From: Polytrichum commune
Taxonomy: Eukaryota; Streptophyta; Polytrichopsida; Polytrichales; Polytrichaceae
Assembly: GCA_950295325.1 (NCBI GenBank)
Contig: OX485804.1
Span: forward strand, 56,656,429 to 56,720,428
Reading direction: 5' to 3'
DNA length: 64,000 nt
In this document: positions 1 through 64,000 of the stretch, piece after piece
Layout of the letters: every line of letters begins with the position of its first letter
Position numbering within the stretch: the stretch's first letter is position 1
Program-made: the position numbers and the translations under genes
The notes under the pieces: generated by a model
Databases searched by the model: none
Seen by the model: only the letters and a program-made list of their open reading frames with translations
What the model was told of the DNA's origin: nothing

Positions 1-2680
1 AAAGTCAAACGATGGCTAAAATCTTCAGAAAGGTATTCCAAACAAGTGGAACCTTTTGAGGCAAAAGTCAAAGAAAAGCTTATTTGTCAGCACTTGAGGC
101 AATGTTTTAGAAGGGAGGTTTTGAGCTTCATTTGATCATCTTTCATATGTCTTTTTTGTGACTTCAAGCTCAGACCTTCGAAAATCCAAAATCCTCCATC
201 TCTTTACTATCTCCCTCGACTTTGATCTCAATCTTCTTCAACCCCTCAATTTTAATCAACCCCACTCTTAGTATAAGGACCCACGAGTTTTTTTTTTAGT
301 GGTTTAAATATTAATTATTTTAAAGAGGAAGTGAGGTTATTTATATTTCATAAATAAAATTATTTATTAGGTTATGTATATATGTTTTTCCTTGTATCAA
401 GGTTGCATTCTAATTCATCGTTCTTAGTCAATAGATAATAACTAGTTTTTTTGAAAACTGTTTTATTTATGAAGGATCTTGAGAAAATAAAGACAATTCA
501 TTTCAAAAGTTTGGCATGACTAACTTCTAAATTCAATTCCTAGATGTCTTATATGTGTACATAGATCTTGAAGTATTCTTTTCATAAAATTTAGGTCTAT
601 AAAAATCCAAAAATATGTTGAGAAGAGTTATGAATGTTGCTGTGGAATAGCTTCTAGTTTAGTATATCCAACTTTGTAGCTTCACCACAACTAGCTATAC
701 TAGTCTCCATTTCTTACAAATTTTATATCACTCGGTAGATATTTAAAATAAATTCTATTCCAATAATTTATACTAAATTCTAAATTATGACATAAAATTA
801 TAGATGTTTCCGTCATACAACTCACAATATCTTCTACATTTTTTTTTCATTAGATTAATTTGGGATTCATAATTAATCATATTAGAGGTAAAATCACCTT
901 GGGTTGTATTATAGGAATTAAATTCCATTAGAATGATGTAAGTTGCTTACTCCACAACACTTAAGCTTTAGTTGGACTAATTAAGCATTTTCTAAGACCA
1001 TCTAGATCCGTTTCTCACCAAGACTTTTGAACATTAATCTTCATTTATTTGTGAATCAAAGGTAAGTACAAACCCATCATTGGCTTCAAAATCCAAGGAG
1101 TCCCTACTTTAGCTCACATAGTGCCTTACTATTCTTTCATTCCTAGTAGTTGTCATTAGCTTTCCTAATTCTTCAGTAATTTCATCTACCTTACATTGTC
1201 AATTATTCCTACAATCAATTGTATAAGTTTTCCTTTTCCAACCACCAATATTACCAAGTTCCGTATTAATTAATTAATTTTATTTTTTTTCCTACCAAAC
1301 TTACCGTACTAGCCACTATTGTTTCTCACACCTTCTAGATATTCTCTCATAGTAACCTTATTTGGTGGCATAATAACTTCTTTTTTAGTCAAACAAGCTG
1401 ACTTTGTACATTGTCTTTTTTTCACAACACTTCTTCCTAACAATAGCAATATCTTAGTATATGATTGCCTTTGCTTCATCATCCTTCATCTTTCAATCTC
1501 TTCTTTAAATTCACATGATTCAATAGAAACTACCAACAATGATTTCCAACTCACTTTTCTCAAAATTTTCAATTCATGCATGCAAATCCCTGAGAAACGG
1601 TTCCTATTATACAATGAGCATAAACTTAAACTCCAAAGAACCCCTAGAAATCACTCAACAACTCTCATAGAACTCAAAGCCTAAGTAAACTTTACCACCA
1701 AGTAAATAGTCTACACATAAAAAAGTTACCTTCATAAGTACTTCAATACGACAAAAAATGGCCACACCAAACTATTGTTCCTCTTCTTCCTCACATACCT
1801 TCCTACTTCCCTATCCTTAATTTCCATCTTGCAATTCTAACCATCCCTTCAACACGGTGGCTCCCCTCAAACACCCTGGAACCTTCTATCTTATCCATAT
1901 CTAATCTTTATTTTCCTAAATCCTATCCATTTTCTACTCACTTTCTACCTTACTCTATTGCAGTAAAGGTAAATATCCTCTTTACCATTAACATCTGCTA
2001 ATACAACTCATCAAATTCATTTTTTGTCATGATAGGTTGTTAGGAAACTCCATAGAATTCAAACTACAAAATTCCAACCCTATCATAGATAAGCTACGCA
2101 CATTGGGTTGGCAAGTTAAAGCATTCAATTTGATTGTACTCACAACAAGGTTCAAAGCAATCATCCACATACCCACAATAAGATCTCTTACTAACCTCAA
2201 ATTGCCCACATCATGCATCTCTACCTTAATGTCGAAATTACATCACATATAAAAATACTTAGCATACCTCATTCTTAATAAACGCAAACAAAAGCACAAT
2301 CAAATTCATGCCCCCCCCCCCATCTCCTTGATACTAAAAATATATATCCTTGTCTATGATTTTAGTGGTCAAAAACCACAAGCACCAACAAAGAAATACG
2401 GCCGGATGGTCTTCCTTCATATAACCAATACATAGTGTTACACAAGCTTCAAAATATGAAACTAATGGTGAGCGACCAAGAATTTCTTTACTAAGGAAAG
2501 CCATAACTTAAACCTTACTCCACCCAAACAAACACTAATCTAGTTCTTCCTCAGTCTAGCAGAATTCTTGGACTCAAAAATCATAAAAGCTATTAGAAGC
2601 TCTATCATCATAACAACATCATCCTCACCCACATTAGGCAACATAGGAGTTGTGTCACTTCTTGTCATGCAAGTGGTCCA
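1..2680. other. AT-rich intergenic sequence, no gene recognised
   Basis: Open frames here are short, several start only at non-ATG codons, and none shows a domain I recognise. The only simple features are short A/T runs and a C-run near 2311. I see no terminal repeats or tRNA-like structure. Confidence 0.5.
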
Positions 2681-2689
2681 TGAAGATTT

Positions 2690-3110
2690 TCTTATATTTT
2701 TGGTGACTCAATAGATCTAGATAGTATATTTATTCATTAGATATAGAATCCATTCAAACTTACTCATTAGATATAGATTTCATGTATATGATTTGAATGC
2801 AAATGGAGGAATGTTCTCTCCTAGTTTAGTTTAGAGATCTTCTTAAAATGATCTATTTCCCCTCTTCTAAATTGTTATATTTTTGGCTACTCATTCAAGC
2901 TTACTCACTAGATTCTATTTATATTATTTAATGTCCTTGAAGGATTTTCTTTAGTTTAGAGATCTTCTTAGAATGATCTCTTTCCCCTCTTCTAAATTGT
3001 TATATTTTGGCTACTCACTCAAGCTTACTCACTAGATCCCAGTTTTATTATTGAATGTCCGTGCATGAATGTTCTATCTTTTGTTTAGTTTTAGAGACCT
3101 TCTAGATCTA
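2690..3110. repeat. Degenerate tandem repeat, about 125-135 bp unit, roughly three copies
   Basis: The phrases TTTAGAGATCTTCTT, TGATCT-TTTCCCCTCTTCTAA, ATTGTTATATTTT and CAAGCTTACTCACTAGAT recur in the same order near 2830 and 2956. Partial copies lie before 2820 and at about 3090. The spacing between the two best copies is about 125 bp. It is noncoding. Confidence 0.65.
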
Positions 3111-3352
3111 GATCTAGACGTGAGTCACTTTCCTGAGTAACTACCAAAGTGGGAGAGAGGGAATTATTGCATACAAGTATGTCGTTCAATCATCCAACAT
3201 AGGAGCATTGAAATAGTAAATTGTCCACATTTCACTAATTTTAGTCATTTAGACACTAGATTTAGTTTTAAATACCTAAATTAGTCTAGTCCAAGTCCTT
3301 CAAGATGAATCCACCAAAATCTGTATGTTGGATGGATGAGAGGTACTTCATT

Positions 3353-3855
3353 TGATAAATCCCTATAATTAAAGGTACATCTTTACTTGATATGTTCTTA
3401 CATTTCAAGGTAAATCCTTAGTTTAAAGTTCTTACATTTCAAGGCAAATCCTTACTTGAAAGTTCTCACATTTCAAAGTGAATCCTTACTTGATAAGTTC
3501 TTACATTTCAAGGTAAATCCGTACTTTAAAGTTCTTACATTTCAAGCTGAATCCTTACTTGATAAATCCGTACAATTCAAGATAAATCCTTATATTTGAA
3601 GGTAAATCCTAACTTGATAAGTTGTTACATTTCAAGGAAAATCCTTACAAGTTTGATAAATCCTTACAATTCAAGGTATATCCTTACTGGAGAAGTCCTT
3701 ACATTTCAAGGTAAATCCTTAATTGATAAATCCCTACATTTCAAGGTAATTTCTTACTTGATAAATCCCTACATTTCAAGATGAATTATTGCTTGATAAG
3801 TCCTTACATTTCAAGGTAAATCCTTACCTCATAAGTCCCTACATTTCGAGGTAGA
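3353..3855. repeat. 35-bp minisatellite, about 14 copies
   Basis: The core TACATTTCAAGGTAAATCC followed by TTACTTGATAAGTCC is repeated about fourteen times with few indels, so most units are 35 bp. Copies differ by point changes such as AAGTTC/AAGTCC/AAATCC. One unit, near 3560-3610, is expanded. Open frames across it are by-products of the repeat. It lies 0.4 kb before a larger satellite-like block. Confidence 0.85.
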
Positions 3856-4243
3856 AGTAACCTTCTTGTATAGAAAGCTTTGGAGCACTCTATTGAATAT
3901 GTGTAGTGCAATGAGTTAGTGGCCAAGGCATCCATGTGTGGGCAATGAGGTTCAAGGTTGGAATCCCTTGGTCACCACCCTTAGCATAGCCTTGTAGGTG
4001 GTTATGTACCGAAGGTACAGTAGGTGGAGGCCTATCACCTATGTATGATTTCTTAATGAGATAACTATAAATATTGAATTCATAAACTTCTCACTAAATT
4101 TACCAAAAAAAACGTACCACCAAAAATTACCCAGATCCAAAAAATTCATCATGTCCAAACAATTTTTTTGTCAATGTTTAAAGAGAAAAATCCAAGAGTG
4201 ATCATATCAAACTTTTAAACATGTCCAAGATGACTGATGGCCA

Positions 4244-5163
4244 ACACAGATGGCCTCAATGAAACACACATGTCATGCTTCACCATTTGTGTCGTATTAG
4301 TGTTCAAAAAGGCGTCATAAGGACCCATCTTTCCTACTAGTGCTAGGGAAAGGTGTACATGCTCAAATACATAGATCCACTACTACATCTGTACATGTCA
4401 AATGTCAAAGCTTATTTGTGATTCAACACAGATGGACTCAATGAAACACACATGTCATGCTTCACCATTTGTGTTGTATTAGTGTTCAAAAAGGCGTCAT
4501 GAGGACCCATCTTTCCTACTAGTGCTAGGGAAAGGTGTACATGCTCAAATACATAGATCCACTACCGGTACTACATTTGTACATGCCAAGTGTCAAAGCT
4601 TATTTGTGATTCAACACAGATGGCCTCAATGAAACACACATGTCATGCTTCACCATTTGTGTCGTATTAGTGTCCAAAAAGACGTCATAAGGACCCATCT
4701 TTCCTACTAGTGCTAGGGAAAGGTATACATGCTCAAATACATAGATCCACTACTACATCTGTGCATGCCAAGTGTCAAAGCTTATTTGTGGTTCAACACA
4801 GATGGCCTCAATGAAACACACATGTCATGCTTCACCATTTGTGTCGTATTAGTGTCCAAAAAGACGTCATAAGGACCCATCTTTCCTACTAGTGCTAGGG
4901 AAAGGTATACATGCTCAAATACATAGATCCACTACTACATCTGTGCATGCCAAGTGTCAAAGCTTATTTGTGGTTCAACACAGATGGCCTCAATGAAACA
5001 CACATGTCATGCTTCACCATTTGTGTCGTATTAGTGTCCAACAAGACGTCATAAAGACCCATCTTTCCGACTAGTGCTAGAAAAAGGTATACATGCTCAA
5101 ATACATAGATCCACTACTACATCTATGCATGCCAAGTGTCAAAGCTTATTTGTGGTTCAAAAC
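4244..5163. repeat. 182-bp tandem repeat, five copies
   Basis: Units beginning ACACAGATGG start at about 4244, 4426, 4614, 4796 and 4978, giving periods of 182, 188, 182 and 182 bp. The second unit is longer because of a short ACCGGT-containing insertion near 4564. Copies 3 to 5 are the most alike, so they look like the most recent duplications. No reading frame is conserved. The unit length is near nucleosome repeat length, as in many plant satellites. Confidence 0.9.
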
Positions 5164-5547
5164 AGGCCCGAATTGCAACGTGAACTAGATCTAGGGTGCT
5201 GATGATGATGAAGCAGCCATGGCACATGGTCCAAGACCGTACGAGCTCTCACAGGCACGAGCATTCCCATGCACGATATGATGCAGGCGCCGCAAACTCA
5301 CAAGTTAGTGCTCAAATGAGTGGGACTCGTACTTACGTGAGTAGCATGGGCAAATTTAGAAGGCGGGAGTGAATTTACTGATGTGCTTGAAGTTGGGATC
5401 CAACTGGCCGACAGTCCGTTGTGGCGTCATCTCCTTTGGGGCTTCCTTTTCTGACTGTGTTGTCTGTCTGCGACTCCAGGTGAATTAACTTGTCACAGCC
5501 TTGGGTTCGACCACAATCACTTTTCTTCAAGGAGAGAAGGAGGCGTT
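5164..5547. other. Unique sequence, nothing recognised
   Basis: It is slightly more GC-rich than its surroundings. I see no domain, inverted repeat or RNA gene. Confidence 0.4.
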
Positions 5548-5645
5548 CAGTGTCCAGGGAGGTTTTTATCGGTCAAACTCCACGTGTTTCCAGGTGCAAC
5601 TGTTTACATGTTGTGATCTCTCAGTTTCTCTTTGTTGGCTCTGTC
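5548..5645 (+). mobile_element. hAT-like MITE family A, truncated copy
   Basis: It begins with CAGTGTCCAGGGAGG, a close match to the left end of the family A elements at 20723 and 26501. It continues through the shared segments TCGGTCAAA, GTGTTTCCA and TTACATGTTGTGATC, then loses similarity near 5645, so the right end is missing. Confidence 0.6.
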
Positions 5646-6023
5646 TGTAGGACACAGACCATGCATCAACTTCTTTGTTTCAAGAGCAAATATTCTGATC
5701 ACTTTGCTTTCACATTTGGACATTACTTGTTCTTGTTATTTTTGGTCCATTTTATTTAACGTGGATGTTAACTCTATCTATCTATCTATATATATAGTTG
5801 CTCCCTAAAATGCATTGAAAGAAATCTAGTTAACTATAGTTATTTTGGCAGTTCTTGATTATTTATTTTAAAAATTTCGGGTGATAAATGAGTAGCTTCA
5901 ATTCTTGACCCGCATTTGAGAAGAAGGTGCACAAAATCCAATAAAGGTTTGGTATAGTAAATAACCATGGATTGGCATGAGCAAAGTGGACAACAACAAT
6001 TATAGTCTTTTTCATAGTAAAGG
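5646..6023. other. Unique AT-rich sequence with a short TCTA/TA run
   Basis: A TCTATCTATCTATATATATA microsatellite lies at about 5775-5797. Nothing else is recognised. Confidence 0.4.
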
Positions 6024-6169
6024 ACAGAGCCTCACGGTTCTACCGTTTTCTTGTTTAATAGACATATATTCTAGAGATTCCTCTAAAACGATTAGTAACT
6101 TTTTGAAAGTCTAGAACTCCAACTGGTTTTGATTATCAAACTCAATTGGTTCATTCTCTCTGCTCATTG
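6024..6169 (+). mobile_element. hAT-like MITE family A, degenerate copy
   Basis: The internal segments GATTCCTCTAAAACGAT, AAAGTCTAGAACTCCAACTGG and CAAACTCAATTGGTTCATTC align with the family A copies at 20723, 26501 and 60980. The right end TGCTCATTG is recognisable. The left terminal repeat is eroded and no target duplication is left, so this is an old copy. Confidence 0.55.
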
Positions 6170-6506
6170 ATGTTCAGGTAAGGTGGATGTACCTAAATTG
6201 AACACAATAATAATCTGGACGTCAATATATTGAGTGGTATGTGATTAGGTGTGGATTTAAGAATTGGCACCGAAAAGACGTGTGTTCAAAAGAGATTGGA
6301 CTACGTGTTCGAAATTTGCTCACCATTTTAGGTTCAAAAATAAAAGCCCTCATTTCTTCAACTCCTCATTCAAGCTTTATGAAATGGAAGGAAAATGACT
6401 AGCTTGCTCTATGTTGTTGAGCATGCCCGCTTTATCTTTTCAAGTTGTGAAAAAATTAATAATGAAAATTTCCTAGACCCTAAAATAACCTAGGATCGTG
6501 TCTCTA

Positions 6507-6660
6507 CTCGGGTAGGCCACACTCAATAGGATTTTTGTGCATCATGTGCAGCTAAGGGTTATTTGTGTGAGGGCTAATTACCTCCAAGGCACAAATTTTG
6601 AACTCCCTATAGTTACTTGATTCTCTAAAGTGATCTTTATTATACCCTATCATTAGTTAA
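6507..6660 (+). mobile_element. hAT-like MITE family C, left-end fragment
   Basis: It starts CTCGGGTAGGCCACACT and then shares TTTTTGTGCAYCAYGTGCAG, GGGTTATTTGTGTGAGGGCTA and CTCCCTATA-TTACTTGA with the complete element at 58895-59391. Similarity fades after about 6660 and no matching right end is seen. Confidence 0.6.
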
Positions 6661-9600
6661 ATTGTCAATGTTATTGTAGTGTTTGGTAGATTATATTTCA
6701 TTCTAACTCAAAATGTTAATTCAAAAGTATAGTTAGCATTGCAAAAAATGGCATGATGTATACATACCATTGCAAACCCATACATGTGCACAATGTTAGT
6801 GAGACAACATACAACTATAAAAACATGAAACAAATCATTCCAAGTTTACAACAAGAATGTTTATAATTTATAAGTTTCATGTTACTACTCACCTAAATGC
6901 AACACTTTAGAAAAACAATAAGTTAACATATAACTACAACAACATGATGCAAATCATGTCAAGAATATAACTTGAATGGAAAATGCAGTGAAAAAATTTA
7001 AGCAAATGATTTAAAAACTACATACAAGTTTGTACATGTAGGGTTCATAATTTATATTATCATTGTGCATCACAAAAGAAGGTTGGTTTTGTTGTGCTTT
7101 CTAGTATCTCCTTCTGACATTCGATGCATAAGATCTTCACCACCTCTTAAAGTCCCAAAACTTCAATACCCGCCAAATATCTTCATGAGATGACCACTTC
7201 AAATGTATGTCTATCTTCTTTGCATGTTCAAGATATTTCTCCCACACGTTAATTGGAAGAAGAGTTGAGTTCATCTAATGGTCCAATGAATTTGTAAATC
7301 CTATGGAACTCATAACCCTAAAGCTTTAGAGAGGCTCCACATTATTGTCCTCCTCAATATTTGGAAACGCCACTTGGGCTAGTTGTTGTTGTCATACATT
7401 GGCTAGCAACTTCGACCATGTACATGACACCACTTAGGGACTTCCTCCAACTTGTTCCATTACAACAATACATACACATCGGCCTATATGTTGTTCAAAC
7501 CTTCCATCTAATGTTGAATCATGCATTTTTCGTCATAATCCCAAACTCAAATGGCCATACTAGCGCCAACTTCTCTTCCAAGCAAAGCCTAAGCAAAGCA
7601 CATGTTTCTTCCTCAAATACCTTCATCTTGCGGTTCAACAAAATCGCCCTCCACAGTGAAGATCTTCACTTGTCAAGTTGCCATCACTCAATTCCAATGC
7701 AACTACCGCAATGGAAGCCACAATGGATTAGAAGCTCCTAATGTAAAGATCACCGTACGAAGTTCCCAACAAACCCTAAACCCTATATGAATTTGTAATA
7801 AGGAATTCCATCTTTAAATCAACTACCTTCAAGTCATAAATGTGTCTTACAATGCACACCTAAACTCATGTTCAAGCAAAACACCAATGACCATGAACCC
7901 TAAATATTTTCTACACAAATATTAATCGAAGAATTGGAGCTTTGCAAGGGGGGTTGCAAAATCATGAGCACCTTAACATGAGCATGTCAGTGAGCTTGGA
8001 CATAGGTTTCATAGGCCTCTAAAACACAAATATAGGGGTGACATGGTTTCAAGCAACCCTACCCAAAATTAATTTATGATGTGAGGTTGGTACTGTAGCA
8101 TAGTTGAAAAGGAAATCTGTAATGAAGGCCATCACAGTTGCTCCCGGAATACAAACACCTTGCATGATGATTGAATGTCAAGCATAAATCTCTTATATCC
8201 GCTAGGTTTAATACCAAATACACAAAATGATGAAGAAGATTATGATAGTAACCAACAAATGCCTATTGCAAAGACAAATTGAACAAACCAAATAACTCAA
8301 ATTGAATGCAAGCAAACTCAATTAAATATCCCAAATGTGCATATTTCATAGTATTTAATATGCACTCTCACAAAACTTGGAACATATACTCTCAAGAATG
8401 TAGAAAGCTCTTTGAATTCCCACATATTACCGGCCATGCCAACATGAAACAAAATTGAGTGAATATATTCTCAATTATTGAGGCCATATCTACTAGCTCA
8501 TGTTGTTTCATACATGAAATTAATACAACACTAAAACCTACAATCAGTTCATGGCTACCTTCTTGGAGGGTTTGTACAATGCCTCAACATCCATGTACTC
8601 TTTTACCCATGCTTTAAACTTGGGGTGGAAACAATCATGGATTGGTGACCCTAAATCCAACAACATGTGTGCAATGTGTTTTGCTCATGGTGGAAGAATG
8701 TGGGCAAAGCAGGGAGATCCAAACATGGTCTTGCAAGCACGGGAGAAGTACATGAGTTCAAATGAGGCACGGGGAGGTGACTATTGAAATTTTAGAAACC
8801 ACGTGAGATAAAAAATAGGGTCAATTTAATTCATCGAGGGTAAATTTTACAAATTCATTAGATCTACCATAGCATTGGAAATATGTCCTCTACATGATTA
8901 TTTGTAAAATAGGGTGGTGAATAATTCCTCCATTTTAGTAATCAGTAGAAAAATAGGGTATTAGATATTGGATCCCCCCAAATGTGTGTAGTAGGATCAA
9001 TAGAATAATTATGGGTTTGACTACTTGGATGAAGAATTGTGTAAATTTTGTCCAAATTTGAATGAAACGCGTTAGTATGGAGGGAAATGTTGTGGATTTT
9101 TTTTGGGGAAGGAATGTTGTGACTTCTCAATGGCCCTTGGCTTGCTTAGGGTTGGGCAAGCACAGTGGCGTGAAGGTGGTGAAGCGTTCGGGTAGGAGGT
9201 CTTGCATTGGTGAAGTGTGGCGTATAGGTGGTAGGTAAGACACATTTTTTGGAGTTTTCTTCTTTGCTTCATAACGTTCACACAAGGTGTTTCATGAGCG
9301 CCAAAGATTCAGCTTGCTCCGCTTGCATGCGGTAAGAATTGATTTCAAACTCCAACTCCTTGATTTTTCCCTTCCACTGTCTGTTTTTTTACGACATGCT
9401 ATTGATTTTTGACGCCCTCCTAAATGTGAGATGTAGAAAGATGAAGAGTTACAAAACTTGAATGTGAGCGTAGAAAGATGAGATGCTTTCCAAGTTATTT
9501 TGTACTTGTATCTTGTTCTTTGAGACATCTACCTCAAGTGGGATGTTCTGATGTCGCTACCAAGAGTTGTAAAAATATGTACGTTTTGATGAGATGTGTC

Positions 9601-11559
9601 GTTCGGATTTTGTGTAACATGTGGTTTCGTAGTCAGAGGACGAGGTCCTACTGGAGATTGCAGTGTCATTCCATGAGAGGCCAATTTTGTCATCGAACTG
9701 GAACTAATGTCGTGGAAACTAGGAGATTACTCAGATGAAAAAGAGATTAAAAAAAGTTCGTAAGGTTGGAATTGGGTTCTATAAAGGCCGATATTGGGAT
9801 CATCTCGGAAATGTGAGCCAACTTTTTTCATATGATCATTTTCAACCCTAGAATTATAGGTTTCTTTCGAACATTTCAAACATAAAATTACAAACTTCAT
9901 TATGTAATCATAGTAATGCTAGTACTGTCTAATATGCCAATATTCTATTGATTATACTTTTGCTACAACAATCTTTTGTAGATGATCGATGATGCGCTAC
10001 AACATTTGGCAACGTCACCGTGGTAGACGTAGAGGATTGCGCTTTGCCTTGCACTCTGCCTTGGAAGAAGACTTGGTGGAGTGGTTGGAGACTTCAAAGG
10101 TTACCCGCCTCATGCCATCAATTAGTTTTAGTTATTCGTCATCATTGGTGTTAAGCAAATCTCTCCAAATTTTTTAGTCTTATCATGACATTGTAAAGGA
10201 TATTGACATGTATTGGAGGGTGCATAATTATATTCTAACCCTTCACATTGTAAATGTTTGATACAAGGTTGAAGGTGTTTGTGAACACAATTGAAGTAAA
10301 TGTTTTCAATTTGTGTATTTTACTTTCTTTCATTTGAATGCAATCTTTTATTTTTGGAGTACATAGTTGTGCAAAAAATCACGTTTTGTGATAATTGATT
10401 GTGTTTTTTGTTTTGTTCTATCCGTTTTTACAACTTGTCTATGTTAGCTTGTACATTTTGTTATCTCCATGTTTATTGGTAACCTTTTAAATAATATCCA
10501 AGTGTTATTGATTGTGTTTTGAACGGCATTTTGAACGGTTTAGCATTGGTAAAACTAATTGGAACCGATTAAATGACAAGATGGATGCTATGGAACGTTT
10601 GTTGCTCACATAGTCAACTTTGCAATGCTATAGTATTTTGTCTACTATTTGGTACTTGTACGATTTATAAAAAAAATATGATGCCAAAAATTAGCCTTTC
10701 TAAACAGTTACAAATAAATATAAGGTGTTAAAAAATACGTCAAAGTAGCTTTATATCTACATATAGGGAGGGAAAAAATATTGAGAGGTGCATAAATATC
10801 CCCCCATTAAATACCCCATTATCGCACGTGGTTACAAAATGTAAGGAGGTGTGATCCCCCCGTGAAATGAGGATGAAACCAAAGCACATTCCACATAAAG
10901 AAACATACATTTGCTTTGTCCTCACAACTTATGGCCATGTCCTCACATTTTTTCATGAAGGAAGGTGTCATGTGCCCGAAATCACTGTTAATGTCAAAAG
11001 ACTCGGATTCCTCATCAATAGCAGTGCAGCAAGGTGCAGGCATCACCTCCACCATCCTTCACAAAGGAATCTATAGAGGATCCTTATAAAACTTCAAGGG
11101 TTCCAAAATAGAGTTGCAATTCACACATGAATTCCTTACAACTTGATACACCTATTGCTCATAAGACAAGCTGGGATTGTCAACCAAAATAGTCCAATCT
11201 TTGTCATCATCACTCTCTTTGCACCTCTAACTCAAGACATGAGTAAGCTCAGTAGTTTGGGGCTTCCTCTTCTTTCTTCTTGTTCCTAGAGATACATGTG
11301 TAGCTGAAGAAAGAGGCACTATTGCAAAGGCAGTGGGTGCGATCGACACAAATGGTGTTGGGTCTGGGTTTGCCAAATTGGCCACATGACTTGAAAGAAT
11401 TACTAAAGGGGATTGCTCCATGGACATATTTAATGGTGTGCCAAATTCATGCATTAATGGTACAACCAGGACACAAGTGGAAGAAGGCAACCATTAATGT
11501 CATTCACTTTTCTTATCAAGAAGGGGTCATTTCAAAATTTAGGTTAGTTTGTAGTTAAG
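6661..11559. other. 4.9 kb with no recognisable gene
   Basis: Frames of 60-126 codons occur, for example at 7361-7741, 8551-8787 and 11227-11490. None has a domain I know and frames are frequently broken. The stretch 7080-7790 on the minus strand contains fragments that could be decayed coding sequence, but I cannot assign them. No long terminal repeats, tandem arrays or RNA genes were seen. Confidence 0.4.
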
Positions 11560-12620
11560 AAACTCCTGTAAAGAGTATGAATTAGTGAGAAATTATTACT
11601 CATCTAGTGAAAAGAGGTTAGTAGTTAAAAAAATAAACAATTATGACAATTGGCCAAGGATAGGAGGAATTTCAATAAGGGGCAATGGTCATGTGAAAAA
11701 TGTGAAGGGAAGGTTGGAATCTAGCTATAGATAGGTGCACCCCTTGAGGATTGAACTCCCTGGTCCTCTCCCATATATCCTGGTGTAGGCCATAGTCAGG
11801 ATAGTCATAGAAGGCTTCCGAAGTGTTTGGATTAAAATATTCCTCTCAAGTAGAGAGTGTTTATTTTGCAGATGCATATTTGTTCAAATACCATTGTCTA
11901 AGGGAATTCCAAGGTCTGAAGCCCTTATCTCGATAAAGTTAAGTTCTCTAGATTTATTTGAAGTTGGCAAATAGTCTTGTTTGGTTGGTCCCTGGGAGAG
12001 AAGAGGATGTAATTCATAATTGCTTGATTACTACCAAAACTAATTTTCATTTGTGTAGTTGCCTCCTCTATCCAGTACAAGATAATGATAATCCGAATGT
12101 TTAGTTAGATCCTTATACTCTCAAGAAGAAAGTGGATTTTTTTGGATGTTTAAATAACTTAGACACATAGTCTAATTGAATTGGTTGGGTGTGAAGCCTT
12201 GTTTTTTTGGTGAATTGGTCTCTCATGAATTGTACCCGGTTGTGACCATTTGCTCAATATATTTGCCTACGCAATTGTCTTGACTCTCGGGAAGAGAGGA
12301 GAGGAATTGAGTTGATAGTTGGAGTCCTATCTTTGTTTGAGTAGCTCTTGGTTGATAGAGCAATGATTTTTGAATTATGACTATAGTTTGTGAATGAGTA
12401 GATACGGTGGGAAACTTTGGAGTCATTTAGATTAAAGTGGAAGTGTGTGGCCATTTGACTGCTGCTCATTGTTGTCGCACTGGACAATTGTCTCATCTGA
12501 ATTAAGTGGCCACTTGTGTAAAGAAGTGCATAATTGTGGATGTCAACCTAACTTGTTGTGGACAATAGTTCTAGAAACTTACAGGTGGATGTCTTTCAGT
12601 TAGTCCATGTTACGACAATT
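11560..12620 (+). repeat. Hairpin-bearing noncoding sequence, possibly an LTR remnant
   Basis: Small stem-loops with a 5-bp stem and 5-base loop recur: CTCTC-AAGTA-GAGAG at 11843-11857, CTCTC-GGGAA-GAGAG at 12284-12298, and an imperfect one with loop AAGAA at 12117-12133. The same architecture, and partly the same loop sequence, recurs in the longer region at 49.4-52 kb, which suggests a shared repeat family. No coding capacity was seen. An LTR of a long-LTR retrotransposon is one explanation, but I could not fix its ends. Confidence 0.35.
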
Positions 12621-14283
12621 GCCGGATGGACTCATTAAAATTGAATATAAATTAATTAACCTAGTAACATTTAAGATTTTTGCAATAGTATTTCATGATC
12701 CACTAAGAAGGATTAAAGTTCACATTGGGGTACCTTTGGCTGTAGTTATATGATGTTAGTAGCACTCAAAAGATACTTGATGAACTAAGATTCTTTGCAT
12801 TACAATTCATGGTATAGTGAGTCGTTACTACTGGATTATGGTTGGTTGTAAAGGAGAGATTGCATAATTATATGTATTGTATTGAGTGATATTTGTAATC
12901 CATTTTAAAGAATTCACATTACCCCATAAAAATCACCCAACACTGAGTCTAATATAGGTTTTGGTACCCAATTCTAAATTAAGACTCACTATGACCTATT
13001 AATTAACCTAATAATGACACCTAGAACCCCAAACTGACATTTATTTAGTTTTCTTATGTGTTTTGTTCAATTGAACCGAAACCAAAAAATGACAAGTCAA
13101 ACACCATATGAGATCATATGATTCACCAACCAACAAACCAACCATGGCAAATATAATTGACTAACCAACAATCCAACTATGGTAGTTAAACTATGGCTTA
13201 AAACCACTAGTTTTCAACCAAAGACCACCTTAGTTGAATGCGACATTCACATATAAATACACTTTGGATACCTAGTTGAATCCCAAATAAACAACCTTAA
13301 CTCAAGAAGGCAAGCCATTCATATACAAGCTTAGGCCACATAAGCATCAAATCAAGCCAAAATTTGAATAGTTAAAGCTCCAAGCCAAAGGCTTGGGCCA
13401 GATTCAACCACAAGATCCGAATGCCAAGGGTGACCATTTTTGAAGCCCACATTAATACCAATTCTAGGAAAATTCTTTATTAGTCTTGGAGAAAAATCTG
13501 CTAAAAAGGAAACATATGTTTGAAAATGCAATCCTGATATCAAAGAAGTTTAAGAAATTCATGTGGTTGATCGAGTGTTACGAATAGTGTTGGGGAATTA
13601 AGTATTATAATTAGGTGATGGTTTGAACCTTTGAGGAGTTTCAAGTATACCTAGAAGAGGACATACCTCTTACCTCTAGATTACCAAAAGGAGCCTAAGT
13701 TCAAAACAAACATTAAAATTCCACCTTCATGTTATATAGATTTATAGGATTGTTTCAAAGTCTAATTCTTTTAGGAGTGATGTTCATGTAACTAGTCAGC
13801 AATGAGTTACACCATCTAGGGCTAAGGGGGTTGAAGGTGATCTTGACAACTTGAAAGTAGATGTGTTGGTTTCATCCAAGTCATGTTTTCATCCACTAAG
13901 TCATATTGTAATAGTCCTTAAATACATGAGTCCATTTTCTGGCTTGCAGTTTGTACGTATACATTTAATTTTTTCATAAACTTCTTGTATATAGGGATTT
14001 AATTTCAGAATGACCCATACATGACATTTAGGTTTCCAATGAAGAGTCCTCCTACCATAGTTGTATTATGGTAGAGCCAATATCATTCTATGTGACTAGC
14101 AATTCTATCACATTGTCGTTTATGTTGTTCATGTTGTCTTCCTCCTACCATCATCATCTCCATATAATGATATACTAGTCCTTTTTTTCAATATTGTCTC
14201 CTATCACTTGCCATTGGAGGGGTGGTACAGGACAAGTTGTTCCAAGTTCAATTAAATAACATCATGCAATATGATACGCCTAT
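12621..14283. other. AT-rich sequence, nothing recognised
   Basis: There are no frames with recognisable domains and no clear repeats. Confidence 0.4.
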
Positions 14284-14291
14284 GCTTGAGC

Positions 14292-14634
14292 CTCGGGGGG
14301 GGGGGGGGGCAGTGTGTTAAAAAGTTAAGGATATAGGTGTGAACAACCACTATTTTATAGGGGGGTATTACTTTCAATTCTCTTCTTTTTTTCACATGCT
14401 ATCATTATGTAAATTTCTACTTTGGGTTAATAGAAAAATGGCTTGCATTACTTATAATTCCAAATTACCTATTATTCCATACCCTATAGTACTTTAAAGA
14501 TGTCCAGTGCCATGGTTGATACCCTATATTACTCTTAATTCCATTTATAATTTTTAGCCCCCATGTTTTAAAAATACCCTATCATTTATTCGCACGTATA
14601 TTGCTACTCCAACCAATGACTACCCCCCCCTTAG
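14292..14634 (+). mobile_element. hAT-like MITE family B, copy 1
   Basis: The 343-bp element starts with CTC followed by a G-run of about 15 and ends with a C-run followed by TTAG, so its ends are inverted repeats. It is flanked by a perfect 8-bp direct repeat GCTTGAGC at 14284-14291 and 14635-14642. The body, from AGTGTGTTAAAAAGTTAAGG to CCAACCAATGACTAC, is nearly identical to copy 2 at 15429. It has no coding capacity. The 8-bp duplication points to hAT or P-type transposition; hAT is the likelier in plants. Confidence 0.85.
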
Positions 14635-14749
14635 GCTTGAGCAACATCTTCATGGTTCTCTCTTAGCTCAAGATGAACCATGTCTTACACATGTTGATGT
14701 TTCCCTTGTAGTTCATCTGAATTCACAATAGTCTTGACACATCTTATTG

Positions 14750-16920
14750 TCTTTGGGTGTTTTGCAAACTTTGGGAGATGCTCCAATTGAGAATAAAAAG
14801 TATTATCTTGCATTTTTTTTTCATTAGGATTGCAAAATATTGTGGTCTCAAGGGTGTTGTGTCCCCACCTAGTTTTATTAATGGGGTCATTTACATCCCT
14901 CCATCTCATTGCAATAAAATGGGTCATAGTTTCTGGTCATTGGCAGCAGATATGTATCATGTCAATGATTTAGCTCGTCCGATTTTAGTGTGTCACGGGT
15001 TTGTGTAATGTGACCATTTAGTCACTATTGACTAGGAATAACTATGGTAAAGATTGGATAGTGTTGCCCATCATTCCTACATCTCTTCTAGGTTGTGGAG
15101 CTCCACCTCCATTGTTAGCAGTGTCAAAGATGACCTCATTGAAACAACTTCCATTGTTGATATCCTTAGACACCTAGGCTTTGCGTTGGGTGCATTTAGT
15201 TTGTCCAAGGATATAGATTTCCAAAGCGTACCAAGGCGATTTGTTTAGTACCTTCCACGTGAGTTCAATGGCAACATATTGTTTGAATTCCAACCAAATT
15301 TCACTCTTCAACAGGGTTGACATACTTGATGTTAGTTATGGATTGTGAATACGATGGTCACATGTGGATGCTAACCAAGACAATGAACATAAGGAATATT
15401 GATGTCATAAAGTTTCAATATGCACAATCTCGGGGGGGGGGGGGGGGGGCAGTGTGTTAAAAAGTTAAGGATATAGGTGCGAACAACCACTATTTTATAG
15501 GGGGGTATTACTTTCAATTCTCTTCTTTTTTTCACATGCTATCATTATGTAAATTTCTACTTTGGGTTAATAAAAAAATGGCATGCATTACTTATAATTC
15601 CAAATTACTTATTATTCCATACCCTATAGTACTTTAAAGATGTCCAGTGCCATTTTTGATACCCTATATTACTCTTAAGCCCAATTATAATTTTTTGCTC
15701 CCATGTTTTTAAAATACCCTATCATTTGTTCGCACGTATATTGCTACTCCAACCAATGACTACCCCCCCGAGTGCACAATGTGTTGGTCATTTGCGATGT
15801 GGACATAGTTCTTGTCCTCATGTTCATGGTTGCCCAAATGAAATAGTTGGGATGGTGTGTCTGTCAATCCGCTGGCGGTTGGTACCTTGGAGGAGCAACG
15901 AGCAATGATTGCTTGCAGTCATTGCAAATTGAGACTAGAGTGTCTCCATACATGCCCTACCAAAATGTTGTATATGGTGCACAATAAAGCCAATTTGACT
16001 AGAGTTTGTGTCCACATTGGTCACCACACACACCATGCGGCTCTGGATTAATGTTGAGAAAAAATCTAGACTGTGAAGAAGCTTGTACGTGAGGGGGTCA
16101 CACAAAGCCCATGCGACCCTACATTTGCTACTATTTTTGTTGCCAACAAGAATTGGTTAGCCACGACAATGTTAGCGCCCTTTGGGGAGATTGCAACACC
16201 ATTTGACTCGGCATCCGTGAAGGACTTCATAGGTCATTTCAAGAACATATTGTTTTCAAACATCTGTAACCAAATTCATTTCTTTAGGTTATTTTATGCA
16301 TAGAAAAGGAAGTATTGACATGATCCTAAAGATGAGGGCAAGAAGCCACATCAACTTCATTCAAAAACAACCAATTCGCAAGGCAAAGCTCCTTAGATAT
16401 TTACTTGTTTACGATGTCCAAATGAATTGCCCGGGTTTGCGGTGGATTTGATTATGAGGGTGCAGCTTAAAGGTGATTTGTAGGATGCTTGGTTGATGTT
16501 TGACCATACATACAAAGTGAATGTGACATACCTACAATGGCATGTCACATTCATGTTTTTCAACCTGTCATGACTATTGCCATTTGTGACATGCAGTTTG
16601 AGGATGCAAATTCCCAATGCTTATTATGGTTTAGTATGATCAATTTGATGAAAACCATGGAGTGGAAGAAATCAACTTAAGGGGCTTCATAGCGGAGAGC
16701 GCATACCAATTTCATAGGCATTTGAAGGGTGTTTGGTTTCAGGAACCCAAAAGAACCCATAGAGGTGGAGATCACAAAGGTGGTTTCTATTAGGAGTTGT
16801 AGTCTTTTGAAAAGCACAACAGAAGTAAAGGTTGGGCCAAGGGAGGGCCGCTTCTTTGTGTTGAAGAGCCCGGGATTTGTGGATGGGTTGTTGGGTAACC
16901 TTGGCCATGACCTGTGATCT
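14750..16920 (+). pseudogene. Degraded DNA-transposase gene (MULE-like or unclassified family), multiply broken
   Basis: Scattered blocks follow each other in different plus frames and look like one decayed protein. First comes a Cys/His-rich part: QCVGHLRCGHSSCPHVHGCP near 15776-15837, then CSHCKLRLECLHTCP at about 15912-15957 and TRVCVHIGHHTHH near 16000-16036. A later part has FAVDLIMRVQLKGDL at about 16430-16475, DAWLMFDHTYKV near 16478-16515, and a GFIAESAYQFHRHLKGVWF block near 16684-16742. These match my recollection of a transposase family widespread in seed-free plants (zinc-binding half, then a DDE-type half). Two family B MITEs lie in or beside it (14292 and 15429). Skipping the second MITE and one copy of its duplication joins two open segments in frame. 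Stops and frameshifts make it non-functional. The family assignment is from memory and uncertain. Confidence 0.5.
15429..15772 (+). mobile_element. hAT-like MITE family B, copy 2
   Basis: The 344-bp element begins CTC plus a long G-run and ends with a C-run plus GAG, so the outermost bases form a perfect inverted repeat. It is flanked by the perfect 8-bp direct repeat TGCACAAT at 15421-15428 and 15773-15780. It is nearly identical to copy 1, only 0.8 kb away and in the same orientation. It interrupts a decayed transposase reading frame. Confidence 0.9.
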
Positions 16921-17079
16921 TAATTTGGGGGAAAGAACCAACTGGGATACTTATTTTGAATCCAGGGTTGCGATTTGGGCAGCCCAATAAGAAGTCAGGG
17001 CATCAACTGGCCATCGTGAAAATGCAAGAAAGTTGTCGTAGTCCCGATTTGGGCGGCAGAGGATTTTGCGGAAATTTTC

Positions 17080-19990
17080 GGCACAATGTATGAGCATCGA
17101 CTGAGTTGTATGTCTGTAGAGATGGATTTACTAGTGGCGGAGAATTCAAAGGAGAAGGATCAATACAATCAAAGAGTGAAAGAGATAGACATAGCTCACT
17201 CTAAGGTTGTTTTGGGATTGAATTCAAGGATTGCTGGTGTTCTCAAAAGAGTTGAGAAACGAAAAGGCATGTTTACAAGGACTAAAGAAAACCCCATACA
17301 GAATCTGCAATCACAGTAGAGCTCGCCGAAATTTGAGTGACTTTGCCCAAAATGGGGGCCATGCGAAGACAACTGGCAGATTGGCTCGTGCATTCATTGC
17401 ACCAGAGACAACAAAACAATTACAAAAGCAAAATGCCTTAGGATCCATGTATAGATGACTGTGCAACACTCAAGAATTGCAAGAGCGAACGGGGAAGGTA
17501 TTTGGCTCTCTCTTGTCGAGAACGGAGGTTGATATTGTGATGACGTATTCAAAACAATAGGAGTTAGGATTGGCCAACTATAACATGAACATAATTGGTA
17601 AGACCGTGGGACCACGTTCTGTTCTATAGACTTGTGATGAGAATGGGATCACGCAAGCATGATTTAATTCCTTTTACAAGAAATTTAAGGAAGGGATTTG
17701 GTCCGTTAGGAAGGGGCTGCGTATTGGATGTTTTCCAAACCCCTATCAAGTTCAATTGCTTCAAAAAGAATTAAATATGAATTTGGAAGACCTATTTGTA
17801 CAGCCAATGTTTATTTCTAACACGTACATAGTAGTGATGTCAAACAAAGAAGACACTGAAATCAACTAAAGAAGGGAAGATATTGACACTTGACAAGTTC
17901 AATAACTTGTTTTTAGACATTGAGAGCATGCAATATACTATGATATAGTTCTACAAAATCATAGAGGAAGGTACAATATTATGATTAAATGTAATTTACA
18001 GTTAGATGTTGTTTATTTTCTTCTAAAATTCACGATGGTCTCTGTTTCTATATTGATGTCTAATTATGGATACCGTATTTCTTTCAAAGCTTGGAGATGC
18101 ACCATTAATCTTTGTCATCAAGATGGATGAGGCGGAAATAGTTCACATTGAGAAATTAGAACGCATAAGCATCACCCTGATGAATAAAGCATTAATTCCA
18201 GTAATAACCCAAAATGACGACATACATTTTTCTAAACAATCGAAGCAACTGATTTCTTTTGTATACCCAAAGAAAATCATGAAATTTTAAGTTGGTTGTT
18301 TAATCATACCGCATTCCAACAGTAATTTTGGCTCAAAATGAGGGCCAACTGTTACAAGTGCCTGGTATTGGGTGGTTTGGAGTGGAGTGGCACCTTTCTG
18401 CTAATATGAAAACAATCGAATCTTTACATGAATTGGCAAGTGGTGCCAATGCAACACAATGTTGGATTTATTGTCTGCAGAAGAAAAAAATCAATCATCA
18501 CTACTGAAGCTGTTGCAAGAGCTGCATCACAAAAGAGAGCTCCAACTTGGGAGGGTGGTTTGTTTGCATCTGGTATTTCAAGCAAACCAATTACTAGCCT
18601 AAAAACATCAATTGGAAGATAGAAGCATGTGTTGCCAATACCCTTAGAAAGAGTGCATATTTGCACTCTACATGCATTTAATTGCATGTGAGAAAATCCT
18701 CCACTTACACTTCCAGCATGTATGGACAATCTGTGATAAAATAAAACCCAACAAAGATGCTATCTCCGACATTGAGCCTATACTCTCAGCAACCGGAATA
18801 CACGGGGGAGTAGTGAAAATATTCAAAGATCTAGAATTGTTTGGGTCCTCAAATCGCATGCCAAATAAGTCATCATTAAGCGGTGCTGACGCAAGAAAAC
18901 TATTCCCAAAATCTTCACATCCTACAGGTTCGGATAGAGTGTGGAGGGACGTAGTACTTGCAGAACAAAACAATGGTGATGATGGAAGGGCTAGACACGA
19001 TCACAAGGCTTATTGGGCAGCTTTGCAATCACTAGTTCCCACTTCAATGATTTAACTCTAACTGCAAAGCAATATTCAAGCTTTAAAACACTCGCAGATG
19101 ACTTTGGCAGGTTGTTCACAAAAGTTCTGGAGAGAGTCATGAAATGCACTACATTGTGAGTTCATATCAAAGCTCTCAACCTCTCTCATTCCATGCTTCA
19201 GTTTTGATTTTGATTACTAAATGTCGTAGTGATGCTGCTAACACTGTGTAATGACTAAACTTCGCAACATGTCATCGTCAAGCACTCTTCCTGGTTTGTT
19301 GAAATGTATGGCTCTATATCTGTGTGGTCTTGCCAAGGTATGGAATACTTACACAAATATACACAGCACGGCGGACCTAAAATTAAGAAGAGTCCACTCC
19401 CACAAACATACGAGCACTGGTACATGTTCATCCAACACCGGTTTCATTATCAACACAAGTATACTAGCACAGTTGAAGAAATAAAGTGACAAGAAACATC
19501 TTTAAATTCAAGTGTTGCTAAACATGCAGCTGAATCAAGAGAAAATTGCACACAGATAGGCAACCCATGGGTGCCCAACAACGCATGTATTGTGAACAAT
19601 CATGATCCAGTTGAAGTGCTAGTTGAATGTCCAGTTATTGTACCTCAGTGATCAGATACTATTCGGAGAACCTATGGTGGCATCACTCTTGCACTGTTTT
19701 ATGTCCTTTATGACGTGCATTCACCTGCTAGAAAATAGTAGCACAAATAAGAAAATATACATACTAGATGATGTTAAAATTTCCGGTGTGCAAAGTTATA
19801 TAAAAATTAGTAAGATCACGGACCCTTTCACGAATGTGTCCTTCCTCCACAATGCACATGCTGAATACTTCTTGGGCGTCGTACCTTGAGGCTATGATGC
19901 CCTCCTGCCTGATGCTGATTAGGGTCCATTTTGAGCCAACTTCTAATTCAAAACCCTCTCCATGTTGGTGAATTTCAAAATTGATATTCA
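17080..19990 (+). pseudogene. Unclassified degraded coding region
   Basis: Open frames of 60-127 codons lie on the plus strand at 17086-17319 (charged and helical, coiled-coil-like), 18066-18290, 18672-19055 and 19304-19489. They look like pieces of one or more ancient proteins. The last one contains the striking stretch HKYTQHGGPKIKK near 19340-19390. I do not recognise a family. They follow the MULE-like relic on the same strand and could be its continuation or a second transposon. Frames are separated by stops and shifts, so nothing here looks functional. Confidence 0.3.
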
Positions 19991-20722
19991 CCATTGAGTC
20001 TGCTTGTATTTGTTCGAAAGGCTCCCAATTTGAACCATGGATGAATAGTTGTCGGTTATATTGGTAATTAGCATATAATGTAGATCACCGGAATATCACC
20101 ATTGATCAATTACGATGCATTTGACTGCACCCATGCAGACTTTTGACTCCCATCCCTTGTCCATCACAAAGGCAAATTCGTCCTCATCCAATTTCTCAAA
20201 GACAAATATGATGGGTGTACAATGAAAAGTAATATCGCATAATAAGTCGACCATTACATGGACTAGAAGAAACAACTGAATTGTGTAGCTCTTGAACCTA
20301 CTGTAGGTTTCATTGCTGATCGATAATCTTGCCTGAATCTAGCTCGGAAGGACTCGGTTGTCCATATGTCTGGAAGTGGTCACTCTAGACTATCTATAGC
20401 ATGGAGAAGAATTTCGTCTAATGTGCCATAGCCACTTGAATCTTTGCTAGGTAAAACACTTTGTAGAATAGAAGTAGATGCATATCTGTAGCAACTCCTT
20501 GTGCGTATCACTCCCTCTTTCTGCTTCACCAATCTCTGTATGTACCCCGTAAAGCATGTCCGTAATACTTCTGGGATCTATCCAATCTTCAAAACTTGAT
20601 GGGTATAAGTTTGCGCTCACATTAATGCAAAAGAGTCACCCATGCACTTAAAATACACAATAACCCTCCTCTCTAAAGCTCCCAATACTTGACAAGTGCA
20701 ATATGAGCTTACTTACTTCAGA
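19991..20722. other. No gene recognised
   Basis: Sequence of average composition with no domain, repeat or RNA structure that I can support. Confidence 0.4.
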
Positions 20723-20903
20723 CAGTGTCCGGGGAGATGTTATGTAATGGTCGTTCAGTTTTTATTTATTGATTCAAGATATTTTCCATAGATTCCTCTA
20801 ATGTGATCGGTAATTTTCCTGAAGTCTTGAACTTCAACCGGTTATTTCTCAAACCGAACCGATTCATCCAGTGTAACTAGCAGTCAATTCTCCCCATTCA
20901 TTG
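20723..20903 (+). mobile_element. hAT-like MITE family A, 181-bp copy
   Basis: The left end CAGTGTCCGGGGAGA and the right end TCTCCCCATTCATTG form a 15-bp imperfect inverted repeat. The flanking 8-mers ACTTCAGA (20715-20722) and ACTTAAAA (20904-20911) match at 6 of 8 positions, consistent with an aged target duplication. Internal CGGTAATTTTCCTGAAGTC and CTTGAACTTCAACCGGTTA are shared with the other copies. Confidence 0.8.
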
Positions 20904-20911
20904 ACTTAAAA

Positions 20912-22329
20912 GATGCTGAAAGAGAGCCAGACGGCTCGTGCTTCAATCAACCAATATTTGACCTGCAGACAACCATTCTGTTTGTACACACGATCACCAA
21001 CAGATTAGGTCTTGAGGGTGTTGCTGCTACAATATAGCATCTTGGGGTCTTCATCCATGGTTGTAACTTGTAACTTAGGGTTTGGAGTTCAATGAAGGAG
21101 CAATAATTGTGGACCTTAGGGTTGGAGATGTTCAATGTAGGTCTTCTTTTTTCTTTTTTCTTGTAGACATTTGGTATTCCATTGAAGTTGTTGGTTGTTT
21201 TTCAATGCACTATGTGTGAACAACTTTAGTAATATACATTTTGTAAACATTGGTCATTGTTGTTTGTTGTTGGATGATATTGTGGGGATGTTGTGTGTGC
21301 AGTAGAATAAAGGCCAACTTCAAACCATGTAAACCTTAATCATATAACCAAACTCCGAATAACATCATCTAGGCAACCAAAAAGTCCATTCGGGCGAGAA
21401 AAAAAAATATCGAGTAGTTGCATGTGCAACATGGTTATAGGGGTGCATGTGGCCTTTAAAATAATCCCCCAAAAATGCAAGCAGGTCCAAAAATGTTGGT
21501 AATAGGGGCATGCTCATGCTCATGATCTAGCTTCTTTAACTTGGAAAGTCAACTATGCTAATAGTAGCATTTGCAAAATTTGATAGGAATGAGGTTTATC
21601 CTCATTAGAGTTGGGCCAAGGCTAGACGCCCATATGAGAACACAATCAGTTTTATTATAACATGTTTATTTATTTTTCTAGGCAAATTGCCTAGGGGGTG
21701 GACTCTTCATCAAAAACCTAAATGGCGTGTGTGGGTCAATTTGAAATTAACCCCCCTATATACGAGACATTTTTAGAAAACCATAAATGTATACATACTA
21801 ATTGTAAGCTAAAAAATGAACTCATGTATTTATACTAAGTTATTTAGGTTAACGTGATAAATACCTCCACTACATATGTAAAATATAAATCATGATTTAA
21901 ATGCACCTTTCTTACATTTATAATCCACTTTCATTTTTCAATGAGAAACACATTGAACATTTTTTTCATCCATAGCATGTAACTCAATGATGGCATCAAA
22001 TAAACAAAGACAAAAGCATAATAACTTTGCCACAATATGGAGAGCAAAACTCAAGGAAACCCATAAGCACTTCAAGAGCCCCTGGTTTTTAAACACTTAG
22101 GAGCCAAAATGAAAACCTAACAAGAATGGACAGGGTAGTAATTAAGGACTATTACCATATGACAACAATGGATGAAAATGTAAATTGGATGAAACCAACA
22201 CATCTACTTTTACTTCAGATTTCCAATCCCAGGCAATCGATGGTTCAATGTGATGATCTCATGAGATATTTTTATGGCTTTTGAGGAATCCTGATTAGAA
22301 AGCATGATTAGTGATCTTAACCCTTACCC
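20912..22329. other. AT-rich spacer, nothing recognised
   Basis: No domain-bearing frames, terminal repeats or tandem arrays were found. Confidence 0.4.
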
Positions 22330-23400
22330 TGCTTTGGGTGTGGTATGATGATCAGAACACCATGAATGGACGCATCCTCAGCACTTGCCTTTTTTCTTCT
22401 GTTTCATCCAATACTGCACTTGGTGTGTGAAAACATGCGAACATAGCTTCTTATTCATCGCCCTCTACAGTGACCATCAAACAATTCTGGCTTGCAACTT
22501 CGTTTAGTGTTTGAGAGCTTCGTTGTCTGCAGTATTGGTGGAGAAAGCACCAAGCAAACATGTGCGCACTCGGATTAATTAAATTCTTTCTCACCAAGCG
22601 AGGGATATTAATATTCTCCTTCCTGGTTGAACAGCTGATCATTTATACCAGGTTGGGTCACTTGATCTGCAGATGAAACTGTATGTCAGAAAAATCACCG
22701 TGCATATATATAGGTCCGGTGCATCCACCATATGTATCTAGGTGTTTGCGGATGTCTCGCTTTTGTTTCTGTGCTTGCAGATCAGATTGGTCTGGAAATA
22801 CAGTGAATGGGTTGAGTGACTCAGGACATTATGAATGTGCATGCATCCTCATTTGCCTACCTTTAATCTGGGCATTCGGTGATGATCCACTTGGATATGT
22901 TTTCCACTTTGATCTCTAATAGTAAAAATATGTCTATTTCCCTCTTGCAACTTTATTCGGTGATTGATCACTTCCCGAACTGCAGCATTTATGAATAATC
23001 ACCAGCCAGGCATGTGCATTCCAAAAATTCAGGAGATTTTCCCTCCTCGGCAATGATCCTCTGCCTGGCAATTATCCTACTCCTGCTTGACAATTATCCA
23101 ACATATTCAAATTGCAAGCGTATAATAAAACCATATGTTTTATTGTATGCCAAAGATGAATCCAGATGAATCCTGATGGTCGGTGGCTAGAGTCTTCATC
23201 AGATAATGATTTCTAGAGTGATATCACCTGCACCTTTAAATTCGGAGGAGGTGTAGGGCGTCATTGATTGAGCATGTTCTCATTGTAGAAGTCACTTACG
23301 AGTTCATGGATGCATCCTGACTTGCTATCTTTGGGATTGCGATGAGATCCACTTGGAGAATTTGCATATATTATTTTGACGTTTTATCAAACTAGCATAT
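22330..23400. repeat. Degenerate tandem repeat, about 465 bp period, two to three copies
   Basis: Landmarks recur in order. GCATCCTCA/GCATCCTGA appears near 22373, 22845 and 23309. CTTGCAACTT appears near 22492 and 22945. CATGTGCRCACT/CATGTGCATTCC and a following TCTCCTTCCTGG/CCTCTGCCTGG block are also repeated. Similarity is moderate, so the duplication is old. No coding sequence is evident. Confidence 0.5.
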
Positions 23401-23437
23401 ATTTTTGGGCTTTGTTTTTTGTGATTCGAGGTCACGC

Positions 23438-23525
23438 ACAGTCGCACCAGGTTCCATTTTGGCGCTGGCCGTTTGGCCTTCTGTCTAAAAAATTTAAAAA
23501 AAAAAAAAAAAACAGTCGCACCAGG
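23438..23525 (+). mobile_element. Poly-A retroposed fragment with 14-bp target duplication
   Basis: A 60-bp insert (23452-23511) ending in a long A-run is flanked by perfect 14-bp direct repeats ACAGTCGCACCAGG. Its 3' part, GTTTGGCCTTCTGTCTAAAA, matches the 3' end of the SINE-like elements at 23887 and 60944 (TTATTGGCCTTCTGTC). This is the signature of LINE-driven retroposition with heavy 5' truncation. Confidence 0.8.
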
Positions 23526-23880
23526 TGATGATAACCTGCATCTAGCAGATTGACCAACGAATTCGGTACAAGAAGGATATGCTACTTATAACCGAAAGAG
23601 GGACAAGCCTCGAAATGGATTTCCATTGGCCTAAACCCTAAACCACAACCACGGCGGTTGATGGTTGTAGTTTACTTTCTTAAGCGTCTATCATTGAGGG
23701 ATAAAGAATAAGGTGCAATATTGATGATAATCACCGCCACAACCACTCTCTTCACTTGCCAACTACGGCATCCGGCGTAGTTGAGGGTGGTTCTGGGTGG
23801 TTGTAGTTTACTTTCCTTGGTTAAATTTTCTTTGTAGCTAGAATGTGACACCAATTGGAGGCAATAACTCTTAGACCGAT
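23526..23880. other. Spacer with a short direct duplication
   Basis: GGTTGTAGTTTACTTTC occurs at about 23662 and again near 23799, in similar surroundings. Nothing else is recognised. Confidence 0.35.
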
Positions 23881-23886
23881 TTCTTT

Positions 23887-24010
23887 ACATGGCAGTGTTT
23901 CACGTCCGAGGGGCTCCGTCTCCCCTCAAAGTGGGCGCGTTTTCTTTGTCTCTTAGTTGGTTTACTTTGGCATTGGCTCTTTGCCATTCTGTCTTCTTTT
24001 TTCTGTTTTT
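23887..24010 (+). mobile_element. SINE-like element, copy without the MITE insertion
   Basis: ACATGGCAGTGTTTCACGTCC, then TCTCCCCTCAAAGTGGGCGCG, TTTCTTTG and GCCATTCTGTCTTC correspond step by step to the element at 60944-61335, except that this copy lacks the 226-bp MITE found there. GTTTCACGTCC resembles a pol III B-box (GGTTCRANNCC). No target duplication is visible, so the boundaries are approximate. Confidence 0.55.
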
Positions 24011-25174
24011 AAAAATAAAACTCTTAAACCAAATTACACTAAAATTCATAAATGTTTTTCCAATCCACAGCCAGTGCACCAATAGGAGGACCCCTTCGGA
24101 AGCATAACTAATACAGACAATAAGTTGTTTGTAATAATTAGTTAGTTGTGGTTGAAGGTGGGCCAAACCACAACCACAAATAATCAAATAGTTCTGTGTT
24201 AACGGCTCTCCACTATTTCTATGAATTTTGGTGAGGATCAGTACTGTCTAGACTTTAACAAGAATGAACATTGATGTGATACAGAACTCTCACGGGAAGG
24301 CTTGCCAGCTCGAAACAATTTATCTGTTCTTCTTTTTTATCAGGGTTGACGATCTCAAATTCGCAAATTCGAAGAAGCTTGGCATTCTCTGCCCTGGCCG
24401 AAAACAAGAGACAAACTTTTATTACCTGTTGGTCACTATTTCGCGTTGGCCACCTTCCTGTGTGAGTCCTGTGTGAGGAATCTTGGCACCATGGTTGTAA
24501 TTTCTGACACAGCGGACAACTGTAAGTGAGTAGATCTTGTGGCGATCGATGGACTTACGGTTCAGACCGAGGAAGTAAATTCCATGGCGATGAGACGCGT
24601 CCAACCACGCAGAAGGTTGGATCTGAGCAGTCCTCCGCCTTTTGCAATCTCCAGTTACTCCCAAAACCTTTCGCTCGCAGGTGGACATCATAGTGTTTAC
24701 ATTCAAAGTTCCTTGAAGCAGCAGCCGGAGCTCGAGTCAACTTCAGAGACTCATAAATCCCTTGCAACCACAGGAAGCTGGTTCAAGTATTTTCTCCCCT
24801 TGGAGAATCAAGAGATTGGTCTGTCTCACTGTGTAGATACGAGAGAGACGATAACTTGAACCAGATTTGAGCCACATTAAATCGCCACTCGAAGAAAGAT
24901 CTAAACCTTCGTTGCAACAGCTCACTGTCCAATGACCTGATCTCAAGTGATCTTCGCCATAGTCGCTCCGAGAGCAACCTCCTATTACCAATTCTTGAGA
25001 ATAAATTTCCTAGAGTAGCTCATGTGAAAGATGCATGAATTGGGAAAGGTGGAGTATGTTTGCGGAGTATGAATCCGGAAATTCCGAAAACCTTGATCAT
25101 CCGTCATAAGGGTACATCGGCAATATCGCTGCGAGTCTGGAATCTAATCTAATTTGAGCTAATCTGCCACCATC
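24011..25174. other. Upstream region of the F-box gene
   Basis: This is 1.2 kb with several short overlapping frames on both strands, none with a recognised domain. The last 600 bp is noticeably richer in CG dinucleotides than the surrounding spacer, as is usual around plant promoters. I cannot place a TATA box with confidence. Confidence 0.35.
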
Positions 25175-28100
25175 ATGTCGACGAGATTGGTGTGTAGGCC
25201 GCCCGCACATTTGTACAAGAGTTACAACCTGGCTGCGGTGATGGAGGGGGAGGGATGCGGAATCCGAAACAAGGTGCGATCGCACACCGAATGCAGGTGG
25301 GGGGAGGCCATGGACCCCAGCCTCTGGAGTCGCCTGCCGCTTGAAGTCAAGGCCCGAATCTACTTGAAGCTTCCCACCAGGTGACTTCCTGTGATTGTTA
25401 TAAGTACATAACATCACTCAAGGCGCGTTTACACCCGACTACTTGAGTGCTTGTGGTTGTAACGTTGTAATTTTCTTCATTTTACACATGCTCTAGGTGT
25501 AGTTTAAGAGTGGATTTGATCTCAATTGTTGTCGTTCCTATTGGTGCAATCCCGTGGAGTGGAGACCAGCACTTCATGGATTTTGGTGGAAAGTTTGTAT
25601 GAGAGTAGTTGCCTTTGATAAATCCTCTCCCATATGCCTTGGCCTTGAAGTTCTGTCTCAGTGCCCATGGGTAACTACAAACAAAATTGAACCAAAGAAA
25701 CTATACTACAACCATCGCAATTACTCCCAACTGCACCTTGTACCGTAGATGGGCCAGTAATAGTAGTTGTGGTTGTGGTTTTCATCAATGCAACTAATCG
25801 CTCCTTATTTTTCAAAAACATACCAAAGAAAACCATCAACCATCGGGATGGTAGTAGTGTGTCAACCTCCTTTCAACCTAGTACTCAGAAGCTTATTCAT
25901 TTTCCAGTAAACTATACTCCCTCCCTTCCATTCACTTGAGATAAGCTGAAAATTGAATCAAGGTTGAGTTGCAGCCTGCAAGTCTTTTATTATGAAATAA
26001 AAGTGGAGTCAACTAAACTGATTCCCAGGGAAAGACGAGAGACTCTCCCCACTTAAAAATTTGGTGGACTTGACTTCTCCAACATGTATATCATATGAAG
26101 TGCTTAGAATGACATATCATAAAAAGCATAATTAGCTTAAAAACATCACAGTTGTTGCCGGAGGAGTGGTGGAAGAGCCTTGCATTGCAAGTGAGATAAG
26201 AGTTGGTGGGTGGGGCCAGGTTGTTGGGGGCGCAAGAGTGGCGGTGGACGGGTGGGGTGCTGCGGAAGCTGATGGCAAGCAGGAAGTGGAGCACACGGTC
26301 GGCCAAAGACCAGAGCTTCTTCCCCATCATCGTCCATGATCGCTTCGAGAGGTGGCTCTGTGCCTATTCAAGACCTGGGTATGGTGTGCACTTGAATAAT
26401 GATAACCTACAATTGTTGCACTTCTTTCGATTCTTTCAACCTTGGCTAATACGGAAATCGTGGGGCAAGGGTGGGAGGAAATGCTTGCAGGGGCGTCTCC
26501 CAGTGTCCGGGGAGATTTTTGGGCATAATCGGTCAAAAGTCTAGTGTTTCCAAGTCCGACCCAACAGGTTACATGTGGTGATCTTTCGGTTTTTCTTCAC
26601 TAATTTGAGGTATATTCCGTAGATTCCTAGCAAATGATGGGGTAATTTTCCTGAAGTCTTCAACTTCAACCGCTTACTTCTCAAACTCGACCGGTTCATC
26701 TGTTACTAGCGGTCGGTTCTCCCCGTACATTGGCGTTTACACACGACTACGAGAGTGTTTGTTCTTGTTGTTCAGGCGTGGCACAACTACAATTCTGTTG
26801 TTCACACACAAGGCGTCACTGAGGTAGGAGCACCTTGAACCAAGACAACCCCAAACCTCGAAATCTTGCGTATATATTGATTATGAGAATGTTCACCTTG
26901 TGAACATCAAGCCTCCCTCACATTACTGAGTGACAACATAGTTTTTACTTCACAAATTTGTATTTAATCTCATACTGGGGGGACTTACAATACACCTGGT
27001 TTTTGTTTTCCAACTTGTGTATTATTATTTTTGGTTCATATGGCTATCACATGTATGCCAAACACCTTAATTTCTCGGTTTAAGGTGCTCTTACCTTAAT
27101 TGTAATCGAAGAGTAGATTTAACCTCAATTAATGTTCTTCATAATTACTCATAGCTCAAGTGGTTGTGCATCAGTTGTGCTTGTTGTCTAGGCCTACCTT
27201 CAACCAAAAGTACCATGTTTCTTATTTACTCACACAAGGTGTAGTTGTAGTTGAAGAGTGGATAGGATCTCAATTATCAGGCAATTATGGCTCATTATAA
27301 TAACACACAACTTATTCAAGTGGATATGCTTGTTGTTCGGGCTTTACATCAATCAAAACCATAATCTATTTTGTTTGTTTACACACATTGGGTGTAGTTG
27401 TATTTGAAAAGTGGATTTGATCTCAATGGTCGTCCTTTTTATTGGTGTTGTCCATGAAGTGGAGACAAAACATTTGATGCATTTTAGTGCATATTATATC
27501 TAAAAGTAATTATCTCCTAGGAATGTACATTCATGTTTTGGCCTTGAAGCTCTCTCCAGTGGGTCACATAGTGTACAATTAATATAAAACAAAAAACAAG
27601 CAAACTACAACCATCACAATCCACCCTCAACTATGTCTTGTATCATATACATGATTCACATATGATAACTTAATAAAGCAAAAGTTTTTATGCTTGTGGT
27701 TGTCACCAATGCACTTTATCCCTCTTTATCACTTAGAAAACAAGCCAAAGAAAATCAATTACAATCATCAACCACCATGGTTGTTATTGTGTGAAATCAG
27801 CCCTTGAGTCCGATAGACTAAATTTGTGTAGAAATTGAGATGATTTTTATGAAACCTAAAGCAAACTCAAAATTAAACGTGGACGCAGTGCTCCATCATC
27901 ATATGACTGGAGTTGGCTAATGTTGCCTTCATTGGCATTCCTTCCACGCGATGTGAATGACATATTGGCGAGCGCGGGCGGGCTTCTCTTTGTCGAGGGT
28001 GGCAAACAACCAAGAACCCATAACAATTACGACAACCCACCATACCTTTGCGACTGGGACTTCAACTATGAGGCACAATCGATCTTGTGTGTGTGCAATC

Positions 28101-29786
28101 CCCTCACTGAAGAATTCAACATCCTACCTCCATTGACTAAGAACTTACAAAATAAGGTACTTCTACACACAACAAAAAAATAAGCCTAGATGGGTCTTGT
28201 TCCATTTGTGGTCATTAGTGCCGTGATGGAGCCTTGTCGATGTTTAGAAAATGATTAACAACAATTAGCGAGAGCACGGGCCAATGATGGTTATGGAAGC
28301 AAGAAATATTAAGGGTAAGAGAACTAGGGTAGTGATATATCAAGCCAAGATTGACATGTATGCATTTCTTTGACAATCATGATCAAAATGCACAAGATAG
28401 GAAGGAAAAGGGAGAGTTACAAGGAGCAAGAGAGGAAAGAGGAAATGATGGGAGGTAGGGAAGGTGGATTTTACTTGTTTCTATTAGTCTAATATACATA
28501 TATGTAGTCATTTCCCTAATAATGTGAATTTGTTATTTATTTTAGGCTCTTCAATATTCAAACCTTTTGGGTGTGAGATTTTTAAGTATGGACCTAAGAA
28601 ATGACACCAATGAGAAATCCAAAGTGCTCAAAATTTGTCATTTCTTTTAGGCTCTTCAATATTCAAACACTGCGGGCAACCTAATACTTGATCATCCAGT
28701 AATAAGAAATATATTCTTCACTTTTGATAAATGAATAGAATATTCATAGGAGAACTCCAGATAATCATGTGAAAAATTAAGGCTAGAGCCTCGGTTTGGA
28801 TTAGGTAATCATCTCATACTAATTGACGCATGGTTTAATATCATAGGACATTCAGTGGCAGTGGGTGCACGGCTAAACATGTCTGTTTTAGAACCGCTCT
28901 ACCTTATCTTAGAATTCGATGTCTATGAAAGACTTTCCAAAGAGCAATGGAAGTTTTAAAGATATGAGCAAGAAGATGGTTTGAGAGCTCCACTTTTTTG
29001 TGGCAGGTGTGTCGCATGGACATGAGCCCCGGAAATGACAGGAGTTACTTGATCACCGTGGTGGGAACCCAGACAAGCGAGGGAGTGTCGCAAGGCCGAA
29101 TGCACACGGAGGAGATCGTCGTGGCCATTTACGACTCGCAAGCTCGGAAGGGAGAGTGGGTGTTCTGGCAAGGCAAGGGAGGGTTACGCACGCACACGAA
29201 TTCACGCCAATTCAGTTGCTTGGCGCTCGCAAACGGAGTGTTGTACGTTGCGGGGGAGGAGAAATGGGGGGGTCACTGGCACGCCAGGATCATGGCCTTC
29301 AACTTGCACGCATCTTCATGGGACGTGCGCAGCTTCCTTCCGAACTACGAGCCGCCTCGTGTTGTGGAGTGCGATGGAAACGCGTATGCAGTTTCTCGAG
29401 ATTACAACGGCAGCGCGAATCATAACACCAGCAACGTTGTTGTGCAGCGATCACAGGCGACGAATCCCGTAAGGCTCGTCGTGTTCCTTATCACGCCGAC
29501 GCCAGGGCCAGCATGTTGTCGGGACGTAGGGTTCCGGTTCGCAGAGCAAGCATGCATGCCTGATTGGATGTTCAACCTCCTGTTTGCCGGCAACTTGACG
29601 GGGGAATACGAGTGTCGGGCGGGGTTGGGGTCGATCTGTTTCTTCTCGCCGGGGTTCAACGATGTCGTGGGCTTTCTTGACATCTCCAAGAACAAGTGGC
29701 AGTGGACACAGTATCCTTACATGGAGAGAGGGGTGAGTAAGCTAGTAGACTGTGTGTGGAGGCCGTCGTTAACAATCAGACCATGA
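25175..29786 (+). CDS. F-box protein with kelch-like C-terminal domain (four exons)
   Basis: Predicted exons are 25175-25380, 26220-26378, 27889-28156 and 29007-29786. All junctions are GT/AG, the phases agree across the three introns, and the sum is 1413 bp (470 residues plus stop). Exon 1 ends in the first half of an F-box (SLWSRLPLEVKARIYLKLPT, about residues 49-68), the segment that docks to SKP1 in SCF ubiquitin ligases. Exon 2 carries LLGAQEWRW, which fits the second half. Exon 3 has LPSLAFLPRDVNDILASAGG and VCNPLTEEFNILPPL. Exon 4 has propeller-like strands such as FSCLALANGVLYVAG and DVVGFLDISKNKWQW. By family this should be a substrate receptor for protein ubiquitination; its target is unknown. 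An inner ATG at 25310 (GCCATGGAC context, giving MDPSLW) may be the real start. Introns contain a MITE and duplicated segments. Codon use is GC-richer than the flanks, and the frame looks intact. Confidence 0.8.
26501..26732 (+). mobile_element. hAT-like MITE family A inside F-box intron 2
   Basis: This 232-bp element has CAGTGTCCGGGGAGA at the left end and TCTCCCCGTACATTG at the right, as inverted repeats. The flanking 8-mers GCGTCTCC (26493-26500) and GCGTTTAC (26733-26740) match at 6 of 8 positions. The body is collinear with the copies at 20723 and 60980. It begins 122 bp after the predicted donor at 26379 and does not touch an exon. Confidence 0.85.
26733..27800 (+). repeat. Repeated segments in F-box intron 2, related to intron 1
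   Basis: The phrase GTAGTT-GAAGAGTGGAT-TGATCTCAATT recurs near 27114, 27256 and 27409, and also in intron 1 near 25508. CGTTTACACNCGACTAC appears in intron 1 (about 25428) and intron 2 (about 26734). The segment around TTGGTG-TGTCCATGAAGTGGAGAC near 27445 has a counterpart near 25535. The intron has therefore grown by duplication of intronic sequence with a spacing of about 145-155 bp. Confidence 0.6.
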
Positions 29787-29810
29787 GATCCAATTGAACC
29801 ACACATATAG

Positions 29811-29960
29811 TGCACCCACACTTACTGGAGCATGCCACTGTGAGTGTTCCTACCAACACTAGTTACATCCAGTGGTCCTCACTGGTTAAACCAACTCTAA
29901 AATCGGTCTTGTTTGAAAGGAGCCGTTCGTTACTCGCCCACACCAGTAAGTGTGGGCATG
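29811..29960. repeat. Inverted repeat of about 20 bp arms, MITE-like
   Basis: TGCACCCACACTTACTGG at the left is mirrored by CCAGTAAGTGTGGGCATG at the right, 150 bp end to end, starting 25 bp after the F-box stop codon. I could not establish a target duplication, so it may be a small MITE or simply a long 3'-UTR hairpin. Confidence 0.5.
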
Positions 29961-31390
29961 TTAATAGACGACTTCGCATAATCTATTCATGAACCTTAAA
30001 CCTTCAAGAGTTACCACAAGTTTTTTGCACACCTAGAACGAGGTTGCTCAGGCCTCTTTCTTTACCTCTTTTGAGAAGTTCTCTTTTGGAACATCATGGT
30101 GAACACTTCAATTCGGAAGTCAAACATCTGACAAATTTACCAAGTCATGTGTCAAATTTATCCAATTTTGTCATTGTTCCCAACGTTGCCATCAAAATAG
30201 AATGCATGTCCTGATTAAGTTTTGGGTTTTTCCTATCTGATAGGTGACCAGATGGAACTAAATTCAGGTGATTAAAAGAAATCAACACAATGAATATCTG
30301 TAAGACACAATGTGAAAAAATTATGTTGTAATTGGGTCCAAAACGTTGGAAGCCAACCCTAGTAAGTTCCTCATTAAAACATTGAGATTTATGGTTATGA
30401 CTAAATTTTTAAGTTTCTACTTCCCAAAACATTGCAGGAAGACCAAAAGAATTCTATGTATATGTGATGTATGGATGTGATCCTTTGAATATAACTCACA
30501 CTTGTCTTGTATATTGATGGTTCTCAACAAATATCTAGAAGATGAGATTTTATGACATATCTTGAGAAATAGTTTTCCCCTAAGGATTTTAAAAGTTGAG
30601 TGAGGGATAACATGTTCTCTCATCCTAGGATCATAATCTTTGCTTTTTGTAATCCCATTTTAGAATAAGCATAACATCAATAAGCCTCATGCTCCCTCAG
30701 CATTCCTAATGAAAAGATGCCAACACAATACTAAACATTTTGGGACTTTTGGGAGTCCCAAAATTTGGAAAAGGTATACTTTGGCCATATGGGAACATGG
30801 GAATGTGCTTGAGAACAAGCTTGTAGGAATGTGTGCAGTTGGTGATTTATGGATATGACCAATCAAGGAATTGTGGTAATACTTGCATCCATGTTGGCCT
30901 TCATAGTATGCATCATGTCCACATCTTACATACAGAAATAATAATATTCAATATTAGTTTAATATACAACACTACACAGTAGATATGTGAACAAATGCAT
31001 GACACATCTTTGAGAAGCCTTTCATTAAGGTTGTGTATACACCACACATGGAGAAATGTTATTTGTTGCAATATGCACGTAAAACAAGTCTTAGAATTTG
31101 AACAAAAAATATTTCATGTAACCCTAACTAAGATGGCCGTGTCAACGACTTTTGGAGAAAATTGCATTTAGTAATAATGGGAAAAAGCTAGTTAACTTTT
31201 GTCAATGTGGTCCACCCTATCAACTAACAAAAAACAACGAGAAAATTTGTTTCGTCTAATTCCTACTGCCTTATGTATTTCCAAGTCTTTGATCACTGGG
31301 AAGGGTGTCCACGCGCTAGACATCTACCGGTTGCATGGCCACGGCCTATTGTGCACTAGAGTTGGGAACGCCCGCCTCAACCACCCTCCA
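29961..31390. other. Spacer, one strong hairpin
   Basis: No gene is seen. TTTTGGGACT and AGTCCCAAAA at 30738-30763 form a perfect 10-bp stem around a 6-base loop. The rest is AT-rich and featureless. Confidence 0.4.
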
Positions 31391-31399
31391 TCCACACTC

Positions 31400-33150
31400 T
31401 TGTGTTGAACAACAACAAATATTATCTTTGGCAAATCCAATTTGCTCTAGTGGAATAGTAACCTTTAGGGGCTCAACATCTTGATGTTCTGGCACAAGCC
31501 AAGCTACCAAGATGTAATCGATTGGTTGCCAGTCAGGAATGGAGTATTTCAAGTCACATTTCCATTTGAAATTGGGGTTTGAATCCCACCCATTCTATTT
31601 CTTCGATAGGTCTTTAGCAATTGAAATGGGAGTGAACCACTAATATACAAGAATTTGTCGTGGATGCTATCCTGTAACCACCAAGTTAGGTGGAGACAAA
31701 GCACAACAAACCCAAATAGGTCTAACTATATCTTGTTCTTGGGGACGCAATATGAGAAAATGCCCCTCATCTTCATTATCGGCAATGCAGAAAGTATGTG
31801 CGGGACGAAGGTTTGATGGACCAACATATTGGTCATCCAGTTGATGCTCTTCCCGAAGCTCTCCATTATGCAAGAAATGATGCTTGTTTGCTTCAATTCT
31901 ACTCCGTGACCAAAATCCCTCTTTTTGTTTCAATCCCACAGTGTATACATCTATGAGAGGTGTTTCTAATGCCTCCTTCACCCCTATCCAATATTGCAAA
32001 AGTTGCCCATGTGAACCCATATACAGTCCAGACATGTCGTGGTCACATATTGATTGCCAATAGTGAATGAACCCTTGCAAACCCACAACAACATCTTTTA
32101 GTTTAGCCGTACCTCCAGGTCTTGCAGGATAGGGGTCCCCGGGTAAAATACATGGTTCCCCTTTTATATTAGATTTCCACATCAATATCCCTCTTTGGGC
32201 AACCACTCGTCATGCGTACTAAGCACTTTATATTGCATAACATGCCAACCATCATCTTAGACACATAATCTAAATTGTTGGGTTTTCATGTGCCCAATGA
32301 GTTTGCCCTTATCATCAAAAATATACTCACTAACAAAGGCCCTCCAATCAAGAAATTCCTCTATCATATGTGGGATGACAAGAACCTTTTTCATATCCAT
32401 ATACGATTTCATGAAGGGAAAATGGGCATATCTCTCATCTCTATGTCCATGAGTCATCATGCATGTTACAGAAAGTGAAAGTTTCGTAAACATATCAATA
32501 TCTTTGTTCTTAGAAGCAAAACTAGGAGAGGTAGTTTTACCATGGTCCATTTTGTCATGAATGATAGTCAACACCTTCCCGGGATGTTCAATTGAAAGAG
32601 CCCTCATGCAACGGTATGCATTATGAGCATATTCTTGTTGCGCTTGGTGTTTTTTCAACTGTTTTTAAAAACCAGTGTAGGTGGTTGAACCTTTGATATG
32701 TGAAGAATAATTATGGCAAGCAAATCACACTTCCCACAACGAACAAAATTGTCACCAACATTTTTTTCACGTAGTGCTTAAAGTAATTATTCCGAATTTT
32801 GTTCAAAGTCGAAAGAGAGATTGGTAGCAAATCAAATTTGTTATTCATTTGCAAAGACGCAAGAGATGTACAACATTAGTAACACGTCCAACAAACATCA
32901 ATTCATGAGCCGGATTGGTACCATAACAATGAACCATCCATCTTATGTTGATTGAACGAAACTTACAGCAAGTGGATAAGTCAACTATATCATATGTTTA
33001 CCTCGTTGATTGTAACCAAAAATTTCTTTCATTTTGTTCTACGAGGTAAGACCATTTCAACAACACATGTACCATTTGGCAAAGTGCGGGCATTGTTAGG
33101 CATCATGTCTATTGGAATCAATAGGAGATAAGATTGCACAAGCATAGATA
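31400..33150 (-). pseudogene. Degraded DNA-transposase-like gene (DKMDH family)
   Basis: Read on the minus strand from about 33100 down, pieces appear in order. A zinc-type motif DNFVRCGKCDLL lies near 32730. The long frame 32658-32257 contains IIHDKMDHGKTTSPSF and VTCMMTHGHRDERYAHF. The frame 32206-31667 contains GGTAKLKDVVVGLQGFIHYW, a GFWSRSR motif, YVGPSNLRPAHTF and IVRPIWVCCAL. A tail frame near 31552-31400 contains IPDWQPIDYILVAWL. I recall the same motif order from repetitive, transposase-like proteins of seed-free plants, where the DKMDH and HGH blocks belong to the catalytic half. At least three frame changes and a missing N-terminal part make it non-functional. No terminal repeats were found. 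Family naming is uncertain. Confidence 0.5.
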
Positions 33151-34239
33151 CCTATGCAAAGGCATATGAACTATGCTTGGAGTGAGATGATCTCATGCTC
33201 TCCTTGCTTTGCCTTTTATTGTTTTTCTTCTCTTCATTGGTTCACACAAATAATATGGGATAACTCATATCCCTCTTCGGACTAGCATGGTAGCCAAATT
33301 CTAACCTTATTTTTTCTCATGTTTCTCTTTATATTTTTATTGACTACGAGCAATCTAACATTCGGCCAGGGATTCGTGGCACTCAAGTAAAGTCCTCAGG
33401 TAACAAAATTTGGATGAGTCCATCAAGAAGCTCAGATGGAGCTTCCTTTAGTGAAACACCTTTGAGTTGGCATGTAAGACCTATTTTCTCCCTCATAGCC
33501 ATTTTGTAAATATTAATTAGTTGGCAAGGGGCACTGATGTGGCCTTGGATGCTCTAAGCCTATTTTCTAACCTCCCATGAGTTATTTCCAAGGCCATGAT
33601 ATGGCTTTGAATTCCACATGGTTATTTTGATAAATATCGCAAGATATCAACGTGTGCAATATATAATTATGATGTGTTGTCATAGACATTTTTTTTTGTT
33701 CATAATTCATTTATTTTGCACGGATATGATTGCTCAAACTTTTGTAATATGTCAAAATAATATATCTCACCTTATGATAAATTGGTGAACTAAAAAAATT
33801 AATTCAATATTATTATTATTATTATAAAATGACATTTGTTTTTAAATAACTAATATATACCATGTGATGAGGATAAATTATAAAAATAATTCAGATAGGC
33901 TATAGTAAAAAACTTATGATTTTTTGAGTATATCCCATCCATAACGTTATCCCACAAGTCTAATTCCAAATAACATATCATTTATTTGTACCTTATATTA
34001 TATTACCTAAAAAAAATTGATATTTATATAATTATTTGTTATATGTTTTATATTCTATTTTCATTGTTTTATTTTTGTCATCTTATGAACACTTGCACTA
34101 ATCTATCATTAGAATGACAAAGTTAATTTTAAATGGTGAGTCACAAAAATATAACCTCTATGTTAATGAGGATTTTGTAATGTTTTAAACCTCCAAGTTA
34201 ATTATGTGCTTCATTGATGGTTTCACTTCTGGAATGACA
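33151..34239. other. AT-rich spacer with a possible LTR scrap
   Basis: GGGATTCGTGGCACTCAAG at about 33369 matches the start of the copia LTR copies near 34770 (reverse) and 41785, but similarity is lost within about 30 bp. Short TTA runs lie near 33810. There is no gene. Confidence 0.35.
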
Positions 34240-34775
34240 TCCCAATCAATTGCTTATTTACTAATTGGAAGTGCACATATATATTGGATTTTAGACCTTA
34301 AAGATTGAGTGCACTCAATATAGGATTTGTAGTCAAGTGGCCTTCAAGAATGCAAGGGCAATGTTTTTTTCAAAGTTGGGCAAGGCAGACAACAATTTTT
34401 GGTCGGGTTTAGAAAAATTATGAGGATTGCCCCAACCCGGATTTGATACCTCCGAAAGTTCGTGAGGGGGTATTTAACGTCCGCCCATGTTAATTTTTCT
34501 TTAAATTAACCGGATTAGTAGTGAGAGGTTGGCAACATATGATGCCCCCACTTGCTTCTATATGAGGCATTATTTACTTTTTATGTCTATACCCCTTTAT
34601 ATTGGTGCCTTAAGTATTAGATTATACTAGGATTTTTAAAACTACTAAAACTTGGTATTTTTGAAACCCTTGAGACAAGGAGCCGATGATGTATGGAAGT
34701 GTCTAGAGTGGTTCATCTCATCCGCAAAGATAAATGAACATCAGTGAGAATACATGAGTGCCACGAATCCCCGGC
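34240..34775 (-). mobile_element. Ty1/copia 3' LTR (minus orientation, approximate limits)
   Basis: Directly downstream, on the minus strand, of the copia RNase H end. In reverse complement it reads GGATTCGTGGCACTCATG, CATCGGCTCCTTGTCTCAAG and CAAGTGGGGGCATCATATG, then TTGCCAACC. The same blocks occur in order in the plus-strand piece at 41765-42300. The purine-rich stretch between the coding end and the LTR start is consistent with a polypurine tract. The inner boundary is an estimate. Confidence 0.55.
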
Positions 34776-35790
34776 TTCTAACATTCTACCTTCTACACTC
34801 CCATTTTGCAAGTAGCCAAAGGCTTCTAAATCCATTGTCTTTGTTAGTGTTTGATGCCTATCCTTTACAAGTGTTTTGGTTAGCACATCCTCTATCATTT
34901 CCTCTGTAGGATAATACTTTCAACATATCTCTTGGTTTTCTAGTTTCTCTCTAATGAAGTAATGTTGTACATTGATATGTTTGGTGCAAGAATGGTGTAT
35001 GGAATTCTTTGCAAGTGCTATGCATCCTTGATTATCACACATGATGAATGTTGATCCTTCTTGCACAATGCACATATCCCACATCCGCCAAAAGTTGCCG
35101 AAGCCAAACCGCTTCCTTAGTACAATGGCTAGTAGCCATGTACTCCGCCTCTGTTGTAGATAATGCAATGGTTGATTGTTTCTTGCATTTCCACGAAATG
35201 ACTCCAACGCCAACAAAAAAACACGTATCCCGTGGTGGATCGCCAATCGTTTACATCTCCTACCCAATCTGCATCACAAACCTCTTAAAAAAATATCCTT
35301 GCCTCCGAGGCATAATTTGAAGTCCAAAGTGCCCTTCAAATACCTCATGATGTGTTTTACAACCATCCAATGCGATGAACCGGCCTTCGACATGAATTGG
35401 CTTTACGTAGTTACTGCAAATGCAATATCGGCCCTCATGGCCACCATTTGCATACATAAGAGATCCTACTCCAGCCTTGTATGGGACACCTTTCATTTTC
35501 CTTTGCAAATTCATAAATTCCTCATCCAAAAGTTTTAACAATTTAGAATTCACATTGAACAGAGCTCCAACTGGTTTGCATTCTTCCATGTTAAAATGCT
35601 TGAGGATCTCTTCGATGTAGCTCTTTTCGTTCATGATAATGGTACAGGCTTCTCTATTCCTCTCAAATTCCACTCCTAGGCGATAATGCAATTCTCCGAG
35701 ATCACTCATCTCAAATTCCTTCTCGAGCTCCAATTCGAACATCTCAAGGGATCCACTTGATCTCGTGGAACCTCTCAAAGAGGATCCACT
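34713..35790 (-). pseudogene. Ty1/copia polyprotein C-terminal fragment (reverse transcriptase end and RNase H), frameshifted
   Basis: On the minus strand, frame 35778-35260 has KEFEMSDLGELHYRLGVEF, the conserved end of the copia reverse transcriptase, followed by YIEEILKHFNMEECKPV and the connection region (YKAGVGSLMYA). The next frame, 35267-34920, carries RNase H hallmarks (HINVQHYFIREKLENQ, preceded by [15 protein letters not shown]). The frame 34898-34713 holds DVLTKTLVKDRHQ, the typical last motif before the LTR. Gag, protease, integrase and most of the reverse transcriptase are absent, and the three parts are in different frames. It is a dead, 5'-truncated copy. Confidence 0.85.
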
Positions 35791-37572
35791 TGATCTTGTG
35801 AAAACCTCCCGAAGGTCCCTTCATCAAGTCAAAACTATTTCCTCCACATTTTTACACATAAATTTCATGGTATTGGAGAGCTACAAACTTAAGCTTAGTT
35901 CATGCACAGAGGCTTGCTTCATGTCATTCGAAACTAAATAATCATCCTTGAGTCATGGCTTAGAGGTTCCACTCGACTGAGTGGATCCGCGTGACATAAT
36001 ATCATGGTGACTGCACAAGTTTACAAAATAATGTTGTCCACAAGTGTGACCGTACAGTTGTACGGACATTGGTTGGTGCATACCCAACGGCAAGTGAAAA
36101 TCTGCACTAAATGGAACAACACCTTAAAAGAGGGCATTTACATCCAATGTTGGGACTAGCAGCAACAACAAACGTAGAGCTTTGGGGGGACACTGCAACA
36201 ATGAGCAAGAAAAGAGAAGTTGAAGGTATGAACCTTAAATACTTGTCTCAAGACGATTTGGTGGGATATTCCACAGACGGTCTGGTAAAAAAATTTGAAG
36301 GTTCTCTCCCTATTGTAAAAGGTCCTATCTTGAAGGACAAACGATAGTTTGGCAAGTTCAAGTAGTAAAGGATGATCGTTTGGCAAGCTGATGTGCTTTG
36401 TGGTTGATGGGAGTACTCCATCTATTCAATCTTTGACAAATGGCCAAATAGTTTTCCAAAGGGAAGAATGTTTATGAAGCTCATCTTTCAAGTAGTCCAA
36501 CAATGTTAGGTTGCATTATTGATTCTATATGAAGGATTTTTTTCACTCGAATAAAGTGGCCCATGCTAGAATTGGAGACTTTTGTGCAATCTCAAAAGAT
36601 TAAGATTCTCCACGTGTATTTGGGACTATCATAAGATGACTGCACAAAAAATAAAATAAAGCGTTTGGATTGGCTATTAGTGTGGCAAAATTGGGCTAAG
36701 AATGACGACATAATTAATGTAGGCAAATGGGAGGATGCTTTGAAGGTCTTTGATTCTTCAAATGAGATTAAATATGTGGAAGCGTGAAGGGGGGAGTGTG
36801 GTTTGCATTCTTTTGGTTGAATGTAGGCTCTAGTAAATATGTTTGTGCATACAAACTCATCGTCATGGTATGGTGTTTGTGTCGTCGGCATACTCGGTGT
36901 GGGAGGAATTAAGAAGATTATTTTATGCTAAATTCTTTGCGATTTTTTGAATGTGATGTTTGAAGGGAGAGTTTTCCCTATAGAAATGGGAAGCATGAGT
37001 GAAATTGAGTCGCAAAAGGCAATATTGCAGAAGTTGACAGACACAAATCATGCTGATTTGACATCTACAACTATTGAGATGGTGAGAATCACATCCCATC
37101 TATTGTTTAACATGATGATCATGAATTAGATTGTGTGGCGATGAAAACTGATCATCTTGAGAGCATTGTAATGATAATTGTTAAGTATCGATCGTACACC
37201 AAGCAAAAGCATTGGTCATCATGGATCAGGTAATAATTTAGAGCCTCATGATTCAAATCATTTATTCTATTCTAATATAGGTTTCTTTGAAGAATTTTGG
37301 ATCACAATTGATGGTTTTAATCACATGTAATGACCCCGTCGAAGTCTGAATGTGGGAAATATCAAGGAATATTTCATGAAATCATGTCAGTCCCACAAAA
37401 CAATGTTATGAATTTAAATAATGTTATGAAAAAAATCTTCATATGACAAACAAACTTGGGAGGTGCACATTAAGTGGGGTTATTAAAACACATGGGTGTA
37501 CTTAACTTGGGATTACATTTGACAATGGGCTACAAAATGTAGAGAGGATATCATTCATATAATATACAGTTA
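35791..37572. other. No gene recognised
   Basis: Frames of 60-99 codons occur, for example 36111-36347 on the plus strand, but I recognise none of them. A short direct repeat of GGATCCACTTGATCT lies at 35749 and 35779, at the edge of the copia fragment. Confidence 0.35.
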
Positions 37573-38045
37573 GATGAGGTTTAGGCAAGTGATTTACTAA
37601 GGCATGGGGGATGGTTTTAGGCACATTGTAGGACATGTGTACAATCTTGTAAATGGCTTGAAGTTTAGCAATTGGCCTGAAATTTGTAGGTCATGGTTTT
37701 TGGGGTTTGAGATTACGTTTTGCGTTCCAATATTTAATTTCTATTTTGAACATGAAAATTTATGTATATGTATGCTATAATGTTACTTTTTGATTTGGAT
37801 GTCTATGGATTGTATGGATTAAGATGAGGTTTAGGCAAGAGATTGTACTACGGTATGGGGGTTGATTTTAGACACATTGTACAACATCCATGCGATCTTG
37901 TGAAGGGCTCAAAGTTTAGTGATTGGCCTAAATTTTTTAGGTCATGGTTTGGGGTTTGAAATTAACTTTTGTTTTCCAATGTTTGTAATATAGTTTTTCA
38001 CATGAAACTTCATGTATATGTATGCTTTAATGTTACTCTTTAGTA
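37573..38045. repeat. Two-copy tandem repeat, 250-bp unit
   Basis: GATGAGGTTTAGGCAAG starts at 37573 and again at 37823. The following landmarks recur in order: TATGGGGG, TTTTAGRCACATTGTA, GGTCATGGTTT-GGGGTTTGA and TATGTATATGTATGCT, up to TAATGTTACT. The copies differ at many positions, so the duplication is old. It is noncoding. Confidence 0.75.
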
Positions 38046-41000
38046 TGATTTTGTGTAGTATATAAACTTGATGTTATTTCTATAGCCATACAGTACTATG
38101 TAAATCTTTCTTTTTCTTCTCCAAAATCTAGTAGACAAGGATATTAGTTTGAAGGTGATGCACGCATGTGAGTTTTGGTTTTAACAAAGGATGCACCCCC
38201 CAAGCAAACAAACAACACATTACAAATACTCAAAAAGGTCATTTCAAACTTAAGCATGGATCAACATCATATCTTAGTGTAGACTAGTATTGAGTCGCTA
38301 TCTTTGGCATACATAGTAAGAGATTTTTTAGGTACATAGATAATTGTAGCGCCCATGTGCAAGGCCTCCCATATAAAGGTACGGTGTGTTAAAATAAGTA
38401 CCTAGGCCTGTCGTACGACAAGGTGTTAGGATGTAATGCTATCTTTAGTTGAAAATATCAAAAGTGGTCCAATCTATAATTATCCTATTTCCACAAGTGC
38501 ATTCTTCTAGTTAGAGTATGTATATAAATATGTATATAAAAAGAAATGAGAGATGCAAGTTTGTATAAATGATCTAATTTCCACTATGTAGCCACATATA
38601 TTTATCATTGTTTGCACTTATGATTTTTTTTTTGGTCAAAGAGTGAGATGACATTGACCTTGATTTGGCATGAACAACAGACACTTCACCCTTGGTAATG
38701 GCTTGAGTCTCATATGTGAATCCAGGTCATGTCTATGAAGCCAAGTAATGGAACCAATGCTACTCCCTCTTGTTGGAGGCAATTTCTTTCAGGTATTATT
38801 TTATGTTAACTACACATAACATATCATTTCAATCTCATAGACAATATAAAATTTAACTTCAACTCTTCTTGGGGACTTTTATGAATCATTGGCGTAGACC
38901 ATAGAATGTATACCAATGTCTTTAAAGGTTAAATTAGCTCATTGAAAGTTTGGTGATAACTATGTACACATTATTTACCAAGTTTGCTAGGACCTCAATT
39001 CTATTACACTCATAAGTGGACTATGAAATTCTCCCCCCCCCCCCCCCCCCCCCACTCCAAAAAGTGTGGTGTAGTTTTTGGCTTAAACAAACAACCAAGG
39101 AAACAATCAAGGAAGACTTAAAAGGTGACTTATCTATCATCTGGGTGTTTCAGATAAGTTTTGTTAAAGGAATTACAAAGTTATTTTATTCCGTTCCGGA
39201 TTAAGATTGATGATTAGGTCAAAGAGACGGGGAAAACTTTGAAAGCACTCCAAAACAGTACATGCATATGTGACAGTCACTCACCTCACTTTATTTACCC
39301 GGTCGATAGACTGGCAGTGAGTTCATTTTAATTGGACCAAGTGCAGTGCACAACCATAGGCACAACCATAGTCAATGATCTTGCGTGAGTAACCCATTTT
39401 TGTCTCTTTACCGAAGTCAAGGGCACTTTGGCGTAGTCAATAGTCTTTCCTTAATTAAGCCCATTTAATGTAACTTGAATATGCAGTGCGGTAATCCTTT
39501 CAGGATGGTCCGTCTTCTTTGATTAGATCCAATCTTAATTATACGGTCCGACAATTGTCTTTTACCTGATCTTGGCCAAGGCAATCATAATCTATTTCCT
39601 CAAGGCAATAAGTCAAAACCACTTATGCGTGTTAGCATATTCTCACATCACTCATAAATCCATTTAGTTCATTTAAGGTTCCAATTCCACACTCTTAGTC
39701 CTTAGAACATTTAGTTAACCAATCCATTTCATTATTGCAAATAAGGTTTAAGCAATCCAGTTATTAAAAGTGGTGGAATTCTAAGTGAACCTTAATTCCT
39801 TTAAGGTTTTAACAAGCAGTTAAATCTTACCGGTGTCATAAGCGGCACGTCCTTTTGTCTTCTCCGCCTCCGGTTAACCTTTCGCAGTCAATGGTCTTGA
39901 CCCGTTGACGCTTCATCTTTCATCAAAGGTTAGAAAGAAAGAGTTTCTCCATTTACATTACAACGACAATCGACTTACTTATTTGCTCAATCAAACAACT
40001 CCATGCAACGACAAATCAAATTCCTTTTGCCTTCTGATCATAACCTGGAAGAGTTGAATTAATTGATACCAGATTGATTCAGTATATTGACATCAAATTT
40101 GATTAACGCGAAGTCAACACAATACCCAATGGAGGCTAATGATTTGCGGAAATTGCTCATTGGAAGACATCGGTCATTACCCGACCTTATCGTAGAAAAG
40201 CAGTCAATTGTCTGTGATTACAGTGCAAGCAGTAAATCTATATTGATACCCTCAGGTTCCTTTAAGTTCTTGAGTAGGCCACATAAGCAGGTCATTTACT
40301 CTCAATATTCTCAAATTCCTATATTCACCAGTCCTAACTCACAAGGATAATGCGCTGTAATTATTACGAGGTCCAAAACATGCTTCCTCCAACTTAATTA
40401 CCCACAGACAATGGCCGCATAATAGCTTACAACAGATTGACAATTGCTTTAAATAATAGGACCAGGCCATATTATGCGGTAAAATTCTCATTGACTTCGT
40501 GCATAGACTGCGACCGTAATCATTCAACAGTTTCGCCCCATCCCTTACACATCACAACACTTGATTTGCAATTACGAAACTAATTAAGCCAAGTCTATGG
40601 TCTTAAATTAAATACGAGCCTCCGACAGGGATACGTTGAATTCTATATCAGCCAACAAACTCAACAACACGACAACCTCATACATGCTCGACAATATTAC
40701 AGTTCTTGCAATCCAATTCAGGTATGGATCTCCAACAGGCTGGATCACTTCAACTACTCATGAACAACAGACGATAGACTTGAAATTCAACTCAGAAGTT
40801 ATCCTTTAATTACATAAAATCCCATCTCTCAACTATATGGTCTTATGCAAGTATTTTGACACAAAAAACAAAGCACAAGGTTAATTCAAATGTTAACGTA
40901 ATCCAGTCCATTCACCCTGGAATTACTGCAGATTGTATTTCGATTCCAGCAAAGTCATTCAACGGAAAATTAACTAGAAGGGATTTCAAAAAGTTCTCAA

Positions 41001-41764
41001 ATCAAAGCATATCTATCCTCCTCGGCCCTCTCAACCTTGCTCGGCAATCAGAGAGATCTCCTTTCTCAATTCTCTCCTCTATTCCTGAGAATATGCCAAG
41101 TCCTTGTAACCACCTCGGCAACCAACTAACTATTGCCCTTACTACTAACCTTTCGACTCTCACACGTTTATTGCCCGTTTCCACTAATCATGTTAGGCAA
41201 TACTAGTTGAGCAAAGCCTCTGTTTCCACATTTTTCAATAATGAACCAAAGAATTCAAAAATTACTACTACAAGGTGGCAATAGCCAATGAACAAAAAAA
41301 CTCTTCATTCAAATTTGCATCCTCATAAAACCAATATTTATATCTATCCATCCATCCACCCACCCACACCATGATGGTTGATTGAACGGTTCAATTCACA
41401 TTAAGGTAGATGGGTCTTAAGTGGCATGTTCCTTAATCATCCCCCTATATTTGATTGGTATGCGGTTTGACGAGGATCAAAGAGCAAACCTCACTAAGAT
41501 GCATGTCTGAAAGAGATTGGACTTCGCCTTCATATATCAAAAATTACTCTACACTCAAAAGTGAACACAAATAGGATGACCTATGTATCCAATTAAAAAA
41601 CTAACAAATATGCAGCGCCGATAGCCATATCAAATCAGGGGGAGTCCAATTTTCAATAAAGTTTTAGCATATGTTTTATCATAAATTTGCTAACACCACA
41701 TGAGTCTTGTTATGTGTATACATAATTGGTAGAAGTTCGAGAACATGAAAAACGAACCAAATAA
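38046..41764. other. 3.7 kb spacer, one 21-base C-run
   Basis: An uninterrupted run of 21 C lies at 39033-39053. Frames such as 40856-41206 have no recognised domain. I see no terminal repeats, tandem arrays or RNA genes. Confidence 0.4.
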
Positions 41765-42300
41765 CACCAACATACAGACTAGGGATTTGTGACACTCAAG
41801 TAAAATCATTGGTGAAAGCTCATTCATCTCATTGGATGAAATCAACTACTTTAGTATGACCCTTATGGTGTCGGCTTCTTGTCTCAAGGTGACCGAAAAT
41901 ACTTAAGTTTCGTGTGTTAAACCGCCCCAACCTAATTTAAAGGGTGTTAAGAAATACAAAATTTAGTGGATCTAAGAATGAGTGTCTAATATAGAGGAAG
42001 TGGGTGCATCATAGGTTGGCAACCTATTATTATTAGTTGGAATATTTTTAAGAGCAAGTGGGTGCATTATAGGTTGCCAACCCACCACTACTCGTGTGGT
42101 TATTTTTAAGAGATTAGTATGTCATTTTATTAAGCCATTTAAGGCTCCTTTGCCCTCTCACCCTCTCATCTTTGTGTAAACGGCTCTTCCCCGACCTCCC
42201 AGGTTCTTCTCTCCCCTCTTTATTGTTTCTCTTACACTCTCACATTTGTCACATTCTCACAATCTCTCTCACATCACTCACCTTGCATTCATTTTTACAA
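41765..42300 (+). mobile_element. Solo-LTR-like copy of the copia LTR
   Basis: Starting at GGGATTTGTGACACTCAAGT, it shares GGTGTCGGCTTCTTGTCTCAAGG, CCGCCCCAACC and AAGTGGGTGCATCATAGGTT with the reverse-oriented LTR at 34240-34775. Within it, GTGGGTGCATNATAGGTTG-CAACC occurs twice (about 42000 and 42060). No copia coding sequence is adjacent, so it is probably a solo LTR or a fragment. The limits are approximate. Confidence 0.5.
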
Positions 42301-42566
42301 TGTATTGTTTAGTGTCTCATAACTTAACAATTGCAAAGTTAAAGTTTAGGGAATAAATGTTAGCACTCAATTTTTAAAAAATCTTGTAACTTGCATGTTT
42401 TTCTATGAAATCATTTTTATGTATAGAGTGTTGTGCATTTACTTAGACTAGGTGCTTTTGTATTAAACTTTGGAATTACTGTAGTGCTAAGTGGTTTGCG
42501 GCAACTAAACATAAAAATTGATCATATTTCATTAAATTAAAACTTGTGAAAACTCTCTATAGATCC

Positions 42567-42736
42567 CAATGATCGAAACCCAACCGGTTACATGTTGATA
42601 TCGTCCTGATTTGCTTTCTTCATTTGAGCTATATTCTATAGATTCCTCCTAGATCAGTAAGTCTCGAACTTCAACCTATTATTTCTAAAACTCGACTTGC
42701 TCATTTGTAACTCACCCCTAGTTCTCACTGAGCCTT
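42567..42736 (+). mobile_element. hAT-like MITE family A, degenerate copy
   Basis: CAACCGGTTACATGTTGA, CTATAGATTCCTCCTAGATC and CTCGAACTTCAACC align with the better family A copies. The terminal repeats are eroded (CAATGATCG at the left, CCTTG at the right) and no target duplication can be read. Confidence 0.55.
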
Positions 42737-43175
42737 GATAATGTGCATGAAATGGATTTGTTAAAGTAGCACTCCATATATTGACCAATTCCTTTACTCC
42801 AAGATATCCAAAAAAATCAGATTATTGGAGCTTTATGAAACTTTCCCTGGCAGGTAGTCATTTGCAACCAAGTTTCATTCTTCACACTTTGGTTCTTTAT
42901 AATGGTCTTGGGGGGGGGGTCAAAAAAATTCTAAAGAAAATCAAGAGCGCCATCCGGAATTACCTCTGATCATGAACTAGAGTTAGTTGGAGAATTTGTT
43001 GTATGAAAAAGAAGTATGAAGGACTTGGATTGATAGACCCAGAGGTAGCTAAAACTAGCTTACTTTGCAAATGGATTGTCAAGGCTATGGAACTAGGGTA
43101 GTCCAATCTACAACTCATGCTTAGGTATAGACTAGCCAGGTTCAACCCACAGAGAAGGAGTAGCTGGAGAATTAG

Positions 43176-43585
43176 CACGGGTGGATCACTCCATTGTCAA
43201 GTTGAACACCACGTGCGACCAAAAAAATCTTCTTTTGGTAAGTTGCACCACCAAAATGGGTCAAAATTTTATCAAATTTTTTTCATGAGTAGATATACAC
43301 AGTACCTATGACATAGTCAAAAGTGGTAACTAAATTTGATGATTTGTTTTTTTCATAAAACATACCATTTCTAACTAGAATGACACAGAATTGAACTAAA
43401 ACAATTACTAAAAAAAACAAAGATGACTAAAAATTTCAAAAAAGTATACAAAAGATACAATCAATGGTTATGTATATGTAGAAAAAATATCATAAATTTT
43501 AAAATTATTATATGGCATGTAATATAGGGGTAGCAAACTTTGTCCGCACGTGGTGTCAACTTGACAATGAAGTGACCTCCCCGTG
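43176..43585 (+). mobile_element. hAT-like MITE family C inside the LINE
   Basis: The 410-bp element starts CACGGGTGGATCACTCC and ends GAAGTGACCTCCCCGTG. The inverted repeats extend for about 40 bp, including a shared CATTGTCAAGTTGA / CACCACGTGCG part. It has a perfect 8-bp duplication AGAATTAG at 43168-43175 and 43586-43593. Omitting the element and one duplication brings the LINE frame back together at SWRIS-LDWFT. It has no coding capacity. Its end sequence matches the element at 58895. Confidence 0.9.
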
Positions 43586-43915
43586 AGAATTAGTTTGGAT
43601 TGGTTTACCAATAAGCAACATCAAGGGGTTGTGGTTCCAAGGTGTGGGGGCACATGGTAAGGCTTGGAAGATTATGGTGAAGGGTATTTTTCAACTCCCT
43701 CCTCGAACGAGGATGGAATTGCTTCATGCAAATACTTGGTAGTCGGAAGGTCTGGACCTCTTAAATTAGGGCTTTACATATTCCAAAGGCCTTACTCTGT
43801 ATCGCAAAGGTATTCAATATGTGGATAATGTGTGGGATAGTGAATGCCAAGACTTCCTTACACGGGATAAAGTGCACGAGAGGTTTAAACTTACCCCCGC
43901 TGTCGTAGTGTAAAT

Positions 43916-45040
43916 GCATACACTATTTACATGTGAACTTATTTTGTGTTGCATTACGATTCTTTGATTTGGAGGAAAGTAAAAGGGAGTAGAAATAGAT
44001 TACCTTTTTGTTTATTCTTAGTGACTTTTAGTTTACCTTTTTTAATCTTATATCTTTTTTTACTTTTAGTTTACTCTTATTACCCTTTTAGCCTTACTTC
44101 TAGTTTTATCCTTAGTTTATTTTTAGACCAATGGATAATTAAAAGCCATGTGATGAGGATAAGAGGAGGATTTTTGGCCTTATCTCACATGTGTGGTTGA
44201 AGAGAAGAGAGGTTGGAGAGACAAGAGTTTTTTGTTGTGGAAAGCTCATTGTTGTGTTTTGTGTGGATTTGATGAGAATCAGAAAATAAAATATGGAAGA
44301 GTTGCGTTTCATGGGACTATTTTCTCTTGAGTGATCACTTGCTTGAATGAGAATTAGCAAAAACAAAGGTTGTGCTAGTTTGAGTGGAGGAAAGTCTGTT
44401 AGCTCTTGCATAGAAGGGTTGAGACTTCGACCGACCACAAAAAGACGGACAAGTCTTTTGTTGGCAACAATCTTTTGAGGGAGTAGCACTTATCGATAGA
44501 TTTTTTTTGTAAAGATTTGAATCGATCAATTTGGCGTGAAGATTTGAAGATTGAAGAATTTTGAAAATTCAAGTGTGTTGTGGTTTGTGGTCTGTTGTCA
44601 TTTTTTTGTGATTCCCAGCTGGATTTGGAGGCTAGTTGTACTTGAATTTCTTTGCATCGTAAAACTGTTGCGGGTTTTTTTTGTGGGAAACCATAAAAAC
44701 CTCATTTTGTGTTTGTGACAACGAAGTGGGATTGATGACCCACAAGGTTGTACTCTGTTGTTCCCACTGGTGAGGCGCGATTGCTGGTCACCGTGGGTTT
44801 GAAAGTTTAGGAGCCAATCTGTTGGACGTTAGCTCGTGTTCTGATGTCCCGTTTTACCCGTCCGAGGCCTGTGTTTTCTTATTACCCTACCCTTACCCTT
44901 AACCCGTTTAGAGCCGCAACAGGATAGGCCAACGGGAAAGAGTTTGAAGTTTTGAAGAAACTGAAGACTGGGACTTTTGAAGACAAGAAGATTCGACGGT
45001 CCGGCAAGCAAATCTAGTTGCAACCAAAAACCCAGTGCTT
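43916..45040. other. Insertion of about 1.1 kb within the LINE relic, type unknown
   Basis: LINE sequence is readable before 43915 (RDKVHERFKLTPA) and again from about 45050, so the intervening 1.1 kb is extraneous. It is T/G-rich with no coding domain. A CCACTGGTGA...TCACCGTGG stem lies at about 44767-44800. The 5-mer CCGCT occurs at both edges and could be a target duplication, but the ends do not read TG...CA. It may be a degenerate LTR. Confidence 0.45.
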
Positions 45041-46216
45041 TCCCAAAGCGGACCGCTTTCTACCCGACACCGCGGATTTGGGAGACTAGGCCATGCCTAT
45101 CAACAAAACTAGCTGAAAAGTGGAAACCTATGTTGGAAAAAGATTTGGATACTACCTATGTTGGACAATGGGTTGGCTTTTATTTGGTAGGTCAAGAAGA
45201 CCCAACCTTTGTCCTTAAGTGCACGAGGGACTTTATGCCTTCATGCTTGCAATTCCAACACCTAGTCATGCCCCTTTTGGTTCAATGCATCGACAGTGGG
45301 TACCCACTCACGATGCCTTAACGAATGGGAAAAACCAACAAGGGAAATGTAAATTCATCTTTTCCTATGTTAAAACGGATACTCTTAGATGGGACCCGGA
45401 CATGTGGCGTTGGTTGAAAGGGTGTCGCTTCCTTGATTACACCACAAAATTAGGTAGAGACTTTATTACTAAAAGGACCGAGGGGGTCAATAATGCCACG
45501 GAATGCCTACCTAGGAATGCCTACCTACCTAGGAATTACAATTCTACTGGTCTCAGGTGTGGGACTTGTTGCATGCTGGGAAGGAAACTACATTCATGTG
45601 GTCAATTTGGCATAAAGCAGTAGCAGTTAATGAGTGGAGGGCTTGCATCGCACCTACATTCATTTTTAAGCAATGTATCAGCTTCTACCTCCCTAGCATG
45701 AGTGAGTTGGTTAAACACAAATTTTGGGATTGCATTCAAGCACAGAGGGCTTGGAGATGAGCCATGTTCATCATGCACAAGTTGTGCGGGGTGAGGACTG
45801 GCAACTACAATAGCTTTCATTGGAAACAAGCTATGTTTGGGGAAAGGACTAGGAAGAAATTTGGCATCTTGTTTGTGGCATCACTATGTGGATCATTTGG
45901 ATCGAACAGAATGACAAAGTCTTCAACCACTAACAATGGCACGAGTCCGAGGTCAAACACTGCATTTGGGATGAACTCATCTTGTATGCTAAGGTGGCAT
46001 GGAAACGGGTGATTAAGCAAATCAAGATTAATAACTTCTCCGCTATGGCCTTGCTCGAGGGATTTGACAAGACGTGGGGTGCTAGGAACGTCCTTTGTAG
46101 GAGAAAAAAATTACATATTGAATGGAATTGGAAACAACAAAGTAAGTAGTGTGTCTAGCTCTTTGGGCCAAGTTCCATGTGCCGGAGCTGGTCCATTTTT
46201 AAAGTGGGTGAGAAAC

Positions 46217-46251
46217 GGGTGACATCATCCAAAAAATGGGTGATGTCACCC
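46217..46251 (+). other. Stem-loop downstream of the LINE frame
   Basis: GGGTGACATCATCC and GGGTGATGTCACCC pair as a 14-bp stem with one G-T wobble around a 7-base loop. It starts 69 bp after the LINE stop codon. 3'-UTR hairpins are recognised by the reverse transcriptase in some LINEs, so a role there is possible but is only inferred. Confidence 0.5.
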
Positions 46252-46955
46252 ATTTAATGGATGGGTACTTCTATGTGGGGTGCCGGTCTATTCCGATTTT
46301 CTACTTTCTCGCCAAACTTGGTGAGTAATAAGATGTCACATTTTATGAAGGTGACCAGTTATGAAGGTCATCGTCATTTAGCTTTTGATATTTGACTTGC
46401 ACAATAATTTTTTACATTTATTGAATGAATTGCAAATTATGTGTTCTTGGTGTCCATAGGTGGTACAGATGTCATCTATGGAAATATATAAATATTTATA
46501 TATTTTACTTTTAGTTGAAATCGTGATTGTACGTTGTTTATAAGTGTTTTTTGATACATTTTCATAGACTTTGATTTTTCATATTAAACCTGACACTTAT
46601 TATCATATTGCATTATGTATATGTATTTTTTACTATTAAGATCCAAAATTTTGAAAACATCATAAAATAAACGTTCCCATTAGTTCAGTTTAACTCAAAA
46701 TGAGAACTTCGACAATAGAACATACAATCATCTTCTATCTCTTATTTCCTTTTCATTTCTACTCACAACTAGGGTTTGAGTGTACAAAGAGTCCATGATG
46801 CAAGAGAGAGGTTTCATACTCTCGGCAACTAATGCCATCATGTCCGTCATGCCCTAGGAATACCCCTCAAAAGAAAGGACTTGAAGAACAAAGTGGCCTT
46901 TAGTACCCAAAGATGACCAGCCAATCCGGTCACCGGAGCTCTCTAACCGGCACAT

Positions 46956-46985
46956 CACTACTAGGAAAACATGCGAAATATGACT
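46956..46985 (+). repeat. CACTA left terminal inverted repeat
   Basis: These 30 bases are identical to the reverse complement of 60598-60627. They start with the family-defining CACTA and lie next to CAT at 46953-46955. Confidence 0.95.
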
Positions 46986-47830
46986 GGGTTTTGTGACTAA
47001 AAACGGGCATAAATGACCTTATGACTACTACCCATTTTAATCATCAACCCAGTCATAACGGACAAGTCAGATTTTGAAATATGACTACACTCATATCTGC
47101 GGGCATACGTTCCCAATGCCGCGTTCCCGAAATATTTTTGGGTTCTCGATTCTGGGTAGCCTGTCAAATGTGACTATTTATAATCACAAATATGTGACTC
47201 GTATTAGTCATAATTATTTGACTGCATTTAGTCAGCTTCTTCAACTCAATGGCTAAAATGTCATGAAACGTGGTTCTCATAACATGACTGCCAGTGGTTG
47301 CAGAATATGATCGTGATGACTACAATTAGTCATTGATGTAGTTTTGAAATTCTTAAGGCTCGTCATCCATTCACATGTGTTGGTAAACATTCGAGATGTC
47401 GTGACTATATCCAATAGTGCCGGATGACTACAACTAGTCACATTTAAAAACAAAATACTGGTTTCTGACTGATTCTCGATTGTTTTCAGTCCAGATTAAA
47501 CGACTACTCATAGTCATCCACTTAAAAAATTTGCGTATGCTTCCTGATCACTGGTCATCATTTCCAGTTACGTTACTACTTCGTATGTGAAATGGTAGTC
47601 AGAACTTTAGATACATTCAAGATCACGCACAACGATATGACGATATAGATGCAACATATGAGAACAATGTTGACAAAAATTGCAAAAAGTCAACCTTTGT
47701 TTATATAGTCATTGCTTTCAAACATGTGACTAGAGCTAATGACTACATGTAGTCAGCTTGGGTCACATAATATACTCATCAGACCCAAAAAGCTTACTGA
47801 ACACTAAATGACTACATATAGTCCGCTAAA
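46986..47830. repeat. Left subterminal TGACTA/TAGTCA motif array
   Basis: At least twelve TGACTA or TAGTCA hexamers (one mismatch allowed) lie in 0.85 kb. Many form inverted pairs such as GACTACATGTAGTC (47744) and GACTACATATAGTC (47810). In En/Spm the subterminal repeats bind TNPA, so by analogy these should be the binding sites of the element's own DNA-binding protein. Confidence 0.75.
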
Positions 47831-47909
47831 TTCAATCGATCACTACAATCACAGTGAAGCTCTAATATCCACATTGTTCTAACCAAATTGAATCGTGCCC
47901 TATTTTAGC

Positions 47910-49419
47910 CTAATTAAGTTCACATGGATGCTTTAGGAATTGGGTGGGCCACAATATAAAGTTGCCTACTGCTTGTCCCATTTTCGTGATCGGTGGGTCG
48001 TCCAAATCTACGCTGCAATAGAGAAGGTACTCGTCGAGTTTTCTCTTTTGCACTTCCACTGAGACACACCCTTCTGGAATTGTGACCCCATGCAACTTGG
48101 ACCCTTCCAGGTTAACCACTTTTCCAATACCAATCACCTCTTCTTCTTCTCCATCTGCAACACCTATAATCTCAACAACATCGCCCTTGCAAAATTTCGA
48201 GGTCGATGAGCCTTCATCCTTTTGTCCGCTTATCTGCAATAACACAAACATTTGTAAATAAAGGAATGAGGACTGCCATTAAGACTATTCATGCACTTTA
48301 AGAAAACACCAAATGTGCAGTGCGTTGGGTCCCCTTACCTTTGATGTGTTTTTCTCCTGGTGAGCTCCCATTTTGTCTTCTTTCCTATCCGGGGCCGAGA
48401 CAACATGACTGCTTGATTGCTTCTGTTTTGCAGCTTGTCCCCGTGTCTTCCTCTGCTCAAAAACTGGAGATCCCTTCGAAGACCGGCTTTGCTCCCCCTT
48501 GTCCAAAGACCCCTTCTCCTTTCTCTTCCACTCGCTGGTGGTATCCTTCTTAGTCCGGGGTATTTTCTGCTCACCCCCCATGATTTCCAGCTTTTGACTC
48601 TTAATGATCATCTTTTTCTTCTCACCAGGTGGACGAGGCTTCGGGAGGGACGTCAAAGCAACGTCGTCCACATCTTCCTTCCCTTTGCTGACTTCTTCCA
48701 TCTGCATGCCCTCTCTTCCATCAGAGATTTCTTTGGAATCCTTAGATCAACCATAGTCAGTCATGCAGTGACAGTCAATGTTAAAGGGAATTTTCTGACT
48801 AAAGCTAGTCACAAATAGTCTAGAACGTGACTAATGTTACTCATAGTCTCCATAAACTTCACTAGCACTAGTCATAAGCAACTCGGAACTTTGAGGTTCA
48901 TAGGCAATGAGCACAAAAACACCTAAACTTAAACTGTGATTAACCATTGATTATGTGTCTCAGACCTCTGCAACATACCTTTTCACTGAAGACAACGTCA
49001 TCAATTTTCAGCTCATTCTTCATTTTCTCCCCTCCACTGTCATTTCCACATTCAGGGACAATATTATCTTTGTCCACGTTCTCTGCTGAGCTGCTTGCAG
49101 CTCCACCTTCCACCTGTACATTTGAAAGAGGTACTGCATCTGCCTGTGGAATCTTCAAGGCAGCTAATATCAACTTCAGGCTCTCCTCTAACCCATCCAT
49201 GCGTCTGTGTATGTCTCTATCCGACACCATTTTCGAGTGCATGCTGGACGGCGAGCTGCGATCAAATCTGCTTCTTCCTGGTGACTTGGAGGAGACATGG
49301 CTGCCACCTGCCTTCCTAGTTACAGCCTCTTTTTCCTTTCGCATGGACAAGTCAAATTCTTGCCGTGTTAGAGTCCTCTCCAATTCAATGGCCTGCACCA
49401 ACATAGTCTTCCCTTGCAA
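47910..49419 (-). CDS. TNPA-like CACTA protein (three visible exons, minus strand)
   Basis: Exons are 49419-48979 (5' limit open), 48701-48339 and 48233-47910. The junctions are AAAAG|GTATGT, CAG|ATG, AAG|GTAAGG and GCAG|ATA, all phase 0. The first exon has an RQEFDLSMRKEKEAVTRK helix and a DIHRRMDGLEESLKLILAAL helix, suggesting a coiled-coil region. The middle exon is basic and low-complexity (Lys/Ser/Glu-rich). The last exon has KGDVVEIIG and GVTIPEGCVSVEVQ and ends in a MGQAVGNFILWPTQFL block. The pattern G-x-F-x-x-W-P near the C-terminus is typical of plant En/Spm TNPA-like proteins. Expected role: binding subterminal repeats and aiding or repressing transposition. Its orientation is opposite to the transposase, unlike maize En/Spm where both share one transcript. 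A start codon could not be fixed. Confidence 0.65.
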
Positions 49420-49439
49420 AGTGGATCATTGAATCCTAT

Positions 49440-52060
49440 CATGAAAGATTAAGGTAACATTGACTGCCTCTGTGATACCATTTTTTGGATAGGATATGTG
49501 ATTTTTGACTTTGAAGAATAGATGAGTGACAAATTACACTCAAGACTCACAGAACAATGATACAATAGGTGATTAGTCACTCAGGAGTGGAAACAGGCAA
49601 GTGTGGTAGAATATTACTTAGCTGCCCGTAGTATAGAAGATATCAGGAGTCATGAAATTCACATGTGACAATTAAAAGAAGCACTTGGTATCCTAGCTTG
49701 AGGCAGTCACCACCTTTCGGGACAGGAAGATAAGAAGGAGGAGGAAGAGGACAGGGGAGAGGGTATTGTAATTTTGATCCTCCTCTCGTGAAGAGAGTGA
49801 ACCTGTTTTTATCATCTCTCCTATCTCCAGGGTGTGAAACCCTTGAACTTACTGTAAATCATACTTTTGAATATATAAAGTGTACATTCGGATATATCAT
49901 TTGTACAAGTTGTTTGTGACTTTGTAAGTGGAATGTTTTGTTGTTTGGGTGGGATTTGATTCAAGGGTGTGAAACTCCTGAATGTAAGTATGTGAGACTC
50001 TTATGTGAGTATTAAGATCAACATCGTGTATAATTTCTTGGATAGTCTCTTAAGATTCTGGATTCCCGTAATGAAGTGAATGTGTGGAAAGTGAAAGTCC
50101 CTAAATCGGAGAGAGTCTCGAAAGAACCTAGGATATACTGCTCCTGTGAAAGGAGTAAGTTTTGTGGGATCATCTTAAGCTCATGAGGGAGGGCATGTCA
50201 GAGAATTTGATTGTGAAGCTCTTGGTTAAGTGGGGAGTCTTTGAGAAATTCTACCTTTGTGTGAATCGAGGCAATCTTCATTCTCTATGCATGTCTTAGC
50301 CTATGTAAGCATGAGACAGGAATGAAGTTGCTCAACATGGTGTAGTGTCTTAATTTCAAGATTCTCATTCATGTCCATAACTTACAAATGGGAGATGGAA
50401 TTCCACTGTGAATAACTGTGTCATTCACTTATGTGAATTTAATAAGAGAATTTATAGTGATCCTCTCGGGAAGAGGGAGATGGAATCATCCTTATATTGA
50501 AATATTATCGGGGAATGATCATGAGAAAACTTGACGTATCAAAGTTCCCATTGTGAATGAATCTATGTATGAGTGTAGACTCTGGGAATTTCTTGTGAAA
50601 GGGAATTAGTGATTCAATCCGAGGTTAGATCATGAAATCATTCTCTTTGATTGAGAGAAGTTTTTCAACTAAGTGAAGATACCCTTAAATTTTCCTTTGA
50701 GCGTGAATCTCCTGCGAAAGGAGTTACCTCTACCTAACCTGGTTCTATGTGGGTCGTGTAAATTGAGAGCAAGTCAAGTATATATCTCTGTGAAAGAAGA
50801 TATATCAACACCTTCGGTGGACTGATACTTTCTCTTGTCTCAAATTAATATATGGACCGCCATAACAGGGCCTAATTCCAGGACGATCTTTGTGAATTAA
50901 TTTCCTTCAGTCATTATTACTGCATAATATCAGGGTGTGAAGCCCGTGGTTTCTGTTAGATTACATGAAGTCTAATCTAAGGGAGTTATGAGTCTTTGTC
51001 TCTCCATCAATTTGTAGGAGAATTGGAGTTCTTCTGTCCCCTTCAGAATACTTTCTTCCCTGAGAGTTCAATTCCATATCATTAGAGAATGAGAATTGAA
51101 TTTGGTGAAGGAGTTATCCCGGGAGAAAGAAGTGGAAATGTCTCTCCTACCCCTTTTTAATTCTGAGCTGTCAGTGTGATGGAGGTGGGAAATTACCACC
51201 TAGAGAAACTCCTGTTCCACCTTTGAGAATTCGAAAGGAGAGTTTTCGAGCACTCGAGGAATCGACCAACAACTATTTAGAACATGTAGTTTGCGCTAAG
51301 AGGAAGGAATTCGCTATACTTTTCCTCTCCAAGCCTGGTGTTCCGAGAAGGAACTCTCTGCTGCTCAAAGTGTGGAAGAGATTGTGGTTCTCTCCTAAGA
51401 AATTGACTGCAGTCATGAAAGAGTTTCCTTACTGATAATGACTTTGTGATCTTTGAGTGAGTTTGCGACCAAAGAGCAGATCATAATTGTTGTTATGGGG
51501 AAGCATTATGTTTGGATTGTGAAAACTGTGTAGTAATTAAGTCTCACTATTATAACTGTGAAGCACGAAATGTATTGGAGGGAATCCCTGTGAGGAGTAA
51601 ACTCTGATGCCGGCCGAGAAGGGTCGGAGGAATTAGTTCCGCGAAACAGCCGCGAAAAGAAGATGCACCGCATCGGAGACGAAGAAGTCGCGTGAAGGAG
51701 CAGAAGCTGTAAGAGGGAGCTGGGCTCACATATCCCATATCGATTGGGTTGAGCGGGAAGGGCAGGTATATAACCTATCCTTTCTCAGTGGCTAATGTGT
51801 CCAGACGCTTCTCATGACACAAGACTGTCTATTGGTTACTGGTTACTAGTTACTTGGCATTGGTTACTAGACGTTTCTCTGGATACTTGTGACTAGACGC
51901 TTACTTGGAACTGGGAACTAGACGTTTACTTGTGACTTGGCACTAGACTGTTACTGTTCTGACCCGGTCCGCTTCAGAGGCTTCTCGCTCTGTTCCCGGT
52001 TCGTGGTTCTGTCACTTATAACTAGACTTTTATAAAAATCCCCTAAGTCCTAATTTTTAC
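49440..52060 (+). repeat. 2.6 kb noncoding region with recurrent GNGAA-loop hairpins, LTR-like
   Basis: Small stem-loops with a constant five-base loop G-N-G-A-A and varying complementary stems recur. Examples are CTCTC-GTGAA-GAGAG (49783), AGGGT-GTGAA-ACCCT (49829), a 7-of-8 paired stem at 49961-49981, CTCCT-GTGAA-AGGAG (50141), CTCTC-GGGAA-GAGGG (50463), an 8-bp stem at 50587-50607, CTCCT-GCGAA-AGGAG (50709) and one at 50781. A TATA-like GGTATATAACC lies near 51765, followed by TTACTGGTTACTAGTTACT-type short repeats. No protein domain is visible. A long retrotransposon LTR inserted in the CACTA element would fit, but I found no unambiguous TG...CA ends or 5-bp duplication. Confidence 0.4.
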
Positions 52061-53157
52061 AAGTATGGAAACCTATCATTGTTTGAGTAATGAATAAAAT
52101 TATTTATGATGAGTGTGTGACAAGTCAAGTCACATGAGAATGGATTAATTGTGATATTTAAGTGTCAAACTCAATCCATTACCCCTTTGAACTATCAATT
52201 GACCTTATCGTGACAAACTAAAGATACATCTGACACTCATTTAGTCTTCCCTGGGTGTTTTTTTTTAGCTGGAACCCTCGATGAAAAAAAAAAAAAACAC
52301 TATACAATTAATACTTGGAATTATTTTAAGTTTATGTGAACACTACGTTTAAAAATAAAGATAAGTGAAGGTTGACTCTCAAAACAAAACAAATATCATA
52401 GTGTGAAACTTAAATTTAGATTGTACTATCGTTTATTTGATAAAATTTTAAATATCTATATTCAAAAAGAAATTTCACCAATGTCTTTTCTATTTTGATT
52501 ACAAACAAAATATTTAATTTTTTTAATAAATAGTGTTATGACCCAAGTGTTATGATCTCAAGCTGGGCTTGAGATTTCATTATTCTATCACATACATCAC
52601 ACTTATACTCCATAGTAAGTCAACTATTAAGGTATCAGTTTAATTTTTTTATAAATGAATAAAACAAATAAATATGAAATAAATATAACAAATAAAACAA
52701 ATATAGAAATATAACAAGTTGAATAGAAAAAAAACCCCTTTATATAGTATCAATAATCATTCCAATCAAGTAAAGTAAAATAAAAAAAATAAAAAATTAT
52801 TTACCGGACTTTTACATTTATCGGACTTTTACATTTATCACAATATGTATTTTTATGTCCTTGATGATCTTCTCTTGGTTGAGCTGAACATGAAAGTCAT
52901 GATCTATGCACTCAAGTTCAAGAGTGCTTCATCACCTGTTTTGGAATCATCAAGCCCTTCCTCTTTCATTTCTTTGGTAATTTTCTCTCACTCAATTGAG
53001 TCACCATTGAATAGAGTAGGGAAAATACCAAATCAACAGAACCAAATCAACAACCCCAAGTTGATTACTGACTGAGTCGACTCGACCTAATCAACAACCG
53101 CAATCAACAATTTTCAGTTGAATTTCTATTGGTTTGGTCACAGAAATTCTAGTAGTG
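52061..53157. other. AT-rich stretch ending in a CACTA-type terminus
   Basis: It has no gene. The last bases, GAAATTCTAGTAGTG (53143-53157), read in reverse as CACTACTAGAATTTC, a common CACTA end. They are preceded by repeated ATCAACA/TTGAT motifs (about 53020-53120) that differ from the TGACTA motifs of the host element. It may be the right end of a different CACTA element nested here; no matching left end was found. Confidence 0.35.
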
Positions 53158-53404
53158 TATGTGAGCAAGCATGACTAAATGTAGTCATACTTGGGACTGC
53201 ATGACTCAATGCAGTCAGATTTAGTGACCACGTGACTAATAGTAGTCCACGTAACATGAATGGCTATATCCACAACATTTCACTGAATTGAATTTACTTT
53301 TGGCTGCTCCTTCCTAAAATGGAATGTATTGTAGCAGCTTATTCCTAAAGGTCAATGTATTGTTGCATGTTTTAAAAAAAATTGTAGTTATGTTGTCTAG
53401 GTGG

Positions 53405-54400
53405 ACCGCATTTTAGCCGATGGATCCGACATCACGGAAGGAACTTTTGCAATTGCAACTGTGGGACATCGAAGAGAAAGAAGCTGTCGCGCACCTCTCC
53501 ATGAGGAGTGCCCGAAACACCATGGGCACAAGGGGGACCCCGGAGTGACACCCGGGACTTGTGGCGCCATTGGTGAGAGGGCCCAAGTGATCCTAGTGTG
53601 GGTGAGGGCCCCGGGCGTTGGGAACGCCTCCCACCCACGGAGACTAGGAAGCACAAGGGTAAGGCCATGAGCTATGCGTAGCTCATGGCGTGGTGATTCT
53701 AGAATGCTCAAGAACACCTCAATCGGAGGTGTGAGCTAGGAGTTATGGCCATTTGAGTGGGGCGCTGTCCCGGGACAGCGCCCTGGTACAGCAGTGCCTG
53801 GGAGTGATTCCCGGGACTGCCAAGGTTCAAACAGGCATAACTTCCTCAAGACTTGCCCGAATGGGGCAAGTGAGGAGTCCATCTTCATCTACGTGAAGCG
53901 TTGATGAAGATGGAGTGGTTGGTTGTTATGATCGGACATCATACAAGGAAGTTATGATGGTCTGAAGCTGCCGGGGGGGTTCTAGGCCCAGCAGCTAAAG
54001 GAAAATGTCCACTTGGCCCCAACTCTTGGTAGAGAGACAAGAGGTTGGTTGACGGTGGGGTAGGGGCCCCGCGTAGAGTCCTAGAGGCTTATATGGGTGA
54101 GGTGGTGTGGCCTCACCCACCCGAGGCCAAACGGCAAGGCCTCCATGGGCTTTGGCCTATTGTGAGGCCATAGTTGCCTAGTATGACTCGGGTTGTTGTA
54201 GTGTTGCTCCGGCAACGCGATGATCAACATAAGATGGGACTTCCATGGATGGAAGTCCACATCTAGGAATGGGTTACCGATTAAGGGGTGAGTCCCGAAA
54301 GCAAAGTAGGAGGGTTGGTTCCCCTCCTATGAACTATATGGTCCGGGGTAAGAGGAGCTAACCATTAGCATGGCGGAATGTGAAGGGTTAGCGACTCGTA
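53405..54400 (+). other. GC-rich, hairpin-dense 1-kb island
   Basis: This block is far richer in G+C than the rest of the window and carries many near-perfect stem-loops: 53664-53689 (11-bp stem), 53761-53782 (22-bp perfect palindrome), 53851-53871, 53879-53913, about 54100-54123, 54203-54216 (stem with TCCG loop) and 54237-54258. Open frames on both strands are a composition effect. It lies just upstream of the transposase-associated exon and may be a separate insertion or a structured leader. I recognise no known family. Confidence 0.45.
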
Positions 54401-54404
54401 ACCT

Positions 54405-54599
54405 TTGCTAGAATTGAAAATTGGCAAGATTGTCAAGGGGGGGCTAGCAAGGGTTGCGACAGAAGTTGACCGGCAAGGTCTAACAAGTTACCCTTGCCCA
54501 TGTAAGAAATGCATGGGTGCGAGAATATTGGATCGGAAAACCATCCGCAAACATCTACGGAAGTACAAGCGAGATCCAGAATTTAAAAGATCAATCCTG
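54405..54599 (+). CDS. Transposase-associated zinc-type domain exon (Transpos_assoc-like)
   Basis: Residues from VKGGLARVATEVDRQGL through YPCPCKKCMG to a TIRKHLRKYKRDPEF helix follow the plant Transpos_assoc pattern. That domain normally forms the N-terminus of TNP2-type CACTA transposases: an x-CPCxxC zinc knuckle followed by a helix with HL. The exon probably ends at 54599 with donor GTATGC. A candidate acceptor at 54691-54692 opens a phase-compatible frame from 54693 that reaches 54850, where the SET sequence starts in another frame. The start codon is not clear and the exon may begin further upstream, beyond the GC-rich island. Expected role: DNA or protein binding by the CACTA machinery. 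Confidence 0.6.
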
Positions 54600-54847
54600 G
54601 TATGCTATCGTTACTATTTTTATGATATGTTGGATGTGAATAATATGGGGAACTAATGCAACTGCCTTACTTTGTTGGAATGAAACGTGTAGGAAACACA
54701 GAGACCTATTCTACTGGCTGCAACAGCTACTGCATTAAAGTCAGTAATTTCAGCTACTCTACCGTTTCGAAGGAGCGGAGAGAATAGTTCGGTTCCCAAT
54801 CAGCAAGTGTCCATGGATACTGTCCACACAGATAGCTACCATGGGCA

Positions 54848-55288
54848 GTGGCGCATAGGCCCCATCCCAAACTCAAACCCTTCACATTTTGGGATAGAAA
54901 GTGGGAGGTTAGGGTGTCCACACATCCCCACATGGGATGGGGCCTATATGTCATGGAAGCAGCCAAAGCCGACGATGAGTTACTGCCATTTGTTGGAAAA
55001 CAACTATCAGTGGCAGAATTCAAGAGTATATGTCAAGCAAACCACCGATTTCTGAAGTATGCAATACACGTGAAAAAAAATGTTTATCAGGATGGAGATG
55101 TATTGAATGGAAATGTTGCAGGGTTTATTAACAACTCTATTGGAAGAGAGCATTTAGGAAATGTACTTTGGGAATACGTGTCATTGCCTACTCCTTGGAA
55201 TCCAAAAATTTGGAGGTATATCATGACTATAGCAACACGTGATATTGACGTGGGAGAGGAACTATTCACATATTACCCTTTAAACTGA
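54848..55288 (+). CDS. SET-domain protein (lysine methyltransferase type) carried by the CACTA element
   Basis: The frame encodes about 146 residues with the SET landmarks in order. MGWGLYVMEAA near residue 29 is the N-terminal G-x-G-L block. NVAGFINNSIG near residue 90 is the N-x-x-x-F-I-N-H-S block, here with Asn in place of His. TIATRDIDVGEELFTYYPLN at the end is the A-x-R-D-I-x-x-G-E-E-L-x-x-x-Y block with the catalytic-type Tyr. SET proteins transfer methyl groups from S-adenosylmethionine to lysines, usually on histones. No post-SET cysteine cluster follows. The stop is at 55286-55288. The frame opens at a GTG after an in-frame TAG at 54833, and no ATG start is obvious, so it is probably an exon of a longer protein or slightly frameshifted. 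It sits between two CACTA transposase parts. Whether it is active is unknown. Confidence 0.75.
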   Translation: MAHRPHPKLKPFTFWDRKWEVRVSTHPHMGWGLYVMEAAKADDELLPFVGKQLSVAEFKSICQANHRFLKYAIHVKKNVYQDGDVLNGNVAGFINNSIGREHLGNVLWEYVSLPTPWNPKIWRYIMTIATRDIDVGEELFTYYPLN

Positions 55289-55299
55289 CATGACGTCCT

Positions 55300-55620
55300 T
55301 TTTGTAGCAATGATCTCAGTAACCCATATGACTAAATTGTTGTAATCCTTAAGTGCTTAATGATTGCGGAGTCTGATAGTTTACTCTTAGGGGTAGTCGT
55401 AGTCATTGTTTTTGCGTTGATGACTAACTCCTGGTCACTTTTTTCACAGAGATGACTAAATTGTTCTCACTCATTTTGCACAGATGAGTAAATCGATGTC
55501 ACTGTTATGGTATGGACGACTAAATTGCAGACAATGTTACCAAATAGATGACACAAGTATTTAGATTCATTTTCTATTGTTATATTATCGTAAGCAATGC
55601 AAGTAACGTCACGTACCTGT
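55300..55620. repeat. Internal TGACTA motif cluster between SET frame and transposase
   Basis: TGACTAAATTGT recurs near 55329 and 55452, with related GACTAAATTG at 55518 and GATGACTAACTCCTGGTCAC near 55419. These are the same motifs as at the element ends. They lie in sequence that would be intron or intergenic. Confidence 0.55.
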
Positions 55621-57099
55621 AAATAATTGGGGGGTTGTTGTTATGTTGTATGAAGTTTGGAATATTGTACGAAACTGGACAAGATTGCCAAGACCTCCAC
55701 GAACGTCATGAAGCGCAGGGGGAAATCCCGTCCATGCAAACCGACTCTGAGGAATTTGAGCTTACACGGATGGTCACAGAGTGTTTTGCACGATACGACA
55801 ACATCCCTCCCGCTACCTATGATGGAATTGATGAGGACGAAAATGACAGTGCTTTGGAAGACGATGACCTCAATAACGTAGATCTTACGACAGTCATTGA
55901 GGAATCAAACATTCCCCTATATGAAGGCTCGCAAACAAAGCTGTTGGTTGCAGTGCTTCTCCTATTCAATTGCTTCACGGTATTTGAAGTTTCAAACACT
56001 TGTGCAGATGAAATCTTGAACGTGATCACCAAACTTCTCCCCAAGGGTAATAAACTGCCAAAATCCCACTGGGAAGGGAAGAAATTCCTACGGAATTTGG
56101 GGCTTTCCTACAACTCCATCCATGCATGTAGAAACGGGTGTTGTTTATTTCGACGCAAGTTAGCAGAGGCCTTGAGCTGTCCGAAATGTGGGGAGATGCG
56201 ATACATATCAGATAATAGTACAAGGGCAACGAAGATACTAAGGCATTTTCCACTTATACCCCGTCTGTTGCGAATGTTTCGATGTGCCCGACTTGCACAG
56301 TTAACCAAGTGGCACACATCAAGGAAAAAACTGGACGGTTATATGGAGAGTGTTTCAGATTCTAAAGCTTGGAAACACATCAATGCTGTGTATCCGGCAT
56401 TTGCCTCTGAGGAGAGGAACATACGACTAGGGATGGCCCTAGATGGTGTGAACCCTTACTCAACCCAATCATTAAGTCACTCAACGTGGCCAGTAATAAT
56501 GTTGAATTACAACCTTCCTCCCTGGCTCATCACGAAACGTTTCTTTCTAATGTTGGTTCTTCTAATCCCTGGAAAAGAAAGCGTCACTTCGGAAAACATA
56601 GATGTCTATTTGGCCCCACTTATTGAAGAGTTGCAGCAACTGTGGCATGGTGTGAATGCCGTCGATGTATCGACTGACGGTGAAAACAAACATTTTGTCC
56701 TCAAAGCAATTTTGATGTGGTGCATTCACGATTATCCTGCGTATGGTCTTGTCTCTGGGCAAGTGACAAAGGGTTACAAAGGATGCACTGAATGTGGCCC
56801 TAATGTTAGTACTCGTCGATCAACTGCACTGGGCAAAAATTTATATTTGGGTCATCGGAGATACCTAACAAGGAATCACCCGTATCGACGACTCCAAAGA
56901 GCATTTGATGGCAAAGAAGAAAATAGAGCGTTACCTTGCCCTCTTACTGGTCGAGACATTGTGCGCCACGCTAATGCAAGGGAGAAATGGCTAAATGCCT
57001 CCAACGAAAACAGACATGGGGGGGTCAACGATCCAGTGCACACAACTAGAGTGAAGAGGTTGTCCGGCTTGTTTCGTCTTCCGTATTGGCAGGTCAGTG

Positions 57100-57320
57100 T
57101 ACCATAGCCATTTCTAGACCTTACACTAATTTACATTATTTCTGCTATTTGACTGTAAAACACTATATGTGATCAATACATGATTATCTGCACTTAGCGC
57201 ATGACTATATGTAGTGCAGAAATCAGTGGTGCTAGTCACATGTTTGGATCCCCTGACTCGGTAAATAAAATATGACTAGTGCATAGTCATGAACACCAAA
57301 TCCACGACTACATTTGTACG
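57100..57320. repeat. TGACTA motifs in transposase intron 2
   Basis: GCATGACTATATGTAGTGCAG near 57200 and TATGACTAGTGCATAGTCATG near 57270 are inverted pairs of the element's end motif. They lie inside the intron between the predicted exons ending at 57092 and starting at 57391. Confidence 0.5.
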
Positions 57321-58894
57321 AATACACACAGAATGCCGTAGTGAGGAGATGTGCATAATTGCTCTAACATGAGTCGAGCACTGCTTGCAGGCTCTTATGA
57401 TCCGTCATGTGTTGGATCCAATGCATTGCGAAAAAAACTTGTGCGAAAACATCATGAAGACAATATGGGGATTGAAAGATACATTGAAATTAAGACTAGA
57501 CCTTAAGGAGGCGTCGATACGTCCCGAGCTCCACCCGAAACCTGGTGGAAATGACACCATCATACTACCAATTGCTCCCTATGTGCTGTCAAAGGTGGAG
57601 AAGTCAAAATTTATCAAAACTATCCGCAACCTGAAGACCCCCAGCAACTACGTGGGGCAGTTGTCGAAGAGGATAACCGTTGATGGAGACCTTCGTGGGC
57701 TTAAGTCACATGACTACCACATAATGATGCAGCAAATTCTTCCTTTATGTGTGTGAACACTCCTAACAAAGGAAGTTCGTACGACAATAATTCGTACAAG
57801 TAGGATCTTTGTGCGATTATATGCAAAGTCTGTGGATCCATCTACAATGGAAGACCTGATGGAAGAAACTGCAGTTACTATGTGTATGTTGGAGAAGGTC
57901 TTCCCGCCGGCATTTTTTGATGTCATGTCACATCTACCGATTCACTTAGTGCAGCAGTTAGACATTTGTGGTCCGGTTCACACACGTTGGATGTACCCTG
58001 TTGAACGGTATATGAAAACGTTGAAGGGCTACGTATGGCAACGAGCACAACCGGAGGGGTCGATGGCAAGAGGGTATATTATGGAGGAGGCACTTGGATT
58101 CTGCACCGAGTACATGCAAAACTGCACTGTGACATCACGCTGTGTATGGGACGACAAAAAGGAGCCAAGTACAAATGACGAAGTGTTACAAGGGAAGGGG
58201 AGACGGCGCGTACTGTCTCCGCAACTGCAACAGTGGATTCATGAGTTCGTGCTCAACAACGTTGAAATACTTGAAGATTACAGAAAGTATGCACCTAAGC
58301 AATATGATTGTTAGGTAGTAATACATGTCAAACAAAGCACTATGTCTAGTCATCGTTTTTCATTTTAGGACTAGCTATGAAGACGAGACATATGAAACAG
58401 TCAGAAAAGTGAAGAAGACTACTAGGTATAGTCACAGTTATGAAGAAGATGACCAACATAGCTGTACATGTTGTAGTAATGTAACAGTGTATGGAAAGTA
58501 ACGGTCTTGAGGTGATGTGTATATTGCAGGCGGTATGCCACTGAAATGACTAGACGAGAAGAGGCCAGAAAAACCGTTAAAAGACGAAGCAAGGGAAGAC
58601 ACGCAGATTATCCCATTGATGTACGACAAGAATCCTTCAGTACGTGGTTCCAAAACGCAGTGACCGAAGACACTGCGAGGGGGAATGATGTGTCCGAGGA
58701 TGTACATGCACTGTTGTTGCCTCCTAGACGAGAAGCAAAGGCATACAAGGCGATGTATGCATATGGCAATCATATACGAGTACGGGGAGCAGAAGCATCT
58801 ATGTCCACATGTGACAGTGGAGTAGCAGCTACATTTCTCCAATCTTGTCGTTCTAGTTCTAGTGACAAGAATATGAGAACAACAAATCTAGAGT

Positions 58895-59391
58895 CACGGG
58901 TAGATTACTCTAAGGCATTTTTGTGCACCACGTGCAGCTGGGGGTTATTTGTTTAGGGGCTATTTACCTTCAAGGGCTGAATTAAAACCTCCCTATAATT
59001 ACTTAAATTTCAAAAATGGCCCATTTGTTTGCACCCTTCCATTACTTATATTGTCCAAGTCACTGCAATTTTTTGTACTCTATATTCCTTTTAAGTAATT
59101 TTGGACATACGGAAATCCCAATTATCATCCATCCCCGTGAGTCCCAAACCCATTTACATATCACACTAAACATACCTTCTAGGATCCTTATCTTCAGCCC
59201 CTATATTAATTTTACAAAAAAATAATGGCCCACATTTTATGTCCATCTAATTTACTTATAATGGGATTGTCTACATTTAATGGCCCCTTCATTATTTGGA
59301 ATTCCTTTATAATTTTTATTTCAAATGATTTTAATCCTCTCTATATTATGCCGCACGTCATTTTTAAAATGCACTAAGTGATCTACCCGTG
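58895..59391 (+). mobile_element. hAT-like MITE family C inserted in the CACTA transposase
   Basis: The 497-bp element has ends CACGGGTAGATTACTC and GAGTGATCTACCCGTG-type (the right side reads AAGTGATCTACCCGTG). The inverted repeats extend about 27 bp into the TTTTTGTGCAC/AAAATGCAC zone. It has a perfect 8-bp duplication TCTAGAGT at 58887-58894 and 59392-59399. It splits the DUF4216 exon: the frame before reads through NLE and resumes after with YVGWVDE. It shares its 5' part with the fragment at 6507 and its outermost bases with 43176. Confidence 0.92.
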
Positions 59392-59639
59392 TCTAGAGTA
59401 TGTAGGGTGGGTGGACGAAATTATCAGCGTAGACTACGGGAAATATGAAGTAGTGGTGTTGTATTGCACATGGGCACAAGCCAACAAGAGGGGAGCTCGG
59501 GCTACAATGAAGTGCGACGAATATGGATTCACATTGTTCAGATTTGATCGACTGATTCCATATTCAGCGGATTCTTTTGCATTTCCTCTTCACGTACAAC
59601 AAGTATTTTTTGTAGACGACGAGGAGAACAGTGAATGAA

Positions 59640-60399
59640 AGATTGTTTTGCGACGACAGCCACGTGGTGCAAGAGTCGAGTCAAGCGACGGCGGAAGGCA
59701 TGAAATGCAAAGTGTGCAGTTAGGTAGAGTAGAGGAGCATGCAGGCCTGCAACCCAACATGCAGTACCATGGACAAGGAATCGGACAATAATGATTTTAG
59801 CAGATGGAAGAGACTTACCACCCGAGATGTAAACAAAAAATTGGTTGTTGTAGAGAAGGATCTAGAGGTGGGATATGACCAACTATCAAACACACTATGA
59901 ATGGTAGTCATTTATGTCATTGCCAAGATATACAATTGGACTTGCCTTCCAACCAACTTCAACGTCACCGATTGAATAAAGAACATGCGTGTGCAGTGGC
60001 TCAAACGAAAATCCACATCGACAAGTATTTGAACAATGTGCAAAGAGAATTGTAGTGGTTGTAGATAGTTTGAGTTTGCAATTGCAAAAATTTCCATAAC
60101 ATCTGAAGTAAAAAACAGATGGGAAAATGCTTCCAAGAAAAAAAGATTGGAATGAAAAACACTTCAAATAACACTCATATAAGTTCACAAAAAATTTTAA
60201 ATTTTAAAAAAAAATACTATAACCCTAAGGAGAAAACCTTAAAGGAACAAAATAAAATCATGAGAAGAGATAAACTGAAGGAAGGAAAGAAGAAGTGAAA
60301 GAATAAATTGAACATAAACAAAGGAAAAGAATTGCATTAAAACCATGAATGCCCCACTCCTAAATCCCCCTACAATTGGCTGCCCAAAACTATAGTCAC
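59640..60399. other. CACTA 3' noncoding part
   Basis: After the transposase stop codon at about 59638 there is AT-rich sequence with no recognised domain and few end motifs until about 60400. Confidence 0.45.
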
Positions 60400-60597
60400 C
60401 TAACTACTAATTCTAGTCATATGGCTGCCCATGAGAAAAACAATTGGGAGAACACGTTCCCTACATAGTTCCCATTCAGGCCCCCTGAAAATATGACTAA
60501 AATCATAGTCATGTGATGACTATAGTCATTTCTAGTCACCAAAGTGGTCACTGATGACTGCATTCTAACCAGTAGTCATATCCGGTCATAAGGCCCT
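60400..60597. repeat. Right subterminal TGACTA/TAGTCA motif array
   Basis: About nine TAGTCAY or TGACTA units occur in 200 bp, including CATAGTCATGTGATGACTATAGTCATTTCTAG-type clustering near 60506. It mirrors the left array. Confidence 0.7.
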
Positions 60598-60627
60598 AGT
60601 CATATTTCGCATGTTTTCCTAGTAGTG
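60598..60627 (-). repeat. CACTA right terminal inverted repeat
   Basis: It ends in CCTAGTAGTG, is the perfect 30-bp inverted copy of the left terminus, and is followed by CAT at 60628-60630. Confidence 0.95.
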
Positions 60628-60630
60628 CAT

Positions 60631-60943
60631 GCCCTTCTTGTGACTGTTAGGATCATCGGTCCTTTGGCACCAATCCTTGCACAACGTACAGTGTGGGACA
60701 CCCATCTATGGGGGGTACCGGTCCTTGGGTGAGGGGGGATGGGCACATGGAACCACCCTTTTCCCACCTGCCCACCTATTTATTGTTCAAAAAATGAACC
60801 GGAACCGGTACATGGAACCTCGCCCTTTGTGAAGGGTTGTCTTGGTAGTCTAGGGGTTGTCCTTGGCAGGTGGGGTGGGGGTGGTCCTTGGCTTGGTGAG
60901 TCCGTTGGGTTGTCCTTGGTTGGGTCGGTGTTGTTACCTTTTA
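60631..60943. other. GT-rich spacer right of the CACTA element
   Basis: GGTTGTCCTTGG and GGTCCTTGG occur several times between 60700 and 60920. This may be the 5' part of the SINE-like element that follows. No gene is seen. Confidence 0.35.
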
Positions 60944-61305
60944 CATGGTAGTGTTTCGCATCCGAGGGGTCCCGCCTCCTAATGATCGGGGAGATTTTTG
61001 GACATAATCGGTTGAGATCCTAATGTTTGCAAGTCCAACCGGTTACATGTTGACATCCTTCGGGTTTCCTATATTAATTTGAGGCATATTCCATAGATTC
61101 CTCTAAAGTGATCGGTCATTCGCCCGAAGTCTTGAACTTCAACCAGTTTCTTAAACTCAACCGGTTCATCTATAACTAATTACTGCCGGTTCTCCCCAAT
61201 CATGGCCGCCTCCCCTCAAAGTGGGCGCGTTTTCTTTCTTGGTTTCAATGTTTAGGTGTTGGCTTATTGGCCTTCTGTCGAGAGAGGGGGGGGGGAAAAA
61301 AAAAA

Positions 61306-61335
<30 letters not shown>
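60944..61335 (+). mobile_element. SINE-like element interrupted by a MITE, purine tail
   Basis: ACATGGTAGTGTTTCGCATCC (B-box-like) leads to CCGCCTCC, where a family A MITE interrupts. CCTCAAAGTGGGCGCGTTTTC then continues to TTATTGGCCTTCTGTC and a G-run, an A-run and a GAA-run tail. The uninterrupted relative is at 23887. A lysine-rich open frame over the tail is not a gene. Confidence 0.55.
60980..61205 (+). mobile_element. hAT-like MITE family A nested in the SINE-like element
   Basis: The 226-bp element has ends TAATGATCGGGGAGA and TCTCCCCAATCATGG. The duplication CCGCCTCC at 60972-60979 and 61206-61213 is a perfect 8 bp. The copy of the host element at 23887 lacks this insert and serves as an empty site. 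It shares its body with the copies at 20723 and 26501. Confidence 0.92.
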
Positions 61336-61336
<1 letters not shown>

Positions 61337-61589
61337 GAGGAAAAAAAAACACATGTCTTTTTGGTGTCTATTCTTAACTATAAGCCTTGCCATTTACCTC
61401 TTAATTTTAGATGTCCGCATTATTATAGCTTGAAGTAAACCTCTGATACAAAGGAAGTCCTTTCCAGACATCCTTTGCAGTCCTTTCCAGATATTCTGAC
61501 TCAAGATAAGCACGGTGGCAGCTCTAACTGCAGCAGGCACCACTGAAACACTGGCTGATCCATATACAATCATTTATTCCTTTTTTGAC

Positions 61590-62690
61590 TGACTCCACTT
61601 CCAATCGACTCTCAAGTTTGAGTTTGCACTCGTCACATCCCAGTCCATGCAGCTCCCTGGTGACATTCCTCCTTACATTTGTATTGTAACTTAGTACTCA
61701 GGTGGCTATACATATATCCTTAGAGATCCAAGTTGCAGGCAGCAGCATGTGCACTCGTAAGAAAATTAATAAGTAGCACAAGTGGTGGATCTTGTGACAG
61801 TGGAGGAGGGAGCTGGTTCCTCTGCCGGGAGTGTTGGATGATGGTGTTTGAGGAGTAGCAGGTGACTCCTTGGGAAGGCTGGACTCTTCAGGTCACTCGA
61901 CACTGAAATTTGAAGCTTCAACCGTTCACATCCCACGAAGCTCCCCAATCACAATGTTCCTCCTCACATTCATCCCGGTATACCACTCTTATCCTTGCAA
62001 AGCGCGTGTGATTAGTAGCACAAGGAATTTTGTTCGGGAGCAGAGCAGCTGGTTCCAACTGCCGGGAGTGTTGATGATGTTAAAGGAGTGGCAGGTGAAT
62101 GTTTAATTAAAAAGCTGAAACGGATTAAACTTTTCTTTTCTTTTTTGACAAAATAAAAAAATAAAAAATCCATTATATTAGGATCAGTCTTGATTCTTTA
62201 GTCACTTGAAGCTTGAACTCTCCCCAGTGACAATATTCCTCCTCAAATTCATCCTGGTTTACAACTCTATTTGTCCTTGCAAGCATGTGTAAGTAATAGC
62301 ACAAAGGATCTTGTTGATGATGTTTAAGCAGCGGCAGGTGAATGTTTGGTAAGGCTGAAACAGATCAACCTCTCTATTTTACCCTCTTTTCTTGATAAAT
62401 ATATAAATTTCATTATAGGACCAGTCTCAACTCTTCAGTCACCGTACACTGAAATTTGAAGCTTAAATTTCTCTTCAGTGACAACATTCCTCCTCACATT
62501 TCCTGGTATAGATAGCCTCTTATCCTTGCAGGTGCCATGTGTAAGTAAGTTGCACACCTCATCATGTCAATCTTGTGATTGTGGAGCTGGGAGCTGGTTC
62601 CACTGCCGGGAGTGTTGAAGTTGATGGTTTGAGGTCAAATCTGAGTGCAGAGAGTGGCAGGTGAAACTTAATTGGTAAGGCTGGTGGTCC
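61590..62690 (+). repeat. Four degenerate tandem copies upstream of the GH3 start codon
   Basis: A unit running from CACTGAAATTTGAAGCTT through GTGACAAYRTTCCTCCTCACATT, CTTATCCTTGCA and GAGCTGGTTCC-CTGCCGGGAGTGTTG to GGCAGGTGAA recurs. Copies begin at about 61590, 61883, 62191 and 62429; the third is internally shortened. The fourth runs straight into the GH3 initiator region (GGCAGGTGAAACTT...AAGGCTGGTGG then ATG at 62693). The unit therefore probably contains promoter, leader or 5'-UTR intron sequence of the gene that has been multiplied. Confidence 0.7.
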
Positions 62691-62692
62691 CA

Positions 62693-63567
62693 ATGGACAC
62701 CAATACTAGGCTTGATGTTGGAGAGGATGATGGCCTCTTGGTGTTGCCGTCAAGGCGGGGGATAAACCCTGAGGATCCGGGCTTCAACCCAGACGAGTTT
62801 CTGGACACGGTGTGCGAGCAGTCGATGAGCATCCAGCGGGAGAAGCTGCGGGAGATTCTGGCCAGGAATGCAGAGGTGGAGTATTTGCAGCGCCATGGAT
62901 TGGCAGGGCGCACTGATGTGGAGAGCTTCCGGAAATGTATTCCCGTGGTGAGCTATAGCGATGTGGAGGAGGACATCATGAAGCTGGTCAATGGGGATGA
63001 GGATCAAATTAAGAAACCCATCTTGACTGTCGACCCAATCGTATTCTTCAATATAAGGTCCTCAACCTCCATCTCAAATTTCAACTGCCCAGTGTTGACA
63101 CATCATGTCCTTCGAGGTTTATTATCTTTACAGTGGTAATTCCACATTTAGGTGATGAAATATTGGTTTAGTATGAATTGCTATTGAAGGTGACAGCAAC
63201 TTCGGTCCGATTGTCTTCCCTATTGAAGCTATTTACCCAATTTTGTTCTTTTGGGATGCTCTTCGAGAGTGAAGACTACCACACAAAACATCAGATGTCG
63301 CCGAATCTCAAAAAGTAAATATTATTAAAGAAATTCAGTAGCAAAAATAAGTTAGGGATCACTCTTTTGTTTAGTGCTTAAATTATAAAATTAGACCTTG
63401 GATATTTAGTGTATGATTTTTTATTTTTTATTTTTTATTTTTTATGTGGGTGCTGGTGAGTGCAGCTCAGGAACCACAGCTGGGAAAGTCAAGTACCTTC
63501 CTGAAACATTGAAGGCATTTGATGGCCGGGAGTTTCTCGCACGCATCTTGAAGTCACTTGCATATAA
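62693..63567 (+). CDS. GH3 family acyl-acid amido synthetase, N-terminal part (gene continues beyond the window)
   Basis: Exons are 62693-63057 (donor GTCCTC) and 63466-63567 (acceptor GTGCAG, donor GTGAGG). The join completes an SSGTTAGK motif. The protein starts MDTNTRL. It has NPDEFLDTVCEQSMSIQREK, the N-terminal GH3 helix. Next come LREILARNAEVEYLQRHGL, IPVVSYSDVEEDIMKLVNG and ILTVDPIVFFN, and then S-S-G-T-T-A-G-K, the ATP/AMP-binding motif 1 of this ANL-type enzyme family, followed by KYLPETLKAFDGREFLARIL. GH3 enzymes adenylate a carboxylic acid hormone (auxin, jasmonate or similar) and couple it to an amino acid in the cytosol; the substrate cannot be told from this part. The remaining exons lie beyond 64000. 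The frame is clean and the codon use is GC-rich compared with the flanks. Confidence 0.85.
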
Positions 63568-64000
63568 GTGAGGCCATTTCCCCCACTAAATTCATTGACA
63601 ATATTTGTGCATGCCACTGTAACACTGTTAAATCCAAAGCTCAAACTGCATGGTTTATTCCCGGGGTGGCAACTATTTGTAGCACTTGTAGGGTCACCGT
63701 CCTTAGAAATTGGTTTGGAGATGCTAAACCATTTCTAAGAAGCATTATTTGGGAGCTATTTTTGTAGTATAAGCACTTTCAAGACTAAAAACTCTAAGAA
63801 ATTTTGTAATTTTTCTTAAAAGTGAGATTCAACATCTAGGGGTTTGGATGTGACTCCCCTTTTAAAATCATTGCTTCTAATTACTTCTAAAAATGACATT
63901 TGAAAATGCAAACCTTTTCCTAATTTTGAAACATAATCATTCATACCAATGGATCCCTCCCAACCATATCCTTTTTCCAAGCATGTCCCTCTTTTTTGTA
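63568..64000 (+). other. GH3 intron 2, truncated by the window edge
   Basis: AT-rich sequence follows the donor AA|GTGAGG. No further GH3 exon is recognisable before the end, so the intron is at least 430 bp. Confidence 0.6.

Follow-up and report, generated by a model that had tools for sequence, protein, structure and literature searches.

In plants, methylation of histones and of DNA keeps transposons silent, and plant CACTA elements carry a TNP2 transposase with a transposase-associated domain, DUF4218 and DUF4216 and generate 3-bp target duplications. The excerpts of the literature on which we draw describe SET genes within mobile elements of oomycetes. HarbingerS and MuDR elements of Phytophthora have SET genes (Kojima and Jurka 2014, as cited in PMC12730594), and Proto-Helentron-Pi of Phytophthora infestans has a SET frame of about 153 amino acids (PMC4067079). 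Another epigenetic enzyme gene, TET/JBP, is carried by fungal EnSpm and other transposons (PMC12730594). Vandal elements encode VANC, an extra protein that counters their own silencing via short motifs in the non-coding DNA of the element, and KIU has retained a captured Ulp1 domain over the long term (PMC13317346). SETMAR, or Metnase, joins a SET lysine methyltransferase to a transposon-derived DNA-binding protein (PMC9062482).

The locus described here is a TNP2-type CACTA element of the moss Polytrichum commune that carries a SET frame; it lies in a 64,000-nucleotide stretch of DNA (C2:56656429-56720428) that was analysed whole and is called the window. Like the HarbingerS and MuDR elements it moves by cut and paste and brings a SET gene along, but those elements have Harbinger and MuDR transposases and an oomycete host, whereas the transposase in the window is PF02992 TNP2, the host is a plant, and a CPCxxC exon precedes SET. 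Proto-Helentron-Pi also holds its SET frame within a mobile element, but it is a rolling-circle element and its SET domain is Clr4-like with conserved cofactor sites; the moss domain is divergent, with N-S/N in the pocket. Vandal and KIU are likewise plant DNA transposons with an extra protein or a long-kept captured domain, but they are of the MULE (Mutator) type, KIU carries Ulp1, and the excerpts mention no SET. The fungal EnSpm elements share the CACTA superfamily and the presence of an epigenetic enzyme gene, which in the fungi is a 5-methylcytosine dioxygenase and in this plant a SET gene. SETMAR has the same pairing of SET with a transposon-derived DNA-binding module; it is a single host fusion gene in primates, whereas here SET is carried by the element. 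The idea that SET-bearing transposons are unprecedented is too strong given the published HarbingerS/MuDR (PMC12730594) and proto-Helentron (PMC4067079) elements. The narrower statement of the earlier note, that no SET-bearing TNP2 CACTA family is known, agrees with the open-licence papers among the literature matches listed, which show no plant CACTA element with SET. Plant CACTA elements with TNP2 share the termini, 3-bp duplications, TNP2, DUF4218 and DUF4216, and among the papers listed none was shown to have SET. "SET" does not occur as a word in a review of how plant transposons capture genes (PMC13317346), and a term search of a survey of plant SET proteins gave no transposon terms (PMC5725981).

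The features of the element are collected in Table 1. Its matching termini and target duplication, noted earlier, are borne out: the two ends carry the terminal sequence CACTACTAGGAAAACATGCGAAATATGACT without a difference over 30 nt, CAT borders the element on each side, and the inverted termini have the CACTA...TAGTG form of the CACTA/En/Spm superfamily. The earlier placement of all parts on the transposase strand and 5' of TNP2 also holds, with the plus strand used throughout and TNP2 downstream (PF02992, 248.5 bits; DUF4218, 132.9 bits). Exact copies of the 19-nt terminus lie at 16 genomic sites, compared to 0 for the reversed control. Five terminus pairs were examined, and all five have 3-bp target duplications (CAT, ATG, TTT, ATT, and GAA). 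Four of them enclose a SET copy, and each of these four has a perfect duplication; they span 13.7 kb in the window, 15.5 kb on C4, 13.9 kb on C5, and 53 kb on C3. The fifth pair, at C5:52436022-52437285, bounds a 1.26-kb derivative with the GAA duplication that is probably non-autonomous. The density of the motif TGACTA/TAGTCA is 18.9 and 10.1 per kb at the ends of the window element, compared to 0.7 and 0.3 in the flanks, and 9-13 per kb in three non-coding stretches inside it, and a count of the same motif gave zero in the stretch from exon 1 to SET. The antisense gene at 47910-49425 has no Pfam match at E below 0.1; it may resemble the DUF8039-type proteins associated with plant CACTA elements. 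An isolated terminus-like end, CTAGTAGTG, lies inside the element at 53149-53157, with no left partner within the window. Outside the element the window holds a tandem array at 4242-5165 (5 copies of a 182-bp unit, 95% matches) and, 2 kb past the right end, an exon of a GH3-type gene at 62672-63139 (PF03321, 82 bits).

Table 1. Features of the CACTA element in window coordinates.
Feature	Position	Strand	Remarks
Left CAT target duplication	46953..46955		
Whole CACTA element, TNP2 type	46956..60627	+	13,672 bp including nested inserts; identical 30-nt termini, CAT duplication
Left terminal inverted repeat	46956..46997	+	90.7% to right end over 43 columns, first 30 identical
5' subterminal region, dense in TGACTA/TAGTCA	46956..47909		18.9 per kb vs 0.7 in left flank
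Antisense second gene, several open frames	47910..49425	-	40% tblastn match in L008
Exon 1, 5' half, from ATG 53420	53420..53484	+	in frame into 54462 without the LTR and one duplication
Solo LTR inserted in exon 1, foreign to the CACTA gene	53485..54461		977 bp; 93% to both LTRs in L021
Exon 1, 3' half: CPCxxC to SIL, then GTATG donor	54462..54599	+	transposase-associated-type module
Exon 2 carrying SET	54693..55288	+	198-201-aa frame in relatives; out of frame in window, 1-nt deletion
Open SET frame of window copy	54836..55285	+	150 aa; PF00856, 27.7 bits
Region between SET and TNP2	55289..55650		TGACTA/TAGTCA 11 per kb
TNP2 transposase gene (PF02992, DUF4218)	55651..58953	+	exon limits approximate; TGA stop at 57754-57756
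MITE in 3' part of transposase gene	58895..59391		497 bp; 8-bp duplication TCTAGAGT
DUF4216 end of transposase gene	59392..59638	+	27.8 bits, below cut-off of 30.6
Right terminal inverted repeat	60585..60627	-	
Right CAT target duplication	60628..60630		

The window element is one decayed copy: it contains the solo LTR, the 1-nt deletion, the stop in TNP2 and the MITE. The length of its 8-bp duplication makes the MITE hAT-like, and a stretch at 6531-6697 is 72% similar to it. A repeat at 50000-52000 has many partial copies in the genome, three of which are 77% alike over the first 850 bases, and it is likely part of an old retroelement nested in the CACTA element. A 200-kb sample of C1, drawn blind, yielded a full element with the LTR (L021), a match to the antisense open reading frame (L008) and a match to the MITE region (L017), and no SET or TNP2 match was present in those 200 kb.

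The identity of the SET domain, proposed earlier from motifs, was confirmed by profile search. The frame at 54836-55285 matches PF00856 with 27.7 bits (cut-off 22.4, E 3.7e-6) over profile positions 1-104 of 105, and 13 of the 14 aligned family members match at E 0.01 or better, the best at 2.2e-10. One of the 14 also matched Novel toxin 17 (8.8e-4) and one the PR domain (0.009); these are taken as weak side matches. In a PDB search, the family profile found an H3K4-specific methyltransferase (2.3e-5), which we take to be of the Set1 type, and ASH1L (3.6e-5), and the best match of the window frame alone was ASH1L at 0.06. Structure prediction of the single SET frame gave a mean pLDDT of 40. 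The 14-row alignment shows no variation in GWG or in the pocket N and hardly any in the tyrosine that follows GEEL (column Y125), presumably the catalytic tyrosine of SET domains. The canonical SAM pocket of SET domains contains N-H within an RFINHSC-type motif. In all 28 copies aligned the pocket N is followed by S or N and never by H (GFINSS, GYINSS, GFINNS, and GFINST-free variants such as GFINSF), and G replaces the R of the canonical motif in the aligned family rows. The N-H pair is kept in all 10 host-like SET exons that were fetched. With N-S/N in place of the canonical N-H, the methyltransferase activity of the family is putative, and this pocket could mean that catalytic activity is altered or lost. 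A perfect 15-nt inverted repeat (54855-54869/54933-54947) overlaps the GWGL codons. The idea that it is a MITE that created GWGL was rejected because the same sequence is present in six aligned close copies, with single changes in L023, L027, and L028, and GWGL is invariant in the 14 rows.

The genome (407.8 Mb in 64 contigs) was searched with the window SET frame, and 150 of 213 candidates were scored; a search for TNP2 had 652 candidates, of which 148 were scored, and these 148 were used after two short fragment rows were left out. Counts of SET or TNP2 presence are lower bounds, since each search scored a subset of its candidates. The genome holds at least 150 related SET frames, so the SET frame is not single-copy; the earlier note had proposed to check for several copies. 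Of these, 88 are longer than 380 nt, or near full length: nine at 87-100% identity and 79 at 39-66%. Sixty-five of the 88 are free of stops, and these span 45-100% identity. Among the matches listed, 83 of the 150 SET frames (67 of the 88 long ones) are followed on their own strand by TNP2 at a distance of 914-3291 nt, compared to about 0.2 pairs expected by chance from the counts and genome size. TNP2 was upstream or on the opposite strand within 15 kb in none of the 150, and 67 of the 150 had no TNP2 partner within 6 kb, again among the TNP2 matches listed. Conversely, 66 of 148 TNP2 relatives had no SET within 15 kb upstream among the matches listed, a figure inflated by the limits of the listing; SET is therefore not needed for transposition. 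A second genome search with the Pfam SET profile scored 150 of 155 candidates. Among those listed, 119 were Pfam-SET matches, 90 overlapping the transposon SET set and 29 outside it.

Twenty-eight SET copies were read, the 8 best and 20 others of varied identity; this sample favors intact copies because most were chosen as near full length and stop-free. Twenty-seven were grouped into clades A (8, including the window copy), B (6), C (5), D (7) and E (1). Selection was measured by pairwise Nei-Gojobori dN/dS, with L032 omitted because its protein is identical to that of L031; the pairs are not independent, and most between-clade pairs are saturated at synonymous sites. Between clades A-D, pN is 0.24-0.35 and pS 0.73-0.83; with the single E copy included, the ranges are 0.175-0.36 and 0.69-0.87. 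Since pN is well below pS between clades, the SET protein has been kept by selection along the transposing lineages, which agrees with the purifying selection that the earlier note had proposed as a check. The median omega within clades A, B, C, and D is 0.22, 0.25, 0.11, and 0.50. Omega for close pairs reaches 1.60 in clade A and 3.01 in clade D, so many copies are now decaying, as would be expected once they have inserted. Comparison of the copies shows SET to be a repeated, heritable component of these elements, with a stereotyped order of CPCxxC exon, SET exon and TNP2, and under purifying selection.

The exon structure was revised by comparison with relatives. The start of the first exon had been placed at 54405, which is wrong because 54402-54461 is the tail of the 977-bp solo LTR that splits exon 1. 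Without the LTR, exon 1 reads from ATG 53420 through CPCKKC and SIL to a GTATG donor at 54599/54600. The LTR is flanked by GAAGC and GAAGT, and it is absent from this site in six of the seven other close copies (L023-L027 and L029); the seventh, L028, is without homology to exon 1. Its source match, L021, is an element at 77.00 Mb of C1 whose LTRs (987-1972 and 7251-8235) are 99.9% alike. The same LTR is also present at L029:529-1502, inserted in the SET-bearing exon upstream of the domain. The CPCxxC exon is kept in copies of clades A-D; in the window, where the LTR interrupts it, its match to the transposase-associated profile PF13963 is partial (profile 30-59 of 74) and, at 23.8 bits, below the Pfam cut-off of 27.7. 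In L024 and L026, Tyr takes the place of the third Cys of CPCxxC. Exon 2 follows the acceptor at 54692 and is one open frame of 198-201 codons, with SET at its end, in L027 and L028; L026 shares this frame, interrupted by a single TAG. The frame is broken in the window by the loss of 1 nt near 54870 compared to five of six aligned copies. A SET exon start at 54836 was rejected because unbroken copies read from 54692/54693 and the apparent start is the frame break.

The predicted junction of the two exons is conserved. In L030, L031, L034, L038, L042, and L046 (clades B, C, and D), SIL are the last residues of the exon with CPCxxC and TIRxHLR, GT comes next, and the SET exon frame opens directly after AG. 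L027 (clade A) has the same splice sites with SMV in place of SIL. Thus, all 7 copies in which both exons read in frame have a GT donor, an AG acceptor and phase 0. Because these sites are conserved in clades A-D, exon 1 and the SET exon are predicted to be spliced into a fusion protein of about 265 amino acids, with the CPCxxC module at the N terminus and SET at the C terminus. The more distant L091 (37-1509) and L092 (582-1298) have a 326-aa or 239-aa frame that ends in SET. Their SET exon is 37-38% identical to clade D, a CPCxxC frame lies 5' of SET in L091, and they probably represent another SET-bearing element family. The CPCxxC-SET combination probably predates the clade split because it is present in clades A-D and in L091. 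In three SET-less relatives (L050-L052) TNP2 comes after the same exon 1, and phase-0 AG sites precede TNP2 in these relatives and in the window. Exon 1 may therefore serve both proteins, since it ends in phase 0 and also lies 5' of TNP2 in SET-less elements. Alternative splicing of exon 1 to SET and to TNP2 is possible, and maize En/Spm provides a precedent for alternative splicing.

The history of the SET gene was followed on a TNP2 tree of the window segment and 20 hand-chosen segments, with a midpoint root for drawing only. Ten of the 21 segments were labelled with SET and 11 without. All SET-bearing rows fall, with SET-less ones interspersed, in one group of 18 rows (100/99, midpoint root). 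The SET label needs four changes, a number as low in 6 of 500 shuffles; L066 was first labelled SET-less because its SET fragment is 7.0 kb from TNP2, beyond the 6-kb limit, and relabelling it reduces the changes to three. A history with a single change is rejected on either count. One gain with several losses would fit the tree, and repeated gain is likewise compatible. In the L050 line, loss is favored because about 20 residues like the exon 2 start of L049 persist (E 1e-5; only 0.09 with L027). The 150 scored relatives of the window frame do not include any of the 29 other Pfam-SET matches. The best of 10 host-like SET exons taken from these 29 scores 18.6 bits with the family profile, and the close host-gene similarity of Pack-type capture was not found among these 10. 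Scans of viral contigs with SET and TNP2 queries and of prokaryote contigs with SET confirmed no relative, and NCBIfam gave no match for three frames.

The joining of a DNA-binding-type module to SET, together with the motif clusters, suggests that the element marks its own chromatin. The putative DNA-binding CPCxxC module would bring SET to the TGACTA/TAGTCA-rich ends and inner regions of the element, and SET there would methylate a histone, or the transposase. The element would then escape silencing, or its ends would become accessible. Such a protein would resemble VANC, with which Vandal elements counter silencing, except that it would contain a chromatin-writing domain, and one exon 1 would serve both the SET protein and TNP2 by alternative splicing. 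We place at about even the chance that a TNP2 CACTA clade has long carried SET and that its transposase-associated-type fusion marks the chromatin of the element in one of these two ways. A more specific proposal is that the SET fusion shares its exon with the transposase by alternative splicing, binds TGACTA and deposits or blocks a histone mark, thereby escaping silencing by the host, and that expansion of the clade has left most SET frames found in the genome transposon-borne; this is plausible at a little under an even chance. The predicted joining is itself open to another reading, in which SET would be a separate protein translated from an internal start, with TNP2 as the only splicing partner of exon 1. 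The SET-less L050-L052, where exon 1 is followed by TNP2, and the phase-0 AG sites 5' of TNP2 there and in the window are consistent with it, but copies of clades A-D keep both the AG where the SET exon frame opens and the reading frame ahead of SET, and we consider separate translation improbable.

What the domain does, and to what, allows two further readings. SET may be a degenerate lysine-methyltransferase fold used for binding (of SAM, a histone tail or a partner) or as a scaffold for the transposase or the module, and not for catalysis. The change of N-H to N-S/N and of the preceding R to G in aligned members would fit, as would the retention of N-H in every host-like SET exon fetched, whereas the GxG motif, the N and the terminal tyrosine vary little or not at all, and PR-type SET domains also depart from the canonical motif and some are active; a purely binding role is rather unlikely, while deserving some weight. 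Alternatively, SET may act on host chromatin or on a non-histone protein such as the transposase or a silencing factor, and not on the chromatin of the element. This is unlikely, since the CPCxxC module of the element lies in phase before SET in clades A-D, which suggests that SET is aimed at the element; the Ulp1 domain retained in KIU, which according to the excerpts has no precisely known function (PMC13317346), speaks in its favor. A chance event in which one element picked up a SET exon of the host, followed by passive amplification and decay, would account for the stop in 2 of 9 close near-full-length frames and for the LTR in the SET-bearing exon of L029. It is rejected as very improbable given the at least 150 related frames, the 65 long stop-free ones spread over 45-100% identity, a pN far below pS between clades and the low score of even the best of the 10 host-like exons compared. 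Marking of the element's own chromatin is the reading that we carry forward.

Surveys of plant SET genes could count transposon frames as host genes because 90 of the 119 Pfam-SET matches listed fall in the transposon SET set. Sibling elements with and without SET coexist in one genome, and they offer a comparison for silencing, copy number and insertion. A transposon lineage has kept a SET gene while its synonymous sites neared saturation, and it is a natural example of a parasite that may write epigenetic marks of the host type.
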